From contig NZ_CP015105.1 in assembly GCF_002214545.1 (NCBI RefSeq), positions 434,001 through 498,000 of the forward strand: a stretch of 64,000 nt of DNA, given 5' to 3'. A model generated the notes under the pieces. That model saw nothing but the letters and a program-made list of their open reading frames with translations, did no database searches and was not told the origin of the DNA. Origin of the DNA: Thermococcus thioreducens. GTDB lineage: Archaea; Methanobacteriota_B; Thermococci; Thermococcales; Thermococcaceae. The translations under genes and the position numbers were made by a program. Below, one piece after another: positions 1-64,000 of this stretch; positions within the stretch are counted from its first letter, which is position 1; the number at the start of each line of letters is the position of its first letter.

Positions 1-1034
1 AAATTTGCCACGTAGCGGAGAATTTGGCTCTTCGCTACTCCCGGATCCCCAACAAGCAGAACGTGGCTCTCTCCCCTTAGCTTCGTCCCGTCCGGAAGAA
101 CCCTCTGCACACCGCCGAAGAGGGCCAGAGCTATGCCCTTCTTAACAGTCTTGTGGCCCCATATTGCAGGGGCTATTGAGTCCACTATCGCATCGACGAT
201 GTCCTTCCTCTTCGCCAGCTCGCGTATCTTCTGCTCGTCCTCCGGCGAGATTTCAAGCTCCTCTATCTCCTTGCTGAGCTGTTCGATGTGGTTTACCTCC
301 AGAACCTTCTTGAAAATGGGCCTCTTGTCCCTCTGCTCAAGGATGACGCGGAGGATTCCGGTGGCGAGAACCCTATCTCCGGGAAGGGCAGTATCCACCA
401 GGTCGTCGAGGAGTATCGCGTCAACGAAGCGGGGCATCTGGCCTCCCTTGAGGCTCTCCGGCCTGTCCTGCAACCTAAAGCTCTGGAAGTTTATGAAGCG
501 GCTCTTCTCGACGTCGAGGTCAACGTTCCTTGAGCCGCAGGCGTCGCATTTAGCCGGCTTGACTATGTTCTCGTAGGGCCTCTGTAGCCTTACCATCTCG
601 TTGCCGCAGTCCTTGCAGACGAATACAGCTTTCTCGACGAAGGGCTTCACCTCGCTCACGCGCGTGATTATGCCCTCCACCTGAATGAGCCGGTTTATGT
701 GCTCGCTCCCGAGTTCCTTGACGAGGAGAGTCCTCGGAAGGTTGTAGAACCTCGCGTGAACCTTGAACTCCTCCTCTTTGAGAAGGGGCGGCTCGCGGAG
801 GACTATTTGAATGGCATCCTCCGCGGCGAGTATGCTCTCCTCGGGGTTTTCGAGGAGCTCGCCAGCAAGCTCCGGGTCGAAGGAGTTGAGGTGCGTCCAG
901 TCTATCGCCAGCGAGCGCTTGGGGGTAACCGTAAGCAGGTCCTTGAGCTTGTTGAGATACACCTCGTTCCCGCTGTCGTCCACGTACTCCCTCAGAAAGC
1001 GAGCAAAGCGCTCTATCATGTCCTCCCTGTCCAT
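1..1034 (-). CDS. mcm: MCM replicative DNA helicase, N-terminal part (cut by window edge)
   Basis: This is the first 344 or so residues of an MCM helicase, the hexameric 3'-5' replicative helicase of archaea; the C-terminal half lies beyond the window. The N-terminal domain carries a four-cysteine zinc site (CKDCGNEM, then CDACGS about 20 residues on). The Walker A loop, GDPGVAKSQ, lies close to the window edge. The start ATG (complement of 1032-1034) overlaps the TGA of the upstream Gins23 gene by one base, so the two are translationally coupled. The gins23-mcm pairing is typical of Thermococcales and matches the MCM that is associated with GINS in T. kodakarensis. The ATPase core and arginine finger cannot be checked here. 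Confidence 0.95.
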   Translation of the reverse strand, partial: MDREDMIERFARFLREYVDDSGNEVYLNKLKDLLTVTPKRSLAIDWTHLNSFDPELAGELLENPEESILAAEDAIQIVLREPPLLKEEEFKVHARFYNLPRTLLVKELGSEHINRLIQVEGIITRVSEVKPFVEKAVFVCKDCGNEMVRLQRPYENIVKPAKCDACGSRNVDLDVEKSRFINFQSFRLQDRPESLKGGQMPRFVDAILLDDLVDTALPGDRVLATGILRVILEQRDKRPIFKKVLEVNHIEQLSKEIEELEISPEDEQKIRELAKRKDIVDAIVDSIAPAIWGHKTVKKGIALALFGGVQRVLPDGTKLRGESHVLLVGDPGVAKSQILRYVAN

Positions 1035-1528
1035 CAGTCCTCACCCAACCATTCGTTTCTGATCTTGGACAGCTGGAGATATATCCTCCTCTCTTCCGGT
1101 GAGAGCCTCGACAGCAGCTCCAGGCTGTTCGGCCTCAGCATAACCGCCTTCAGGATTTTGTTGAAGCGTATCGTCTTCAGGTGCTCCAGCTTCTTCTTCA
1201 GGTTGGCGAGCTTGGTCAGCTTGACGTTTATCGTCTCTATACTCTCTCCCGCGTTCATCCTAACGTAGTTTTCTAGATAATACATGTAGAACTCGGCCCT
1301 CTCGTACAGCCCCGCGGGGAGGGGCATCAGGGGCTCGTTCTCCCGCTCCTCGGCTATGGCCCGGTCTATCTCACCTATGACCTTGTCGGTCTCATCGATG
1401 ACATCAACCATCTTGGCCTCCCAGAGCTCCTTCGCCTTCCAGTCCTCGAGGAGAACGACATCGCCGGCGCTCCAGTCCCCAAGAGGACGGAGGATTTTAA
1501 CCGCTATGACGGCTCTACCCGTGAACAT
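1034..1528 (-). CDS. gins23: DNA replication complex GINS subunit Gins23
   Basis: Small subunit of the archaeal GINS complex, which joins MCM and the GAN/RecJ nuclease in the replisome. The protein is 164 residues if translation starts at the ATG after GGTGGTGTC; an upstream in-frame ATG at 1561 would add 11 residues but has no better ribosome-binding site. A small beta-type B domain comes first (VKILRPLGDWSAGDVV), followed by the helical A domain. This B-then-A order distinguishes Gins23 from Gins51. The stop codon overlaps the mcm start. The call is by domain order and by its position next to mcm. Confidence 0.85.
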   Translation of the reverse strand: MFTGRAVIAVKILRPLGDWSAGDVVLLEDWKAKELWEAKMVDVIDETDKVIGEIDRAIAEERENEPLMPLPAGLYERAEFYMYYLENYVRMNAGESIETINVKLTKLANLKKKLEHLKTIRFNKILKAVMLRPNSLELLSRLSPEERRIYLQLSKIRNEWLGED

Positions 1529-1648
1529 GACACCACCCTCTCGAATATACCCATACCCCATGATGCTTTTAACTTTACCCTAAGACGATGGGCCGTAAAT
1601 AACGGTTAACCCTATAAGCCCAGCACCGTAGATACCTGTGGTGAGAGC

Positions 1649-2161
1649 ATGCTGATAGGTATAATGAGCGATACCCATGACAACCTGCCGGCCATCTCCA
1701 AGGCGGTTGAGCTGTTCAACGGGAGGGACGTTGAGCTTGTAATCCACGCGGGTGACTACGTTGCCCCGTTCGTGGCCAGGGAACTCAAGAAGCTCAAGGC
1801 ACCGCTCAAGGGTGTCTTCGGCAACAACGACGGCGAAAGGAAGGGTCTCTACGAGGCGCTGGGGATCTACGATGAGATACTGGAAATCGAGGCTGACGGC
1901 ATGAAGATAGCGGTAACTCATGGCACCGATGAGCGCATCGTCCGTGCACTGGCCAGAAGCAGGCTCTACGACGTTGTCATAGTCGGCCACACCCACCGCT
2001 ACGAGATACGCGAGGAGGGAAGGACCATACTCGTCAACCCCGGCGAGGTCTGCGGCTACGTCAGCGGCGTGAGGAGCGTTGCCCTCCTGGACACCCGGAA
2101 GAGGGAGGTGCAGATAGTCAACCTCGACACCGGTGGGCTCCTGGGTGCAATGAGTCTCTAA
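1649..2161 (+). CDS. YfcE/MJ0936-type metallophosphoesterase
   Basis: A 170-residue calcineurin-like phosphodiesterase of the YfcE/MJ0936 family, which hydrolyses phosphodiester bonds with two divalent metals. All metal-binding motifs are intact: SDTHDN at the N terminus, HAGDYV near residue 33, GNNDGE near 59, HGTD near 91 and GHTHRY near 113. The start ATG follows GGTGAG. A TATA-like CCCTATAAG lies 35 bases upstream, and the gene appears monocistronic. The physiological substrate is unknown; members act in vitro on model phosphodiesters. It contrasts with the metal-site-deficient homologue at 63.1-63.9 kb. Confidence 0.9.
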   Translation: MLIGIMSDTHDNLPAISKAVELFNGRDVELVIHAGDYVAPFVARELKKLKAPLKGVFGNNDGERKGLYEALGIYDEILEIEADGMKIAVTHGTDERIVRALARSRLYDVVIVGHTHRYEIREEGRTILVNPGEVCGYVSGVRSVALLDTRKREVQIVNLDTGGLLGAMSL

Positions 2162-2245
2162 CGAGCGTCTCTACCGGACACCTCTGAAGGTCTGCCTCTC
2201 TGTGCTCTCGATTTTTGCCGCTTAAATATTAGAAAAGAACCGGCG

Positions 2246-3109
2246 ATGGGTATGGAGGATATACTGATTCCGAAGGAAAGGCGCGACGCTGTCGTGCTGA
2301 TAGGGGTGGACCGCGGTGAAAACGTGGAGTTCATAAAGGTCTACGCGGTCAGCGAGGAGAAGGCAGAGGAGACACTTGAGGCGTTCCTCAACGCTAAAGG
2401 CCTCTTTCCGGCTGACTACCGGCTCGTGGGCAGGGGCAGCGAGGAGGTTGGAGATAGGAAGGCGATAACAACGAAGAGCGAGGAAAAGCTGAGCTCATCC
2501 CTCGCCAGGCTCGGCCTCAGGCTCCTCTCCAACGGGGTTCTCTATCTGGATGGCATTGAAAGGGTCTACCAGCTCACCCTGGTTAGTGAAAAGCTCTACG
2601 CAAAGCTCAGGCGGATGAGGGAGTCACAGGGGGTCAAAAAGAGAGGGGGTTCCCTGTCCATATCGAGCGCCCTGAGCCTCGGCCTCCACACCCTGATAGT
2701 CAACTGGAGGGGGATAAACGTTGAGCCTCTGGTTCCTGAAGATGCGACCCTTTTGAGGGAGCCCTCCCCGGCGGAGGTTCTTGAGGCCATGAAAACCAGC
2801 CCCCAGGTTGTAGTTGAGACGGTCTTCCCCGAGAAGTACTTCGCGGTTCCCTTTGGGGTGCGCATTAAAATCCCTCCCCTCTCGAAGGAGGAGTTCGCAC
2901 GGGAGCTTGAGGACAGGATAGGGGTTCAGGTTGATGAGAACATGCTGGACGACTATCCCGCAGAGCTGCTGAACTACCGGAGCATTGAGAGCATAGCCCA
3001 TATCGTTGAGGAGCTCTTGAAGATGGGGGTCGACAAGGAGAAAGCCCTGGAGACTGCCATATTCGTGAACCTCGGATTCGTTCCATCGGACTTCAGGCTT
3101 GAGGACTAG
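2246..3109 (+). CDS. Uncharacterised Thermococcales protein, 287 aa
   Basis: A 287-residue soluble protein that I do not recognise. There is no signal peptide or membrane segment. The first 120 residues alternate strands and helices and include a Ser/Gly-rich stretch (GSLSISSALSLG near 135). The C-terminal third is strongly acidic and helical (SIESIAHIVEELLKMG). The start could be the ATG at 2246 or the one two codons later. A TATA-like CTTAAATATTA lies 20-25 bases upstream, so the mRNA would be nearly leaderless. Its stop overlaps the stop of the convergent gene by four bases (CTAG gives a TAG on each strand). Confidence 0.7.
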   Translation: MGMEDILIPKERRDAVVLIGVDRGENVEFIKVYAVSEEKAEETLEAFLNAKGLFPADYRLVGRGSEEVGDRKAITTKSEEKLSSSLARLGLRLLSNGVLYLDGIERVYQLTLVSEKLYAKLRRMRESQGVKKRGGSLSISSALSLGLHTLIVNWRGINVEPLVPEDATLLREPSPAEVLEAMKTSPQVVVETVFPEKYFAVPFGVRIKIPPLSKEEFARELEDRIGVQVDENMLDDYPAELLNYRSIESIAHIVEELLKMGVDKEKALETAIFVNLGFVPSDFRLED

Positions 3110-3696
3110 CCCCTTAGGGCCTTGAAGTACTCCTTCACTGCATCTCTGAATTCGGAATTGTGCTTGCCGAGGGCGGCGTTTACGAGCTCCCTCAGCCCGG
3201 CCTCGCCGGAGAGGTAGCTTACGAGCAGTGCCTCGTCAACGCTCAGCTCGGCCAGAAAGTCCGTCTTGGCCAGAAACTCGGAGCGGTCACAGGTGCGTTC
3301 CCTGAGTTCCATAAGTCTCTTAAGGTGAGGGCGTACTTTTTCCTCCCTCTTCTCAAACTCCAGCCAGTCGATTGAGAGTCCCTCTCCAGGGGAGATGTAT
3401 CTGCCTGGGCTTTCAAGGTACGGCTTCAGCCTTGCGCCGAGCTTGGAGTTCAGGAGCTTTTTACAGAACCCCTCAATGGCACCGTAGTCGTCCCCAAGGC
3501 GCTTTTTGTCCACTATGTCCAGGGCATCGAAGAGGGCTATTCCCGTGAGATAGCAGAGGGCCGCGAAGGGGGCTCTGGGGAGGGTTATGAGGCCCTCTTT
3601 CACCTCAACTTTTTCGCCTTCCCTTCTCTCAAGGCCCTCCAAGAGCATCCCGAGGGGATAGCTCAGGCTTTTAATGCAGAACTCAAGCTCGTCCAT
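3106..3696 (-). CDS. Uncharacterised helical protein, 196 aa
   Basis: A 196-residue, mostly helical and charged protein of unknown function. I start it at the ATG preceded by GGTGGTGTTAAT; the open frame extends further but the extra N-terminal part has no ribosome-binding site and a non-protein-like composition. Residues 30-55 contain a hydrophobic helix (APFAALCYLTGIALFDALDIV), which could be buried rather than membranous. It lies back-to-back with rtcA, separated by 88 bases that must hold both promoters, and it converges on the preceding unknown gene with a four-base overlap. No functional assignment is possible. Confidence 0.7.
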   Translation of the reverse strand: MDELEFCIKSLSYPLGMLLEGLERREGEKVEVKEGLITLPRAPFAALCYLTGIALFDALDIVDKKRLGDDYGAIEGFCKKLLNSKLGARLKPYLESPGRYISPGEGLSIDWLEFEKREEKVRPHLKRLMELRERTCDRSEFLAKTDFLAELSVDEALLVSYLSGEAGLRELVNAALGKHNSEFRDAVKEYFKALRG

Positions 3697-3730
3697 ATTA
3701 ACACCACCGAAAATTCGTCCCATTGAGTAA

Positions 3731-4819
<1,089 letters not shown>

Positions 4820-4866
4820 CGAAGATGTTAAATATGCGCGGAACGAAACACCTTCCGGGTGTAAGG

Positions 4867-5059
4867 ATGGAAAGTGTCGAATATATATATATATGACGAA
4901 CACGGACGGATCAAAGGAGTCATAGTCCCTCCCGAGCTCTGGGAGAAACTGAAGGGAGAGCTCTTTGAGCCCTCACGATACAGGGGAATCTACAAGGGCA
5001 GAAAAGACCTTGAGAGAAGCCTGAGGGAGCTGAGGGACGAATGGGAGAGGGTTTTCTGA
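4867..5059 (+). CDS. VapB-like antitoxin, start region disrupted by an (AT)7 repeat
   Basis: A small acidic/basic protein of about 61 residues (core: GRIKGVIVPPELWEKLKGEL) directly upstream of a PIN-domain toxin, which it overlaps by 19 bases; the context makes it the cognate antitoxin. The well-placed ATG at 4867 (GGGTG five bases upstream) reads MESVEYIYI and then hits a TGA just after an (AT)7 run. The open frame instead needs GTG at 4874, which has a poor site. One more AT unit, or two fewer, would put the ATG in frame. Either expression depends on the GTG, or the locus switches by repeat slippage, or the assembled repeat is one unit short. Confidence 0.65.
4881..4894 (+). repeat. (AT)7 dinucleotide microsatellite in antitoxin start region
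   Basis: Seven AT units directly after codons 1-4 of the ATG frame. Their number decides whether the best start codon is in frame with the antitoxin. Such runs are uncommon inside coding starts elsewhere in this window. Confidence 0.9.
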
Positions 5060-5505
5060 TCGACACGAACATTTTAATCTATTATCTCGCCGACGCCATT
5101 CCTAAGGAGGAGCTCCCTAAGGTAGAGGAAATCCTTCGGAAGAGCTTTAACGTCTCCATCATCACCAAGATAGAGTTCCTCGGCTGGAAAGGCCACACTC
5201 CGGAGGGCTTTGAGAAATCTAAGGAGTTCATAAGCTTCGCGCACGTCATACCTCTCACCGATGAGATAGCAGATATTGCCATCGAACTCCGGAGAAAGGT
5301 TAAAGTAAAGCTCCCCGATGCTGTTATAGCAGCCACTGCATTGAGGCACAACCTCACGCTTGTTACAAGGAACGTTAGGGATTTTGAGAATGTGGAGGGG
5401 CTGAGGATATACAACCATTCGAAAGGGTTGATATGGGGGGTTAGCTCTCCTTTGCCTTCTTCATTCCGAGTTCGACGCCCTTGGCTATGGCCTCTTTCAT
5501 CATGA
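5041..5505 (+). CDS. PIN-domain toxin (VapC-like ribonuclease)
   Basis: A PIN-domain protein, the fold of VapC toxins that cleave RNA with Mg2+ held by acidic residues. The signature FLIDTNILIYYL supplies the first aspartate, TKIEF the glutamate, LPDAVIAATAL the third acid and VTRNVRDFE the last. Its frame overlaps the 3' end of the antitoxin, so the pair is co-translated. The body ends normally near residue 125. The last 25 residues (proline/arginine/tryptophan-rich) run 65 bases into the 3' end of the convergent membrane-protein gene and look like a read-through extension rather than part of the fold. Confidence 0.85.
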   Translation: MGEGFLIDTNILIYYLADAIPKEELPKVEEILRKSFNVSIITKIEFLGWKGHTPEGFEKSKEFISFAHVIPLTDEIADIAIELRRKVKVKLPDAVIAATALRHNLTLVTRNVRDFENVEGLRIYNHSKGLIWGVSSPLPSSFRVRRPWLWPLSS

Positions 5506-5809
5506 GTTCTTGGAACTTGAGTTTTAGCTGTTCTCTTCCGTGCCTGAGCCACATTAATATAACTCCAGTTGCTCCCCACGATAGGTATCCAAAAAGAGGG
5601 ACAATCAGAGTCATGCCCAGAGAAAAGAGACTCAATCCAAGCCCCGTTGCTATTATGTATTTAAGGCTCCTGTTGAGAGCATCTTGAAGCTCATAGTAAT
5701 AAGGTTCGGGCTTTTTAATGATCTCATTGGGCCAAGAGATCCATTCCGCATATAATAGGGGAATTACAGCACTGATCATAAGGTAAATGGCCGCCGAGGA
5801 AATTGCCAT
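5441..5809 (-). CDS. Small membrane protein of divergent toxin-antitoxin cassette A
   Basis: A 122-residue membrane protein of unknown function. Hydrophobic segments lie at about residues 5-23, 50-70 and 72-88, followed by a highly charged cytoplasmic tail rich in Lys/Glu. It is transcribed away from the UPF0175/DUF3368 pair through the shared control region at 5810-5880. On the minus strand a GGAGGGAGGAAGGAA tract precedes the ATG, and an AT-rich TATA-like stretch lies about 25 bases upstream, so the transcript would be nearly leaderless. It converges on and overlaps the PIN toxin. It is not obviously homologous to the membrane protein of cassette B. Confidence 0.7.
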   Translation of the reverse strand: MAISSAAIYLMISAVIPLLYAEWISWPNEIIKKPEPYYYELQDALNRSLKYIIATGLGLSLFSLGMTLIVPLFGYLSWGATGVILMWLRHGREQLKLKFQELMMKEAIAKGVELGMKKAKES

Positions 5810-5880
5810 TTCCTTCCTCCCTCCGGGTATTTATGTATTTCCCTCCTCCCGGAGGGTATAATATGGCGAAGGCGTTAAAT
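5810..5880. promoter_or_regulatory. Divergent promoter/operator, copy A
   Basis: A 71-base control region between the membrane-protein gene and the UPF0175 antitoxin. It is about 90% identical (64 of 71 by eye) to 7252-7322. It contains a perfect inverted repeat, CCCTCCGGG at 5819-5827 and CCCGGAGGG at 5848-5856, with a TATA-like TATTTATG between the arms serving the left gene and GGGTATAATAT just right of the second arm serving the right operon. A dimeric repressor, for instance the antitoxin itself, could cover both promoters; that is inference. Confidence 0.7.
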
Positions 5881-5912
5881 CCCGCCTGCCATAACATTAA
5901 ATCGGTGGGAGA

Positions 5913-6164
5913 ATGGGGAAGAAAGTAGTCGTCGAGCTTCCGGGAATGGTGAAGATACCCGACGAGGAAATCGAGAAGAGAGTTAAGGTTGAGCTTGCAC
6001 TCCGGCTGTACGAAAAGGGCATACTCTCCTTTGGGCAGGCGAGAAGGCTCGCTGGAGTGAGCAAGTGGGAGTTCATTGAACTCCTCGCAAAAGAAGGTGC
6101 GGGGATTACCTACGACGAGGAGGAGCTTGAAAACGATTTGAGTGCTCTGGAGGGACTCTCGTGA
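5913..6164 (+). CDS. UPF0175 family antitoxin, cassette A
   Basis: An 83-residue UPF0175 (PF03683) protein, a family found as antitoxins next to PIN-like toxins. After a beta-rich N terminus (VVVELPGMVKIP) comes a helix-turn-helix-like segment, LALRLYEKGILSFGQARRLAG followed by VSKWEFIELLAK, suited to DNA binding and autoregulation. The last four bases overlap the GTG start of the DUF3368 gene, so the two are coupled. It is a paralogue of the protein at 7355-7600. Confidence 0.88.
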   Translation: MGKKVVVELPGMVKIPDEEIEKRVKVELALRLYEKGILSFGQARRLAGVSKWEFIELLAKEGAGITYDEEELENDLSALEGLS

Positions 6165-6646
6165 GGGTTGCTGTGAACTCGTCTCCCCTCATCTTCCTCG
6201 CCAAGCTGAAGTTGCTCAATATCCTGAAAGAGCTTTTCGATGAGGTCTACATCACCGACGCCGTTTATCAAGAGACGGTTGTAGAAGGCGCTGGACATGA
6301 GGAGGCGATTGACATCGAAAACGCAGGTTTTCTGAAGAGGGCTTCAGTTGGAAACCAGAGGGTCGTCAAGTTCCTGCTTGAGATGATTGACCACGGTGAG
6401 GCCGAGACGATAGCCTTTGCCATTGAAAACGACGTTGATTTGGTCGTTCTCGACGACAAGGACGCGAGAAAAGTCGCGAGGGGCTTTGGGTTGAGGGTGA
6501 CGGGAACCCTCGGGCTGCTTCTCCTTGCCAGAAGAAAGGGGCTGATTGATGCTATTGAACCTTACATCGAGGAACTCAGGAAGAACGGCTTTAGAATCTC
6601 TGATGAAGTCGTGCGGAAAATACTGGAAAGCGCTGGAGAGCTTTAG
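6161..6646 (+). CDS. DUF3368 PIN-like toxin, cassette A
   Basis: A 161-residue DUF3368 (PF11848) protein, a PIN-related nuclease family paired with UPF0175 antitoxins. The N-terminal strand VAVNSSPLIFLAKL has Asn where classical PIN proteins have Asp, which is common in this family. The acidic centre HGEAETIAFAI and the LVVLDDKDARKVA motif are present. It starts at GTG inside the antitoxin stop codon. The 3' end overlaps the convergent membrane gene of cassette B by four bases (CTTTAG context), the same geometry seen after the second toxin. Confidence 0.87.
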   Translation: MRVAVNSSPLIFLAKLKLLNILKELFDEVYITDAVYQETVVEGAGHEEAIDIENAGFLKRASVGNQRVVKFLLEMIDHGEAETIAFAIENDVDLVVLDDKDARKVARGFGLRVTGTLGLLLLARRKGLIDAIEPYIEELRKNGFRISDEVVRKILESAGEL

Positions 6647-7251
6647 ATTTTGATTGAAATCTCTGCTTTGTCGCTCTTCTTGAGCTGGATTGCTAAGAGG
6701 GCCTTTCTGATAGATCTCTTCCTGAGGAAGAAGATAACTGTCAATATAAACCCCAGCAGGGAACCAATTGATGAAACGAATATCAACAACCAGAACAGAG
6801 ACCAGTTCTTTATCACTACTGTCCCCGTTGTAATTCCGAGTTCAATGAACGCTGTCCATATTCCAAGTAGCAACCAGCTTATCAAAGCTATATTCAACCC
6901 CTCATTGACATAAGGGAGGCACTCGGAATAGGCAGCCCTAATAATCTCTATGTCCGAAACGTCTTCATCCCTGTTGTCCTTGGTGTAAGCTTCAACGAAT
7001 CTGTCTGGGTCTGCATGAATAAAGAATGCCATGATAAGGCCAAGGAACAGAATGCCGATTCCAACTGCCACACCGCTCATTCCCACAATTGTTCCCCAAG
7101 AGCTTTTGTTAAGATCAATGGCCAGAATTGTTGCTCCAACTCCAAAACCAAAAGAGATTACAAGGAACGCAATCCAGGGTTTTACATCAGCGTCCCAACC
7201 TTTTATTCGACTTACTAACTCTCCAACGTTCCTTCCTGCCTTAGCTTCCAT
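6643..7251 (-). CDS. Four-helix membrane protein of divergent toxin-antitoxin cassette B
   Basis: A 202-residue integral membrane protein with four hydrophobic segments at about residues 26-45, 55-80, 118-140 and 150-176, and a basic tail ending KAEISIKI. An acidic loop (DRFVEAYTKDNRDEDVSDIEI) separates helices 2 and 3. It is transcribed divergently from the second UPF0175/DUF3368 pair through a control region nearly identical to copy A, although the protein differs from that of cassette A. The function is unknown; the genetic linkage suggests it is co-regulated with, or targeted by, the toxin-antitoxin pair. Confidence 0.75.
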   Translation of the reverse strand: MEAKAGRNVGELVSRIKGWDADVKPWIAFLVISFGFGVGATILAIDLNKSSWGTIVGMSGVAVGIGILFLGLIMAFFIHADPDRFVEAYTKDNRDEDVSDIEIIRAAYSECLPYVNEGLNIALISWLLLGIWTAFIELGITTGTVVIKNWSLFWLLIFVSSIGSLLGFILTVIFFLRKRSIRKALLAIQLKKSDKAEISIKI

Positions 7252-7322
7252 TTCCCTTCTCCCTCCGGGTATTTATAAATTTCCCTTCTCCCGAAGGGTA
7301 TAATATAGCGAAGGCGTTAAAT
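7252..7322. promoter_or_regulatory. Divergent promoter/operator, copy B
   Basis: The second copy of the 71-base control region. CCCTCCGGG at 7261-7269 and CCCGAAGGG at 7290-7298 form the same inverted repeat with one mismatch. TTTATAAATT between the arms is a clear TATA box for the left gene and GGGTATAATAT serves the right operon. Conservation stops abruptly after GCGAAGGCGTTAAAT, before the ribosome-binding region, so the conserved unit is the regulatory part. Confidence 0.7.
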
Positions 7323-7354
7323 ACCTGGAAGCCCCAATATCCCCAGGTGGAAAA

Positions 7355-7600
7355 ATGGAGATAGTCATACCCGATGACGTCCTTGTGTCCATCAAGCTTC
7401 CCAGGGCAGAGATGGAGAGGGAGCTGAAGCTTGAGTTAGCATTGATTCTCTACTCGAAGGGTGCTCTATCCCTGGGAAAGGCGGCAAGGTTGGCTGGCCT
7501 CACGAAGAGGGAGTTTTTAGAGGAGCTTGCGAGGAGAAAGATCCCAAGGCACTACACCGAGAGAGAGCTTGAGGAGAATCTGGAGTTTGCCCGTGGTTAG
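7355..7600 (+). CDS. UPF0175 family antitoxin, cassette B
   Basis: An 81-residue UPF0175 protein with the same helix-turn-helix-like core as cassette A (LILYSKGALSLGKAARLAGL then TKREFLEELAR). The start ATG follows CAGGTGGAAAA. It is intact, although the toxin gene it overlaps (GTG at 7593) is interrupted, so it may now be an orphan antitoxin or a regulator of copy B and, because the operators are near-identical, of copy A as well. Confidence 0.87.
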   Translation: MEIVIPDDVLVSIKLPRAEMERELKLELALILYSKGALSLGKAARLAGLTKREFLEELARRKIPRHYTERELEENLEFARG

Positions 7601-8072
7601 CGACTCCACTCCACTGATTCACCTCGCCAAGATCGGGAGGCTTGAACTCCTGAGGGAGTTCTTTGGAGAGGTTTTCATTCCCTAGGCGGTTTGCAGGAAG
7701 TGCATGATTGAGGGCAAGAGTTCGGAGGATGCGAAACTCATCGAAAACGCCAGCTGGATTCGGGTTGAGAGGATACGCGACGAGAGACTTAAGAAGTCCC
7801 TCACGATAGAGCTCGACGAGGGCGAGAGCGAGGCGATAGTCCTGGCGATTGAAAAAGGGGCTGGGATACTTTTGATGGACGACTACGACGGCAGGGAGAT
7901 TGCCCGGGCTTTAGGGTTAAAAACCACAGGCACAATTGGAATCCTCCTGCGGGCGAAATTTGAGGGGAAGATTGAGAGCATAAAAGATGAGCTCGATAAG
8001 CTAAAAGAGACCGGCTTCTGGCTGAGCGAGGAGCTTTACGGGAGAATATTGAAGGAAGTAGGAGAGCTTTAG
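7593..8072 (+). pseudogene. DUF3368 toxin with in-frame TAG, cassette B
   Basis: Reading from GTG at 7593, overlapping the antitoxin stop, gives a normal DUF3368 N terminus (VVSDSTPLIHLAKIGRLELL). TAG at 7683-7685 replaces codon 31 in the segment GEVFIP*AVCRKC. The frame then continues unbroken to 8072 with all later motifs intact (EGESEAIVLAI, LLMDDYDGREIA). A single base change from GAG, AAG or CAG explains it, so inactivation is recent. The downstream ATG at 7704 lacks a ribosome-binding site and would lose the first catalytic strand. Thermococcales are not known to decode TAG. Confidence 0.85.
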
Positions 8073-8146
8073 ATTTTGATTGGCATCTCAGCTTTCCCAT
8101 TCTGGGGTTGTAGGAGCTTCTTGCCGTAGTCTTTCCACGGAATTCT
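8069..8146 (-). pseudogene. C-terminal remnant of a cassette membrane-protein gene
   Basis: Right after the interrupted toxin the opposite strand reads GKAEMPIKI and stop, matching the C terminus KAEISIKI and stop of the membrane gene at 6643-7251. It has the same stop-codon overlap with the toxin as in cassette A. Upstream the frame closes after about 25 codons and no membrane segments remain. It is best explained as the tail of a third cassette copy that was deleted. Confidence 0.6.
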
Positions 8147-8170
8147 TTAAATCAATGTGACAAAGACAAA

Positions 8171-9196
8171 TCAACGATACTCCTCAACAATAAAAGCGAG
8201 GAACCCCTCGGCCCCTTCAGGGTCTTTCCCGCGGAGGTATGTAATCAGCTTGGCGTAGAGGCCAGCGAGCTCAAGGTTTTGTGTTTCCTTAATTGCCTTC
8301 CAGAGCTCGTCCTCGACCTTCTTTAACTCCTCCTCTCCAGCGTTGAGGAGTTTAAGGCTTTGGACGATGCCGAGGAGTCTCGTGGCTTCGCTTTTGAGGT
8401 TTTTGGCTTGATCCGTCCATTTGTACCTGCCCCTTTGCTCTCCTGCTGACGTATCACTCACTGCCAGCCCGAACTTAGGTTCTACCTTCTTCCCACCCAT
8501 CTCCGCCGGTGGTTTTTGGGGTCTCTTCCGAGCATGAAACTCTTTGGTGAACAGCGTATCCAAGAATTTGTTTAACTTCTCAAACTTCTCAAATTCTTCT
8601 GCAGGTATGTGCACCTTCCCGTCTTTGCCGAGGTAGCTAGATACCTCTTCAGCGGCATCTATTGCCAATTTGAGGTAGTCCCTCAGTCGCTCTTTTGGCC
8701 ATATTCGCAAGTGGTATGCCTCGGCAAGGGCATCGAGGAACTTATCTTGGAACTGGGGGTCTTTTTTTAGCTTTTCAAATTCGGGCAGCAGATAGCCCTC
8801 AGAGAGCACCGCTTCCTTTGGCGGCGGGATCTTTAATGTCCCATACTCTTCTTCTACTTCTTTCCTATGATTGTAAAATATCAGCCCTTCTGCTATTTTT
8901 TCCAGCATCGCGTCTGTTCTTTTCCCGAGTTCTTTAGTATCTGTAAGTTTGTGGAACATTGCCGGCAGGATCGTCATCAGACCGACGAGCGTATTCCACT
9001 TCTGGGCATCTTCGAGGCTCTTGTGGATGTACTTTTTCCCGTAGTAATCGAAGTACCAGTGTGTGTTAGGGCCTCGCTTATCGCGTACTCTCTTGTTTTT
9101 ATGTCTGTGCTCGGGCTTCCAGGGATCTCCCCGTATTTTCTTCTGATATGCTCTCTTAGTTTGAGACGGTGTCCTGCTAGTGTGTGAAGTCAACAC
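8171..9196 (-). CDS. Uncharacterised helical protein, possibly 5'-frameshifted
   Basis: An open frame of 341 codons for a charged, largely helical protein that I do not recognise. Conserved-looking blocks are WNTLVGLMTILPAMFHKL and EATRLLGIVQSLKLL. By eye it is similar to the frameshifted gene at 31.3-32.4 kb: LVGLMTIL...LTDTKELGKRTDAMLEKIAEG against LHGLLTLA...YETLGEAVRRALDNWILRG, and the C-terminal LLGIVQSLKLLNAGEEELKKV against VLSILHGLEFAGFSEEAKQKA. The only available start is a TTG with no ribosome-binding site, overlapping the 48-residue ORF upstream, so the true gene probably includes that ORF. Confidence 0.6.
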   Translation of the reverse strand: MLTSHTSRTPSQTKRAYQKKIRGDPWKPEHRHKNKRVRDKRGPNTHWYFDYYGKKYIHKSLEDAQKWNTLVGLMTILPAMFHKLTDTKELGKRTDAMLEKIAEGLIFYNHRKEVEEEYGTLKIPPPKEAVLSEGYLLPEFEKLKKDPQFQDKFLDALAEAYHLRIWPKERLRDYLKLAIDAAEEVSSYLGKDGKVHIPAEEFEKFEKLNKFLDTLFTKEFHARKRPQKPPAEMGGKKVEPKFGLAVSDTSAGEQRGRYKWTDQAKNLKSEATRLLGIVQSLKLLNAGEEELKKVEDELWKAIKETQNLELAGLYAKLITYLRGKDPEGAEGFLAFIVEEYR

Positions 9197-9323
9197 TGTC
9201 GATTATTGCGAAGTCCGCGGAAATCTTCTTCATCCACCCGACTTTCTTCTCGTATTTCTTATCCGCCTTCTTGACGATGTAGTAAATCATGAGGAGTGGA
9301 AGAACCCTTCTGAGTCTTCCCAT
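9177..9323 (-). CDS. 48-residue ORF, probable N-terminal part of the next gene
   Basis: Starting at ATG after GAGGGTCTCAC, this encodes a short hydrophobic stretch (RVLPLLMIYYIV) followed by a lysine-rich segment. It ends in DSVDFTH and a stop inside a CACAC run. The downstream ORF picks up in another frame at exactly this point. One extra AC unit would fuse the two into a protein of roughly 384 residues. It may also be a genuine small membrane peptide; I favour a split gene because the downstream frame lacks a start signal. Confidence 0.45.
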   Translation of the reverse strand: MGRLRRVLPLLMIYYIVKKADKKYEKKVGWMKKISADFAIIDSVDFTH

Positions 9324-9372
9324 GTGAGACCCTCTTATGCGTTTCTTTCGAAGGTGTATAAATCGCTTTCCC

Positions 9373-10218
9373 TCACCCCTCAAGCTCAAGCCCGTAAACC
9401 TTCCTCGGGTTCTCCACGTGTATCTTATAGACGTCCTCCTCGGTGAAGAGGCCGTTCTGGAGGAATGCTTTAGTCCTCTTCGGCACGGTCTTCGGCCCTA
9501 AAACGGCTCCTGGACGGCTCTTGTCGTCTATGTAGTCCGTCTCCATCATGAACCTGTTTCCCTGCTCTATGGCCGCCTTGATGTTTTTCTTGCTCGCGAT
9601 GATGCTCGGGAAGACGCCGACCTCCTCAGCGACCTTCACAAGGGGCGGTGAGAAGTGCTTAACCACTCTGTACGGCTTTATCCCGACCTCCCTCACGTAC
9701 TCCCCAAGCTCGCGGAACTTGGCCTCGTCGAAGCTCTCCGTGTGAAGCTGGACCGCGCAGTCGGCCTCTTTGGCGAGGGCCATGCCGTACTTCATCAGCT
9801 CGATGCTCGCCTCCCAAATTTCTTCGCTCACCTCGTAGTGCGGCCTGCCTATTTCGCCTATCGCTATAGCCTTACCCTCCATGCAGAGCCTCTGGGCGTA
9901 TTCGAGGGCCTTCATGACTTCGTTTTTGGCATAGCTTAACCCCTTCTGCTCGGCCAGGTAGACGAACTCCGCAGGGTGAACGCCGACGACGGCATAAGCT
10001 TTGACCTGCGTTTCTTTGTTGATTCTCTCGACCAGCTCGATGTGGAAGTCCATCGCCTTCGTGAAGTCCTCCGCCTTCAGCCCGGGGAAGCCGTAGTCGT
10101 GGGCCGTCTTATAGACAACGACGAGATGCGTTCCTCCGGCGCGGTGGAACTGCCTGACAGCCTCAAGGAAGAGGCCCTTGTATGGGTCAACGTGGAAATG
10201 ATTATCGAGGATTATCAT
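9373..10218 (-). CDS. TatD family metal-dependent hydrolase
   Basis: A 281-residue TIM-barrel hydrolase of the TatD group, which includes metal-dependent 3'-5' exonucleases and phosphoesterases. Ligands are visible in order: DNHFHVD (HxH) at the N terminus, GEIGRPHY near residue 130, QLHTES near 172, VKHFSPP near 202 and METDYIDD near 234. The start follows GAGGTGGTGGC. It sits nine bases downstream of the Pbp11-like gene, so it is probably the last gene of the DUF257-Pbp11 transcript. The substrate is unknown. Confidence 0.88.
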   Translation of the reverse strand: MIILDNHFHVDPYKGLFLEAVRQFHRAGGTHLVVVYKTAHDYGFPGLKAEDFTKAMDFHIELVERINKETQVKAYAVVGVHPAEFVYLAEQKGLSYAKNEVMKALEYAQRLCMEGKAIAIGEIGRPHYEVSEEIWEASIELMKYGMALAKEADCAVQLHTESFDEAKFRELGEYVREVGIKPYRVVKHFSPPLVKVAEEVGVFPSIIASKKNIKAAIEQGNRFMMETDYIDDKSRPGAVLGPKTVPKRTKAFLQNGLFTEEDVYKIHVENPRKVYGLELEG

Positions 10219-10227
10219 GCCACCACC

Positions 10228-10551
10228 TCACGACCGGTAGATTTCCAGCTCCTCGCCTTCCTCACATGGGACTTCGTGCTCGAGCATGAGAGCAACTCTA
10301 TCGCCCGCAACGGCAAAGTCAACCCTCTGATGGTTCCTCTCTATCTTCATGATCGGGCTGACGGACTTTCCCTTTACCTTGTAGCCGGGGTAGATAAGAC
10401 CTTTTGTGACTTCCCCCACAAGAACCTGTCGATTGAGAACTTTTAGGATCTTTTCAACACGAAATTTCCCGACGGGTTCCCTGGAGACCACATCGACTTC
10501 ATGGTAATCTCTTCTCCCGAGAAGGCGTTTTAGAATGCTCACGTCCACCAC
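10228..10551 (-). CDS. Pbp11-like small protein resembling EF-Tu domain II
   Basis: About 107 residues forming a single beta-barrel like domain II of EF-Tu/EF-1A. Its hallmarks are VLVGEVTKGLIYPGYKVKG (the core and return strands) and VAGDRVALMLEHEV. It matches my recollection of Pbp11 of Pyrococcus, described as a tRNA-binding protein. It begins at GTG inside the 3' end of the upstream DUF257 gene (13-base overlap), so the two are co-translated. A role in tRNA or RNA binding follows from the family; the link with DUF257 proteins is contextual only. Confidence 0.7.
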   Translation of the reverse strand: MVDVSILKRLLGRRDYHEVDVVSREPVGKFRVEKILKVLNRQVLVGEVTKGLIYPGYKVKGKSVSPIMKIERNHQRVDFAVAGDRVALMLEHEVPCEEGEELEIYRS

Positions 10552-11237
10552 CGAAGTATCTCCCTTGGGGACACGATGATGTATCTCTTGTTGTTCAGGA
10601 GGGTGAATACTGACTTTACGAGCTTTATCCTTATTAGTTCTTCATCGTCTTCCAGCTCTATTACCGAAGTGGCCATATCTTCAAGCATTGGGAGGGGGTT
10701 GAAGTTGACACTTTCCAGGACAGAGGGTTCCACCAGGTATACGTTTATACTCCTTGGATCCCCGAGTTTTTGTCTTATGAGGCTTAAAAGAATGTACGTG
10801 CTGTGGACATCGTTTTGGAGTGTCAGAAATCTTTCCAAACCAAGAACCAGATGTATGTACCTGCCTTTAGACATTATTTCCTGCAGTTTCTTTTCGATTT
10901 TTCTCTGATATACGTTGGGGTCATTTTCGAACTTTATCTTGCCCAGGATATTTCCGTATTCTTGAATTCCACCCACCTTGATGACATTCACGTCGCTTTT
11001 GTCGATATAGACGCCCATTATTTCGAGGTGTTTCATATAAATTGGAAGGGTATCGAAGACATCCTCGATAATCAAGGGGATACCTTTTATTTTTGAGTAA
11101 TAAACAAAGGCGTGCAGTATAAACTCCCCTCCGAGAAATGCTCTGTTCTTGATTACTGTTAGTCCTCCTGGCCAGAGCTGATCTATCAGGGCGTTCAAAT
11201 CCTCTTTGGAACTTACTACGGATTTTATAGTCTCCAT
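10539..11237 (-). CDS. DUF257 family protein (paralogue 4 of 4)
   Basis: A 232-residue member of DUF257 (PF03192), a Thermococcales family of unknown function with a RecA/KaiC-like alternating strand-helix pattern but no canonical Walker A loop. Family features seen here are the acidic DVFDTLPIYMKHLEIMG block, the FHINW-like 'VIKVGGIQEYGNILGKI' strand pair and the late LPMLEDMATSVIELE segment. The ATG after GGTGAGTGTA is preferred over the GTG three codons earlier. It is six bases downstream of paralogue 3 and overlaps the Pbp11 gene. Confidence 0.85.
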   Translation of the reverse strand: METIKSVVSSKEDLNALIDQLWPGGLTVIKNRAFLGGEFILHAFVYYSKIKGIPLIIEDVFDTLPIYMKHLEIMGVYIDKSDVNVIKVGGIQEYGNILGKIKFENDPNVYQRKIEKKLQEIMSKGRYIHLVLGLERFLTLQNDVHSTYILLSLIRQKLGDPRSINVYLVEPSVLESVNFNPLPMLEDMATSVIELEDDEELIRIKLVKSVFTLLNNKRYIIVSPREILRWWT

Positions 11238-11242
11238 TACAC

Positions 11243-11902
11243 TCACCCCCCGACATTGATTCTGAGCTCTCTGCCGATCAGCTCAGGATTAATGCTTTTC
11301 AGAACCCTAACGCTTGCTCCTGTTGGATATGGCAGCATCTCCATTACCGTTGTCGCTATTCTCTCAAGTTCTGGTACTACGTTAAACGGGAGGCTTTGGA
11401 TGACGTTTTCATTAATAACGTAGAATGCCTTTCTTTCCTTTCTGCCCACGAACCGCTGGATCGCCAGGAAGATGCGATAGACATCCGTGGGGTTTCGTAT
11501 CACAAGGAAGATGTTCTCAACTCCAAGGACAAGGTTTATGATAGGGGGCCGCAGCTCGTTAAGGGTCTTTTTGCTTGCTTCTTCGTAGTTTTCAAGGTAG
11601 ACCCTCGGATCGGGATGAAAGGGTACTTTGGCCATCACGTTTCCAAGTTCATATTTCCCCCCGGTTTTCAGGACATACACGCTATCGAGGTCAAGGGGGA
11701 GATTCAGGGTTTTGGCATGAATCGCTAGGGTGTGGAGGGAATCGAAGTTGTCATCCACAAGTAGGGGAATCCCCTTTTCTTGAGAATAATCAATGAAGAA
11801 TCTTAGGACGAACTCTGGAATGTATGATGTGCGGTATTTTAACAGGACAGTCTCTCCGGGCAGAATTGAGTCTATAATTTCGGTGGCTTTCTCCCACTTC
11901 AT
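11243..11902 (-). CDS. DUF257 family protein (paralogue 3 of 4)
   Basis: A 219-residue DUF257 paralogue. The start is placed at the ATG after AAAGGTGGGACTT; a longer frame adds 16 unlikely residues. Shared positions with its neighbours include PGETVLLKYRTSYIPEFVL, VLKTGGKYELGNVMAKV, NLVLGVENIF and PELERIATTVMEM. A TATA-like CTTTATATTAATTC on the minus strand lies about 35 bases upstream, so this gene starts its own transcript with paralogue 4, pbp11 and tatD. Function unknown. Confidence 0.85.
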   Translation of the reverse strand: MKWEKATEIIDSILPGETVLLKYRTSYIPEFVLRFFIDYSQEKGIPLLVDDNFDSLHTLAIHAKTLNLPLDLDSVYVLKTGGKYELGNVMAKVPFHPDPRVYLENYEEASKKTLNELRPPIINLVLGVENIFLVIRNPTDVYRIFLAIQRFVGRKERKAFYVINENVIQSLPFNVVPELERIATTVMEMLPYPTGASVRVLKSINPELIGRELRINVGG

Positions 11903-12038
11903 AAGTCCCACCTTTTTAGGTTCTGAATGAATTAATATAAAGATTTGCAATGATGTTTAGTTAAAGGGGTGCTGAGTAACTCTCAGGAATTTAGAGTTGT
12001 GGTGTTGATGGCAACTTTTTTCGCGATGGTGTTTTAGG

Positions 12039-12713
12039 CTACCATCTAGCGATTTCCTCGGGGGTTCCTGGGAATTCTTTTCCTATTATATCTGGAAACA
12101 GGGCCTTCTTGGGGATGACAACGTGGGTTCCGTTTTTTATCTTTATCTCAACGACGGTGCTGGCGATTTCCTCAAGTTCCGGGAGCGGGTTGAACCTCAG
12201 CGTTGACAGCACGGGGCTGTTGACTATGTAGAAGGATTTCCTGTTGGGGTTCCCCAAGAATTCTTTGAGGTATGCTATGAACATGTAGAACTCCCTGCGT
12301 GTCTCAAGGAACGCAAACAGTCTCTCCATGCCCAGGACTATATGGATGTGTTTTCCGGATGAGAGTGTGGCGTTGGCAACTTTCCTGTGTCTTGTTATAT
12401 AAAATACCGGTTCGACATCGAGGTGTATCCTGTCGACTACCACTCCGAAAGTCTCCATGCCCCCGGTTTTAATCACCCTTACGTCGGAGAAATCCTCCTC
12501 AATGTCGAGTAACCTCAGGTGCTTCCTCACGAGTGCAAGGGAGTCCAACACGTCGTCAATGTAAACAGGCAGACCTCTCTCCCTGGCATACTTCACGAGG
12601 ACATAGGTGGCCAGCGCTGTTCCGTAGGGTGAGTCGTCCTCCATCAGTATTACGTCCCCGAAGGGGGCGGCCTCTATGAACTTAAACGTGGTCTCCTTTG
12701 CCACCGGCTGCAT
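12039..12713 (-). CDS. DUF257 family protein (paralogue 2 of 4)
   Basis: A 224-residue DUF257 paralogue with the family blocks GDVILMEDDSPYGTALATYVL, VIKTGGMETFGVVVDRI, HIVLGMERLFAF and PELEEIASTVVEI. The start ATG follows GGTGATAGTAA within the last 32 bases of paralogue 1, giving a long out-of-frame overlap and tight coupling. An untranslated gap of about 135 bases separates it from paralogue 3. Function unknown. Confidence 0.85.
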   Translation of the reverse strand: MQPVAKETTFKFIEAAPFGDVILMEDDSPYGTALATYVLVKYARERGLPVYIDDVLDSLALVRKHLRLLDIEEDFSDVRVIKTGGMETFGVVVDRIHLDVEPVFYITRHRKVANATLSSGKHIHIVLGMERLFAFLETRREFYMFIAYLKEFLGNPNRKSFYIVNSPVLSTLRFNPLPELEEIASTVVEIKIKNGTHVVIPKKALFPDIIGKEFPGTPEEIARW

Positions 12714-13374
12714 TTACTATCACCCCTATTGGAATCTCAAGCTCCCTCCCGATCAGCTCGAAAATGGGGCTTTTTTTGAAGATGATTCTGCCTGAAGCAG
12801 GGGTGGGAAATATTTCGACCACCGTGCTGGCTATGCGCTCCATCTCCGGCAGGGGGTTGAACTCCAGCCCCTCGGCGGTCTTTTTGTTCACGAGGTAGAA
12901 GGCCCGCCTTGGGTTTCCAAGGAACTTCTGTATCCGCGTCATGACGAGGTAGAACTCCCTGATTGTATGGACAAAGGCGAATATTTTTTCGAAGCCCAGG
13001 ACTATGTTTATGGATTCGCCCACGGATGAGACTATCTTTTTTCCCACATCTTCATACTTTTTGACGTAGATGTCTGGAGAGTCGCTGAAGTTTATCCTGG
13101 ATACTATATTGCCGACGTCAACATGCCCGTCGGATTTTATTACCAGAACATCGCTGAAGTCCTCATGAATCCCCCACAGGGCGAGGTGCTTCTGTATGAC
13201 GTGGAGCGCGTCAAAGTTGTCGTCTATCACAACGGGCACTCCCTTTTTCCGTGCGTACATCAGGAGAGTCAGCGTCGCGAACTCCGGAACGTATGATGGG
13301 TAGTACTCGACCAGGACGGTTTCCCCGGGCTTTACGGCGTCTATTGCCTTCAAAAGTTCATCGATGCTGTCCAT
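12682..13374 (-). CDS. DUF257 family protein (paralogue 1 of 4)
   Basis: A 230-residue DUF257 paralogue, the most upstream of the series. Blocks are PGETVLVEYYPSYVPEFATL, VIKSDGHVDVGNIVSRI, NIVLGFEKIFAFV and PEMERIASTVVEIFP. I start it at the ATG after GGGGGATGTGCA rather than 27 codons upstream. A TATA-like GGAATATATATC on the minus strand lies about 40 bases before the start, separating it from the hydrogenase operon that ends 115 bases upstream. Function unknown. Confidence 0.85.
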   Translation of the reverse strand: MDSIDELLKAIDAVKPGETVLVEYYPSYVPEFATLTLLMYARKKGVPVVIDDNFDALHVIQKHLALWGIHEDFSDVLVIKSDGHVDVGNIVSRINFSDSPDIYVKKYEDVGKKIVSSVGESINIVLGFEKIFAFVHTIREFYLVMTRIQKFLGNPRRAFYLVNKKTAEGLEFNPLPEMERIASTVVEIFPTPASGRIIFKKSPIFELIGRELEIPIGVIVNAAGGKGDHV

Positions 13375-13488
13375 TGCACATCCCCCGTATAACATGGTTA
13401 TTCCGGGTGATATATATTCCTTTTGTTTACATCTTTGGAAAATTTTCGAAGGCACCGGGGAAATACAGAGAAAAGTAAAAAGTGAAAC

Positions 13489-14736
13489 TTACAATTTGAC
13501 AAGATGCACCGAACACGAGATGCAAGGGTCGAATGCCCTCACCGTCTCCTCAAGGCGCCCTATCATCCTGCCCTCGTCGACTTCTCCGTAAAGTTCCCTG
13601 GCCTCTTTCAGGAGGCTGGCCTCTATCATCGCGTGGTTCAGCGCGGTTGGGGTTATGATGTTGGAGTAAGCGATATTGCCGCTATTGTCTATCCTGTAGT
13701 GGTGGATGAGCAGCCCCCGCGGGGCCTCGACGTAGCCGATTCCCTCCCCTTCCCTTGGCTCAACGGGGACGTTTTCCCCTTCGATGCCCCTATCGAGCAG
13801 GGTCTTTGCTATTTCGTTCGCCCTTTCTAGGGAATACACAAGCTCTATCGCCTGGGCCAGGTTGTTGTAGCTGACGTAGCCGGTTTCCAGTTTCTCCCTG
13901 TGCTCCTCAAAGAGCCTCCTGGCGGTGGGTGTGAGCATCTCCGACTTCAGGAGAAGCCTCGGTAGCGCTCCGACAAAGAACGCCTCGCCCTTGTAGCGGC
14001 TCTGCTTGGCGAAGCTGTAAACGAGGGAGCGCTCCTCTATCCTCTCGGTGTAGTGGAACTCCCCGGGCTCGTCGGATATCAGCTTTTCACCCCAGAGGTA
14101 GCCGTCGGTGGCGACGAAGTGTTTCGCTTTTGCCCCGTAGGGGTCTAACTGTGCGAAGAGCCTCACGGCACGTCTTGCCAGTCTTAGAAGGGCTTCGCTT
14201 TCCCTCTCTATTTCCTCCAGTTCTTCAACGGTCGGATACCTCCCAAATCCTCCCGGCTTGACGTTTATGCCGTGTATCTCCCTGCCGCCCACCACTACCC
14301 TGAGCCTGTTGCCAAAGGCTTTGAGCGCCAGTCCCTCCTTCACGAGTTCGCCGTGCTTCGTGGCCATCCTTATTGCGTCGGGGTAGCCGAAGACGTCAGG
14401 TGCAACGAGGAGGTATAGGTGGAGTGAGTGGCTCTCAAGGAACTCCCCTATCAGACCGAGCTCCCTGAGGAGCGTTATCTCCTCCGGGACTTCAACCCCA
14501 AAGGCCCTCTCGATTCCAATGACTGAGGCAACGCTGTGCGATAAATAGCAGATGGCGCATATCCTCGCTTCAAGGTCCGGAACGTCGTAGTAGTGTCTCC
14601 CCAGGGTGAGCAGTTCGAAGAATCTCGGCCCTTCGATGATCTGAAGCCTGACGTCCTTTACCTCGCCGTCCTCGATGACTATCTCGGCTTTGCCGTTGCC
14701 CTCAACACGCGTGAATTCCCGCATCTCAATTATCAT
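13489..14736 (-). CDS. hyhL: Sulfhydrogenase, [NiFe] catalytic large (alpha) subunit
   Basis: The 415-residue catalytic subunit of a cytosolic group 3b [NiFe] hydrogenase, which interconverts H2 and NADP(H) and can also reduce sulfur. The N-terminal nickel motif ARICAICYLSHS and the C-terminal DPCISCSVH are intact. Four residues follow the histidine (LVKL), matching the very short C-terminal peptide removed by a maturation protease in Pyrococcus sulfhydrogenase. The ATG (CCATGA) overlaps the hyhS stop. It is the last gene of hyhBGSL. Confidence 0.95.
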   Translation of the reverse strand: MIIEMREFTRVEGNGKAEIVIEDGEVKDVRLQIIEGPRFFELLTLGRHYYDVPDLEARICAICYLSHSVASVIGIERAFGVEVPEEITLLRELGLIGEFLESHSLHLYLLVAPDVFGYPDAIRMATKHGELVKEGLALKAFGNRLRVVVGGREIHGINVKPGGFGRYPTVEELEEIERESEALLRLARRAVRLFAQLDPYGAKAKHFVATDGYLWGEKLISDEPGEFHYTERIEERSLVYSFAKQSRYKGEAFFVGALPRLLLKSEMLTPTARRLFEEHREKLETGYVSYNNLAQAIELVYSLERANEIAKTLLDRGIEGENVPVEPREGEGIGYVEAPRGLLIHHYRIDNSGNIAYSNIITPTALNHAMIEASLLKEARELYGEVDEGRMIGRLEETVRAFDPCISCSVHLVKL

Positions 14737-15473
14737 GGCTCCCACCCCGCAAAGGTCTTGAACTTCCTTATGATGTACTCGTCATCGTAGCCGAGGCTCT
14801 TGAGTATCTCGTACTCGCTGGCCGGGTTCACCTCTCCGGGTAGCGGGCCTCTGCACCCTATGCACCCAAGGCCGGAGCGCACGCAGACGGCTTTGCAGCC
14901 GCCGTAGGTTATCGGGCCGAGGCAGGGAAGGCCTCTCTTCACCAGCACACACTCGTACTCGTTGAGCTTGCACTCAAGGCAGACCGGGTAGTCCTTTCTA
15001 ACGGGCTCGATGCCCTTGGCGATGTCCATGAGCACCTGGTAGACTTCCTCCTTGTCGTACGGGCATCCGGGGAGGGCGAAATCAACGGCGACGTATTCGA
15101 CGACCGGTTTGGAGTCGAGGGCGCGCATCGGGTCCCCACCGTCTCCGTAAACTGCCTTCAGCTTCTCTCTGATGGGTAGCTCAACGCTCCCCTGAACGGA
15201 GCCGTGGGTCGCACATGTCCCCAGGGCTATGAGGTACTCCGAGTGGTTCCTCGCCTCCTTGAGCAGGTTCAGGTCGCGCTGGGTCGAGACGGTTCCCGTT
15301 ACGAGTGCCACGTCGTAGTGGTTCCCCTCGCTCAGGCTGGTCGCCATGTGGAACTCGGTTATCTCGTAGAACTCGAGGAGGTCGAAGAGCTTCTCGTAGA
15401 GGAAGAGAATGTTTAGTGCACAGCCGCCGCAGTCTGTAAGCTCGAAAACCCCCAGCTTGAGCTTGTCCATCAT
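14733..15473 (-). CDS. hyhS: Sulfhydrogenase, small (delta) Fe-S subunit
   Basis: The 246-residue electron-transfer subunit next to the [NiFe] site. The proximal cluster begins at FELTDCGGCALN; ALGTCATHG and LPGCPYDKEE supply further ligands. A cysteine-rich C-terminal segment (CLECKLNEYECVLV, GLPCLGPITYGGCKAVC, GCIGCRGP) carries the medial and distal [4Fe-4S] clusters. It starts at ATGATG overlapping the hyhG stop and ends overlapping the hyhL start. It is soluble, with no Tat signal, as expected for a cytosolic enzyme. Confidence 0.94.
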   Translation of the reverse strand: MMDKLKLGVFELTDCGGCALNILFLYEKLFDLLEFYEITEFHMATSLSEGNHYDVALVTGTVSTQRDLNLLKEARNHSEYLIALGTCATHGSVQGSVELPIREKLKAVYGDGGDPMRALDSKPVVEYVAVDFALPGCPYDKEEVYQVLMDIAKGIEPVRKDYPVCLECKLNEYECVLVKRGLPCLGPITYGGCKAVCVRSGLGCIGCRGPLPGEVNPASEYEILKSLGYDDEYIIRKFKTFAGWEP

Positions 15474-16345
15474 ATCAACCCCCTCGTGGAGAGAGCATCC
15501 CAGTAGGTGAAGACCGGTCCGTCCTTGCAGACGTACTTGATGGACGTGCTCGTTCCGACGATGCAGTGGCCGCACTTGCCTATCCCACAGCGCATGCGCC
15601 TTTCGAGCGTCATGTAAATCCTGCCCGGTGAGAGTTTTCTGTCGAGGAGCTCCCTTATCACGAACTTGTACATGACCGGCGGGCCGCAGATGAGGGCATA
15701 GGTCTTCTCCACGTCGAACTCCTCTCCCCTGAATAGGTCTGTGACGACACCCCTGCACACCCTGTCGGAGAAGCCCCTCTCCAGATAGATGCACGATGGG
15801 CTTTCAACCTCGTAGGCAAGCTTGACGCTACAGTTCATGGCCTCGCCGTGCTTCAGGAGGTGTATTATCTCGTCGCGGAAGAGGATGTCCTCATAGGCCT
15901 TCGTGCCGTAGAGGAGCCAGATGTGTTCGTATTTGCCGGTGTCTATGGCGTACCAGAGCACGGATCTTAACGGCGCCATCCCGAGGCCGCCGGCGACGAG
16001 GATAAGGTTCGAGCCCTCCATCTCCTCCATGGGGAAGCCGTTTCCGTAGGGCCCGCGGATCCCTATTATGTCGCCCTCCTTCATCTTGTGTATGAACTTT
16101 GTCATTCTGCCGGCTTTTCTAATGCAGAGCTGGAGGTAGCCCTTTCTCGTTGGGGACGAGCATATGCTTATCGGGAACTCTCCGAAACCGCGTATGTCAA
16201 CGATGACGAACTGCCCGGGCCTGAACTCGAACTTCTCTCCAACTTCGGGGTCGAGGAAGCGTAGTGTGAAGAGCTTCTCCCTCGATGTCAGATCCTTCAC
16301 TTCGAGAATCCTTGCGTCGTACGTCTGGTACGGGTTCTCGCTCAT
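15470..16345 (-). CDS. hyhG: Sulfhydrogenase, flavin/NAD(P)-binding (gamma) subunit
   Basis: A 291-residue ferredoxin-NADP reductase-like subunit. The FAD-binding barrel holds RPGQFVIVDI and FPISICSS. The NAD(P) domain holds LVAGGLGMAPLRSVL and ICGPPVMYK. A C-terminal [2Fe-2S] site is formed by MRCGIGKCGHCIVG plus a later cysteine (YVCKDG). It transfers electrons between NAD(P)H and the Fe-S chain of HyhS. Four-base ATGA-type overlaps join it to hyhB and hyhS. Confidence 0.94.
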   Translation of the reverse strand: MSENPYQTYDARILEVKDLTSREKLFTLRFLDPEVGEKFEFRPGQFVIVDIRGFGEFPISICSSPTRKGYLQLCIRKAGRMTKFIHKMKEGDIIGIRGPYGNGFPMEEMEGSNLILVAGGLGMAPLRSVLWYAIDTGKYEHIWLLYGTKAYEDILFRDEIIHLLKHGEAMNCSVKLAYEVESPSCIYLERGFSDRVCRGVVTDLFRGEEFDVEKTYALICGPPVMYKFVIRELLDRKLSPGRIYMTLERRMRCGIGKCGHCIVGTSTSIKYVCKDGPVFTYWDALSTRGLI

Positions 16346-17352
16346 TTCAGAGACCCCCTAACCTCCTCAAGAACCTTAACGTGCTCTATCTTCGCCGGGC
16401 AGAACTCGTCGCATCTTCCACATCCGACGCAGTTGTAGCCCGCTGACGGGTCAAAGTAGCTCTTGCAGTAGTAGCGGTGCCTGAAGCGGTCCAAGCGAGT
16501 CGGCCTGAAGTTGTGGCCTCCGGCAACCAGCCCGTGGTTCTCCATGAAGCACGAGTCGTAGCGCCTCTCGCGGACTGCTTTGTAAGCGTCCATCCAGCGG
16601 TCGCAGACCTCGTAGCAGCGGCACGTCGGACAGACCATGTTGCAGTTGCCGCAGGCGAGGCATATCTCGGCGTACTTCTTCCACACCGGGCTGTTGTATG
16701 CCAGATCGAGCATATCGGCGAGGCCCTCCTGCGGGAGCTCCTTCTGGAACGCATTTGCGCGCCTCTCCTCGAACTCCTTGAAGTTGGCCAGGTCTTCGTC
16801 GGTCACCTCTTCGAACAGCTCACCGTTTTCCCAGGCCATCTCGTGGCCGCGGACGCTGCCTATTCTCACAAGCCATCCGTCGGGCAATTCGTGCAGGAAC
16901 AGGTCGAAGCCGTCCATGGCGAAGTGCGTGCCGAGGCTCTTGCAGAAGCAGTACTCGTCCGGCATACAGCTTATCCCTATTATCAGGGTCTTCTCGCGCC
17001 TGCTCTTGTAGTACGGGTCAGCGGGCTCATCGAGGTACACCCTGTCGAGTATCTTGAGGCCGTGGATATCACAGGAATGGAGTCCAAAGAGAACCATCGG
17101 CTCTGCTTCTACCTCATCTTCCCAGCGGCCGTTTTTCAGCCTGAGAATGGCCTCTTTGGGCCTGAAAAAGAACTTCTTTGGCGGGAGCATGGTTCTGTTG
17201 TAGTCGAGAGCCATCTCGCTGGGGTCATGAACCTCCTGGAAAGAATATATGCTCCCCTTCCTTACTGGAGCATAGACAGTGCCCCAGGCTTCGAGTGACT
17301 TGAAGAACTTCTCAAAGTTTTCGGAAGGCAATTTTATGTATCTCAAGGGCAT
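16342..17352 (-). CDS. hyhB: Sulfhydrogenase, ferredoxin-like (beta) subunit
   Basis: The first gene of the operon, 336 residues. The C-terminal region carries two [4Fe-4S] motifs, CLACGNCNMVCPTCRC near residue 232 and CVGCGRCDEFCP near 306. The N-terminal two thirds is the conserved, non-ferredoxin part with LFGLHSCDIHGLKILDR and SCMPDEYCFC. The ATG at 17352 and the adjacent GTG are both possible starts after GAGGCGG. Its promoter is in the 161 bases shared with the divergent Nuo-like operon, which contain SurR-like sites. Confidence 0.92.
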   Translation of the reverse strand: MPLRYIKLPSENFEKFFKSLEAWGTVYAPVRKGSIYSFQEVHDPSEMALDYNRTMLPPKKFFFRPKEAILRLKNGRWEDEVEAEPMVLFGLHSCDIHGLKILDRVYLDEPADPYYKSRREKTLIIGISCMPDEYCFCKSLGTHFAMDGFDLFLHELPDGWLVRIGSVRGHEMAWENGELFEEVTDEDLANFKEFEERRANAFQKELPQEGLADMLDLAYNSPVWKKYAEICLACGNCNMVCPTCRCYEVCDRWMDAYKAVRERRYDSCFMENHGLVAGGHNFRPTRLDRFRHRYYCKSYFDPSAGYNCVGCGRCDEFCPAKIEHVKVLEEVRGSLK

Positions 17353-17420
17353 CACCGCCTCTAACGGGCTTACGATTTTAAGTTTGTAAAGGATTGATTT
17401 AAGAATTTTTCAAACAAACG

Positions 17421-17443
17421 GTTACCAACCAAATGTTACTAAC
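17421..17443. promoter_or_regulatory. Double SurR-type operator (two GTTn3AAC sites)
   Basis: GTTACCAAC at 17421-17429 and GTTACTAAC at 17435-17443 are separated by CAAAT. Each matches GTTn3AAC, the binding sequence known for SurR of Pyrococcus furiosus. The arrangement also matches the extended form GTTn3AACn5GTT. SurR is known to activate hydrogenase operons and to lose DNA binding when oxidised by sulfur. Its position midway between hyhB and the NuoE-like gene lets it control both. The surR gene itself is not in the window. Confidence 0.88.
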
Positions 17444-17457
17444 TTGTACTTTAGTGC

Positions 17458-17472
17458 ACGCTTATAAACATC
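17458..17472 (+). promoter_or_regulatory. TATA box of the Nuo-like operon
   Basis: CGCTTATAAACATC provides a strong archaeal TATA box 15 bases downstream of the SurR-like pair and about 45 bases before the NuoE-like ATG, giving an expected transcription start near 17490. Confidence 0.7.
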
Positions 17473-17513
17473 AAAGTCGAAGTTTTTCCGAAAAACCCTT
17501 GCGGTGATGCAAA

Positions 17514-17978
17514 ATGGAATCCTCCCTTGGTTATATCCGCTCTTATCCGCCGGAACCGAGCTCGCTGATTCCCCTTCTCCAGCGAACTCAGGAAAAGTTC
17601 GGCTACCTCCCCAGGGAGGCCCTTGAGGAGATAGCGAACTACGTCGGTGTCCCGCTCAGCAGGGTCTACGGCGTCGCTACCTTCTACGCCCAGTTCAGGT
17701 TTGAACCCCTCGGAAAATACGTCGTCAAAATCTGCCACGGGACGGCATGTCACGTGAACGGTGCCGTCAATATATCCCAGGCCATAACGGAGGAGCTTGG
17801 AATCCAAGAGGGGCAGACGACAGAGGACGGCCTCGTGACGCTGGAGCGCGTCGCCTGTCTCGGATGCTGCAGTTTGGCCCCGGTCATAATGATAAACGAC
17901 AAGGTCTTCGGAAAGCTGAATCCTGACAAGGTCAGGAAGCTGATGAGAAAGCTAAGGGAGGGGAAGCTCGATGTCTGA
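17514..17978 (+). CDS. NuoE-like [2Fe-2S] subunit
   Basis: A 154-residue thioredoxin-like ferredoxin of the NuoE/HoxE/HydC family. The N-terminal helical part (IPLLQRTQEKFGYLPREALEEI) is typical. The [2Fe-2S] ligands are in ICHGTACHVNGA and VACLGCCSLAPVIMIN. It passes electrons between the flavin subunit and partner Fe-S proteins. It overlaps the NuoF-like gene by eight bases and heads a three-gene operon divergent from hyhBGSL. Confidence 0.93.
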   Translation: MESSLGYIRSYPPEPSSLIPLLQRTQEKFGYLPREALEEIANYVGVPLSRVYGVATFYAQFRFEPLGKYVVKICHGTACHVNGAVNISQAITEELGIQEGQTTEDGLVTLERVACLGCCSLAPVIMINDKVFGKLNPDKVRKLMRKLREGKLDV

Positions 17979-19773
17979 AATCAAGGCCATCGCAGTCGGC
18001 ATGAACTCCTGTGGAATAGCTGCCGGCGCGAGGGAAACCTACGAGGCCATAAAGGCCGAGATTGAGAGAAGAAACCTCGACGTGAAGCTCAAGATAGTCG
18101 GCTGTGTCGGCATGTGCTACCGCGAGCCACTGGTTGACATAATCACCGATGATGAGATAATCACCTACGGTCACGTCGACCCCAAGAAGGTCCCCCGGAT
18201 TATAGAGGAGCATGTTATCAACGGAAAGCCGGTCGAGGAATGGATAGTCAAGCGCGACTGGTGGGAGGACGGCGAGAGAAAGACGTGGGACGTTGACGGC
18301 TACTTCGCAAAACAGAGGAAGATAGTGCTCGAAAACTCCGGCTACATAGACCCCGAGAACATCGACGAGTACATCGCCGTTGGAGGCTACGAAGCCCTCA
18401 AAAAGGCCCTCAAAATGGAGCCCGAGGAGATAATAGACGTCATCATGAAGTCCGGTCTGAGGGGGAGGGGCGGTGCGGGCTTCCCGACCGGCCTGAAGTG
18501 GAAGTTCGCCAGGGAGGCCAAGGGGGACGTGAAGTATATAGTCTGCAACGCCGACGAGGGCGACCCCGGGGCATTCATGGACAGGAACGTGCTCGAAGGC
18601 GACCCGCACCGAGTTATTGAAGGCATGATAATCGGTGCCTACGCGATTGGGGCAACCAAAGGGTTCATCTACGTTAGAGCAGAATACCCGCTCGCCATAA
18701 GGAGGCTGAGGATAGCGCTGAAGCAGGCTAAGGAGAGGGGCTTCCTGGGCGAGAACATCCTCGGCTCGGGCTTTTCCTTCGACATCGTCATCAAGGAAGG
18801 CGCCGGAGCGTTCGTCTGCGGTGAGGAAACCGCTTTGATAGCATCGATAGAGGGCAGGCGCGGAATGCCGAGACCGAGGCCGCCTTATCCGGCCCAGAAG
18901 GGCCTCTGGGGCAAGCCGACGAACATCAACAACGTGGAAACGTGGGCGAACGTGCCGTGGATAATCAAGCACGGCTGGGAAGCCTACGCCTCGATAGGAA
19001 CCGAGAAGAGCAAGGGGACGAAGGTCTTCGCCCTCTCGGGCAAGATAAAGCACGGCGGAAACGTCGAGGTTCCGATGGGAATGACGCTGAGGGAGATACT
19101 CTACGAGATAGGCGGGGGAACCAAGACCGGCAAGAGGATAAAAGCCGTCCAGCTCGGTGGTCCCTCGGGCGGCTGTATTCCCGAGTACCTCTTCGACACC
19201 CCCGTTGACTACGAGAGCGTGAACGCTACTGGAGCGATAATGGGGAGCGGCGGAATGGTCGTCATGGACGAGGACACCTGTATGGTCGATGTGGCAAAGT
19301 TCTTCCTCGACTTTACCGTGAAGGAATCCTGCGGAAAGTGCACCTTCTGCCGTCTGGGCACTAAAAGGATGTGGGAGATTCTGGACAGGTTCACCAAAGG
19401 CGAGGCAACGGAGGAGGACCTCGAAAAGCTTGAGCGTTTGGCTTATCAGGTCAAGGCCGGCTCTCTCTGCGGCCTCGGACAGACGGCACCTAACCCGGTT
19501 CTGACGACGCTCCGCTACTTCAGGGACGAATACCTTGCCCACATCGAAGGGAAATGCCCCGCCAAGGTCTGCAAGCCGCTCATCAGGTACGTCATAATAA
19601 CCGAGAAGTGCACGGGCTGTACAGCGTGTGCGATCTTCTGTCCCGTCAAGGCCATCAGCGGCGAGAGGCTCAAGCCCCACATCATTGACCAGTCTGCCTG
19701 CATCAAGTGCGGAACCTGCTACGAGGTGTGCCGGTTCAACGCCATAGAGATAGTCGATGCGGGGGGTGAGTGA
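17971..19773 (+). CDS. NuoF-like FMN/NAD(P)H-binding subunit with extra ferredoxin domains
   Basis: A 600-residue flavoprotein of the NuoF/HydB type. In order: an N-terminal thioredoxin-like [2Fe-2S] domain (SCGIAAGARETYEAI, VGCVGMCYREPLV), the FMN/NAD core (GLRGRGGAGFPTGLKW near residue 166, NADEGDPGAFMDR near 191), the [4Fe-4S] site SCGKCTFCRLGT, and a C-terminal 2x[4Fe-4S] ferredoxin (CTGCTACAIFCP, CIKCGTCYEVCRF). This layout is that of multimeric NAD(P)H-linked hydrogenases and formate dehydrogenases rather than of respiratory complex I. Confidence 0.94.
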   Translation: MSEIKAIAVGMNSCGIAAGARETYEAIKAEIERRNLDVKLKIVGCVGMCYREPLVDIITDDEIITYGHVDPKKVPRIIEEHVINGKPVEEWIVKRDWWEDGERKTWDVDGYFAKQRKIVLENSGYIDPENIDEYIAVGGYEALKKALKMEPEEIIDVIMKSGLRGRGGAGFPTGLKWKFAREAKGDVKYIVCNADEGDPGAFMDRNVLEGDPHRVIEGMIIGAYAIGATKGFIYVRAEYPLAIRRLRIALKQAKERGFLGENILGSGFSFDIVIKEGAGAFVCGEETALIASIEGRRGMPRPRPPYPAQKGLWGKPTNINNVETWANVPWIIKHGWEAYASIGTEKSKGTKVFALSGKIKHGGNVEVPMGMTLREILYEIGGGTKTGKRIKAVQLGGPSGGCIPEYLFDTPVDYESVNATGAIMGSGGMVVMDEDTCMVDVAKFFLDFTVKESCGKCTFCRLGTKRMWEILDRFTKGEATEEDLEKLERLAYQVKAGSLCGLGQTAPNPVLTTLRYFRDEYLAHIEGKCPAKVCKPLIRYVIITEKCTGCTACAIFCPVKAISGERLKPHIIDQSACIKCGTCYEVCRFNAIEIVDAGGE

Positions 19774-19774
19774 A

Positions 19775-22633
19775 ATGGTTAAGATCATAGTCAACGGGAA
19801 GGAAATCGATGCTCCGGAAGGAAAGCCGCTCATAGACTTTCTCCGTGAAATCGGGGAGCACGTTCCCGGCTTCTGCTACACGAGCGAGCTCGACCCCTAC
19901 GGCTCCTGCAGGCTCTGTCTCGTCTCCACCAGGAGGGGGGTCACCACCTCGTGCACCCTCAGGCCGATGGAGGGGCTTGAGTTAGAAACGCTGAGCGACG
20001 AAGTCGTTTCGATGAGGAAAACGGCGCTTGAGCTAATCCTCTCTGACCACTACGGCGACTGTATCGGCCCCTGTCAGGACGGCTGTCCGGCGCACAGCGA
20101 CGTTCAGGGCTACCTCGCACTCATAGCGATGGGCAGGTACCACGAGGCGGTCAAGCTGATGAAGGAGAAGTACATCCTGCCGGCTGTGCTCGGAAGGGTC
20201 TGCCCGGCCTTCTGTGAAGAGAGATGTCGGAGAAACCTCGTGGAGGAGCCCCTCGCGATAAGGCAGCTCAAGAGATACGCAGCAGATTACGACCTTGAGC
20301 ACGGCCCGTGGATGCCGGAGATTCCACCATCAACCGGAAAGAGAATAGCCGTCGTCGGCGGTGGGCCGGCAGGATTGGCGTGCGCATACTACCTCAGGAC
20401 GATGGGTCACGAGGTCACGATAATCGAGGCGATGCCTCACTTAGGAGGAATGATGCGCTACGGAATCCCGCCCTACAGGCTGCCGAGGGACGTTCTGGAC
20501 AAGGACATAGCGACGGTCATAAACACGGGAATAGAGGTGAAGACCAACACCGCTCTCGGAAGGGACGTGACCCTCGACGAGCTCCGCGAGAAATACGATG
20601 CCGTCTTCCTCGGCGTCGGCGCGTGGAGAAGCAGAAAGATGGGGATTCCTGGCGAGGAGCTTGAGGGAGTGATGCACGGCATAGAGTTCCTCAGGAAGGT
20701 CAACACCGGCGAAAAGGTCAAGCTAGGCGAGCGCGTCATAGTCGTCGGCGGCGGAAACACCGCGATGGACGTTGCAAGGACTGCCTTAAGGCTTGGAGCC
20801 AAGGTTACCGTCGTTTACCGCCGCTCGAAGGCTGAGATGCCCGCCAACGAGAGGGAAGTTGAAGAGGCAATCGAGGAAGGCGTCGAGTTCCTCTTCCTCA
20901 CGAACCCGGTGAAGATTCTTGGAAAAGATAAGGTCGAGGAGGTAGAGCTGGTCAGGATGCGCCTCGGCGAGCCGGATTCAAGCGGAAGGAGGAGGCCGAT
21001 ACCGATAGAGGGCTCGAACTTCAAAGTTAAAGCGGACAACGTGATTTTGGCGATAGGCCAGTACTGCGACGAGGAGTTCTTAAAGGCCCTCGGCATCGAG
21101 GCGAAGCGCGGAAAGGCGGTCGTTGATGAGGTGACGCTCCAGACGAGCGTTCCAGGTGTATTCGCTGGCGGCGACCTCGTCCTCGGGCCATCAACGGTCA
21201 TCGAGAGCATAGCCACCGGAAGAAGGGCCGCGATAATGATAGACCTGTACCTCAAGGGCAAGCTGGAGAAGGCTAAAGCCGTTCTCACCGAGCCCGAGAA
21301 GCACATCGAGGAAGTTTTAAGCGATGATGACCTTTACAAGGTTCTCTTCGACCTCAGGCCCTACAACCACTGGAAGAAAGTAACGGAGAAGGACTACGAG
21401 GGCGTTGAAAGAAAGCCGAGGGCGAGGGTTAGGCTCCTCGACCCGGAAAAGAGGAAGAGAACCTTTGAGGAGGTCGAGCCGGCCCTAACCGAGGAGCAGG
21501 TTCTTGAGGAAGCGAGGCGCTGTATGAGCTGCGGCTGTATGGAGGTCTTCCGCTGCAAGCTGAGGGAGTACGCAACGCTCTACAACGCTCAACAGCACGC
21601 CTTTGAGGGAGAGCAAAACAAGTTCGAGCTCGACGAGGGCCACCCCTTCGTTACCCTCGACAACAACAAGTGCGTCCTCTGCGGCCAGTGCGTCAACTTC
21701 ACCCACGAGATAGCCGGAGAGGGAGTCCTCGACTCCCTCTTCCGGGGTTTTAAGACTAGAATCTCACCGCCGCTCGGGGAGAGCCTCGGAGACATGGAGG
21801 GCCGGTTTATAGGCGAGATGATAGACCTCTGTCCCGTTGGGGCGATAACCGAGAAGCTTCCGTTCGTCAAGCCCGGGCCCTGGAAGACGAAGCCCATCAA
21901 AACCGTCTGCAACGGCTGTTCCTTTGCCTGCGAGATGGCTATTGAGGTCTACGACGGCATGCTCGTGAGGGCTTCCCGCGTCGAGGGCTCGTGGAACAAG
22001 CATATCTGTGACGTCTGTCGCTTTAACAGGCCCTGGGCCGAGGATTTAACCGGGCCGCTCCTCAACGGAAAGCCGGTGAGCTGGGAAGAAGCCAAGAAGT
22101 TCCTCACCGAGAGGAGCTACGCCCTGATTTTGACGCCGGAGCTCACCAACGAGGAGATAGCGTTCTTCAAGGAGTTCGCGGCTAAAAACGGCATCCCGAT
22201 AGGCTCGACCGTGAGCGGAAGCCCATCAATCGCCACACTGGAGGACATCAAGAAGGCAAAGCGCGTTCTCCTGAAGGCCGACGTTGAGAAGTTCCCGCTC
22301 CTCAAGATACTATTGAAGGGGAAGGAGCTCGTCGAGGAGGACTACGACGTTGTGATACTTGAGGGGTCAGCTGAACCGCTGGAGGTGCCGACGTTAATCC
22401 TCCACGAAGGCGTCAATGCCGCTGGTCTTATCAAGGCGGGAATAACTGGAATCCCGGAGAGCGAGGCCTATGTCGTCGTTGGCCGGCCGGCAAAAGAACT
22501 GCCCGGGGACGTCCTCGTGATTCCGGCTGGGGTGTGGGCAGAGAAGAGCGGAACGGTAACGAACGCCTTCGGGATGGAGCTGAAAATGGAGAAGGTGGGG
22601 GAAGGCTACTCGCCGGTGGAGCTTTTCTCGTGA
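19775..22633 (+). CDS. NuoG-GltD fusion: Fe-S / FAD NAD(P)H oxidoreductase
   Basis: A 952-residue fusion. The order is: N-terminal [2Fe-2S] domain (PGFCYTSELDPYGSCRLCLV), a GltD-type cysteine region (DCIGPCQDGCPAHSD, GRVCPAFCEERCRR), FAD site VVGGGPAGLACAYYL, NADPH site VVGGGNTAMDVA, a second FAD-closing motif (GVFAGGDLVLG), NuoG-like clusters (CMSCGCMEVFRC, CVLCGQCVNF), then the Fe4S4 start of a molybdopterin domain (VCNGCSFACEMAIEV). The molybdopterin domain is truncated to about 200 eroded residues, so no formate site remains. The start ATG follows GGGGGTGAGTGAA. A role in NAD(P)H/ferredoxin electron exchange is inferred. Confidence 0.9.
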   Translation: MVKIIVNGKEIDAPEGKPLIDFLREIGEHVPGFCYTSELDPYGSCRLCLVSTRRGVTTSCTLRPMEGLELETLSDEVVSMRKTALELILSDHYGDCIGPCQDGCPAHSDVQGYLALIAMGRYHEAVKLMKEKYILPAVLGRVCPAFCEERCRRNLVEEPLAIRQLKRYAADYDLEHGPWMPEIPPSTGKRIAVVGGGPAGLACAYYLRTMGHEVTIIEAMPHLGGMMRYGIPPYRLPRDVLDKDIATVINTGIEVKTNTALGRDVTLDELREKYDAVFLGVGAWRSRKMGIPGEELEGVMHGIEFLRKVNTGEKVKLGERVIVVGGGNTAMDVARTALRLGAKVTVVYRRSKAEMPANEREVEEAIEEGVEFLFLTNPVKILGKDKVEEVELVRMRLGEPDSSGRRRPIPIEGSNFKVKADNVILAIGQYCDEEFLKALGIEAKRGKAVVDEVTLQTSVPGVFAGGDLVLGPSTVIESIATGRRAAIMIDLYLKGKLEKAKAVLTEPEKHIEEVLSDDDLYKVLFDLRPYNHWKKVTEKDYEGVERKPRARVRLLDPEKRKRTFEEVEPALTEEQVLEEARRCMSCGCMEVFRCKLREYATLYNAQQHAFEGEQNKFELDEGHPFVTLDNNKCVLCGQCVNFTHEIAGEGVLDSLFRGFKTRISPPLGESLGDMEGRFIGEMIDLCPVGAITEKLPFVKPGPWKTKPIKTVCNGCSFACEMAIEVYDGMLVRASRVEGSWNKHICDVCRFNRPWAEDLTGPLLNGKPVSWEEAKKFLTERSYALILTPELTNEEIAFFKEFAAKNGIPIGSTVSGSPSIATLEDIKKAKRVLLKADVEKFPLLKILLKGKELVEEDYDVVILEGSAEPLEVPTLILHEGVNAAGLIKAGITGIPESEAYVVVGRPAKELPGDVLVIPAGVWAEKSGTVTNAFGMELKMEKVGEGYSPVELFS

Positions 22634-22694
22634 TTTTTCTCATCTTTTTTGCTGTCATTATGCATATTCTCGAATTTCGACTGGAGATTATATT

Positions 22695-22851
22695 ATGTGG
22701 TGTAGAAAACCGGGGAAAGGGAGGAACGGCTCGAAGAACTCCTCAAAAAGCCTTATGGAAACTCGAGCTCATAGGCCTTTACACGGTAGTGCTTAGGCTG
22801 GTTGAAGAAGGGAAGTTTGAAGGGGCGGAGGAGCTTCTCCGGGCGTTTTAA
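22695..22851 (+). pseudogene. Degenerate small ORF with two apparent lost A residues
   Basis: No frame spans this stretch. Adding one A to the A4 run at 22706-22709 and one to the AAA at 22759-22761 would give a 52-residue protein-like reading: MWCRKTGEREERLEELLKK, PYGKLELIGLYTVVLRLVEE, GKFEGAEELLRAF. A TATA-like GATTATATTATG precedes it. It could be decayed, or the reconstruction could be a coincidence; the C-terminal part (LWKLELIGLYTVVLRL) is the most convincing. The T-rich stretch at 22633-22651 before it probably terminates the Nuo-like operon. Confidence 0.35.
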
Positions 22852-22886
22852 CTGAAGACTAAGAGGAATGTAAAAAGTCATGGGGG

Positions 22887-23789
22887 TCAAATCACCGCCG
22901 GAACGCCCGGAATCCTTGGGAATGGCTGCACCTCTGCGATGTGCTTTGCCCCGACCATGTAGCGGACCAGCCTCTCTACGCCGATTCCCGCTCCCGCGCT
23001 CGGCCTTAACAGGCCAGCCTTGGCCACCTCCAGATACGGTCTGAAGGCTTCGAGGCTTATCCCCGCTTTCTTCATCTTCCTCACGATGACCTCGTACTCC
23101 CACTCCCTCTCGCCGCCGCTCGACACTTCGCCGTAGCCCTCCGGCAGGTAGAGGTCGTAGTTCCTGAAGTGGCCTGGCCTCTCCGGGTCCTCTCTGTCGT
23201 AGAACTCCCTCTCGATGTCGGTAACCCAGAACGGCTCGTCCATGACTTTGCTGGCCTCGTCCTCGTCCCCGAACTCCTCTTTTATCTCTTCCAGCGTGAA
23301 GCGCTTGAAGGGTGGTCTCACTTTAGGCACCTCTCTCTCCAGCCCCCAGCTTCTCGCCTCCTTGAAGAGGCCGCTTATGAGCCCCTCGATTAGGCCCATC
23401 ACGTTGTCCATGCTGGCGTAGGCTATCTCGAAGTCGAGCTGGGTGAACTCGTAGGCGTGCCTTCCGTCGTCGGCTGAGCGACCTTCGAGCCTTATGTTCG
23501 GCGAGAGGATGAAGAGCTTATCTATCCCCATCGCCACCGCCATCTGCTTGTGGAGTATCATGCTGTGGGTCAGCCTCAGCCTTGAGCCGTAGACCTCGAC
23601 CTCCGGGGGCTTTAGGGCTTCCTCTGCCGCAGGATCCGGCCAGAGCGGGTCTGTGATGGAGCTGAGCATGACCGGCAGCATCCACTTGAAGCCCTTCGCC
23701 ACCATGTATCTTGTCATATAGTCAATAACTCTCGTCTGTATTTCCATAACTGGTTCAATTTTTCTGGTCACGATTTGGAGAGCGTTCAT
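22887..23789 (-). CDS. Archaeal asparagine synthetase-related enzyme (AsnRS-like catalytic core)
   Basis: A 300-residue class II aminoacyl-tRNA synthetase catalytic core without an anticodon-binding domain, like the archaeal asparagine synthetase-related protein of Pyrococcus. Class II motif 2 is seen as FILSPNIRLEGRSADDGRHAYEFTQLDFEIA (about residues 98-128) and motif 3 as GAGIGVERLVRYM near 278. Known relatives make asparagine from aspartate and ammonia using ATP. The start is set at the ATG after CAGGTGATATAC. It is apparently monocistronic. Confidence 0.87.
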   Translation of the reverse strand: MNALQIVTRKIEPVMEIQTRVIDYMTRYMVAKGFKWMLPVMLSSITDPLWPDPAAEEALKPPEVEVYGSRLRLTHSMILHKQMAVAMGIDKLFILSPNIRLEGRSADDGRHAYEFTQLDFEIAYASMDNVMGLIEGLISGLFKEARSWGLEREVPKVRPPFKRFTLEEIKEEFGDEDEASKVMDEPFWVTDIEREFYDREDPERPGHFRNYDLYLPEGYGEVSSGGEREWEYEVIVRKMKKAGISLEAFRPYLEVAKAGLLRPSAGAGIGVERLVRYMVGAKHIAEVQPFPRIPGVPAVI

Positions 23790-23891
23790 GTATATCACCT
23801 GATTTTTGTCACTGATTTTCCCCTTTATGACTTTTATGCAAAAACTTTTGGATTTTGGGCAAAATCTGACATTAAACTGAAGCTATTTTCG

Positions 23892-23962
23892 AATAATTGA
23901 CAATGCCCCGTGTGATAATTGACATCTGGTGGACAGTGCTGGCGATAGCGTTATAACGCCAG
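23892..23962. promoter_or_regulatory. Repeats and palindrome around the promoter of the 23989 gene
   Basis: Two direct repeats, ATAATTGACA, lie about 27 bases apart. They are followed by CTGGCG...CGCCAG arms enclosing the palindrome GCGTTATAACGC. The TATAA at the palindrome centre is at the right distance (about 40 bases) to be the TATA box of the downstream ATPase gene, so a protein on the palindrome would block it. This is a candidate operator only. Confidence 0.4.
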
Positions 23963-23988
23963 TCGAGAACCTTATACGGTGGTAAGAC

Positions 23989-24570
23989 ATGGGAGTGTAC
24001 ATATTCACGCCGGAGGACCTTATACGATACGGCTCGGCAACCGAGGAGCACTTCGAGGTCTTGAAAAATGCGGTTCTCTCCAGGAAGGACATACTCGTGG
24101 TCGGATCGAGCCGCTCCGGAAAGACCAAACTGGTGGAGGCTCTGATGCACTTCATACCCGACGACTGGAAGGGGGCCGTTATAACCGCCTATGGGGAGTT
24201 TAAGCCCTTCAAGCCCAACATAGTCGTCATCGATACTCAGTTCGACAGACAGTCCCTTGAGGGACGCACGTCGGATGTTATATCGAAAATAAAAGCGCTG
24301 AACCCCGACTATATCGTCATCGACACCATCCACACGGTTGATGTTTCAAGAATCTTCCGTGAGCTCATAGACGACTACGCGTTCATAGTGACCTCCCTTG
24401 CCCTCACGAACGACATAAAGGACGAGGTCAGACACTGGCTCAGGATAAGCGGGGAGACCTTCAACAAGTTCGACATCGTCGTGGAGCTCAGGAGGGACTG
24501 GAGGACGGGAATGAAGAAGATAAACCGCATTTATGAGGTAAAGGACGGAGAGCTGAGGGCCGTCATTTAG
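23989..24570 (+). CDS. Short secretion-type (GspE/VirB11-like) ATPase
   Basis: A 193-residue P-loop ATPase resembling only the C-terminal motor domain of type II/IV secretion and pilus ATPases. Walker A is LVVGSSRSGKTKLVEAL near residue 38. A Walker B-like strand is DYIVIDTIHTVDVSRIF near 104, and the late VSDIVVELR-type strand appears as FDIVVELRRDWRTG. It lacks the N-terminal domain and the Asp box is weak, so it is much shorter than the usual 500 residues. It overlaps the convergent membrane gene by eight bases. Function unknown. Confidence 0.7.
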   Translation: MGVYIFTPEDLIRYGSATEEHFEVLKNAVLSRKDILVVGSSRSGKTKLVEALMHFIPDDWKGAVITAYGEFKPFKPNIVVIDTQFDRQSLEGRTSDVISKIKALNPDYIVIDTIHTVDVSRIFRELIDDYAFIVTSLALTNDIKDEVRHWLRISGETFNKFDIVVELRRDWRTGMKKINRIYEVKDGELRAVI

Positions 24571-25354
24571 ACCCTCTTACCTTTTCCTTCAGCTTTCTCC
24601 ATCCGTCCATTATCGCGTCTCTGACCTTTCTCTGTTCTTCCCTCGTGAGGTAGCCCTTCCGCCACGTGACGTACATGAGGCCGTTGAACGCGAGCGTGGC
24701 CACCACTGCTAGGAGCAGGGAGTTGACGGCGACACCGGCTATCGTTTTCTGCGTCCTCCTGAACATTCCGAGGGCGACGTAGTCGTTGGGGGTCATGTGC
24801 CTCATGGGCAGAACGGCTCTCTCCGTCCCGTTCTGTGGTAGCAGTGAGAGCATGTGGTTCCAGGTTACGGTGTAAACGTTGATGTGCGTTCCGTTGACGG
24901 TGCAGTTTGGTATTACCCTGTTCTCCTCTTCCCAGAGGCAGCTTCCATTACTGAGGAACCTCCCGTGGACGTTGGTGTGGTCATAGGTCTGGAAATAGAA
25001 GGTGCCGTTGTCTGGGTTCACTTTCACGACCTCTATGTCCTGAGTCGCCCCGCCGTAGACGAGACCCCGGAAGAGGCGGTAGAGTTCGTCTATCAGGGAG
25101 TTGCTGAAGTACTCGTCCTCCCAGACGATGTAGTAGTAGAGGTCCCCGCCATAGTCTACCATGTAGAGGATTCCAATGGGCCTGTCATCCGGAGCTGTAT
25201 GGACTATGGGTGCATACTGGTAGACCTTCTCGCTCTCTCCGGGCATGTATCCCTCAAGGGAGTACCCGCTTGAGGTGAGACCGACGAGCCAGAATATGAA
25301 AAAGTTGAGAAGGAGCCATACGGCGAGCCACTTCTTTGGTACCATAACATCCAC
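24563..25354 (-). CDS. Two-span membrane protein with large external domain
   Basis: About 263 residues. An N-terminal hydrophobic segment (WLAVWLLLNFFIFWLVGL) is followed by roughly 170 external residues rich in Tyr/Asn with several N-glycosylation sequons (NGT, NGS, NCT). A second membrane helix near 213-233 and a basic cytoplasmic tail (LTREEQRKVRDAIMDGWRKL) complete it. It may start at GTG 25354 or the ATG three codons later; neither has a good ribosome-binding site. Not recognised as a named family. It converges on the small ATPase. Confidence 0.7.
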   Translation of the reverse strand: MDVMVPKKWLAVWLLLNFFIFWLVGLTSSGYSLEGYMPGESEKVYQYAPIVHTAPDDRPIGILYMVDYGGDLYYYIVWEDEYFSNSLIDELYRLFRGLVYGGATQDIEVVKVNPDNGTFYFQTYDHTNVHGRFLSNGSCLWEEENRVIPNCTVNGTHINVYTVTWNHMLSLLPQNGTERAVLPMRHMTPNDYVALGMFRRTQKTIAGVAVNSLLLAVVATLAFNGLMYVTWRKGYLTREEQRKVRDAIMDGWRKLKEKVRGSK

Positions 25355-25373
25355 GGGATAAAAGGGGAGGAAT

Positions 25374-26528
25374 TCAAGCCTTAAGTTTTTCTATGACCTC
25401 ACGGAGGTTGGCGAGCATGTCCTCGATGTCCTCGAAGGTCATGTAGCCCATGTTGCCTATGCGGAAGGTCTTCTCTGCCACGCTTCCGTAGCCCTTGGCC
25501 AGCTCGAAGCCGCGCTCGCGCATGGCGTTGTAGACGTCGACGCCCTTCATTCCCTCAGGGACGACGACAGCAGTGATGGTCGGGCTCTCGTAGCCCGGCT
25601 CGGCGAGAATTCCGAGACCCATCTCCTTGACACCTTCCCTGATCATCTCACTCCTCTTCCTGTACATGTCGAGCCACTTCTCTTTTCCACCCATCTTTTC
25701 GACAATCCTCAGAACGACGTTGAGACCGAACACCTGCGGGAGCGGTGGGGTTGAGGGCGTTCCCTTCTTCTTTTCGTTGAACTTCCTGTAGAGGGGCAAG
25801 TCGAAGTACCAGCCGCGCTCCGGCATCTTCTCGGCTATCTCAAAGACGCGCTCGCTGACGGCGGCAACGGCAAGCCCAGGCGGGACGCCGAATGCCTTCT
25901 GTGAGCTGGCAAATATCATGTCGAGACCCCACCTGTCAAATTTGATGTCGGCGCCGCCCATCGCGGAAACGGCGTCAACGAAGAGGAGCTTGTCGTGCTC
26001 GTGGACGACCTTCGCCAGCTCCGGGAGCGGGTTGAGAACGCCGGTCGAGGTCTCGTTGTAGGTTATCGTAACCGCAACGACGTCGGGGTTCTTTCTCAGG
26101 GCCTCGTCGAGCTCCTCGGGCTTGATGGCTTTCCCGGGCTCCTTTTCGAGGACGACAGCTTTCCGGCCGTTGGTCTCAACGACATCTTTGAACCTGTTGC
26201 CGAATGCCCCTATCGTGGTGACCAGAACCTTTTCTCCCCTGGGGACGGTGTTTCTCACCGCGGCCTCCATGAAGCCCGTTCCGGAGCTGGGGAAGATAAT
26301 TATCTCGCCCTTATCTGCCTCAAGAAAAGCCTTGAGCCTGTTGAGGGTATCAACGTGAACTTCCTTCGCTTCGGCCGAGCGGTGACTGAACATCTGAACG
26401 CTCATTATTGCAAGAACCTCTGGAAAACATGCGACTGGTCCGGCGGTAAAGAGCTTGTACTTCGGCTTGACGAGCTCGTAAACCTCCCGGTAGGCCTCCT
26501 CATACTCCATGTTGAACCTAAGCTCCAT
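25374..26528 (-). CDS. Class V PLP-dependent aminotransferase (alanine/serine-glyoxylate type)
   Basis: A 384-residue fold-type I PLP enzyme of the alanine-glyoxylate/serine-pyruvate aminotransferase group. Landmarks: FTAGPVACFPEVL and FSHRSAE near the N terminus, FPSSGTGFMEA (cofactor phosphate), LLFVDAVSAMGG with the PLP-ring Asp, and the Schiff-base Lys in FASSQKAFGVPPG. The ATG after GAGGTGATGCTG is taken as start; upstream GTG and ATG codons are in frame. A TATA-like TTTTTATATCTCCCC lies upstream. The amino donor cannot be told from sequence. Confidence 0.9.
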   Translation of the reverse strand: MELRFNMEYEEAYREVYELVKPKYKLFTAGPVACFPEVLAIMSVQMFSHRSAEAKEVHVDTLNRLKAFLEADKGEIIIFPSSGTGFMEAAVRNTVPRGEKVLVTTIGAFGNRFKDVVETNGRKAVVLEKEPGKAIKPEELDEALRKNPDVVAVTITYNETSTGVLNPLPELAKVVHEHDKLLFVDAVSAMGGADIKFDRWGLDMIFASSQKAFGVPPGLAVAAVSERVFEIAEKMPERGWYFDLPLYRKFNEKKKGTPSTPPLPQVFGLNVVLRIVEKMGGKEKWLDMYRKRSEMIREGVKEMGLGILAEPGYESPTITAVVVPEGMKGVDVYNAMRERGFELAKGYGSVAEKTFRIGNMGYMTFEDIEDMLANLREVIEKLKA

Positions 26529-26692
26529 CAGCATCACCTCGGCGGGAGTTTGGAGGGGAGATATAAAAAGGGTTCGCTGGCGGTCCGGGTTCTCCTCTGA
26601 AGCTCCGTTCTTTTACCTAATTCTTTGCTGAAAAATCTTCGGCACAGTCAAGACTTTTAAAAGCTTCACCCCAACGTTTAGAAGGTGGTCGT

Positions 26693-27859
26693 ATGGAATC
26701 CAGACGTCTGGTCGGAATACTGCTGCTCATACTGTCGGCCTTCACCGGCACGATAGCCTTCCGCCTCGCCACCCCTGCCATAGCCTTCTATACCCGTGAT
26801 ATACTCCAGGCCTCGATGCTCTCTGTTTCAATTGTCTCGATGTCGTTCGTGCTCGCGAGGGCATTTTCCTCGGTCTTGGGTGGGTTTATCCTTGAGAGGG
26901 GTAAAAAGCTCGTCTATATCGGCGCGATGGCGATGATGGGGAACGCCCTGGCTGTCCAGCTCTACCCCCTGACCTCAACCTGGGTTCAGGTTGCGGGAAT
27001 AAAGCTCCTCAACGGCTTTCTAAACGGCCTCAGCTGGCCGATGGCGCAGTTTGTGATAGCAGTCGCAACGCCGAAGGAGATAAGGGCGAGGGTTACGGCG
27101 ATATACTTCTTCTTCGGCAGCATTGCTTCCCTCCTTGGAAACTACGTCTACGCCTACACGATAGACCTCGGACTTGCCAAGCAGATGTGGATTTCTTCCG
27201 CGTTCTTTGTCCTGACGGGTCTGATAATGGTGGCCAGCTATGCTCTTCTATACGGGAGGATAACGCCCAGGAGAAAGAGAACACCCGACGGTGAAAGGCC
27301 GAGCCTCGACCCGAGGAGGGTTCTAATCATCGCCTCGCTCATGGCGGTGATAGTGGCTTTCACTTCCGGTGAGATAACCTACGTCTACGTTTCTGAGGCC
27401 CTTGGTATGGAGAAAGCAAGAACCGCCACGCTCATCGGCTGGGCGGGTTTCCTCGCCGCGATGCTGAGCTACTTCGCTTCCTGGCTCGCCGACGTGAGGA
27501 GCGAGAGGCGGATGGTTCTGCTTACCTCTCTGTTAGCGGCTCTTTCGCCGCTCCTCGCCGCGGTAAAGACCGCCCCGACGGTTTTCCTGGGGATATTCCT
27601 CGCCCTCTTCGCCTTCCAGAGCTTCAGACCGGTGTCTAGAAAAATACTCGCTTCCTACCACCGCTCATCGCTGGCCATTGGAGGTGTAAACGGCGTCCAG
27701 AACCTATCGACTTTCCTGGGAGGAATGCTGTTCGGTTTTGCGTACTCGCTGGGCGAGCTTCACGGTATCTTGACGTTCAACCTTGCCCTGCTGGCATTCA
27801 CGCCGGTTTCGGTGGCTCTGCTCTGGCAGAGTGTTAAGCTTAAAGGCGGAGGGGAGTGA
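26693..27859 (+). CDS. MFS transporter
   Basis: A 388-residue major facilitator superfamily permease with about 12 hydrophobic helices. The cytoplasmic loop between helices 2 and 3 appears as GGFILERGKKLVYIG, and the central loop is basic (PRRKRTPDGERPS). The start follows GAAGGTGGTCGT, with a TATA box CTTTTAAAAGC about 35 bases upstream. The substrate cannot be predicted. It lies between an aminotransferase and the L10e gene without operon links. Confidence 0.88.
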   Translation: MESRRLVGILLLILSAFTGTIAFRLATPAIAFYTRDILQASMLSVSIVSMSFVLARAFSSVLGGFILERGKKLVYIGAMAMMGNALAVQLYPLTSTWVQVAGIKLLNGFLNGLSWPMAQFVIAVATPKEIRARVTAIYFFFGSIASLLGNYVYAYTIDLGLAKQMWISSAFFVLTGLIMVASYALLYGRITPRRKRTPDGERPSLDPRRVLIIASLMAVIVAFTSGEITYVYVSEALGMEKARTATLIGWAGFLAAMLSYFASWLADVRSERRMVLLTSLLAALSPLLAAVKTAPTVFLGIFLALFAFQSFRPVSRKILASYHRSSLAIGGVNGVQNLSTFLGGMLFGFAYSLGELHGILTFNLALLAFTPVSVALLWQSVKLKGGGE

Positions 27860-27885
27860 GTGCCCTTTGGTGGAAACTCCAAAAC

Positions 27886-27896
27886 TTTTATAAAAG
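27886..27896 (+). promoter_or_regulatory. TATA box of L10e / leader RNA
   Basis: CTTTTATAAAAG is a strong, palindromic TATA box about 185 bases before the L10e ATG. A start near 27915 gives an unusually long leader for a Thermococcus mRNA. Confidence 0.7.
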
Positions 27897-27914
27897 CGAC
27901 GGCAAGCTAAGTTT

Positions 27915-28065
27915 AGGCTTAGCTCTCATTGGGATTACTGCGGGTGCTGATAACCCCTTGAAGGGGTAACGGGCCGAAGACCCGGCCTTCGGGCTGATGT
28001 CCGAAACCGGCGATGGGAGTAGGAAAAGCCCGTAAACCGATTCACTCGGAGGTCAGGCTCATTTG
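27915..28065 (+). ncRNA. Structured leader or small RNA upstream of L10e
   Basis: About 150 GC-rich, non-coding bases between a TATA box and rpl10e. A hairpin ACCCC-TTGAA-GGGGT lies at 27953-27967. Next, CCGAAG (27974-27979), CTTCGG (27987-27992) and CCGAA (28001-28005) offer two mutually exclusive stems that share the middle arm. The second loop contains CTGATG, as in K-turn/L7Ae-type motifs. It may be an H/ACA-like small RNA or an autoregulatory leader; sequence alone does not decide. Confidence 0.5.
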
Positions 28066-28076
28066 GAGGTGAGAGT

Positions 28077-28625
28077 ATGGGACTGAGACCAGCCAAGATT
28101 GATAGGGACGTTGACAAGCCCGCTTACACGAGGAGGGAATACATACGCGGTGCGCCCGGTCCGAAGATAACGATATTCGACATGGGCAACCTTTCGGCTG
28201 AATTCCAGTACGAGGTCAGCCTTCACGCCGAGCAGGCCATGCAGATAAGGCAGAACGCCCTTGAGGCCATCCGTATCCAGGTGAACAGGTACCTCCAGAA
28301 GAACGTCGGAAGGAGCAACTACCACTTCAAGATAAGGGTCTATCCTTTCCAGGTTCTCCGTGAGAACCCGATGGCCACCGGAAGGAAGGCCGACCGTTAC
28401 GGAAACGGTATGCGCAGGCCCTTTGGAAAGCCGATTGGACTTGCTGCCCGCGTCAAGAAGGATCAGAAGATACTCACCGTCTGGGTAAACGAGAACCACC
28501 TCAAGTTCGCCCTTGGAGCGATGCACAGGGCCAAGATGAAGCTGCCCTACAGTGCCTACTACAGGATCTACGACAAGGAAGGCAACGACATCACCACCAA
28601 GGTTCTTTCGACCATGAAGCGCTAA
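28077..28625 (+). CDS. rpl10e: 50S ribosomal protein L10e (uL16)
   Basis: A 182-residue archaeal L10e, the counterpart of bacterial L16, located near the peptidyl-transferase centre and the 5S rRNA. Typical parts are the N-terminal [20 protein letters not shown] and the [20 protein letters not shown] loop, which approaches the tRNAs. The start follows GGAGGTGAGAGT. It stands alone, downstream of the structured leader described at 27915-28065, which may regulate it. Confidence 0.95.
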
Positions 28626-28758
28626 AGCGCAACGCTGAAGCGCAGCTCTTGTCCTCTTCTACATTTTCCATTGTGTGTTTTGTGCCCCTGGCCGATGGCT
28701 TTTGTCATATATTCATAATGATTATTAACGATGCCACCCAACTTAGACTGGTGGGACG

Positions 28759-29901
28759 ATGGTAAGCTCAAGCTTTAGGGCAACCCTTCTCAAGCTCGGC
28801 GTTCCCGAGGACAGGCTGGCGGTTCTTGAGGGCAAGGGTGGAGTTGTGGAGGGGGAATTCGAAGGCATAAGATACGTCCGCTTCCGGGACTCCGCCAAGG
28901 GCTTCCGGCGCGGGACGGTCGTCTTTGAGAACGGCGACGTTGTTCTGGGCTTCCCCCACATAAAGCGCGTCGTCCAGCTGGGTAGGGGGATAAAGAGGGT
29001 CTTTAAGAACAGACCCTTCTACGTCGAGGAGAAGGTGGACGGCTACAACGTCCGCGTCGTGAAGGTGAAGGACAGAGTTCTCGCTCTAACGAGGGGCGGA
29101 TTTATCTGTCCCTTCACGACGGAGAGGATACTGGACTTCATAAACGATGAGTTCTTCAAAGATTACCCAAACCTTGTCCTGGCCGGCGAGATGGCCGGGC
29201 CGGAGAGTCCGTACATTGTCGAAGGGCCTCCCTACGTGAAGGAGGACATAGAGTTCTTCCTCTTTGACATCCAGGAGAAGGGAACCGGGCGAAGCCTTCC
29301 GGTGGAGGAAAGATATAAACTTGCCGAGGAGTACGGGATCGAACAGGTGGAGAGATTCGGTCTCTTCAACCGCTCTCGTATAGATGAACTTTATGACCTC
29401 ATCGAACGGCTCAGCAGGGAGAAGCGCGAGGGAGTAGTGATGAAAACGCCCGACATGAAGAGAATCGCGAAATACGTTACTCCCTACGCCAACATCAACG
29501 ACATTAAGATAGGCTCTCACATATTCTTCGACCTGCCCCATGGCTACTTCATGGGGCGGATTAAGCGCCTCGCCTTCTACCTAGCCGAAAAGCACCTCAG
29601 GGGCGAGGAGTTCGATGAGTACGCGAAGGCCCTCGGAAAGGCCCTCCTCCGGCCTTTCGTTGAGAGCATCCACGAGGTCGCCAACGGCGGCGAGGTCGAG
29701 GAGGTCTTTACGGTGAGGGTGAAGAGCATAAGCACCGCCCATAAAATGGTGACCCACTTCGAGAGGCTCGGCGTGAAGATCCACATCGAGGACATAGAGG
29801 ATCTGGGCAACGGCTACTGGAGGATAACATTCAAGAGGGTCTATCCGGACGCCACGCGGGAGATAAGGGAGCTGTGGAACGGCAGGGCGTTTGTGGATTG
29901 A
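28759..29901 (+). CDS. ATP-dependent RNA ligase, Rnl3 type
   Basis: A 380-residue ligase of the archaeal Rnl3 group (Pab1020-like), which joins or circularises RNA. The nucleotidyltransferase motif I is EEKVDGYNVR with Lys92. Later motifs include LVLAGEMAGPES (motif III-like), EGVVMKTPDMKRIAKYV (IV/V) and a helical C-terminal dimerisation region. The start follows GGTGGGACG, with AT-rich promoter sequence upstream. It is a single-gene unit. With rtcA, the window has two RNA-end enzymes, though far apart. Confidence 0.92.
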   Translation: MVSSSFRATLLKLGVPEDRLAVLEGKGGVVEGEFEGIRYVRFRDSAKGFRRGTVVFENGDVVLGFPHIKRVVQLGRGIKRVFKNRPFYVEEKVDGYNVRVVKVKDRVLALTRGGFICPFTTERILDFINDEFFKDYPNLVLAGEMAGPESPYIVEGPPYVKEDIEFFLFDIQEKGTGRSLPVEERYKLAEEYGIEQVERFGLFNRSRIDELYDLIERLSREKREGVVMKTPDMKRIAKYVTPYANINDIKIGSHIFFDLPHGYFMGRIKRLAFYLAEKHLRGEEFDEYAKALGKALLRPFVESIHEVANGGEVEEVFTVRVKSISTAHKMVTHFERLGVKIHIEDIEDLGNGYWRITFKRVYPDATREIRELWNGRAFVD

Positions 29902-29952
29902 AGCCGAAAGGCTTAAATTATTATCCTGTCAAAGATTATCTTGGTGAAGATA

Positions 29953-31323
29953 ATGTTTGTCAATCGAAAAGATGAGCTGGCTCTCATTGAGTCTTTCTAC
30001 TCTTCTGGCAAAAAGGAGATCCTGATTCTCTACGGGCGCAGGCGAGTTGGAAAGACCGAACTCCTAAAGAGGTTTATTCGGGGGAAGAATGCCCTCTATT
30101 TTTTAGCCGACAGGGACGGACTGGAGTCAAATGCTAAAAGATTTTACTTTGAAGCGGTGGAGGTTCTTGGACTTCCTAAGCTGGAGGTGAGGGACTTTAG
30201 AGAGGCTTTCGAGTTGATAAAGCTCAGGGCACCCGAGAGGTTTGTCGTTGTCATAGATGAGTTCTCCTACCTTCTCCTCGCGGACAAGAATACTCCTGCG
30301 GTTTTCCAGCACGTGATAGATGAAATCCTTGACGACCGATTTTTCCTAATTTTGAGCGGCTCGATAATCGGCCTTATGGAAGGGTTGATGAACTATACCA
30401 ACCCCCTCTATGGCAGAAGAACGGCACAGCTTAAGCTTAAGCCCTTGAACTTCTTCCATGTTCGAGAATACTTCAAAAACGCGCCCATCGAAACCGTCGT
30501 GAGGATATACTCGGTAACTGGCGGCGTGCCCATGTACTTCCGGCTCTTTGAGGGAAAGAACTTCGAGGAGGAGCTTTTGAGGGTGGCGTTCTCGCCTACG
30601 TCCATACTCTACGAGGAGCCAGAGTTCATCCTGAGGGAGGAACTGGGTGACGTGCACAGGTATTATCTAATTCTTGAGGCGATGGCCCTTGGAAAGCACA
30701 GGGTGAGTGAGATTGCGAACTTCGCGGGAATCGAAGTCAAAGACATGCCAAAGTACCTGAGGACTTTAATCTCTCTCGAACTCGTTAGGCGCGAGGTTCC
30801 CGTTACGAAATCCGAGAGGAGCAGAAAGGCCCGCTACTATCTCAACGACAACTTCTTCGCATTCTGGTTCCGCTTCGTAAAGCCGAACCGGGGAAGGATA
30901 GAGATCGGGACGTTCGAGATGGACTGGAATGCCTTCAACGCCTACGTGGGAAAGGCATTTGAAGATATGGCGAGGCAGTTCCTCATTGAGCTGAACAAAG
31001 CCGGAAAGCTTCCCTTTAGGTTTACGAAAATCGGCCGCTGGTGGCACAAGAGGGAGGAGATCGACATCGTTGCCCTCAACGAGGGGGAGAAGAAAGCCCT
31101 CTTTGTGGAAGTCAAGTGGAAAGACCTTAGCTTGAGGGAGGCTCGGGGTATTTTGAAGGACTTGGAGAGGAAGGCCGAGCTTGTGGGGCTGGAAGGGTGG
31201 GGGAAGCATTGCGGACTGGTGGCGAAGGGCATCGAGGGAAAGGAAAAATTCAGGGCTGGAGGCTGGCTCGTGTGGGATTTGGCTGATTTCGAAAGGCTTA
31301 TCTCTTCTGAAAGCGGAGTTTGA
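29953..31323 (+). CDS. Archaeal AAA+ ATPase with DUF234 C-terminal domain
   Basis: A 456-residue ATPase of the archaeal ATPase (PF01637) plus DUF234 (PF03008) type, a STAND-like family common in Thermococcales. It begins FVNRKDELALIESF. Walker A is LYGRRRVGKTELLKRF, Walker B FVVVIDEFSYLL near residue 96, and LILSGSIIG is the sensor strand. A winged-helix segment follows (HRVSEIANFAG), then the DUF234 nuclease-like domain (EIDIVALNEGEKKALFVEVKWKD). The ATG after GGTGAAGATA is chosen over an upstream GTG. The role is unknown; such genes often sit in mobile, accessory regions. Confidence 0.88.
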   Translation: MFVNRKDELALIESFYSSGKKEILILYGRRRVGKTELLKRFIRGKNALYFLADRDGLESNAKRFYFEAVEVLGLPKLEVRDFREAFELIKLRAPERFVVVIDEFSYLLLADKNTPAVFQHVIDEILDDRFFLILSGSIIGLMEGLMNYTNPLYGRRTAQLKLKPLNFFHVREYFKNAPIETVVRIYSVTGGVPMYFRLFEGKNFEEELLRVAFSPTSILYEEPEFILREELGDVHRYYLILEAMALGKHRVSEIANFAGIEVKDMPKYLRTLISLELVRREVPVTKSERSRKARYYLNDNFFAFWFRFVKPNRGRIEIGTFEMDWNAFNAYVGKAFEDMARQFLIELNKAGKLPFRFTKIGRWWHKREEIDIVALNEGEKKALFVEVKWKDLSLREARGILKDLERKAELVGLEGWGKHCGLVAKGIEGKEKFRAGGWLVWDLADFERLISSESGV

Positions 31324-31360
31324 GATGGTGGTACCCTTGTCGCTTTTGCCTTTGGCCAGA

Positions 31361-32375
31361 ATGTTCATATTTGGGGGGAAGAAGAAAAAGGAGGAAAAGC
31401 CAAAGAAGAGCTTCGAAGAAAAGTTGGAGGAATGGGCAAAGAGACATGGCCTGCCGAAGGAGTCCATAGAACACATTGCTTTCCTGTATGTGAATGCTAA
31501 CAAAGGACTTCTCAAAATACTGGCAAGAGCGGATCCCGAAGGGCGACACGACAGAGTTTCAAAAGCCCTTGGGACAAAAAAGATGCCTTCAGGATATATA
31601 TCACTCACATAAAAGATGCTGACTACCAAAAACTAAAACACGAACGAGACCCCCGTGCGGCAAGATTTCCAATACTCCACGGACTACTTACTCTCGCACT
31701 AATCCATCACACCGGAACGAGCTACGAAACCCTCGGAGAGGCTGTTCGAAGAGCACTAGACAATTGGATACTTCGTGGATATTACTATGAAGACATAAAG
31801 CGAAATCCAGAATTGTTTATAAATGAGCTCCTCAGACAGCTAGAGAAAAGACAGGCGATAATCAACAAAGAACTCGCAGAAAAAACCTGCGTGCAGCATT
31901 GGAGAAAGCGATAAAAATCACTGATAAGATGCCGCCAGACTTCAAAGATCCCGAGAAAGTACGGGCCGTTGGAGATGCGATATCAGGCATTGCTGACGAT
32001 CCAATCCACATCCTCAAACAGGCGGGCATCGACATAGAGCCAGAACTTGAGGAGTTCCTGCAGTTCCTAGCGGAGATCGGCGGGGAGAAGGTGGAACCAG
32101 AGGGACAAATAAACGTGGCGAGAGTTCCCAAACCCTCCGGAGAACTTGCCGAGGCAAAGCTCGAAGTCCTCTCCATTCTTCACGGCCTCGAATTTGCGGG
32201 CTTCTCCGAGGAGGCTAAGCAGAAGGCTATCGAGAGACTCTCCGCAAGGATAGGGGAAGTTTCCGCCGAGAAGCTAACGCCCGAGAACCTTCAAAAGCTT
32301 GGCCTCTGCGCCTTTGCAGTCGAGATGATAAAGAGCGGAAACTTCGAGAGGCTGGGAGAGATCGAGAGGATTTAA
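31361..32375 (+). pseudogene. Uncharacterised gene split by two A6-tract frameshifts
   Basis: Three consecutive frames make one continuous protein if one A is added at each of two A6 runs (31576-31581 and 31880-31885). Frame 1 begins MFIFGGKKKKEEKPKKS, frame 2 carries FRIYITHIKDADYQKLKHE and LHGLLTLALIHHTGTSYETL, and frame 3 carries LEKAIKITDKMPPDFKD to the end. The restored product would be about 338 residues. It resembles the gene at 8.2-9.2 kb in blocks and length. It lies two bases from the ATPase stop, so may have been co-transcribed. Read-through by polymerase slippage, decay and assembly error are all possible. Confidence 0.65.
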
Positions 32376-32548
32376 GCCCTCTTTCTGGTCTCCTCCTTAA
32401 TCCTGAGGTACTCCTCCTTGGTGAGCGGGAATTCTTTAGCGGACTTGAGAAATGAGTTTATTAGCTTTACCTGCTGTTTGAAAACCTCATCTGGGTTCTC
32501 CTTCAACCTTTTCACGTACAGCCTTATGAAGGCCAGTCTCTCCTCCAT
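32372..32548 (-). CDS. Small helical partner of the nucleotidyltransferase-like gene
   Basis: A 58-residue, wholly helical, charged protein (MEERLAFIRLYVKRLKENPD, then QQVKLINSFLKSAKEFPL). I start it at the ATG eight bases after the upstream stop; a longer frame inside the upstream gene exists but has no better signal. Two-gene units of a nucleotidyltransferase-fold protein and a small helical protein are typical of MNT/HEPN-like or AbiE-like toxin-antitoxin pairs, but this protein is not clearly HEPN (no RxxxxH motif seen). It overlaps the end of the split gene by four bases. Confidence 0.6.
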   Translation of the reverse strand: MEERLAFIRLYVKRLKENPDEVFKQQVKLINSFLKSAKEFPLTKEEYLRIKEETRKRA

Positions 32549-32555
32549 ATCGCGC

Positions 32556-33134
32556 TTAGAACGATACTTCGACGTTGAGCCTCTTCGCGTATTCACGGAG
32601 CATCACCCAGTCAAGCTCCTCTTTAAATAGTTCGTACAGGAAGAAGGCATCCTCAAAGTCCTTATCACTTCCGAGGTAGAGCTTGTACGCTATCTGCAGT
32701 TCTATCGGTGAGATGTAAATCCTCCTGCCGCTGAGCTCCACGGGAATTCTCTTTTCAAGGGCCTCCCGGTGGAAGTAGTCCTTTGGAAACTTTATCTCCG
32801 CATTTGGAATTATTTCTCCCTGCCTTGCCATCCTTATTCCCATTCTCTGGAGGAGCATTTCATAGAGGCCCCCGCAGTCCTCCGGGTTGAGGAACTCGAA
32901 GCCCCTTAACCTTGCCTCATCGCACATCTTCAGGAACCCCTCTTCTGAAACTCTCTCGATTACAAAGTCCACGTCCTCAGTTCCGCGGGAGCGACCGAAG
33001 AGAATCGTGACGTAGCCGCTGACTATTACATAGGGCGCGTATTTTCCTATGAGCTCGACCACGTTCAATACGAACTTATCCAGCTCACTCAGCTCGCGGT
33101 TGATTATGATGGGCTTTCTCATCCTAATTCCCAT
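32556..33134 (-). CDS. Nucleotidyltransferase-fold protein (MNT/AbiEii-like)
   Basis: About 192 residues with the beginning of a minimal nucleotidyltransferase fold: VIVSGYVTILFGRSRGTEDVDFVIE, where GRSRGTEDVD corresponds to the catalytic GS/GRxRxTxDxD loop. A later basic region (RRIYISPIELQIAYKLYLG) matches the nucleotidyltransferase proteins of archaeal toxin-antitoxin loci. Starts at 33134 and 33122 are both possible. It probably forms an operon with the small gene that follows it. Substrate and target unknown. Confidence 0.75.
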   Translation of the reverse strand: MGIRMRKPIIINRELSELDKFVLNVVELIGKYAPYVIVSGYVTILFGRSRGTEDVDFVIERVSEEGFLKMCDEARLRGFEFLNPEDCGGLYEMLLQRMGIRMARQGEIIPNAEIKFPKDYFHREALEKRIPVELSGRRIYISPIELQIAYKLYLGSDKDFEDAFFLYELFKEELDWVMLREYAKRLNVEVSF

Positions 33135-33184
33135 GCTATCCCCATTGATTTTTGCTCCTTGGTGTATTTATCCCTTTCCCGCTC

Positions 33185-33866
33185 AACTTGCACCCCCACA
33201 AGTTACTTGCACCCCTGCAAGTTAAAAGGCTTTCCCCGAAACTTTTCTGGCGAAAAGTTTCATCAAAAGGTCCCGACGGTTCTCAATGCGGACGATTAAC
33301 TTCGTGCACAATCCTGATCTTGCCGCTTTAATTTGAAGGGTTTAACTCCAAACAGGTGACTTCATGGTTTTGCACTCATTTTGGCACCCTAAGGGTGCCA
33401 TTCTATTGATGAAACACTTGCACAAGGTTCAGAGGAATAAGCCCTCCTAAAACACGCCAAGGTTGTAACGTGCACAAAGGCCTATCTGCACTTCTCACCA
33501 GTAAACTCCATTTGATGAAACTTTGCGCAAGCAAAGTTTCTGGGGGGTGTGGGGGCGTTAGCCCCCCGGCAAGCTTTGCGCAAGCAAAGCTTGACCAAAA
33601 AGTTCTGACTGTTCAAGAGGGATGTGAAGATGGTGCATGCCTCGTCAAGTGGGCGGTTTGTTTGGGGTTTACTTTCATGAGAGCCCGTTGGCATGGGGTT
33701 TGCTCAAAAACAGCGCCCGAAGGGCGCTAAGGAGAAGAAACCCTTATCACGAGGATGGAGTTTAAAGCAAACCCTTAAATTAGGTTAGCACCTCTAAAAG
33801 GCATGCCATTTTTGATGAAACTTTTCTCCAGAAAAGTTTCTTAACGTGGGGTGAAACCCCACCTCG
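33185..33866. repeat. Gene-free cluster of extragenic palindromes
   Basis: No convincing gene lies between 33135 and 34038. The stretch holds a tandem pair of ACTTGCACCCC..CAAGT units (33185-33222) and related palindromes with GAAACTTT/AAAGTTTC arms at 33238-33261, 33517-33540 and 33817-33840, the last two preceded by TTTGAT. It also holds AAGCTTTGC-GCAA-GCAAAGCTT at 33571-33592, GGGGGC-GTTA-GCCCCC at 33551-33566, GGCACCC-TAA-GGGTGCC at 33383-33399, AGCGCCC-GAA-GGGCGCT at 33712-33728 and GTGGGG-TGAAA-CCCCAC at 33846-33862. The repeated GAAACTTT arms mark a dispersed palindrome family. Confidence 0.8.
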
Positions 33867-33869
33867 GGG

Positions 33870-33918
33870 GTTTGAGAGTACAGAGAGATAAGGGGGCGGA
33901 GCCCCCTTGTCTTTCGTT
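33870..33918. repeat. 49-base inverted repeat, left copy
   Basis: These 49 bases are the exact reverse complement of 52268-52316. The unit contains the hairpin AAGGGGGCGGAGCCCCCTT and GAGAGTACAGAGAGATA. It lies just upstream of the promoter of the ribosomal supercluster and next to the palindrome cluster. Confidence 0.9.
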
Positions 33919-33971
33919 TGCAAAAAAATTATACACCTCCCAACCCAAAAAAGGGTGGAACGGTTCGAAAG

Positions 33972-33983
33972 CCTTTTAAATAC
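33972..33983 (+). promoter_or_regulatory. TATA box of the ribosomal supercluster
   Basis: CCTTTTAAATAC lies about 60 bases before the SPOUT methyltransferase ATG, and downstream genes follow without long gaps. It is therefore the likely main promoter for the S10/spc genes. Confidence 0.6.
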
Positions 33984-34038
33984 TCTCCATAGACCCCACT
34001 TCAGCGTTGAAGTTAGCACAGCGAAGGATGACGGAAAA

Positions 34039-34809
34039 ATGGCCTGGCACGTCTTCATTCCGGATTCGCTCCTCGAAGAAACCGACGACCCGAAAATCAG
34101 GACGTACAAGGTTGGTCAGATAGCCAGGGCCTGCGCTATATTCGGCGTTGAGCATATATGGATCTACAACGCTGGCGGCAGGGACGGAAGGTTCATCAAG
34201 ACAATCTTGGAGTACGCGGAAACGCCCCAGTACCTCAGAAAGAGGCTGTTCCCCCTCATGCCGGAGCTCCGCTATGTTGGCGTCATCCCGCCGCTTAGGA
34301 CGCCCCACCACAAGCTCAAGGGAAAACCAAAGGTCGGCGAAATCCGCGAGGGCTTCGCCTTCAGGAAAGGGAGGCGGGTTTACGCGGACATTGGCCTTGA
34401 CGATCTTGCTCTGGTGGAGGGGGGCGTTGAGGGACGTGCAACCTTCAGAATCGTCTCAGTAAGGCCGCTCAGGGTGATACCAGCTAAACCGGTTGAATAC
34501 TGGGGCTACAGGGTGCATCTCACGGGGAAGTCACTGGCAAAAACACTTAAAAAGGCCAGGCTGGATTTGGCGATTGCCACCTCCAGGAAGGGACGCGACA
34601 TTCGGGAGGTGAAGCTTCCCCCACTTGAGGGGGAGGTCGGATTCATCTTTGGCTCACCGAGGAAGGGCGTGATGGAGCTCCTCGGCGAGGAGGAATATGA
34701 CTTTGATCTAATCCTCAACACCATTCCAAATCAGCGGACGGCCACCGTCCGCACCGAGGAGGCCGTCTTGGCCACACTCGCAGTGTTTAATCTCATAAGG
34801 AGGGATTGA
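34039..34809 (+). CDS. SPOUT-superfamily RNA methyltransferase (DUF171/COG2106)
   Basis: A 256-residue putative RNA methyltransferase of the archaeal SPOUT group that regularly precedes rpl3. It begins [12 protein letters not shown] and ends with the trefoil-knot region ([43 protein letters not shown]), where S-adenosylmethionine binds. The ATG at 34039 is chosen because upstream frame codons run through promoter and repeat sequence. It ends one base before rpl3. The target nucleotide is not known to me; rRNA is likely from context. Confidence 0.87.
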
Positions 34810-34810
34810 G

Positions 34811-35854
34811 ATGGGAAAAATACACAGGCCAAGGAGAGGTTCACTGGCTTACTCCCCTAGAAAGAGGGCCAAGAGCATAGTCCCGAGAATCAGAAAGTGG
34901 CCGCAGGACAGTGAAGTCAGGATGCTCGGTTTCGCCGGCTACAAGGCTGGCATGACCCACATCCTTATGATAGACGACAGGCCAGGGCTCACCAAGGGTA
35001 AGGAAATCTTCATGCCGGTTACTATCGTGGAAGTCCCGCCGCTCTTCGTCTACGGCATCAGGGCCTACAGGCAGGGCTACCTCGGTCTTGAGACCGCCAC
35101 TGAGGTCTGGTTCCACGAGCTCAACGACTACGTTAAGAGGAGGATAAAGACCCTGCCCAAGGAGTACAGCGAGGATGCCTTCAAGGAGAAGCTCGGTCAG
35201 CTTGAGGACCTCGTCAACGACGGCGAGATAGTCGACGTCAGGCTTCTCGTCCACACCCAGCCGTGGCTCATCAAGCTCAAGAAGAAGCCCGAGGTCATGG
35301 AGTACGCCATCGGTGGCGACGACGTTAAGGCCAAGTTTGACTACGCCAAGGAGAAGATAGGCAAGGAGCTCCGCGCCAGCGAGGTTCTCCACGAGGGCGA
35401 GCTCCTCGACGTCATAGCCGTCACCAAGGGTAAGGGAACCCAGGGCCCGGTCAAGCGCTGGGGAATAAAGATCCAGTTCCATAAGGCCCAGAGGGCTGGA
35501 AAGGCTAGGCACGTCGGTAACCTCGGCCCGTGGCACCCGACAAGGGTCATGTGGACAGTTCCGCAGGCGGGTCAGATGGGCTTCCACCACAGGACTGAGT
35601 TCAACAAGAGGCTCATCGCCATAGGCGAGAACGGCAAGCTCAAGCTCGACGAGAAGAACGAGATCGACATCACTCCGAAGGGTGGCTTCCCGCACTACGG
35701 CATCATAAGGAGTGACTTCCTCATGATACAGGGAACCGTGCCGGGTTCCTTCAAGAGGATCGTCAGAGTCAGGCCGGCTATCAGGCCGCCGAAGAAGAAG
35801 CCGCCGGTTGAGAGGCCGCAGATAACCTACGTCAGTAGGGAATCCAAGCAGTGA
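34811..35854 (+). CDS. rpl3: 50S ribosomal protein L3 (uL3)
   Basis: A 347-residue archaeal L3, first ribosomal gene of the S10 cluster. It has the [17 protein letters not shown] terminus, the central [15 protein letters not shown]-type loop that reaches the peptidyl-transferase centre (here [17 protein letters not shown]) and the [16 protein letters not shown] segment. The terminal tail is basic and proline-rich. Its TGA is part of the TGAGGTGAG that serves rpl4. Confidence 0.97.
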
Positions 35855-35864
35855 GGTGAGATAG

Positions 35865-36632
35865 ATGAAGGTTAAGGTTTTCAATCTCGAAGGCGAGCCT
35901 GTGGAGGAGATAGAGCTTCCGAAGGTCTTTGCCACTCCCTTCAGGCCCGACCTCATCAGGAGGGCTGTCATTGCTTCATGGACACACAGGATACAGCCGC
36001 AGGGCAGGGATCCAATGGCCGGTAAGAGGCGCGTTACCGAGAACATCGGAAAGGGCCACGGCATGGCGAGGGTTGAGAGGATAAAGACCTCTCCGAGGTT
36101 TGCAGCATTTGTTCCCTTCGCCCGCGGTGGAAGGAGAACCCACCCGCCCAAGGTCGAGAAGATAATCTGGGAGGACATCAACAAGAAGGAGCGCAGACTT
36201 GCTATAATGAGCGCCATAGCGGCAACGGCCAACTACGACCTCGTCAGGGCCAGGGGCCACATCGTTGACAACGTCCCGCAGGTTCCCCTCGTTGTCGTTG
36301 ATGACCTTGAGAAGGTCTTCAAGACCGCTCAGACCCGGGAGATATTCAAGAAGCTCGGCGTCTGGGACGACATCGAGAGGGCCAAGAAGAACACCAAGAT
36401 AAGGGCTGGTAAGGGTAAGATGCGCGGAAGGCGCTACAAGAAGGCTAAGGGCCCGCTCATCGTTGTTGCCAAGAACGAGGGAATCGTCCAGGGAGCCAGA
36501 AACCACCCGGGTGTTGACGTCGTTACCGTCGAGAACCTCAGTGCAGAACTCCTTGCCCCGGGTACCCACCCCGGTAGGCTTACCGTCTGGACGAAGGGAG
36601 CTATAGAGAGGCTTAGGGAGATTTACGGGTGA
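35865..36632 (+). CDS. rpl4: 50S ribosomal protein L4 (uL4, L1e)
   Basis: A 255-residue L4 lining the exit tunnel. Diagnostic segments are [15 protein letters not shown], the Arg/Gly-rich extended loop ([25 protein letters not shown]) and [16 protein letters not shown]. The ATG follows GAGGTGAGATAG. Six bases separate it from rpl23. Confidence 0.97.
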
Positions 36633-36638
36633 TGAGAG

Positions 36639-36899
36639 ATGGATCCGTACAAGGTCATCATAAAGCCGGTCGTCACGGAGAAGGCCGTGGCGATGATAGA
36701 GAACGAGAACAAGCTCACCTTCATAGTCGACAGAAGGGCAACCAAGGCCGACATCAAGAGGGCCGTGGAAGCGATGTTCGAGGTCAAGGTCGAGAAAGTC
36801 AACACCCTCATCACCATGAGGGGAGAGAAGAAGGCCTACGTGAAGCTCAAGCCTGAGTACAGCGCAAGTGAGGTTGCTGCCAGGATAGGATTGTTCTGA
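36639..36899 (+). CDS. rpl23: 50S ribosomal protein L23 (uL23)
   Basis: An 86-residue L23 at the tunnel exit, docking site for SRP and SecY. The core is [20 protein letters not shown], with [18 protein letters not shown] and a final [21 protein letters not shown]. The start codon follows GGTGATGAG, which overlaps the rpl4 stop. Confidence 0.97.
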
Positions 36900-36912
36900 C
36901 GGGGTGAGTGAG

Positions 36913-37632
36913 ATGGGAAAGAGTCTGATTCAGCAGAGGAGAGGTAAGGGAACCACGACCTTTAGGGCCCCCTCCCACAGGTACAGGGGTGCCGTCAGGT
37001 ACGTTCCGCTCAACCTTACCAAGGAGAAGACCCTCGTCGGCAAGGTCGTGGAGATACTCCACGACCCGGGAAGGACCGCTCCAGTGGCAAGGGTCAAGTT
37101 CGAGAACGGCATGGAGAAGCTAATAATAGCTCCCGAAGGAGTCCTCGTCGGCGAGGAGATAGCCATCGGGCCGAACGCCCCGATCAAGATCGGCAACACC
37201 CTCCCGCTTGCCATGATACCGGAGGGAAGCTACGTCTACGACATAGAGGGGGTTCCTGGCGACGGTGGCAAGTACGTCAGAGCGGGCGGTGCCTACGCCC
37301 TCGTCGTCAGCAGGGAGAAGGACAAGGTCATAGTCCAGCTTCCGAGCGGTGAGCTCAAGCAGTTCAACCCGATGTGCAGGGCCACCATAGGTGTCGTTGC
37401 CGGCGGTGGAAGGCTTGAGAAGCCCATCGTTAAGGCCGGTAAGGCCTACTACATCGCCAAGGCAAGGAACAGGTTCTGGCCGAAGCCAAGGGGTGTCAAG
37501 ATGAACGCCGTCAACCACCCGCACGGTGGTAAGGAGCACCACATAGGAAGGCCGAGCACCGTTTCGAGGCGCGCTCCGCCCGGAAGGAAGGTCGGTCACA
37601 TAGCCGCGAGAAGAACTGGTAGGAGGAAGTGA
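36913..37632 (+). CDS. rpl2: 50S ribosomal protein L2 (uL2)
   Basis: A 239-residue L2. The N terminus is [20 protein letters not shown]. The conserved C-terminal loop near the peptidyl-transferase centre reads [15 protein letters not shown], with the key histidine. The ATG after GGGGTGAGTGAG is preferred to a GTG three codons earlier that lies inside the ribosome-binding site. The TGA overlaps the rps19 start. Confidence 0.97.
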
Positions 37633-38039
37633 TGAAGATGGCGAGAAGGAAGGAGTTTAAGTATAGGGGCTATACCTTCGAGGAACTGCTCAACATGTCA
37701 CTTGAGGACTTTGCAAAGCTCCTCCCTGCCAGGCAGAGGAGGAGCCTCAAGCGCGGTCTTTCCCCGGAGCAGAAGAAGCTCCTCAGGAAGATACGGCTTG
37801 CCAAGAAGGGCAAGTATAAGAAGCCGATCAGGACTCACAGCAGGGACATGGTCATCCTTCCCGAGATGGTCGGCATGACCATCCACGTCTACAACGGAAA
37901 GGAGTTCGTCCCAATAGAGATCAAGGAGGAGATGATAGGCCACTACCTCGGCGAGTTCGCCCTCACGAGGAAGATCGTCCAGCACGGCTCACCTGGTGTT
38001 GGAGCCACTAGGTCATCGATGTTCGTGGCCATCAAGTGA
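37632..38039 (+). CDS. rps19: 30S ribosomal protein S19 (uS19)
   Basis: A 135-residue S19 in the head of the small subunit. Conserved parts are [19 protein letters not shown] and the C-terminal [19 protein letters not shown] and [24 protein letters not shown] five bases upstream favours the ATG that overlaps the rpl2 stop codon; a second ATG two codons later is also possible. Confidence 0.96.
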
Positions 38040-38049
38040 GGTGGTATAG

Positions 38050-38520
38050 ATGAGCAGGGGCAGGTTTTCCTACTCATTCCAAAATTTTGACCCGGACAGG
38101 ATGGCTCGTGCCAGCGGAAGGGACCTCGGGATATCCCCCAAGCACAGCATCGAGCTCCTCAGGGAGATAAAGGGCATGATGCTTAACGATGCCATCAAGT
38201 ACCTCGACGACGTTATCGCTCTGAAGAGACCGGTTCCAATGAGGCGCTTCAACGACAGCCAGGGTCACAAGCCCGGCAAGGGCTTCGGCCCCGGAAGGTA
38301 CCCGGTTAAGGTTGCGAAGGCCGTCAAGAAGGTCCTCCTCAACGCCAAGAACAACGCCGAGCAGAAGGGCCTCGACCCGGACAGGCTCAGGATAATCCAC
38401 GCGGCTGCCCAGCGCGGGCCGGTACTTCGCGGATACATCCCGAGGGCCTTTGGAAGGGCCACACCGTTCAACGAGCAGACCACCCACATAGAGATAGTCG
38501 TTGAGGAAGTTAGGAGGTGA
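38050..38520 (+). CDS. rpl22: 50S ribosomal protein L22 (uL22)
   Basis: A 156-residue L22 of archaeal length. Seen are [36 protein letters not shown] and the loop ending [18 protein letters not shown], then HIEIVVEE. It lies between the TGAGGTGG-type junction after rps19 and an AGGAGGTGA that both ends rpl22 and serves rps3. Confidence 0.97.
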
Positions 38521-38525
38521 GACTT

Positions 38526-39155
38526 TTGGCGATCGAGAGATACTTCATCAAGGAAGGCGTTAAGGAGATGCTCATCGACGAGTACCTTGAGAAGGAGCTC
38601 CGCAGAGCGGGCTACGGCGGAATAGACATCAAGAAGACCCCCCTCGGAACAAAGGTCATCATCTTCGCCGCCAACCCCGGCTACGTCATTGGAAGGGGTG
38701 GAAGGCGCATCAGGGAGCTCACCAGGACCCTTGAGAGGCAGTTCAACCTTGAGAACCCGCAGATTGAGGTCGAGGAGATCAAGAACCCCTATCTCAATGC
38801 CAAGGTTCAGGCCGTCAGGCTTGCCCAGGCCCTTGAGAGGGGCATACACTTCAGGAGGGCTGCCTACTCAGCAATCCGCGCCATCATGAGGAACGGCGCC
38901 AGGGGCGTTGAGATTCGTCTGAGCGGAAAGCTAACCGGTGAAAGAGCGAAAAGCGTCAGGTTCTACCAGGGCTACCTCGCCAAGGTTGGAAACCCGGCCG
39001 AGACCCTCGTCAGCAAGGGCTACGCCCAGGCCAAGCTCAAGCTTGGAGTTATAGGTGTCAAGGTCTCCATCATGCCGCCCGACGCCAAGCTCCCGGATGA
39101 GATCGAGGTTATAGAGAAGGTTCAGGAAGAGGTGAGCGCCAATGAAGCCGAGTGA
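38526..39155 (+). CDS. rps3: 30S ribosomal protein S3 (uS3), TTG start
   Basis: A 209-residue S3 with the KH domain ([20 protein letters not shown]) and the archaeal-type N terminus [30 protein letters not shown] lies five bases before a TTG codon, which I take as the start; the GTG at 38517 is inside that ribosome-binding site. The gene overlaps rpl29 by 14 bases. Confidence 0.95.
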
Positions 39156-39342
39156 GATTAGGGAGATGAGCATCGAGGAGATCGACAAGAAGATCAGGGA
39201 GCTCCGCCTTGAACTCGCCAAGGAGAGGGGTGTGCTCACCATGGGGGCCTCGCTTGAGAACCCCATGGTCATCCGGAACCTCAGGCGCGATATCGCGCGC
39301 CTGTTGACCATAAAGAAGGAGAAGCTTAGGGAGAAAAGGTGA
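39142..39342 (+). CDS. rpl29: 50S ribosomal protein L29 (uL29)
   Basis: A 66-residue two-helix L29 ([20 protein letters not shown], then [17 protein letters not shown]) that sits at the tunnel exit beside L23. GAGGTGAGCGCC within the rps3 3' end provides the ribosome-binding site. Confidence 0.95.
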
Positions 39343-39348
39343 TGGTTA

Positions 39349-39645
39349 GTGCCTAGGATTGTTAACCCTCTGGATGAGATGCTCTTTAAAGAAGTGCTGA
39401 AGGAGCAGCAGAGAATTAGAGTCTATATAGAGAAGGCCCGCTACGGAAAGCTTAAAACCATAATCGAGGGCATAGACGAGAAGGAGTTCGACCTTGAAGA
39501 TATAGCCAAAAAGCTGAAGGCGAAGCTGGCATGCGGCGGAACGGTCAAGAAAGGAAGGATAGAGCTCCAAGGAGACCACAGAGAAAGGGTCAAGAAATTG
39601 CTGGGAGACCTTGGATTTTCAGAGGACTTAATAGAAATCGAGTAA
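39349..39645 (+). CDS. Translation initiation factor aIF1 (SUI1)
   Basis: A 98-residue SUI1/eIF1 homologue that monitors start-codon selection on the small subunit. The signature is [32 protein letters not shown]. The GTG start follows GGTGATGGTTA. Its last 115 bases also encode the N terminus of RNase P component 1 in another frame. Confidence 0.93.
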
Positions 39646-39908
39646 CGGCAAAGAACATCATCTGGAGCGAGCTCATAGGGCTGAAAGCAAAAATTATAAG
39701 GGCATCTCATCCAGAGCTGGTTGGCATCGAGGGCTACGTCCTTGACGAGACGAGGAACACCCTCACCATCGGCGGTGAGAGGGTCTGGGTTATCCCGAAG
39801 GACGTGGTTTGCCTTGAGTTTGAGGTTGGCGATAAAAGGATCCGGATCAACGGAAAAGAGCTGATTGGAAGACCCGAGATGAGATTGAAGAAGAGGTGGC
39901 GAAAATGA
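39531..39908 (+). CDS. rnp1: Ribonuclease P protein component 1 (Rpp29/POP4)
   Basis: A 125-residue archaeal Rpp29, a subunit of RNase P that helps cleave tRNA leaders. The Sm-like barrel is seen as [29 protein letters not shown], then [16 protein letters not shown], ending [11 protein letters not shown]. No start codon is available after the aIF1 gene. The ATG at 39531 gives an N terminus ([10 protein letters not shown], then [10 protein letters not shown]) like that of Pyrococcus Rpp29, so the coding regions truly overlap by 115 bases. Confidence 0.9.
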
Positions 39909-40240
39909 GAGAGATTGGATTGAAGGTTCAGCCTCCCGCTGAGAAGTGCGACGACCCGCACTGCCCCTGGCACGGGCACCTCAAGATACACGGCAGATAC
40001 TTCGAGGGAATAGTCGTCAGCGATAAGGGCAAGAAGACCGTCGTCGTTGAGAGGCAGCACTACCACTATCTCAAGAAGTACGAGAGGTATGAGCTCAGGA
40101 GGAGCAAGGTTCACGCTCACAACCCGGAGTGCATCAGCGCAAAGGTCGGTGACAGGGTTCTCATCGCCGAGACCCGGCCGATAAGCAAGACCAAGAGCTG
40201 GGTTGTCGTTGCAGTCACCAAGAGGGCTGGCGAGAGGTGA
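39905..40240 (+). CDS. rps17: 30S ribosomal protein S17 (uS17)
   Basis: A 111-residue archaeal S17. It has an N-terminal extension with [16 protein letters not shown] and the OB-fold core [19 protein letters not shown]...[10 protein letters not shown]. The ATG overlaps the rnp1 stop (AAAATGA) and follows AGAGGTGGCGAAA. Confidence 0.96.
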
Positions 40241-40245
40241 TATAG

Positions 40246-40671
40246 ATGGCGAAGAAGGGTGCAGGTGCTACGAGAGGTATCAGTCCCGTGAGACCGACTC
40301 GTGCTCTCCCGATAGGTGCCTACCTCAAGGTTGCTGACAACAGCGGTGCGAAGGTTATCCAGATCATAGGCGTCGTTGGCTACAAGGGCACCAGGAGGAG
40401 GCTCGCCTCGGCAGGCGTCGGCGACATGGTCATCGCCGCAGTCAAGAAGGGAAGGCCCGACATAAGGCACCAGGTAGTTAGGGCCGTCGTCGTCAGGCAG
40501 AGGAAAGAGTACAGGCGCCTTGACGGCATGCGCGTGAAGTTCGAGGACAACGCGGCAGCAATAGTCACCCCCGAGGGTGTCCCGAGGGGTACCGAGATCA
40601 GAGGTGCCATAGCAAGGGAGGCCGCCGAGCGCTGGGTCAGGCTCGGAAGTATAGCGAGCATCGTGTTGTGA
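40246..40671 (+). CDS. rpl14: 50S ribosomal protein L14 (uL14)
   Basis: A 141-residue L14 at the subunit interface. The conserved core is [20 protein letters not shown], then [20 protein letters not shown] and [17 protein letters not shown]. The start follows GAGGTGATATAG. Confidence 0.97.
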
Positions 40672-40681
40672 GGTGAGAAAG

Positions 40682-41047
40682 ATGAAGCTGGATACGAGAC
40701 AGCCCAAGAAGCAGAGGAAGTTCCTCTATAACGCTCCCCTTCACCTTAGGAGCAAGATAATGGCCGCCACACTGAGCCCGGAGCTCAGGAACAAGTACGG
40801 TGTGAGGAGCCTTCCTATCCGGGAGGGCGACAAGGTTCGCGTTATGCGCGGCGACTTCAAGGGCAAGGAAGGCAAGGTCCTTGAGGTTGACCTCAAGAGG
40901 TACAGGATACACATCGAGGGGGTTACCCAGAAGAAGGTCGACGGAACTGAGGTCTTCTACCCAATCCACCCCTCGAACGTTATGATAATAGACCTCAACC
41001 TTGAGGACGAGAAGAGGGAAAAGATAATTAATAGGAGGGCTGGTTGA
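40682..41047 (+). CDS. rpl24: 50S ribosomal protein L24 (uL24)
   Basis: A 121-residue L24 with the KOW motif ([20 protein letters not shown]) near residue 48 and an archaeal extension on each side. The ATG after GAGGTGAGAAAG is preferred to the GTG inside the Shine-Dalgarno sequence. The TGA overlaps the rps4e ATG. Confidence 0.96.
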
Positions 41048-41778
41048 TGGCGAGGAAAGGAGCCAAGAGGCACCTTAAGAGGCTTGCCGCTCCAAATCAG
41101 TGGTACATCTCAAGAAAGACCTATAAGTGGGCGGTCAGGCCGAGGCCAGGTCCGCACAGCATGAGGACTTCCATACCGCTCCTCTACATAGTCAGGGACT
41201 ACCTCGGCTACGCCAAGACAGCTCGTGAGGCCAGAAAGATACTCAACGAGGGTAAGATACTCGTTGATGGTAGGGTTAGGAAGGACTACAAGTTCCCGGT
41301 CGGAATCATGGACGTCGTTTCCATCCCCGAGACCGGCGAGCACTACAGGGTTCTTCCGAACAGGATCGGCAAACTCATACTCCACCCGATAAGCGAGAAG
41401 GAAGCCAACATCAAGCCGCTCAGGATAAGCAACAAGCGCATGGTCAAGGGCGCGAAGGTTCAGCTCAACCTCCACGACGGAAGCAACCACCTCGTCACCA
41501 TGGACGAGAAGGACAAGTACAGGACTGCCTACACCGTCCTCATGAAGGTACCCGACAGGGAGGTCATCGGGGTCATCCCGTTCGAGGTCGGTGCCTACGT
41601 CTTCGTTACCCAGGGTAAGAACGTCGCGAGGAAGGGTAGAGTCGTTGAGGTCAGGCAGTTCCCGATGGGCTGGCCGGACGTCGTCACCATTGAGGACGAG
41701 AACGGCGAGCTCTTCGACACGCTGAAGGAGTACGCCTTCGTCGTTGGTAAGGACAAGCCGGAGATTTCCCTTCCGTGA
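41047..41778 (+). CDS. rps4e: 30S ribosomal protein S4e (eS4)
   Basis: A 243-residue archaeal/eukaryotic S4e. In order: [16 protein letters not shown]-type N terminus (here [18 protein letters not shown]), an S4-like RNA-binding segment ([20 protein letters not shown]) and a C-terminal KOW-type domain ([17 protein letters not shown]). It has no bacterial counterpart. It is coupled to rpl24 by the overlapping TGATG. Confidence 0.97.
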
Positions 41779-41789
41779 GGTGAGATGAG

Positions 41790-42341
41790 ATGCAGATCAA
41801 CAGAGAGGCTATCCTTGCAGACTGGGAAGCTCACCCGATGAGGAAGCCCAGGATTGCCAAGGTCACCATAAACATTGGAGTTGGCGAGAGTGGTGAGCGC
41901 TTAACTAAGGCTGAGAAGATGCTTGAGCAGCTTGTGGGCCAGAAGCCGATAAGGAGGCGCGCGAAGCAGACCAACAAGGACTTTGGAATCAGGCGCGGAG
42001 AGCCTATCGCCGTGAAGGTCACCCTGAGGGGCAAGAAAGCTGAGGAGATGCTCAAGAGACTCCTTGCTGCGGTTGACAACAAGCTCAAGGCGAGCAACTT
42101 CGACGAGCACGGTAACTTCTGCTTTGGAATAGACGAGCACATCAACATACCGGGCGTCGAGTACGATCCGGAGATAGGCATCTTCGGTATGGACGTCTGC
42201 GTTACCCTTGAGAGGCCCGGCTTCAGGGTCGCCAAGAGGAAGAGGCAGAGGAAGAAGATACCGAACAGGCATAAGCTGACCAAGGAGGAAGGTATCGTCT
42301 TCGCTATGGAGGAGTTTAAGGTTGCCGTGGAGGGATTGTGA
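41790..42341 (+). CDS. rpl5: 50S ribosomal protein L5 (uL5)
   Basis: A 183-residue L5 that binds 5S rRNA and contacts P-site tRNA. Landmarks: [40 protein letters not shown]-type loop (here [18 protein letters not shown]) and [20 protein letters not shown]. The start is the ATG after GAGGTGAGATGAG. Confidence 0.97.
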
Positions 42342-42342
42342 G

Positions 42343-42513
42343 ATGGCGAAGGCTGACTACAACAAGAGGAAGCCCAGAAAGTTTGGGAAGGGTGCGAGGA
42401 GATGCGTCCGCTGCGGACAGTACGGCCCGATAATCAGGATACACGGTCTGATGCTCTGCAGGCACTGCTTTAGAGAGATAGCCCCCAAGCTGGGCTTTAA
42501 GAAGTACGAGTGA
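42343..42513 (+). CDS. rps14: 30S ribosomal protein S14 type Z (uS14)
   Basis: A 56-residue zinc-binding S14. The four ligands are in [13 protein letters not shown] and [17 protein letters not shown]. The ATG lies two bases after the rpl5 stop. Longer frames upstream would run into rpl5. Confidence 0.96.
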
Positions 42514-42524
42514 GGTGAGAGGAG

Positions 42525-42917
42525 ATGACTTTGCTTGACCCGCTGGCAAACGCGCTTTCGCATATAACCAACAGCGAGAGGGTCGGAAAGAAGGAGGTCT
42601 ACCTCAAGCCGGCCTCCAAGCTCATTGGAGAGGTTCTCAGGGTTATGCAGGAGAACGGCTACATAGGTGAGTTTGAGTTCATCGACGACGGAAGGGCCGG
42701 TATCTACAGGGTGCAGCTCATAGGGAAGATCAACAAGGCTGGAGCAATAAAGCCGAGGTTCCCCGTTAAGGCTAGGGAGTACGAGGCCTGGGAGAAGAGG
42801 TTCCTTCCGGCCTTCGAGTTCGGTATCCTCATAGTCTCGACCTCCCAGGGCGTCATGACCCACAAAGAGGCCATCGAGAAGGGAATCGGCGGAAGGCTGA
42901 TAGCCTACGTATACTGA
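42525..42917 (+). CDS. rps8: 30S ribosomal protein S8 (uS8)
   Basis: A 130-residue S8. It begins [20 protein letters not shown] and ends [20 protein letters not shown], then GGRLIAYVY, the strongly conserved rRNA-binding end. The ribosome-binding site GAGGTGAGAGG is fused to the rps14 stop. Confidence 0.97.
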
Positions 42918-42927
42918 GGTGAGAGAG

Positions 42928-43482
42928 ATGCCGATAGACGCGTGGGTAAGGGAAGAGGTTGAGATTCCTGAGGGCGTTGAGGTCACCGTTGAGAACAACG
43001 TCGTCAAGGTCAGGGGCCCAAAGGGAGAGGTTAAGAGGGAGCTCAGGTATCCGGGCGTTCAGATATTCACCGAGGACGGTAAGGTCGTCGTCTTCAAGGA
43101 GTTCCCGAGAAAGAGGGACATAGCCATGGCCAGAACCTTCAAGGCCCACATAGCCAACATGATCAGGGGGGTCACCGAGGGCTTCACCTACAAACTAAAG
43201 GTTGTCTACAGCCACTTCCCCATGACCGTCAAGGTTCAGGGTGACGAGGTCGTCATCGAGAACTTCCTCGGTGAGAAGAACCCGAGGAGGGCCAAGATAC
43301 TTCCTGGAGTCACCGTCAAGGTTCACGGTCAGGAGGTCATCGTCGAGGGCATAGACAAAGAGGCCGTTGGCCAGACCGCTGCCAACATCGAGCAGGCCAC
43401 AAGGATAACCAAGTGGGACAGGCGCGTCTTCCAGGATGGGATTTACATCGTTGAGAAGGCTGGTAAGCCTATAAAGTTCTGA
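42928..43482 (+). CDS. rpl6: 50S ribosomal protein L6 (uL6)
   Basis: A 184-residue L6 made of two related domains. Seen are [32 protein letters not shown] and the second-domain [20 protein letters not shown] plus [14 protein letters not shown]. The ATG after GAGGTGAGAGAG is chosen over the in-frame GTG inside that site. Confidence 0.97.
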
Positions 43483-43492
43483 GGTGTGAGAA

Positions 43493-43876
43493 ATGAACGA
43501 GAAGGCGAGACTCCTTAGGATAAGGGCCAGGATCAAGAGGAAGAAGCCCCGCTTCCTTAGGCAGGAGTGGTGGCGCTATCCGAAGTTCAAGAACGACCCG
43601 AAGTGGCGCAGGCCGAAGGGAATCGACAGCAAAATGAGGCTCAAGAAGAAGGGTAAGGCCAGGTCACCGAGCATAGGCTGGAGCTCACCGAGGCTCGTCC
43701 GTGGGCTTCACCCGAGCGGCTACGAGGAAGTCCTCGTCCACAACGTCAAGGAGCTCGAAGCGATAGACCCGACCAGGCAGGCCGCCAGGATAGCCAGGAC
43801 CGTCGGTGCCAGGAAGAGGGAGCTTATACTTGCCAGGGCGAAGGAGCTCGGTGTGAAGGTTCTTAACGCGAGGTGA
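43493..43876 (+). CDS. rpl32e: 50S ribosomal protein L32e (eL32)
   Basis: A 127-residue L32e, specific to archaea and eukaryotes. Diagnostic parts are [39 protein letters not shown] and [17 protein letters not shown]. The stop overlaps GAGGTGAG serving rpl19e. Confidence 0.97.
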
Positions 43877-43881
43877 GACTC

Positions 43882-44328
43882 ATGCTCAAGATGCAGAGAA
43901 GGATTGCCGCTGATTTGTTGAAGTGCGGTGAGAACAGGGTCTGGATTGACCCGGAGAGGATTGATGACGTTGCAACCGCCATCACCAGGGAGGACATCAG
44001 GAGGCTTATCAACGACGGCGTCATCAAGAAGAAGCCCGTTAAGGGCCAGAGCAGGGCCCGCGCCAGGGCCTATCAGGAGGCCAGGAAAAAGGGCCGCCAC
44101 AGGGGTCCGGGAAGCAGGAAGGGCAAGAAGACCGCCAGGATGGGCAAGAAGGAGCGCTGGATGATGACCATAAGGGCCCTCAGGAAGGAGCTCAGGAAGC
44201 TCAAGGCCGAAGGAAAGATAGACGAACACACCTACAGGAGGCTCTACATCAGGGCCAAGGGCGGTCAGTTCAAGAACAAGAGGCAGCTCTACATGTTCAT
44301 GCAGGAGCACGGTATCTTGAAGGAGTGA
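43882..44328 (+). CDS. rpl19e: 50S ribosomal protein L19e (eL19)
   Basis: A 148-residue basic L19e. It begins [20 protein letters not shown] and contains [20 protein letters not shown] and the long C-terminal helix. The start is the ATG after AGGTGAGACTC. Confidence 0.97.
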
Positions 44329-44338
44329 GGTGAGAGAG

Positions 44339-44944
44339 ATGGCACACGGACCGAGGTATAGGGTTCCGTTCAGGAGGAGGAGAGAAGGTAAGACTAACTA
44401 TCACAAGAGGCTTGCCCTCCTCAAGTCTGGAAAGCCCAGGCTTGTTGTGAGGAAGACCCTCAACCACCACATAGCCCAGATAGTCCTTTATGACCCGAAG
44501 GGTGACAGGACAGTTGTCTCAGCTCACACCAGGGAGCTCATGAGGGACTTTGGCTGGAAGGGACACGGAGGCAACACGCCTTCAGCTTACCTGCTCGGTC
44601 TCCTCATAGGCTACAAGGCCAGGAAGGCTGGCATCGAGGAGGCCATCCTTGACATAGGCCTCCACCCGCCGACCAGGGGTTCGAGCATATTCGCAGTCCT
44701 CAAGGGTGCCGTTGATGCTGGACTCAACGTCCCGCACAGCGAGGAGATTTACCCGGAGGATTACAGGATAAGCGGCGAGCACATAGCCAACTACGCCAAG
44801 GCTCTCAAGGAGGAGGACGAGGAGCGCTATAGGAAACAGTTCTCGGGATACCTCGTCAAAGGTCTTGAGCCGGAGAAGCTCCCCGAGCACTTTGAGGAGG
44901 TCAAGGCGAGGATAATCGAGAAGTTTGAGGAGGCGAGAGAATGA
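44339..44944 (+). CDS. rpl18: 50S ribosomal protein L18 (uL18)
   Basis: A 201-residue archaeal L18, a 5S rRNA-binding protein. Landmarks are [37 protein letters not shown], the [18 protein letters not shown] block and a C-terminal acidic extension. It overlaps rps5 by four bases (ATGA). Confidence 0.97.
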
Positions 44945-45648
44945 GCGACCCAAGGGAGATCGCCCAGAGGGTTTTGGAGGAGTGGGAGCCGAGGACCAAG
45001 CTCGGCCAGCTCGTCAAAGAGGGCCAGATAACTGACATTCACGAGATATTCCGGAAGGGATACCAGATCAAGGAGCCGGAGATAGTCGATGTGCTCCTTC
45101 CGGAGGTCAACCTGAGGGAGAACCAGGAGGTTCTCGATATAGCCCTCACGGTCAGGATGACTGACAGCGGCAGGCGCATAAGGTTCCGTGTTCTCGCCGC
45201 TGTGGGCAACAGGGACGGCTACGTTGGCCTTGGAATCGGCCACGGCAAGGAGGTCGGAATAGCCATCCGGAAGGCCATCAACTACGCCAAGATGAACATC
45301 ATCGAGATCAAGCGCGGCTGTGGAAGCTGGGAGTGCAGGTGCAGGAGGCCCCACTCAATTCCGTTCGCCGTAGAGGGCAAAGAAGGAAGCGTCCGCGTCA
45401 AGCTCATGCCGGGACCGCGCGGTCTTGGACTGGTCATAGGTGACGTCGGCAAGAAGATACTCAGCCTTGCTGGTGTCCAGGACGTCTGGTCACAGAGCCT
45501 GGGTGAGACGAGAACCACCGTCAACTTCGCCAAGGCAGTCTTCAACGCGCTCTACAACACCAACCGTGTTGCAGTCCAGCCTGGCATGGAAGAGAAGTAC
45601 GGCATAATCGTTGGAAGGGAGATGTCAGCAAACTTCCAGGTTGAGTGA
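44941..45648 (+). CDS. rps5: 30S ribosomal protein S5 (uS5)
   Basis: A 235-residue S5. The double-stranded RNA-binding fold is [20 protein letters not shown] then [16 protein letters not shown]. The C-terminal part is [20 protein letters not shown]. The archaeal cysteine-rich stretch [14 protein letters not shown] is present. ATGA overlap with rpl18. Confidence 0.97.
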
Positions 45649-45659
45649 GGTGAGAGAAG

Positions 45660-46127
45660 ATGGCAAAGCTCGCACTCATCAGGCTTAGGAGTGGAATAAG
45701 GGCGAGGGGTGAGGTGAGAGACACCCTCGCCATGCTCCGCCTCCACAGGATAAACCACCTCGTCCTCGTTGACGACAACCCGAGCTACAAGGGAATGGTT
45801 CAGAAGGTCAAGGACTACATCACTTGGGGAGAGATAAACGCCGAAACCCTTGCTGCCCTCATCAGGAAGAGGGGCAGGCTCATCGGCAACAGACCGATAA
45901 CCGACGAGTACGTCAAGGAGAAGCTCGGAATGACCATCGATGAGTTCGCCAAGAAGGTCGTTGACGGCGAGATGAAGCTCACCGACCTGCCGAACATCAA
46001 GCCGGTCTTCAGGCTCCACCCTCCGAGGGGCGGCCTTAAGGGCAGCAAAAAGCGCAGCTTTAAGGAAGGCGGTGCCCTCGGCTACCGTGGCGAGAAGATA
46101 AACGACCTCATTGAGAGAATGCTCTGA
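45660..46127 (+). CDS. rpl30: 50S ribosomal protein L30 (uL30)
   Basis: A 155-residue archaeal L30. The core is [20 protein letters not shown] with [19 protein letters not shown], and the C terminus carries [15 protein letters not shown]. It follows a TGAGGTGAGAGAAG junction. Confidence 0.97.
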
Positions 46128-46138
46128 GGTGGCGAGAG

Positions 46139-46585
46139 ATGATAAGGAGAAAGAAGAAGGTTAGGAAGCTCCGCGGAAGTCACACTCACGGATGGGGCTG
46201 CAAGAAGAAGCACCGCGGCGGCGGTAGCAAGGGCGGTAAGGGAATGGCTGGAACCGGAAAGAGGAAGAACACCAAGTGGACCTGGACGATCAAGTATGCC
46301 CCTGACCATCTTGGAAAGCGTGGCTTCCACAGGCCTAAAGCCGTCCAGTACACCCCCAAGACCATAAACCTCAGCGACATCGATGAGAACCTCCAGCTCT
46401 TCCTCGACATGGGCGTCGCCTACGAGGAGGAGGGGAAGATAGTCGTTGACGTCACTCAGCTCGGTGTCGACAAGGTTCTCGGAACCGGCAAGCTCACCAG
46501 GCCAATTACCATCAAGGCCTACTACGTCACTCCGAAGGCAGAGGAGAAGATAAAGGCCGCTGGCGGCGAGGTTCTCCTCGCCTGA
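46139..46585 (+). CDS. rpl15: 50S ribosomal protein L15 (uL15)
   Basis: A 148-residue L15. The Gly/Arg-rich N-terminal extension ([20 protein letters not shown], then [15 protein letters not shown]) winds into 23S rRNA. The C-terminal domain includes [20 protein letters not shown]. It is the last ribosomal gene before secY, with 35 bases between. Confidence 0.97.
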
Positions 46586-46620
46586 TTCCCCTTTAATTTA
46601 ACTTTTGGCGGGTGTTAATC

Positions 46621-48066
46621 ATGGGGTTCAGAAACGTAGTGTTCGCGATTGAGAGGTACTTCCCCGAGGTGGAGCGGCCCAAGAGGCATGTGCCACTCAA
46701 GGAGAAGTTCATGTGGACGGGAATCGTTCTGCTGCTGTACTTTGTCCTCGCTGAGATTCCTCTCTATGGAATCCCGGCACAGATCCAGGACTACTTTGCC
46801 ACGCTCAGGTTCGTTCTTGCAGGAAGGAGTGGTTCTCTCCTGACGCTGGGTATAGGTCCAATCGTCACCGCGAGCATCATTATGCAGCTTCTCGTTGGTT
46901 CCGAGATAGTTCACCTTGATCTCTCTAATCATGAGGATAGGAAGTTTTATCAGGCCGCTCAGAAGCTGTTTGCAGTCTTCATGAGCTTCTTCGAGGCAGC
47001 CATCTACGTCTTCGCCGGTGCCTTCGGTAGGGTTGACACCAGCCTCGGCGCCTTCCAGACTGTGACTACACCCGCCGGTGAGGCGTACATTGGACTCGGC
47101 TTGGCGATACTCATAATACTCCAGCTCGGATTTGCCTCAGTCATGCTCATACTCTTGGATGAACTCGTGAGCAAGTGGGGCATTGGGAGCGGTATCAGCC
47201 TCTTCATAGCAGCGGGTGTTTCCCAGACCGTTATCACGAAGGCCCTGAACCCAGCAACGACACCTGACTACATAGACCCGGTAACAGGGGGGCCCGCTAT
47301 AGTGGGTGCAATTCCTGCGTTCATACAGCATCTGTTCTACGGTGACCTCACGGGTGCGCTTTACAGGGGAACATTGCCGGATATGATGGATGTCCTCGCT
47401 ACAATAGTGGTGTTCCTTGTGGTGGTTTATCTTGAGAGCATGCGCGTTGAGATACCGCTTAGCTATGGAAGAGTTACCGTTCGCGGAAGGTACCCGATAA
47501 GGTTCATGTACGTCAGCAACATTCCGATCATCCTGACCTTTGCCCTCTATTCCAACATCCAGCTCTGGGCAAGACTCCTCAACAACTTTGGCTACACTTT
47601 CCTCGGAACCTTCGATCAGAATGGTTATCCGCTGACCGGCTTCGTTACCTACCTCTATCCCCCAAGGGACATCTACCACGTCATAGCGGATCCGGGGAGG
47701 GCTTTAGTTTACGCGCTGATGACGATATTCTGGTCTATACTCTTCGGATTCCTCTGGGTCGAGCTCACAGGCCTTGACGCCAAGAGCATCGCCAGACAGC
47801 TCCAGAGCGCTGGACTGCAGATCCCGGGATTCAGGCGTGACCCGAGGATACTGGAGAGGGTGCTCAACAGGTACATACCCTACGTCACCTTCTGGGGCTC
47901 TTTCACCCTGGCAGTGGTCGCGGTGCTGGCGGACTTCCTTGGTGCACTGGGTACAGGAACGGGAATCCTCCTTACGGTGGGTATCCTCTACAGGTTCTAC
48001 GAGGAAATAGCCAGAGAACAGGCCACCGAGATGTTCCCCGCCTTAAGGAGGTTCTTCACCAAGTGA
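46621..48066 (+). CDS. secY: Preprotein translocase subunit SecY
   Basis: A 481-residue SecY with ten membrane helices, forming the protein-conducting channel (SecYEG/Sec61). Seen are the plug region after helix 1 ([19 protein letters not shown]), the [18 protein letters not shown] helix 2, [13 protein letters not shown]-type segment (here [15 protein letters not shown]) and the cytoplasmic loop [20 protein letters not shown]. The ATG follows GCGGGTGTTAATC. T-rich sequence after the stop may end this transcript. Confidence 0.96.
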
Positions 48067-48087
48067 GTCTTTCTTTTCTTTCACAAA

Positions 48088-48100
48088 ACCTTTTAAACCC
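48088..48100 (+). promoter_or_regulatory. TATA box upstream of adk
   Basis: ACCTTTTAAACCC lies after a T-rich run following the secY stop and about 45 bases before the adk start, suggesting that adk and the genes after it have an extra promoter. Confidence 0.5.
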
Positions 48101-48141
48101 GGTTTAATTACTTCTTCCAGAAGCCTCCTTGGGTGAGCGGG

Positions 48142-48732
48142 ATGCCGTTTGTGGTCATGATCACAGGGATTCCAGGGGTGGGTAAGAGTACCATAACCAG
48201 GATGGCCCTCAGAAAGACGAAGGTCAAGTTTAGACTCGTCAACTTTGGAGACCTGATGTTCGAGGAAGCCGTTAAAGCTGGGCTGGTCAAACACAGGGAC
48301 GAGATGAGACGGCTCGACCCCAACGTTCAGAAGGATCTCCAAATGAAGGCTGCCAGGAGGATCGTTGAAATGGCCGAGAAAGAGCCGATACTCCTTGACA
48401 CTCACGCGACCATCAGGACCCCTGTGGGATACCTTCTCGGTTTCCCCAAGGAGGTCATAGAGGTGATAAACCCCAACTTCATAGTCATAATTGAGGCCAC
48501 ACCTAGCGAAATACTCGGAAGGCGCCTCCGCGACCTGAAGCGCGATAGGGACGTTGAGACTGAGGAGCAGATACAGAGGCATCAGGACCTTAACCGTGCC
48601 GCTGCCGTGAGCTATGCCATGCACTCTAACGCACTCATAAAGATAATCGAGAACCATGAAGATAAAGGCCTTGAGGAGGCCGTTCATGAGCTTGTTGAAG
48701 TACTGAATCTGGCGGTGGGAGAGTATGATTGA
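48142..48732 (+). CDS. adkA: Archaeal adenylate kinase (AdkA)
   Basis: A 196-residue archaeal-type adenylate kinase that equilibrates ATP, ADP and AMP. The P-loop is [26 protein letters not shown] and [15 protein letters not shown] form the AMP and lid contacts of this family, and the late arginines are in [14 protein letters not shown]. The ATG after GGTGAGCGGG is chosen. It overlaps the DUF106 gene by eight bases. Confidence 0.94.
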
Positions 48733-49252
48733 GGGAATATACGCTTTCCTTGACAATCTGTTTGGGCCCCTGATACAGGCCCACCACCCGATAGTGGTGG
48801 TTACGGTCGCAGGCATAATCCTGGGTGGGCTCTTCACCCTGCTGAACTACCTCCTGGTCGACCAGGAAAAGATGAAGAGGCTCCAGAAGAAGAGCAAAGA
48901 GTTTCAGAAGAAGTACAAGGAGGCACAGGCCGCCAAGGATGAGAAGAGGCTCAAAAAGCTTCAGCAGGAGCAGATGGAGCTGATGAAGCTCCAGAGTGAA
49001 GTCATGAAGGATCAGATGCTTAAGGTTACGCTCTTTACCCTTCCCATATTCTGGATATTCTTCGGGTGGCTCAGGAGATGGTACGTTGAAGTGGGCATAG
49101 TGAAGTCCCCGTTCAACTTCTTCATATTCGACTGGTTCCACAGTCTCTACCGGTCCGGACTGCCCGCTAACGAGCTGGGTTATGTCGGCTGGTACATAAT
49201 GACGTCCATGATAACTGGATACATCCTCAGGAAGCTCCTGGACATGGGTTAA
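48725..49252 (+). CDS. DUF106/EMC3-TMCO1 family membrane protein (Oxa1 superfamily)
   Basis: A 175-residue membrane protein with an N-terminal helix ([19 protein letters not shown]), a long charged cytoplasmic coiled coil (about residues 50-95, Lys/Glu/Gln-rich, with [15 protein letters not shown]) and two or three C-terminal membrane helices ([33 protein letters not shown]). This is the archaeal relative of Oxa1/YidC, EMC3 and TMCO1 insertases. Its place between secY-adk and L34e fits a role in membrane protein insertion. Confidence 0.88.
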
Positions 49253-49294
49253 ATTTAAAAAGACTCTGAAATTAGGGGTTGCGAGGTGAGAGAA

Positions 49295-49564
49295 ATGAAG
49301 CCGATGTACAGGTCAAGGTCATGGAGGAGGAAGTACGTCAGGACTCCTGGCGGAAGGACGGTCATACACTTCGAAAGAAAGAAGCCCAAAGTCGCCCACT
49401 GCGCTATGTGCGGAAGGCCCCTTAACGGCGTTCCGCGCGGAAGGCCGAGCGAGCTCAGGAAGCTCCCGAAGACCGCAAAGAGGCCGGAGAGGCCCTACCC
49501 GAACCTCTGCCCTAGCTGCATGAGGAAGGTCATAAAGGCTCAGGTCAGGGCCACCTTTGTCTGA
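49295..49564 (+). CDS. rpl34e: 50S ribosomal protein L34e (eL34)
   Basis: An 89-residue L34e with a zinc-binding site, [16 protein letters not shown] and [10 protein letters not shown]. The N terminus is [19 protein letters not shown]. The ATG follows GAGGTGAGAGAA. AT-rich GTTAAATTTAAAAAG right after the DUF106 stop may be an internal promoter. Confidence 0.95.
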
Positions 49565-49573
49565 GGTGCTAGC

Positions 49574-50155
49574 ATGCCCAAGGGCTGCCTCGTAATAACA
49601 GTCAGTGGTTTAGCGGGTTCAGGGACCACCACACTCTGCAGGAACCTCGCCAGGCACTACGGCTTCAAGCACATCTACGCCGGGCTCATCTTCCGCCAGA
49701 TGGCCGAGGAGATGGGGATGAGCCTCCAGGAGTTTCAGGAGTATGCCGAGCTCCACCCTGAAATCGACCGTGAAGTCGACAGGAGGCAGGTCGAGGCAGC
49801 CAAGGAGTGCAACGTCGTTATAGAGGGCCGTCTCGCTGGATGGATGGTTAAGGACGCTGATCTGAAGATATGGCTCGACGCTCCGATAATGGAGCGCGCC
49901 AGGCGGGTTGCCCGCAGGGAGGGCATCTCCGTTGAGGAAGCCTTCGTGCAGATTGCCGAGCGCGAGAAGGGCAACAGGAAAAGGTATTTAAACCTCTATG
50001 GGATTGACATCGACGACAAGTCGATTTATGATCTAATCATAAACACTGCCCACTGGGATCCCGATGGCGTCTTCGCGATTGTGAAGGCCGCCATCGACCA
50101 CCTATACCCCGACGGTGACGCGGGGTCGGGTGCAAACCCGGGCAACAAAAAATGA
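49574..50155 (+). CDS. cmk: Cytidylate kinase
   Basis: A 193-residue archaeal cytidylate kinase, phosphorylating CMP with ATP. The P-loop is ITVSGLAGSGTTTLCRNLA, with Thr in place of the usual Lys-Ser order as seen in archaeal Cmk. Further motifs are GLIFRQMAEE, VIEGRLAGWM and WLDAPIMERARRVARREG. The last 20 residues are Gly/Asp-rich and probably disordered. It is placed in the L34e-cmk-L14e string found in most Euryarchaeota. Confidence 0.93.
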   Translation: MPKGCLVITVSGLAGSGTTTLCRNLARHYGFKHIYAGLIFRQMAEEMGMSLQEFQEYAELHPEIDREVDRRQVEAAKECNVVIEGRLAGWMVKDADLKIWLDAPIMERARRVARREGISVEEAFVQIAEREKGNRKRYLNLYGIDIDDKSIYDLIINTAHWDPDGVFAIVKAAIDHLYPDGDAGSGANPGNKK

Positions 50156-50168
50156 GGAGGTGGGATGA

Positions 50169-50420
50169 ATGCCAGCTATTGAGGTCGGAAGGCTTGCTGT
50201 TGTTATTGCCGGAAGGAGGGCAGGCCAGAAGGTCGTCGTCGTTGACATAATTGACAGGAACTTCGTCCTCGTTACCGGTGCTGGCCTCAACAAGGTCAAG
50301 CGCAGGAGGATGAACGTCAAGCACCTTGAGCCCCTCCCGGAGAGGGTCAACATCGAGCGCGGCGCCGACGACGAGGCCGTCAAGGCCGCCCTTGAGCAGG
50401 CTGGAATCAGCCTTGAGTGA
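50169..50420 (+). CDS. rpl14e: 50S ribosomal protein L14e (eL14)
   Basis: An 83-residue L14e consisting of a KOW-type fold ([20 protein letters not shown], then [17 protein letters not shown]). AGGAGGTGGGATGA precedes the ATG. A GAGGCC-TTTT-GGCCTC hairpin follows five bases after the stop. Confidence 0.95.
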
Positions 50421-50424
50421 GACC

Positions 50425-50455
50425 GAGGCCTTTTGGCCTCCCTTCACTTCTCAAT
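50425..50455 (+). terminator. Hairpin after L14e, probable 3' end signal
   Basis: GAGGCC TTTT GGCCTC (50425-50440) is followed by pyrimidine-rich CCTTCACTTCTC. With a new TATA box, GCTTTTAAGC at 50456-50465, directly after, it marks a transcript boundary between L14e and the SDR gene. Confidence 0.5.
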
Positions 50456-50496
50456 GCTTTTAAGCTCTGGCTTCCAAACTTCTTCTGGTGGATTTC

Positions 50497-51207
50497 ATGA
50501 GAACCGCGCTGGTGACGGGTGCAACCGGAGGCATCGGGAGGCTTCTCGTTGAGGGCCTCATTGAGAGGGGCTATCGTGTTATTGGTGTGGCCAGGAACGA
50601 GAAAAAACTCCGTGAACTTCAGGAGAGGCTCTCTGCCTTTGAATACATAATCGCCGATTTGAGTAAAGAAGAGTTCCCAGGCACGATTCTGAAGGGGCTT
50701 GAGAGGCTCGGTGCGCAAAAGATTGACCTTCTCATAAACAATGCCGGCCTTGCGGTGAGAAAGCCTCTCCTTGAGCACTCGGGCGAGGAGCTGGAGCACC
50801 TGTTCCGGGTGAACGCACTCGCCCCGGTGGAACTTACAAATGCGGTTCTCCCGATGCTTCGGAAGGGTTCGACTGTGGTGTTCATAATCAGCGGCGTTGC
50901 TTTTATCAACGTACCGGAGATCCCCTCCTACTGTGCCGCAAAGGGTGCACTCCACTACCTGGCAGTGAACCTCGAAAAGGAGCTCCTGGATAGGGGAATC
51001 CATGTTATGAGGGTGTATCCCAAGCAGGTGAAGACCGGATTCTGGAACGGGAAGGTTCCGAAGGGCTCGATAGAGCCGGAAGATGTTGCACGGGCAGTGT
51101 TCAAGGGGCTCGAAAAGGGTAAGAGAGAGGTCTTTGTGCCGGGCTACCTGAAACTCGTAAAATATCTCCCCAACTGGCCGGTCTTTACGTACCGGTTCAA
51201 GTATTAG
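50497..51207 (+). CDS. Short-chain dehydrogenase/reductase
   Basis: A 236-residue classical SDR, an NAD(P)-dependent oxidoreductase. The dinucleotide motif is TGATGGIGRLL, followed by LINNAG, the catalytic Ser in IISGVAF and Tyr-x3-Lys in YCAAKG. Arginine after the second strand (GVARNEKKL) suggests preference for NADP. The ATG after GGTGGATTTC is chosen. It has its own TATA box and separates L14e from cbf5, genes that usually adjoin, so it is an insertion in the cluster. Substrate unknown. Confidence 0.88.
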   Translation: MRTALVTGATGGIGRLLVEGLIERGYRVIGVARNEKKLRELQERLSAFEYIIADLSKEEFPGTILKGLERLGAQKIDLLINNAGLAVRKPLLEHSGEELEHLFRVNALAPVELTNAVLPMLRKGSTVVFIISGVAFINVPEIPSYCAAKGALHYLAVNLEKELLDRGIHVMRVYPKQVKTGFWNGKVPKGSIEPEDVARAVFKGLEKGKREVFVPGYLKLVKYLPNWPVFTYRFKY

Positions 51208-51212
51208 TCGGG

Positions 51213-51220
51213 TTTATAAA
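51213..51220 (+). promoter_or_regulatory. TATA box upstream of cbf5
   Basis: GGTTTATAAAGGG starts six bases after the SDR stop and lies about 48 bases before the cbf5 ATG, so cbf5 has its own promoter. Confidence 0.6.
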
Positions 51221-51264
51221 GGGAAACCCCAACTTAGTGCGATAACGCTCACCGGGTGATGCTC

Positions 51265-52269
51265 ATGGCGAGGGACGAAGTGAGGAGAATCCTTCCGGCT
51301 GACATAAAGCGAGAAGTTCTGGTTAAGGATGAAAAGGCCGAGACGAACCCAAAGTGGGGCTTTCCGCCCGAGAAGAGACCGATGGAGATGCACATGCAGT
51401 TCGGCATAATCAACCTCGACAAGCCGCCCGGGCCGACGAGCCACGAGGTCGTTGCCTGGATTAAGAGGCTCTTCGGCCTTAACAAGGCCGGCCACGGCGG
51501 AACTCTGGATCCAAAGGTCAGCGGAGTTTTGCCTGTGGCGCTTGAGAGGGCTACCAGGGTCGTCCAGGCCCTTCTCCCCGCAGGTAAAGAGTACATCGCC
51601 CTGATGCACCTCCACGGCGAGGTTCCCGAGGATAAAATTCGAGCAGTGATGAAAGAGTTCGAGGGTGAGATAATCCAGAGGCCGCCCCTTAGGAGCGCGG
51701 TCAAGAGAAGGCTGAGAACGAGGAAGGTTTACTACATCGAGATTCTGGAGATAGACGGCAAGGACGTGCTCTTCCGGGTTGGAGTTGAGGCGGGAACTTA
51801 CATAAGGTCGCTTATCCACCACTTTGGTCTTGCCCTCGGTGTTGGTGCCCACATGGCCGAGCTTAGGAGGACGAGGAGCGGGCCGTTCAAGGAGGACGAA
51901 ACGCTGGTGACCCTTCACGACCTCGTTGACTACTACCACTTCTGGAAGGAGGACGGCATCGAGGAGTACTTTAGGAAGGCGATACAGCCTATGGAGAAGG
52001 CCGTTGAACACCTGCCGAAGGTCTGGATTAGAGATTCGGCCGTTGCGGCGGTAACCTACGGCGCCGACCTTGCCGTCCCGGGGATAGTAAAGGTTCACAA
52101 GGGCATCAAGAGGGGCGACCTCGTCGCGGTCATGACCCTTAAAGACGAGCTTGTGGCTTTGGGCAAGGCCACCATGACGAGCGGTGAGATGCTCCAGAGG
52201 AGCAAGGGAATAGCGGTAGACGTGGACAAGGTCTTCATGCCGAGGGACTGGTATCCCAAACTCTGGTAA
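51265..52269 (+). CDS. cbf5: tRNA/rRNA pseudouridine synthase Cbf5 (dyskerin)
   Basis: A 334-residue Cbf5, catalytic subunit of H/ACA RNPs and also a stand-alone tRNA pseudouridine-55 synthase in archaea. The catalytic Asp82 is in AGHGGTLDPKVSGVLP. The N terminus has MARDEVRRILPADIKREVLV. The PUA domain at the C terminus contains LAVPGIVKVHKGIKRGDLVA. The third in-frame start (ATG after GGGTGATGCTC) is chosen. The stop codon lies at the edge of the right 49-base inverted repeat. Confidence 0.95.
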   Translation: MARDEVRRILPADIKREVLVKDEKAETNPKWGFPPEKRPMEMHMQFGIINLDKPPGPTSHEVVAWIKRLFGLNKAGHGGTLDPKVSGVLPVALERATRVVQALLPAGKEYIALMHLHGEVPEDKIRAVMKEFEGEIIQRPPLRSAVKRRLRTRKVYYIEILEIDGKDVLFRVGVEAGTYIRSLIHHFGLALGVGAHMAELRRTRSGPFKEDETLVTLHDLVDYYHFWKEDGIEEYFRKAIQPMEKAVEHLPKVWIRDSAVAAVTYGADLAVPGIVKVHKGIKRGDLVAVMTLKDELVALGKATMTSGEMLQRSKGIAVDVDKVFMPRDWYPKLW

Positions 52270-52316
52270 CGAAAGACAAGGGGGCTCCGCCCCCTTATCT
52301 CTCTGTACTCTCAAAC
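52268..52316. repeat. 49-base inverted repeat, right copy
   Basis: Exact reverse complement of 33870-33918, beginning inside the cbf5 stop codon. The hairpin AAGGGGGCTCCGCCCCCTT could end cbf5 transcription. It is followed at 52319-52337 by TGTGGGGC-TTC-GCCCCACA and then TGAAACTTTGG, a fragment of the palindrome family seen at 33.2-33.8 kb. Confidence 0.9.
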
Positions 52317-52549
52317 GATGTGGGGCTTCGCCCCACAACCCCTGAAACTTTGGTTGTACAAGTAACATCGTTTGTATCCTTTTTTGTTCACTCTTTTACT
52401 CTGGCTTCTTTCGTCTCATTCTCGTCGTTTTGATACGGTTGGAAATTGAAAACTCTACGAAAAAAAATGGAACTAATTCAAACTTGTAATTAGAAAAGCT
52501 TTTAAAGATTTTAGCGTCACATCTAATGGCAACTGCAGGAGGTGCCCTC

Positions 52550-53434
52550 GTGGGGAGCTGGATTAGGAAGGTTGGTGCGGTGTTGTTGCTTGCTATAGTT
52601 CTGAGTCTCGGCTTCAACGTTACCTATGGGGCAAGAAATGCGGTTGCCTTGAAGCCCGAAGAGGCCTACTGGGCAGAGGAACTCCAGAGAGACCTTCCTC
52701 TGGTGAAGGTCAATGAAACCGTGATGACAATGGTTGAGGAGTACTCAAGCGAGATACTTGAGGAGTTCAACAGGGAACTGTGTACCATGAGCGATGAAGA
52801 AATGCTTCGCGAGGGCCTCACAAAGGACGATATTAAAAAAGCCAGAGCGTTCTGCAGATTGCCCGATGAGGTGAAGTTAAAAGTCATCAGAAACAGGCTC
52901 TTGCTTAGCGTGTACCTCACCAACGCACGTTGCTCGGCCCTTAAGCAAACGGAAATGAGGCCTATAATAACCGCTTCTTCGGGGGGTACATACTCATGCA
53001 GAGATGGATTGGTCTACGCATGGGGCATTCCCACCAAAGAAAAGCTCGGAATCTCCCACTGTTCATGGAGAAAGTCAGGGTCTCCTTCATCTTGCAGTAA
53101 AGAAAAGGGTGTAGCGTGCCTCTGGGGATGCACGAACGTTGATCCAAAACTTGGATGGCCAAGTAACTATAAGAGCTTTCCTGACTTGGACAGCTTTGTT
53201 CAGGAGGTGACAAGCAAAGGTTACCACAAGACCGACAGGTATGCTGCCTATGGCATATATGGCAGGGACTTCACAAGGGGAATTGGATACGGATACCGCT
53301 ATGAGGCTAGATACAGTCCAAAAACTCGCATGGGCTATGTCGAGGGTCCTGAGCCCAACCCTGAAAAGAACTGGTACGGTTTCCTGCACAATTTCTGGCC
53401 AACACTTGTGAAACGCTGGCACGATAAATGCTGA
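52550..53434 (+). CDS. Secreted cysteine-containing protein of unknown function
   Basis: A 294-residue exported protein. The start is the GTG after GGAGGTGCCCTC; the earlier ATG at 52526 lies inside the leader. A clear signal peptide follows (WIRKVGAVLLLAIVLSLGFNVTYG). The mature part is first acidic and helical and then cysteine-rich from about residue 145 (YSCRDGLVYAWG, HCSWRKSGSPSSCSKEKG, ACLWGCTNVDP), with many aromatic residues near the end. The cysteines probably form disulfides. A TATA box, AGCTTTTAAAG, lies about 45 bases upstream. It is followed closely by a second exported protein. Not recognised. Confidence 0.75.
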   Translation: MGSWIRKVGAVLLLAIVLSLGFNVTYGARNAVALKPEEAYWAEELQRDLPLVKVNETVMTMVEEYSSEILEEFNRELCTMSDEEMLREGLTKDDIKKARAFCRLPDEVKLKVIRNRLLLSVYLTNARCSALKQTEMRPIITASSGGTYSCRDGLVYAWGIPTKEKLGISHCSWRKSGSPSSCSKEKGVACLWGCTNVDPKLGWPSNYKSFPDLDSFVQEVTSKGYHKTDRYAAYGIYGRDFTRGIGYGYRYEARYSPKTRMGYVEGPEPNPEKNWYGFLHNFWPTLVKRWHDKC

Positions 53435-53444
53435 GGTGATTCGC

Positions 53445-54113
53445 GTGAAGCGCTCCAAGACTCTCTACTCTGTCTTTTTCCTTGTTTTTCTGTTGGTTGC
53501 AGGCGGGGCTTATTACTTCCACACCCGGGGCTCCAGCAGTATCACAGAACCTCAGATAAAGTTTAACGCAACGAGTCTTGACTTTACCGGTCCAAACATG
53601 ACCCTTGTATACAAAGCCGTGGAATACTCTGGGAAGACGCTGATTCAGAACTCAACGAGAACTTTCATCATAATTCGGGAGGGGAACACTACTACAATCC
53701 TCGAGAGGTTTAAAATCGAGTGGCAGGCGCCCGATTACTCTATCTCCAAAGGAGAAAACCGAGCCGAGATAGTCGGCTCAAACCCCATTGTATATCAATC
53801 TGATGGTTCAATCTTTGTTGAGGGGGAACGGGCTGAAGTCGAACTGTTTAGGGTTGGATATCCCTACTCTCCAGTATTCGAACGACTAAAGGCTGAAAAG
53901 GGCTACACCCTCACGCTGTGCTGCGCCAATCTCACTGTGGAGGACGTGAGGACTATAAACGGGAGAGAATGTATTATAGTGAAAGCGGAAACTAGAGACG
54001 CTATTCTCAAACTTGCCATCGACGCTAAGACTCGACTGCTCCTTTGGGATTACGGGGTTTCCAAAGACGTGACGGGGTCATGGTGGGAAGACTGGCTGGT
54101 CACTTCCAAGTAA
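53445..54113 (+). CDS. Membrane-anchored extracytoplasmic protein, partner of preceding gene
   Basis: A 222-residue protein with an N-terminal anchor or signal (TLYSVFFLVFLLVAGGAYYF) and a beta-rich external domain with several NxT/S sequons (FNATSLDF, NSTRTF, NTTTIL, NLTVED) and a CC pair (LTLCCANLT). The GTG after GAGGTGATTCGC, ten bases from the previous stop, is taken as start. The two genes form an operon. No family recognised; the ending resembles outer-lipoprotein-like sensor domains only loosely. Confidence 0.72.
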   Translation: MKRSKTLYSVFFLVFLLVAGGAYYFHTRGSSSITEPQIKFNATSLDFTGPNMTLVYKAVEYSGKTLIQNSTRTFIIIREGNTTTILERFKIEWQAPDYSISKGENRAEIVGSNPIVYQSDGSIFVEGERAEVELFRVGYPYSPVFERLKAEKGYTLTLCCANLTVEDVRTINGRECIIVKAETRDAILKLAIDAKTRLLLWDYGVSKDVTGSWWEDWLVTSK

Positions 54114-54153
54114 ACTCCCCCATCTTTATAAACCCCTTTTCTTATCCCCGACC

Positions 54154-54741
54154 ATGAGCCACTACTACTCCGAGGAGCCGAACGTCCCCCTGAAGACGAA
54201 AACTATAGAGGTCTGCATTAGAGGTCAGTGTTTAAAATTCACCACCGCCAGTGGGGTTTTCTCCTTCGGCAAGCTTGACCGGGGGACGGAACTGCTAATA
54301 GAAAGTATGATACTTGATGGGAACTGGCGCGTCCTGGATTTGGGATGCGGCTACGGTGCTATAGGAATAGTCGCCTCCCGATTCGTGGACTACGTCGTCA
54401 TGACCGACGTGAACGGAAGGGCTGTCAGCATGGCGAGGAAAAATTTAAAAATCAACGGCGTTAGAAACGCCGAGGTTAGGTGGGGAAGCCTCTACGAGCC
54501 CGTTAAGGGCGAAAAGTTTGACACAATCATCACTAACCCCCCGGTGCACGCGGGAAAGGAAGTGCTGAGGGAAATAGTTATAAACGCTCCCCGGCATCTC
54601 AACGATGGAGGCCTCCTGCAACTCGTTATCAAGACCAAGCAGGGGGCAAAGTATATTAAGGCTCTAATGGATGACCACTTCACCGAAGTGAGAGAGCTGG
54701 CGAAGGGGAGCGGCTACCGCGTGTATGCCGGGATCGCCTAG
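54154..54741 (+). CDS. RsmC-like class I methyltransferase
   Basis: A 195-residue SAM-dependent methyltransferase of the RsmC/small-methyltransferase group that modifies guanine N2 in RNA. The SAM motif is RVLDLGCGYGAIGIVA, followed by MTDVNGRAVSMARKN and the catalytic NPPVHAG, equivalent to the NPPF/NPPY motif of N-methyltransferases. Its final 15 bases (GCCGGGATCGCCTAG, giving the end AGIA and stop) are also the 5' end of a tRNA-Ser gene. A TATA-like TTTATAAACC lies upstream. Confidence 0.9.
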   Translation: MSHYYSEEPNVPLKTKTIEVCIRGQCLKFTTASGVFSFGKLDRGTELLIESMILDGNWRVLDLGCGYGAIGIVASRFVDYVVMTDVNGRAVSMARKNLKINGVRNAEVRWGSLYEPVKGEKFDTIITNPPVHAGKEVLREIVINAPRHLNDGGLLQLVIKTKQGAKYIKALMDDHFTEVRELAKGSGYRVYAGIA

Positions 54742-54813
54742 CCTGGGATGGCGCGGGCCTTGAGAGCCCGTGTCCGTATGGACACCGGGGTTCAAATCCC
54801 CGTCCCGGCGCCA
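54727..54813 (+). tRNA. tRNA-Ser (anticodon TGA)
   Basis: A class II tRNA with encoded CCA. Acceptor GCCGGGA (54727-54733) pairs with TCCCGGC. The anticodon stem-loop is CGGGC-CTTGAGA-GCCCG, giving TGA. The long variable arm (TGTCCGTATGGACA) is typical of serine. The T arm is CGGGG-TTCAAAT-CCCCG. The 5' 15 bases overlap the methyltransferase coding end. Confidence 0.93.
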
Positions 54814-54852
54814 AAATCCTCTATGAAGGATTGAGACGGAGGTGTATTCGTA

Positions 54853-55302
54853 ATGACGGACAACTTCAGACACATCGTCCGTGTAGCGGGAGTTGATCTG
54901 GACGGAAATAAGCAGCTTAGATGGGCCCTCACGGGCATTAGAGGCATAGGCATAAACTTCGCGACCATGGTGCTCAGGGTGGCAGGGATTGACCCATACA
55001 TGAAGACCGGTTACCTGACCGACGAGCAGGTCAAGACCATAGAGAATATCCTCGAAGATCCGATAGCCCACGGCATACCAGCCTGGGCGGTCAACAGGCC
55101 GAAGGACTACGAGACCGGCAAGGACATGCACCTTATCACCGCCAAGCTCGTTATGGCCTGGCGTGAGGACGTCAACAGGCTCAGGAGAATCAGGGCTTAC
55201 CGCGGCATAAGGCACGAGCTCGGACTGCCGCTCAGGGGACAGAGGACCAGGTCGAACTTCAGGCACGGTACCACCGTCGGCGTGAGAAGAAAGAAGAAGT
55301 GA
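54853..55302 (+). CDS. rps13: 30S ribosomal protein S13 (uS13)
   Basis: A 149-residue S13 in the small-subunit head. Landmarks are [40 protein letters not shown] and the tail [20 protein letters not shown]. It begins the alpha-operon part, 39 bases after tRNA-Ser, with GGAGGTG upstream of the ATG. Confidence 0.97.
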
Positions 55303-55312
55303 GGTGGTTTAG

Positions 55313-55855
55313 ATGGGAGACCCTAAGAGGCAGAGGAAGAAGTACGAAACTCCCTCTCACCCCTGGATTAAGGAGAGGCTCGACCGCGAGAGAGTCCTCA
55401 TGAAGAAGTACGCCCTCAAGAACAAGAAGGAGCTCTGGCGCCACGAGACCCAGCTCAAGGAGTTCAGACGTAGGGCCAGGCGCCTCCTCGCGGCGAGGGG
55501 TAAGCAGGCCGAGATCGAGAGGGTTCAGCTCCTCCAGAGGCTCAACAGGCTGGGCCTCCTTCCGGCCGACGCCGTCCTGGATGACGTTCTCTCTCTCACC
55601 GTTGAGGACGTCCTCGACAGGCGTCTTCAGACGATAGTCTACAAGAAGGGACTCGCCAGGACCATCAGGCAGGCCAGGCAGCTCATTGTCCACGGCCACA
55701 TCGAGGTCAACGGGCAGATCATCCGCTCCCCGGGATACCTCGTTCTCAGGGAGGAGGAAGACGCTATAACCTACTCGAAGACCTCTCCTTTCGCCAAGGA
55801 GAGCCACCCCGAGAGGATGGTTATTGAACAGGCCAAGCAGGGTGGTGAGGCATGA
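55313..55855 (+). CDS. rps4: 30S ribosomal protein S4 (uS4)
   Basis: A 180-residue S4 that nucleates 16S rRNA folding. The S4 RNA-binding motif is [20 protein letters not shown] then [20 protein letters not shown]. The N terminus is [22 protein letters not shown]-type overlap with rps11. Confidence 0.97.
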
Positions 55856-56271
55856 GCGAGGAAGTTCAGCAGGTTAACCTTAAGAAGAAGGAGAAGTGGG
55901 GAGTTGCCCACATCTACTCCTCCTACAACAACACCATTATCCACATCACCGACCTCACCGGGGCCGAGACCGTCAGCAGGTGGAGCGGTGGTATGGTCGT
56001 CAAGGCCGACAGGGACGAGCCATCACCATACGCGGCCATGATTGCCGCCAGGAGGGCCGCCGAAGAGGCCATGGAGAAGGGCTTTGTCGGCGTTCACATC
56101 AAGGTCCGCGCTCCGGGAGGGAGCAAGAGCAAGAGCCCCGGGCCGGGTGCACAGGCCGCTATCCGTGCCCTCGCCAGGGCCGGCCTTAGGATAGGGAGGG
56201 TTGAGGACGTCACCCCGATTCCGCACGACGGCACCAGGCCGAAGGGCGGAAGGCGGGGCAGGCGTGTCTGA
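55852..56271 (+). CDS. rps11: 30S ribosomal protein S11 (uS11)
   Basis: A 139-residue S11 at the mRNA exit. It has [40 protein letters not shown] and the C-terminal [18 protein letters not shown]. It starts inside the rps4 stop. Confidence 0.97.
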
Positions 56272-56299
56272 CCCCACAACTTCTTTTTTGGTGATGCCA

Positions 56300-57085
56300 A
56301 TGGAGCCAAAGTTTCAGATTCTTGAAAAAAGGGAGGACTCGATTAGGTTCATCATTGAGGGAGTCGACGTTCCCTTCGCCAACGCCCTGAGGAGAACCAT
56401 CCTGGCTGAGGTTCCCACCTTCGCCGTTGACGAGGTCGAGTTCTTTGAGAACGATTCAGCACTTTTTGACGAGATAATCGCCCACAGGCTGGCGATGATT
56501 CCGCTCACCACCCCCGTTGAGAGGTTCTCGCTGGATGCCCTTGAGCTGGATGACTATACTGTCACGCTCTCCCTTGAGGCCGAGGGGCAGGGTATGGTCT
56601 ACTCCGGCGACCTGAAGAGCGATGACGAAGGGGTTAAGCCCGCTAACCCGGACATCCCGATAGTCAAACTGGCGGAAGGACAGAGGCTAACCCTCAACGC
56701 CTACGCGAGGCTTGGGCGCGGAAAGGATCACGCCAAGTGGCAGCCCGGCTTCGTCTATTATAAGTACCTGACAAAGATACACGTGAGCAAAGAAGTCCCG
56801 GAGTGGGAAGAGCTCAAAAAGCTTGCCGAAAGGCGCGGTCTTCCGGTTGATGAGACCGAAGAGGAGCTCATCATCACTACCACGAAGGCCTTCTACCTCC
56901 CGAGGAAGTTTGAGGCTTACCAGGGTGATAAGATAAGGAAGGAGGTAGTTCCGGGAACGTTCGTGTTTACCGTCGAGACCAACGGAGAACTCCCCGTTGA
57001 GGAAATCGTGGCCATAGCCCTAAAAATCCTCATGAGGAAGAGCGATAGATTTATAAGCGAACTCCATAAATTAGCGTCCGACTGA
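56300..57085 (+). CDS. rpoD: DNA-directed RNA polymerase subunit D (Rpo3)
   Basis: A 261-residue subunit D, counterpart of bacterial alpha/eukaryotic RPB3, which with subunit L seeds polymerase assembly. Conserved parts are [40 protein letters not shown] and [13 protein letters not shown]. The middle insertion contains no cysteines, so the [4Fe-4S] cluster present in some archaeal D subunits is absent. The ATG after GGTGATGCCA is chosen; longer frames would overlap rps11. tRNA-Leu begins two bases after its stop. Confidence 0.95.
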
Positions 57086-57086
57086 C

Positions 57087-57174
57087 GCGGGGGTAGCCGA
57101 GCCTGGCCAAAGGCGCGGGATTCAGGGTCCCGTCCCGTAGGGGTTCCGGGGTTCAAATCCCCGCCCCCGCACCA
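57087..57174 (+). tRNA. tRNA-Leu (anticodon CAG)
   Basis: A class II tRNA: acceptor GCGGGGG pairs with CCCCCGC, CCA is encoded. The anticodon stem-loop CGGGA-TTCAGGG-TCCCG gives CAG. The variable arm (TCCCGTAGGGGTT region) is long, as in leucine tRNAs. The T arm is CGGGG-TTCAAAT-CCCCG. It sits immediately after rpoD. Confidence 0.93.
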
Positions 57175-57242
57175 GTATTTACGCTCACCCCGTTGGACCT
57201 GTCGGTTTCCCACCTGCGAGAGAGCGTTAAGGAGGTATGTTC

Positions 57243-57608
57243 ATGGTCAAGAGAACCGGACCCACTGACATCAATCTGAGGAGGCTCATCCGCTACCTCA
57301 GAAAGAAGTCTAACGAGGAAGGGGTTAAGATCTGGAAGGACATCGCCTGGCGCCTTGAGAGGCCCAGGAGGCAGAGGGCTGAGGTTAACGTCAGCAGGAT
57401 CAACCGCTACACCAAGGATGGTGACACCGTCATCGTCCCCGGAAGCGTCCTCGGTGCAGGAAAGCTTGAGCACAAGGTCACCGTTGCTGCCTGGAAGTTC
57501 AGCGAGACGGCCAAAAGGAAGATAGTTGAGGCCGGTGGAGAGGTCCTCACGATTGAGGAGCTCATCGAGAGGAACCCGAAGGGTAGTGGAGTAATCATAA
57601 TGGAGTGA
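57243..57608 (+). CDS. rpl18e: 50S ribosomal protein L18e (eL18)
   Basis: A 121-residue L18e. Core motifs are [40 protein letters not shown] and a final [20 protein letters not shown] precedes the chosen ATG; the ATG two codons earlier lies within that site. Confidence 0.96.
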
Positions 57609-57614
57609 TGGGCC

Positions 57615-58043
57615 ATGAGGATAATTAACGCTGAAGGACTCATACTCGGAAGGCTCGCCTCGAAGGTCGCCAAGATGCTCCTTGAGGGCGAGGAAGTCAT
57701 CATAGTCAACGCCGACAAGGCCATCATCACCGGAAACCGCGAGGACATCTTCGCCAAGTACAAGCAGAGGACCGAGCTGAGAACCAGGACCAACCCGAGG
57801 AGGGGTCCGTTCTATCCAAAGAGGAGCGACGAGATCGTCAGGAGAACCGTCAGGGGAATGCTTCCATGGAAGACCGACCGCGGAAGGAAGGCCTTCAAGA
57901 GGCTCAAGGTCTATGTCGGCGTTCCGAAGGAGTTCGAGGGAAGAGAGCTTGAGACCATAATCGAGGCCCACATGTCGAGGCTCGCAACTCCGAAGTACGT
58001 TACCGTTGGCGAGGTTGCCAAGTTCCTCGGTGGAAAGTTCTGA
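57615..58043 (+). CDS. rpl13: 50S ribosomal protein L13 (uL13)
   Basis: A 142-residue L13. It begins [20 protein letters not shown] and contains [19 protein letters not shown] and [20 protein letters not shown]. Its stop is fused to TGAGGTGAGAG for rps9. Confidence 0.97.
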
Positions 58044-58054
58044 GGTGAGAGAAA

Positions 58055-58462
58055 ATGAAGGTCATCCAGACTGCTGGTAAGAGGAAGACGGCCATCGCGA
58101 GGGCCACCATCCGGGAAGGAAAGGGTCGCGTCAGGATCAACCACAAGCCAGTTGAGATCATCGAGCCGGAAATCGCGCGCTTCACTATCATGGAACCGCT
58201 TGTCCTCGCCGGGGAGGAGATAGTCAGCAAGGTTGACATCGACGTCAAGGTCGAGGGCGGAGGCTTCATGGGACAGGCAGAGGCCGCGCGCGTTGCCATA
58301 GCCAGGGCCCTCGTCGAGTGGACCAACGACATGAACCTCAAGGAAAAGTTTATGAAGTACGACAGGACCATGCTCGTCGGGGACAGCAGGCGCACCGAAC
58401 CGCACAAGCCCAACCGCTCAACCAAGGGTCCCAGGGCGAAGAGGCAGAAGTCCTACCGCTGA
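58055..58462 (+). CDS. rps9: 30S ribosomal protein S9 (uS9)
   Basis: A 135-residue S9 whose C-terminal tail contacts P-site tRNA. It has [40 protein letters not shown] and the end [16 protein letters not shown], then RAKRQKSYR. Confidence 0.97.
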
Positions 58463-58496
58463 CCGCTTTCCTTTAATATTCAAGAAGGTGATACGG

Positions 58497-58694
58497 GTGA
58501 TAGTTCCCGTCAGGTGCTTCACGTGTGGAAAGGTCATAGGAGACAAATACTACGAGTTCAAGGCCCGAGTTGAGAAGGGCGAGGATCCCGAAAAGGTCCT
58601 CGACGACCTCGGGATCGAGAGGTACTGCTGCAGGAGAACCCTGCTGAGCCACGTCGAGCTCATAGATCAGGTAATGGTATACAGGGTATACTGA
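58497..58694 (+). CDS. rpoN: DNA-directed RNA polymerase subunit N (Rpo10)
   Basis: A 65-residue zinc-binding subunit N (RPB10 homologue). The ligands are in [15 protein letters not shown] and [17 protein letters not shown], the conserved CC pair included. AAGGTGATACGG precedes the GTG chosen as start; an in-frame GTG three codons earlier lies in that site. Confidence 0.95.
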
Positions 58695-58711
58695 AAAACC
58701 ACATTTCTGGG

Positions 58712-58789
58712 GGGGCCGTGGGGTAGCTTGGTCTATCCTCCCGGCTTGGGGTGCCGGAGACCCGGGTTCAAATCCCGGCGGCCCCACCA
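58712..58789 (+). tRNA. tRNA-Pro (anticodon GGG)
   Basis: Acceptor GGGGCCG pairs with CGGCCCC, discriminator A, CCA encoded. The anticodon stem-loop CCGGC-TTGGGGT-GCCGG gives GGG. The T arm is CCGGG-TTCAAAT-CCCGG. It lies between rpoN and rpoK. Confidence 0.93.
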
Positions 58790-58810
58790 AAATTTGCACG
58801 GGTGGTTGAA

Positions 58811-58984
58811 ATGTTCAGGTACACGAGATTTGAAAAGGCCCGTATAATTGGAGCAAGGGCCCTCCAGATAGCGATGGGTGCGCCCATACTCATCGACGTC
58901 CCGGAAGGAATCACGCCGCTCGACGCCGCGCTGCTTGAGTTTGAGAAGGGAATAATCCCCCTCACCGTAATCAGGCCGAGCTGA
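58811..58984 (+). CDS. rpoK: DNA-directed RNA polymerase subunit K (Rpo6)
   Basis: A 57-residue subunit K (RPB6/omega homologue) with [20 protein letters not shown] and the end [27 protein letters not shown] precedes the ATG, 21 bases after tRNA-Pro. It is followed six bases on by the enolase-like gene. Confidence 0.95.
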
Positions 58985-58990
58985 TGAAAG

Positions 58991-60016
58991 ATGACCGTGA
59001 TAGAGAACGTAATCGGCAGGGTCGCGGTGCTCAAGGGTGGTAGGTATTCAGTCGAGGTAGACGTCATAACGAGCTCGGGCTTCGGTCGCTTTGCATCCCC
59101 AATAGATGAGAACCCTAGCCTGTACATAGCCGAGGCCCACCGCGCCGTGAGCGAAGTTGACGAGATAATCGGACCAGAGCTGATAGGCTTCGATGCCAGC
59201 GAGCAGGAGCTCATAGACAGCTACCTCTGGGAGATAGATGGCACCGAGGACTTCAGCCACATCGGTGCCAACACAGCACTGGCGGTGTCAATAGCGGTCG
59301 CCAAGGCCGCGGCGAGCGTCAAGAGGATGCCTCTCTACAGCTACATCGGGGGCACCTTCACGACCGAGCTACCGGTGCCGATCCTTGAGATAGCGGGTGG
59401 TGAGGCCTTTGACTACTACGTAATGGTTCGTGACCTCATGGAGATAACCGACGTCGTTGACGCCGCCAACAAAGTTCTTGAGCATGCCGAAGCCAGCACT
59501 GTGGAGGCCTTTTCAAAGGCCACCGAAAAGGCCACCGACGAGCTTGGCCTCGAAGTCGCTCTCGGACTTGTGCAGAAGATCCCGATGGAGACCGAGGAAG
59601 TGCTCTCTATAGTTGAGGACAACAACGTGGCCTATATAAAGCCCCTCGGCGACGAGGAGCTGTTCCTTGAGCTGATAGCCGGTACCCACGAGGTGTTCGT
59701 TGACGGCGAGCACCTCTTCCGCGAGAAGGACATACTGGACAGGCGCTACTACAACGCCCTGTCAATAAAGCCGATAAACCTAGGCACGCTCACCGACTTA
59801 TACAACCTTGTGAACGACACGAAGTCGGAGAGGATAACCCCCATCCTCGCGGAGGCTCGCTACGAGTCCTCCGATGAGGCACTGGCCCACCTTGCGGTGG
59901 GTCTGCGCTGTCCGGCGATGGTGCTCCGTTCGGATTCCATCGCCAAGCTGAACGAGCTGATAAGAATAGCCGAAGATTTGGGTGAAAGGGGTAGGATAAT
60001 AACCTTTGAAGGATGA
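58991..60016 (+). CDS. Enolase-like protein lacking catalytic residues
   Basis: A 341-residue enolase-superfamily protein, shorter than true enolase (about 430). The overall order is kept: N-terminal GRYSVEVDVITSSG in place of GNPTVEVDV, ANTALAVSIAVAKAAA, LPVPILEIAGG, and the late SIKPINLGTLTDLYNLVND then LAHLAVGLRCPAMVL. The substrate loop (SGASTG) is replaced by a FGRFASP segment, and the SHRSGET motif with its catalytic neighbourhood is replaced by AEARYESSD. It is unlikely to make phosphoenolpyruvate. Its fixed place between rpoK and rps2 suggests a role tied to transcription or translation. Confidence 0.85.
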   Translation: MTVIENVIGRVAVLKGGRYSVEVDVITSSGFGRFASPIDENPSLYIAEAHRAVSEVDEIIGPELIGFDASEQELIDSYLWEIDGTEDFSHIGANTALAVSIAVAKAAASVKRMPLYSYIGGTFTTELPVPILEIAGGEAFDYYVMVRDLMEITDVVDAANKVLEHAEASTVEAFSKATEKATDELGLEVALGLVQKIPMETEEVLSIVEDNNVAYIKPLGDEELFLELIAGTHEVFVDGEHLFREKDILDRRYYNALSIKPINLGTLTDLYNLVNDTKSERITPILAEARYESSDEALAHLAVGLRCPAMVLRSDSIAKLNELIRIAEDLGERGRIITFEG

Positions 60017-60029
60017 GGAGGTGTGAAAA

Positions 60030-60635
60030 ATGGAGGAATACCTTGTTCCACTCGACCAGTACCTTGCCGCCGGTGTCCATATAGGCACCCAGCAGAAGAC
60101 CCAGGACATGAAAAAGTTCATCTACCGCGTTAGGCAGGATGGTCTTTACGTCCTCGACGTCAGGAAGACCGACGAGAGGCTCAGGATAGCCGGTAAGTTC
60201 CTTGCCAAGTTCGATCCGGCCAACATACTCGCCGTCAGCGTCAGGCTCTACGGCCAGAAGCCGGTCAAGAAGTTTGGTGACGTTACCGGTGCCAGGGCCA
60301 TTCCGGGACGCTTCCTGCCCGGAACTATGACCAACCCGCAGGTCAAGAACTTCATGGAGCCTGATGTCCTCATAGTCACTGACCCGAGGGCCGACCACCA
60401 GGCCATGAAGGAGGCCATCGAAATAGGAATCCCGATAGTTGCCCTCGTCGACACCGAGAACTTCCTCAGCTACGTCGATGTTGCGATTCCTACCAACAAC
60501 AAGGGGAGGAAGGCCCTCGCGCTCATCTACTGGATACTCGCCAGGGAGATACTCTACAACAGGAAGGAGATAGAGAGCAGGGAGGACTTCAAGGTTCCTG
60601 TTGAGGACTTTGAGATGAGGATCATCAGAACCTGA
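60030..60635 (+). CDS. rps2: 30S ribosomal protein S2 (uS2)
   Basis: A 201-residue archaeal S2. Motifs are [36 protein letters not shown] and [33 protein letters not shown] precedes the ATG. It is the last larger protein gene of the supercluster. Confidence 0.97.
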
Positions 60636-60675
60636 GGGGAAAGCTTTTAATTCCCCTCGCTTTACTCACCCTCGC

Positions 60676-60763
60676 GCGGGGGTGCCCGAGCCTGGCCAAA
60701 GGGGGCGGACTTAAGATCCGCTGCCGCAGGGCTGCGCGGGTTCGAATCCCGTCCCCCGCACCA
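60676..60763 (+). tRNA. tRNA-Leu (anticodon TAA)
   Basis: A class II tRNA: acceptor GCGGGGG pairs with CCCCCGC, discriminator A, CCA encoded. The anticodon stem-loop GCGGA-CTTAAGA-TCCGC gives TAA. A long variable arm (TGCCGCAGGGCTGC) is present. The T arm is CGGG-TTCGAAT-CCCG. Confidence 0.93.
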
Positions 60764-60820
60764 AAGCTTTAAAAGTCTATGGGGATAGGTGTGTTGGATT
60801 AAGATCATGAGGTGATCACG

Positions 60821-60979
60821 ATGGCGAGATTCCCAGAGGCTGAGGCCAGAATCTTTAGGAAGTACATCTGCATGCGCTGCGGCGCTACCAACCCGTGGAA
60901 GGCCAGGAAGTGCAGAAAGTGTGGCTACAAGGGTCTCCGCCCGAAGGCGAGAGAGCCGCGCGGTGGAATGGGACGCTGA
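60821..60979 (+). CDS. rpl40e: 50S ribosomal protein L40e (eL40)
   Basis: A 52-residue L40e: [20 protein letters not shown] followed by [18 protein letters not shown] and a Gly/Arg tail. The four cysteines form a zinc site. It resembles the ribosomal part of the eukaryotic ubiquitin fusion. The ATG follows GAGGTGATCACG. Its TGA starts the terminator hairpin. Confidence 0.95.
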
Positions 60980-61018
60980 GGGCTTTAGCCCTCAAAGGTT
61001 TCCCTTTTGCACTTTTCT
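60977..61018 (+). terminator. Hairpin plus T-rich tail after L40e
   Basis: TGAGGGC-TTTA-GCCCTCA (60977-60994), beginning with the L40e stop codon, is followed by two T-rich runs (TTTCCCTTTTGCACTTTTC). It is the probable end of the supercluster transcript. Confidence 0.55.
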
Positions 61019-61068
61019 AGGTGCCTGCGTTGTCGGACTAAAAAACTTCTGGAAAAACTTATGGAAAT

Positions 61069-61395
61069 TCACTCCCTGAGCTTTGAGAGCATATTCTCAA
61101 GAAAAGCTATGCCTTCCTCCAGGAGCTTCTCCCCCTCTGGGGTGAGCCTGTAGTACTTCCTGGACGGTTTTCCCGTTTCGCTCTCCTGCCATTCTGCGGT
61201 AACGTATCCTTCCTTCTCCAGCTTGTAGAGAACGACGTACGAACTGACCGTTGCGGGCTCGAAGTTGAAGGCTTCCTTTATTCTCTCCTTGAGCTCGTAA
61301 GCGTACATTGGCCTCTCCTTTAGGAGCCGGAGAATGTAGAGCCACAAGACTTCCTTTGTTATCTTGTTTTTGAGCCTCTCCATCGGGGTCGTCAT
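61069..61395 (-). CDS. PadR-family transcriptional regulator
   Basis: A 108-residue winged-helix protein of the PadR family. The first helices and wing are seen as LYILRLLKERPMYAYELKER, then VSSYVVLYKLEKEGYVTAEW and RKYYRLTPEGEKLLEE. The dimerisation helix is at the C terminus. The ATG after TAGGTGTGAAAGCC is chosen. It lies back-to-back with the FUN14 gene (110 bases apart) and may regulate it and itself. The effector is unknown. Confidence 0.88.
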   Translation of the reverse strand: MTTPMERLKNKITKEVLWLYILRLLKERPMYAYELKERIKEAFNFEPATVSSYVVLYKLEKEGYVTAEWQESETGKPSRKYYRLTPEGEKLLEEGIAFLENMLSKLRE

Positions 61396-61505
61396 GGCTT
61401 TCACACCTACTTTTATGCTTTAGAAATATTTTGGAATCGTGTAATTTAAACATTTTGGCAAAAACGTTTTATTCTCCAGTGCACGACTGATATTAGGTGA
61501 CTGAA

Positions 61506-61805
61506 ATGGAGTTCAACGTAAATGCAATGGTGGGTGACATTGGGGTTGGGGGCGTTGTGGGTTTTGTCACAGGATATGCCCTGAAAAAACTAATGAAGCT
61601 CGCACTGGCCCTTATAGGGGCCTATGTCCTGAGCCTGTTCTGGCTCCAGCAGAAGGGAGTCATAACGGTGAACCAGGACAGGCTGTTTAACCTTGCCAGT
61701 GGATGGACAAGTGAGATAATCGGCCTGTCCGACAAAGTTCTGGGGATACTTCCTGGAACTGGGGCGTTTGTCGTGGGATTCTATCTGGGCTTCCAAAAAG
61801 GTTAA
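61506..61805 (+). CDS. FUN14 family membrane protein
   Basis: A 99-residue membrane protein of the FUN14 family (PF04930). Hydrophobic segments are GGVVGFVTGYALKKLMKLAL, LALIGAYVLSLFWLQ and GTGAFVVGFYLGFQKG, with the short linker VITVNQDRL typical of the family. The ATG follows TTAGGTGACTGAA. Eukaryotic members are mitophagy receptors; no archaeal role is established. It is divergent to padR. Confidence 0.8.
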   Translation: MEFNVNAMVGDIGVGGVVGFVTGYALKKLMKLALALIGAYVLSLFWLQQKGVITVNQDRLFNLASGWTSEIIGLSDKVLGILPGTGAFVVGFYLGFQKG

Positions 61806-61829
61806 ATTTTTCCCTTTCCCTCTCCATCC

Positions 61830-63152
61830 ATGAGCTACGAGCGCCGGGTCATTCTACGCCATTCGCTCGCATCGGTGGTCGCCCTGGGCCTCACTGGGCT
61901 AACTAGGTTTCTGTACAGCGCAGTAGTCGCTAGGCGCTTTGGCATTGAGGCTCTTGGGGCGGCGAACTCCCTTATATCCCAGGCGTTTTTCTTAGCCATC
62001 CCGTTGAGCTTCTTTGCGATAGCCCTTGGCAAATACGCCTCTGAATTCTTGGGGGCCGGCAAAACTGATTCAATACGCTCAATAACCCTTCCCTCATTCC
62101 TCCTCCCGCTTGTTGGACTGCTCCTCATCCCTTTAAATCTCTACCTAGGAATCCTTGCAACACTCAGAGGAATTCAGCTGACCCTCAGGAACTTTCTTTA
62201 CGGCATCCACCGGGGGGAGCACTACGCGTACATAATAACACTGGCCTTTGTGGGTTTTCTGGTGGGGTTTTTATTCCCCAACGTCTTCGCGCCGTACCTG
62301 CTCTTCCTTGGGCTGATTGCGGTTTTCTCTGCCGCTTATCTGGTGAGGTTTGACTTCGTTGGAAAGCCCAGAACTAGCGAGATAGGTCTCCTCATCTCAT
62401 ATTCGGCCTTTGCGTTTTTGGGTACCCTATCAGGTGTATTCCTGATACAGGGTCCCTATTTTATGAGTGAATATTTATCCAGCCCGGAGGTTGCTGGGAG
62501 AGTGTCGGCGATACTCTCCGCGGCCTTTCTTCTGACGTATCTCCCCCAGATCCTTCAGTCGGCCATAATGCCCCTCTTTTCCTACAAGTACGGGAGAAAT
62601 GAGAGCGACTACGTTAAACTCCTCGCCGAGAAGACCACGTCCATTTTGATACTCGTGACCGGTGTTGCAGTCTTTGTTCTCATGTTGCTCGGCAGGGAGG
62701 TTCTCTCGGCAATATTTGGCTTCGATGTGGGTTCCGCTTTCTACCTGGCCCTTATGGCTATGGAGGTCTACATAGCTTACAACCCCAGCATAGTCGCCCT
62801 GAACTCAACGGCCTATGTCAGGAGAGGGACACTTGTTGCTCTCCTCGGTGCCTTTGCAGTTTTCCTTTCGTGGTTCTACCTCATACCTGCATTTGGAGCT
62901 ATGGGTGTGATGGCGGGCTTGATACTTGGTTACTGCCTCATACTCGCAGGCGTTGCCCACTATGCAAGAGCCCTTCTGGATATATCCCCCAGAATATACG
63001 TTCCACTGGCCTTGGCGTTGCTTCTCCAGTCCCTGGTGTTCCTGTCAAAGTTTGCTCTACTGGGAGGATTTCTGCTTTTCCTTGCTTACAATAGAAAGGA
63101 GATAACGGATGGAATAAGTCTGGTCAAATCTTTCCGTGGTAGAGAATCCTGA
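61830..63152 (+). CDS. Polysaccharide-type flippase (MATE/Wzx-like membrane protein)
   Basis: A 440-residue polytopic membrane protein with about 12-14 hydrophobic helices, of the oligosaccharidyl-lipid flippase (MOP) superfamily. The first block (SVVALGLTGLTRFLYSAVVA, then RRFGIEALGAANSLISQ) is the most telling. It probably moves lipid-linked sugars across the membrane. It starts at an ATG soon after the FUN14 gene with only AT-rich sequence between. It overlaps the end of the convergent phosphatase-like gene by 29 bases. There is no glycosyltransferase cluster nearby. Confidence 0.8.
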   Translation: MSYERRVILRHSLASVVALGLTGLTRFLYSAVVARRFGIEALGAANSLISQAFFLAIPLSFFAIALGKYASEFLGAGKTDSIRSITLPSFLLPLVGLLLIPLNLYLGILATLRGIQLTLRNFLYGIHRGEHYAYIITLAFVGFLVGFLFPNVFAPYLLFLGLIAVFSAAYLVRFDFVGKPRTSEIGLLISYSAFAFLGTLSGVFLIQGPYFMSEYLSSPEVAGRVSAILSAAFLLTYLPQILQSAIMPLFSYKYGRNESDYVKLLAEKTTSILILVTGVAVFVLMLLGREVLSAIFGFDVGSAFYLALMAMEVYIAYNPSIVALNSTAYVRRGTLVALLGAFAVFLSWFYLIPAFGAMGVMAGLILGYCLILAGVAHYARALLDISPRIYVPLALALLLQSLVFLSKFALLGGFLLFLAYNRKEITDGISLVKSFRGRES

Positions 63153-63879
63153 CGAGCTCCTCTGGCAGGCCTTCCCTGCGTATCCTCTCCTCTATGAGTT
63201 TCTTGTCGTAGTCAACCTCTATGAACTTTGTGTGGAGTGTATCAACATCCACGAGGGCGAACGTGGCCTTGTGCTCCCTTCCAGGTGGGAATCCTATGCT
63301 TCCCGGGCAGATGACCCTTCCGTAGCGGGTCATGGCGTTGACCGGATACCTCGGTGATGCCACGAAGAGTATCTCGTAGTCTTTCATGGGACGCATTATT
63401 GTCTCGTAGTAGCTCGTCGGCTGCTCCGGGAGGACTTTTCCTCCGAACGGATCCAGAGGACTTCCGTAGACGCCAAAAATGTCGTTCTTTCCAATCCTGT
63501 CGACCAGATAAACGGGCAGGTCGCGTATAAACTCCCTGCCCTCGTGGCCGAGCTTTTCCCACGTGTACTTCAGGGCCAGCTTGATGTGCTCTGGGTAGTT
63601 CACACGGCCAATGTAGTCGGGCCCCTCGGCGTGGGGGTCGCTCTCCGCTATGACCTGGTCGAACTCGCCACGGATTACGCTAACCTCATTGTTCCTTATG
63701 AGGTCGTCGAGGGTATCCAGGATCTCCCTCGGATAAGGGAACAGGCCAACTATGTTTCCAAGGATGTAGTACTTCTCGATCTCATAACCCTCCTCTTTGA
63801 GAACCTCTATCTTCTCGATGGCCTTTGCAAGGGCGGGAAGGTTGCCGTTAACGTTTGCCAGAACCGCGACGTACACCAT
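63124..63879 (-). CDS. Metallophosphatase-fold protein without metal-binding residues
   Basis: A 251-residue protein with the layout of a YfcE/DUF2437-type metallophosphoesterase but with every metal motif changed: ANVNGN for SDxHGN, LGNIVGLFPYP for GDxVGYGPxP, RGEFDQ for RGNHD, and ASPRYP for GHTH. The structural motif GSIGFPPGREHKATFALVD is kept. It is probably an inactive binding or regulatory protein. The ATG after GGTGGGAGG is chosen. It is back-to-back with the partial gene at the window end and overlaps the flippase stop. Confidence 0.8.
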   Translation of the reverse strand: MVYVAVLANVNGNLPALAKAIEKIEVLKEEGYEIEKYYILGNIVGLFPYPREILDTLDDLIRNNEVSVIRGEFDQVIAESDPHAEGPDYIGRVNYPEHIKLALKYTWEKLGHEGREFIRDLPVYLVDRIGKNDIFGVYGSPLDPFGGKVLPEQPTSYYETIMRPMKDYEILFVASPRYPVNAMTRYGRVICPGSIGFPPGREHKATFALVDVDTLHTKFIEVDYDKKLIEERIRREGLPEELVRILYHGKI

Positions 63880-63961
63880 CCTCCCACCCCCCCACTTTTT
63901 CTTACCCAAATTAACTAAAAGTTCCGAAAATATTTAAAGATTTCGGAATGAGAACGGGGGC

Positions 63962-64000
63962 ATGATTTCTCTCCTCTCCAGGCCAAGTCCCTTGGGCGGA
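63962..64000 (+). CDS. Possible gene start cut by window edge
   Basis: ATG followed by 12 open codons (MISLLSRPSPLGG) runs off the window. A TATA-like AATATTTAAAG lies about 30 bases upstream and GGGGG just before the ATG. Too short to identify. Confidence 0.35.
   Translation, partial: MISLLSRPSPLGG

Follow-up and report, generated by a model that had tools for sequence, protein, structure and literature searches.

A predicted SurR operator shared by the divergent SHII and Nfn-BfuABC operons of Thermococcus thioreducens

Within a 64,000-nucleotide stretch of the T. thioreducens chromosome (the window), an array of SurR-type half-sites lies between two divergent operons, one encoding sulfhydrogenase II (SHII) and the other the transhydrogenase Nfn-BfuABC (Nfn-Bfu). 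We consider it probable that this array, at 17413-17451, is a SurR operator shared by the two divergent promoters and co-activating both in the absence of sulfur. Such control would bring the archaeal Nfn-Bfu under the SurR sulfur switch and pair it with SHII. The physiological role of Nfn-Bfu would thereby be directly testable with existing T. kodakarensis genetics.

The SHII and Nfn-BfuABC operons

The first-pass annotation had described a hydrogenase operon on the left (hyhBGSL) and NuoE/NuoF/NuoG-GltD genes on the right, and profile searches agree with this description:

13489-14739, minus strand: ShyA, alpha (large, NiFe) subunit of SHII (NF040828, 793.4 bits)
14733-15488, minus strand: ShyD, delta (small) subunit of SHII (NF040831, 484.8 bits)
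15470-16345, minus strand: ShyC, gamma subunit of SHII (NF040830, 635.1 bits)
16342-17346, minus strand: ShyB, beta subunit of NAD(P)-dependent hydrogenase/sulfhydrogenase II (NF040829 equivalog, 698.9 bits, cut-off 690)
17514-17978, plus strand: BfuC (NuoE-like) of Nfn-Bfu (PF01257; 81% identical to the T. sibiricus orthologue)
17971-19773, plus strand: BfuB (NuoF-like; Complex1_51K, SLBB, NADH_4Fe-4S, Fer4; 89% identical to T. sibiricus)
19757-22633, plus strand: BfuA (NuoG-like, fused to a GltD/NfnL-like NADPH-FAD domain; Fer2_4, Fer4_20, Pyr_redox_2, Fer4_Nqo3; 79% identical to T. sibiricus)

The left operon is SHII, with all four ShyABCD equivalogs exceeding the curated NCBIfam cut-offs. 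The longest shyB open reading frame begins with a GTG at 17355, and a TTG at 17346-17344 offers an alternative start, the more likely of the two given that residue 4 is where the NCBIfam equivalog profile begins. The domains of the right operon are those by which PMC9304861 defines Nfn-BfuABC, namely BfuB with FMN, SLBB, NuoF 4Fe-4S and Fer4 domains, a NuoE-like BfuC, and BfuA with 2Fe-2S, 4Fe-4S and an NfnL-like FAD domain. According to the same paper, the expressed T. sibiricus enzyme couples NADPH-dependent ferredoxin reduction to NAD+ reduction. Given these domains, the 79-89% identity of the orthologous T. sibiricus subunits and the enzymology of that enzyme, the right operon is, as judged from its predicted products, a soluble electron-bifurcating NADPH/NADH/ferredoxin transhydrogenase and not a fragment of respiratory complex I. 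The earlier term 'Nuo-like operon' was right as to gene types and is refined here to a known enzyme type. The T. sibiricus operon also occupies the same divergent position beside SHII; unlike the T. thioreducens array, its central half-site is GTG. The available text of PMC9304861 covers the T. sibiricus enzymology and does not discuss the promoter or a shared operator.

Beside the SHII operon, on the minus strand at 10539-13455, are four similar tandem open reading frames, of which the one examined is a DUF257 protein (PF03192). Similar frames occur near Nfn-Bfu in genome G018.

A half-site array between two predicted promoters

The gap between shyB and the NuoE-like gene is about 160 bp and contains the following elements:

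17393-17402, minus strand: probable TATA box of the SHII operon, TTCTTAAATC (assigned from sequence and conservation)
17413-17443, no strand: SurR-type operator of five alternating half-sites, AAC-n5-GTT-n3-AAC-n5-GTT-n3-AAC (from sequence and promoter footprint)
17449-17451, no strand: imperfect sixth half-site CTT, one letter off GTT (from sequence and zero changes in columns 64-66)
17461-17469, plus strand: probable TATA box of the Nfn-Bfu operon, CTTATAAAC (assigned from sequence and conservation)

Two GTTn3AAC sites five bases apart had been reported here, and reading of the sequence bears them out as GTTACCAAC at 17421-17429 and GTTACTAAC at 17435-17443, with CAAAT between. The first reading had missed an AAC at 17413-17415, n5 ahead of the first GTT, and the CTT, n5 beyond the last AAC and invariant in the promoters compared. 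The letters of 17413-17443 are AAC-AAACG-GTT-ACC-AAC-CAAAT-GTT-ACT-AAC, followed by TTGTA-CTT up to 17451. With the flanking AAC and CTT, the array consists of six alternating half-sites, the last imperfect, over a span of 31-39 bases, and therefore holds three overlapping extended GTTn3AACn5GTT motifs (17429-17413 on the minus strand, 17421-17437 on the plus strand and 17443-17427 on the minus strand). Owing to the CTT, GTTACTAACTTGTACTT counts as an extended site close to the promoter on the right. The claim of one double operator is correct in that the extended motif is present, but the sequence holds a pair of neighbouring core sites, each lying close to one of the two promoters.

The window contains a single match to the double pattern GTTn3AACn5GTTn3AAC, versus 0.01 expected from shuffles. 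Genome-wide, the extended motif has 42 matches versus 9 for a reversed control pattern, and the five-half-site array has a single match in the T. thioreducens genome, at the operator, and its control has none in that genome. Chance origin of the motif was rejected on the shuffle expectation, the reversed control, the footprint described below and this uniqueness.

The array lies upstream of both predicted TATA boxes, about 10 nt separating box and nearest half-site each way. On the SHII side the distance is 10 nt, with an A-rich, BRE-like GAAAAA alongside. This TATA box is conserved in relatives having SHII and lost in G018, G050, G058 and G024, which we take to be T. kodakarensis. On the Nfn-Bfu side the TATA box stands about 9-10 nt from the CTT, is preceded by a conserved TGCA and has a TTATAA invariant in the promoters compared. 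Half-site-to-TATA spacings of 9-13 nt were read for surR, hypF, SHI and one antiporter-led promoter of the same genome. Downstream of either predicted TATA box, no GTTn3AAC was found in the shyB-bfuC intergenic region. The stretch from the array to the Nfn-Bfu TATA box (17444-17460, TTGTACTTTAGTGCAC) is itself conserved, its TGCA nearly invariant, and is unlike the usual purine-rich BRE; it is possibly a weak BRE needing an activator, or the site of another factor.

A second candidate for the SHII TATA box, CTTAAAAT on the minus strand at 17384-17377, was set aside since the resulting start would exclude the ribosome-binding site. The inverted pair at 17349-17358 and 17501-17510 (GCATCACCGC/GCGGTGATGC) was rejected as an operator, being merely two ribosome-binding sites mirrored. 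Scans for bacterial sigma-70 promoters and terminators were uninformative for an archaeon.

One clear SurR orthologue is encoded in the genome (NF047699, 404.7 bits against a cut-off of 250); its CxxC is CTEC at positions 24-27, and it matches the PF0095 crystal structures (E 1.8e-92). The extended motif is found upstream of surR/pdo, hypF, hypA, SHI and a CoA-disulfide-reductase/Nsr-like gene, as well as two further NfnS genes and two Mrp-type antiporter-led operons, which are probably mbh and mbs. As predicted from these motif positions, the gene set matches expectation for the known SurR regulon. Each of the two further NfnS genes (G000:C1:1701173 and 1795215) is preceded by the extended motif at a distance of 75-83 bp, suggesting that SurR controls at least three Nfn-type enzymes here. 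A second, weak SurR-like protein is encoded at G000:C1:1659420-1659857 (43.5 bits against the cut-off of 250).

Conservation, sharing and predicted direction of control

Among 94 Thermococcaceae genomes surveyed, NuoE matches were found in 45; the match in G003 is only a distant paralogue and was excluded, leaving 45 Nfn-Bfu promoters from 44 genomes. All five half-sites are intact in 36 of the 45 promoters, the remaining nine sharing a GTT to GTG change in the central half-site, and the right GTTn3AAC core is present in every one. When changes were counted over 43 promoters on the protein tree, the 15 half-site columns had one change in total, whereas the 16 spacer columns had a mean of 8.2, versus 8.1 for third codon positions of the adjacent gene. 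The CTT columns (64-66) had none. The promoters had been anchored by a pattern containing the right core; all of them passed that pattern, so the change count is unbiased by the anchoring. On these counts, the spacers appear nearly neutral and the half-sites under strong constraint.

Nfn-Bfu is present without intact SHII in five genomes (G018, G024, G027, G050 and G058). SHII remnants are decayed in G018 and G027, none is adjacent to Nfn-Bfu in G024, G050 and G058, and the SHII TATA region is gone in four of the five. All five half-sites are nevertheless kept in each, indicating that the Nfn-Bfu promoter needs the array too. Conversely, genomes carrying NfnI (NfnAB type I, the highest-scoring class, at least 400 bits, of the NfnS family search) retain, the T. 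litoralis group apart, no more than three or four half-sites, located on the SHII side (fewer in P. yayanosii), and SHII therefore needs the left part. A strict assignment of one core per promoter is not fully supported, as Nfn-Bfu-only genomes retain the left core as well. In G018 (L189:6135-6402), shyB fragments in several frames lie beside an intact Nfn-Bfu operon and a full SurR array.

These comparisons bear on who uses the array and what binds it. It might serve SHII alone, with the adjoining Nfn-Bfu constitutive or under another factor acting at the conserved TGTACTTTAGTGCAC. SHII does have SurR sites in Pyrococcus and T. barophilus, which lack Nfn-Bfu, and the TGCA region beside the Bfu TATA box is conserved as well. 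We regard this as unlikely, however, since the whole array is retained in the five genomes without intact SHII and the right core, universal among Nfn-Bfu promoters, is absent in NfnI genomes except for relatives from the T. litoralis group, in which it resembles a relic. Motif alone cannot prove the identity of the binder, and the weak SurR-like protein is a conceivable candidate for another regulator with a similar recognition sequence. That another such regulator binds in place of SurR is nonetheless very improbable, as the motif is the exact published SurR consensus, marks the known SurR regulon in this genome, and SHII is reported as a SurR target in relatives. The proposal of a SurR-type operator common to both operons is thus supported at the level of sequence comparison, with half-sites near-invariant while spacers drift, an array that outlives SHII loss and a SurR with CxxC in the genome.

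We propose that, without elemental sulfur, reduced SurR (its CxxC as free thiols) would occupy the array, probably as a pair of adjoining dimers, immediately upstream of the BRE/TATA of each operon, and would aid recruitment of basal transcription factors both ways. SHII (H2/NAD(P)H) and Nfn-Bfu (NADPH/NADH/ferredoxin) would then be co-produced as a single module for redox balancing. Once sulfur is present, SurR would be oxidised and leave the DNA, and both operons would fall. Here SurR chemistry, the motif, the position rule and Nfn-Bfu activity are carried over by analogy from the literature on relatives, and binding at the array, the two dimers and activation, not repression, of the Nfn-Bfu side are what we infer. 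The rule holds that upstream sites activate and downstream sites repress (PMC12162507). With the array upstream of both TATA boxes at similar distance, co-activation without sulfur is predicted, and near-invariance of the half-sites in about 44 genomes likewise suggests that SurR probably switches both gene sets on without sulfur.

The sign of the Nfn-Bfu response is the weakest step because NfnI expression in relatives is inconsistent. In the proteome of T. onnurineus, NfnS (TON_0056) declines when sulfur is present, while detection of NfnL (TON_0057) is confined to cells with sulfur (PMC4463584); the authors of the T. piezophilus study place Nfn under negative SurR control (PMC8595942). SHII itself had no sulfur response in Palaeococcus pacificus (PMC6981617). 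A further counterpoint is that the Nfn-Bfu promoter has CTT in place of GTT as its closest half-site. Our literature search found no expression data for Nfn-Bfu of any Thermococcus, nor binding data, and nothing relevant on expression of TK1611-TK1614. SurR can both activate and repress (PMC12162507), and at surR/pdo, where divergent genes likewise share two SurR sites (PMC12162507, and the same in T. thioreducens), the promoters are reported to respond oppositely, in contrast to the co-activation predicted at SHII/Nfn-Bfu. SurR might accordingly bind here with SHII activated and Nfn-Bfu repressed without sulfur, as the T. onnurineus NfnL and the T. piezophilus classification would have it. 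Such opposite responses seem improbable to us, as no motif overlaps or follows the Bfu TATA box and the array is upstream of that box by a distance like those of activated promoters.

Exchange of the enzyme opposite SHII

That SHII and Nfn are under SurR is already published, and a table of PMC8595942 implies that SHII and NfnI share a site: at the divergent T. piezophilus locus, a long SurR motif lies 69 bp from SHII and 72 bp from NfnI (Table 2). This locus and the equivalent Pyrococcus arrangement resemble ours in that SHII faces an Nfn that produces NADPH and a long SurR motif is present. They differ in the partner of SHII, here Nfn-BfuABC, whose mechanism of bifurcation is not that of NfnAB, and in that the array has five or six half-sites here as opposed to three or four there. 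SHII of T. barophilus (59,761 in PMC12162507 versus 59,755 in G086) similarly has one long SurR motif, 67 bp upstream, but as a single extended site and with NfnI as the partner. In the openly accessible literature searched, we found no description of a SurR array at Nfn-Bfu, of the form of this array or of an in-place exchange.

NfnI is found in 23 genomes and is divergent from SHII in all of them, 135-245 bp apart. The slot opposite SHII is taken by NfnAB (type I) in these 23 and by Nfn-Bfu in 40, such that 63 of the 64 genomes with SHII have one or the other, the exception being a contig edge. No genome among the 94 was found to have both. PMC9304861 describes NfnAB and Nfn-Bfu as mutually exclusive; this holds for NfnI only, because T. 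thioreducens, for one, bears Nfn-Bfu and two other NfnS genes. On a ShyB tree of about 130 residues, the partner of SHII changes some 8-9 times, an approximate count.

T. litoralis (Nfn-Bfu) and G080 (NfnI) share about 90% identity across shyB and the operator; it stops just short of the Bfu TATA box and resumes with the start codon of the gene that follows the enzyme genes, which themselves have been exchanged. Since the flanks are alike and the enzyme genes different, this was a replacement in place, whose breakpoint in the T. litoralis group lies after the operator and ahead of the TATA box. We find it moderately likely that the position opposite SHII is a conserved SurR-controlled socket, in which NfnAB and Nfn-BfuABC have been swapped in place several times while the operator was kept. 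If true, what is inherited as a unit would be the regulation, and the enzyme would be the part open to exchange. The locus offers a clear example from nature of an enzyme replaced while its operator stays constant, and so bears on the mutual exclusion of NfnAB type I and Nfn-Bfu in Thermococcaceae.

In the alignment of G080 with T. litoralis (L187:1-310 versus L188), the exchange falls between the same operator and the same nitroreductase-like gene, and a relic of the Bfu promoter remains in G080. In G093 (L190), an NfnI genome of another genus, a near-intact promoter of the Nfn-Bfu type, tatatactttatagcacGTTtataagc, lies between SHII and NfnI, suggesting that Nfn-Bfu was present there earlier.
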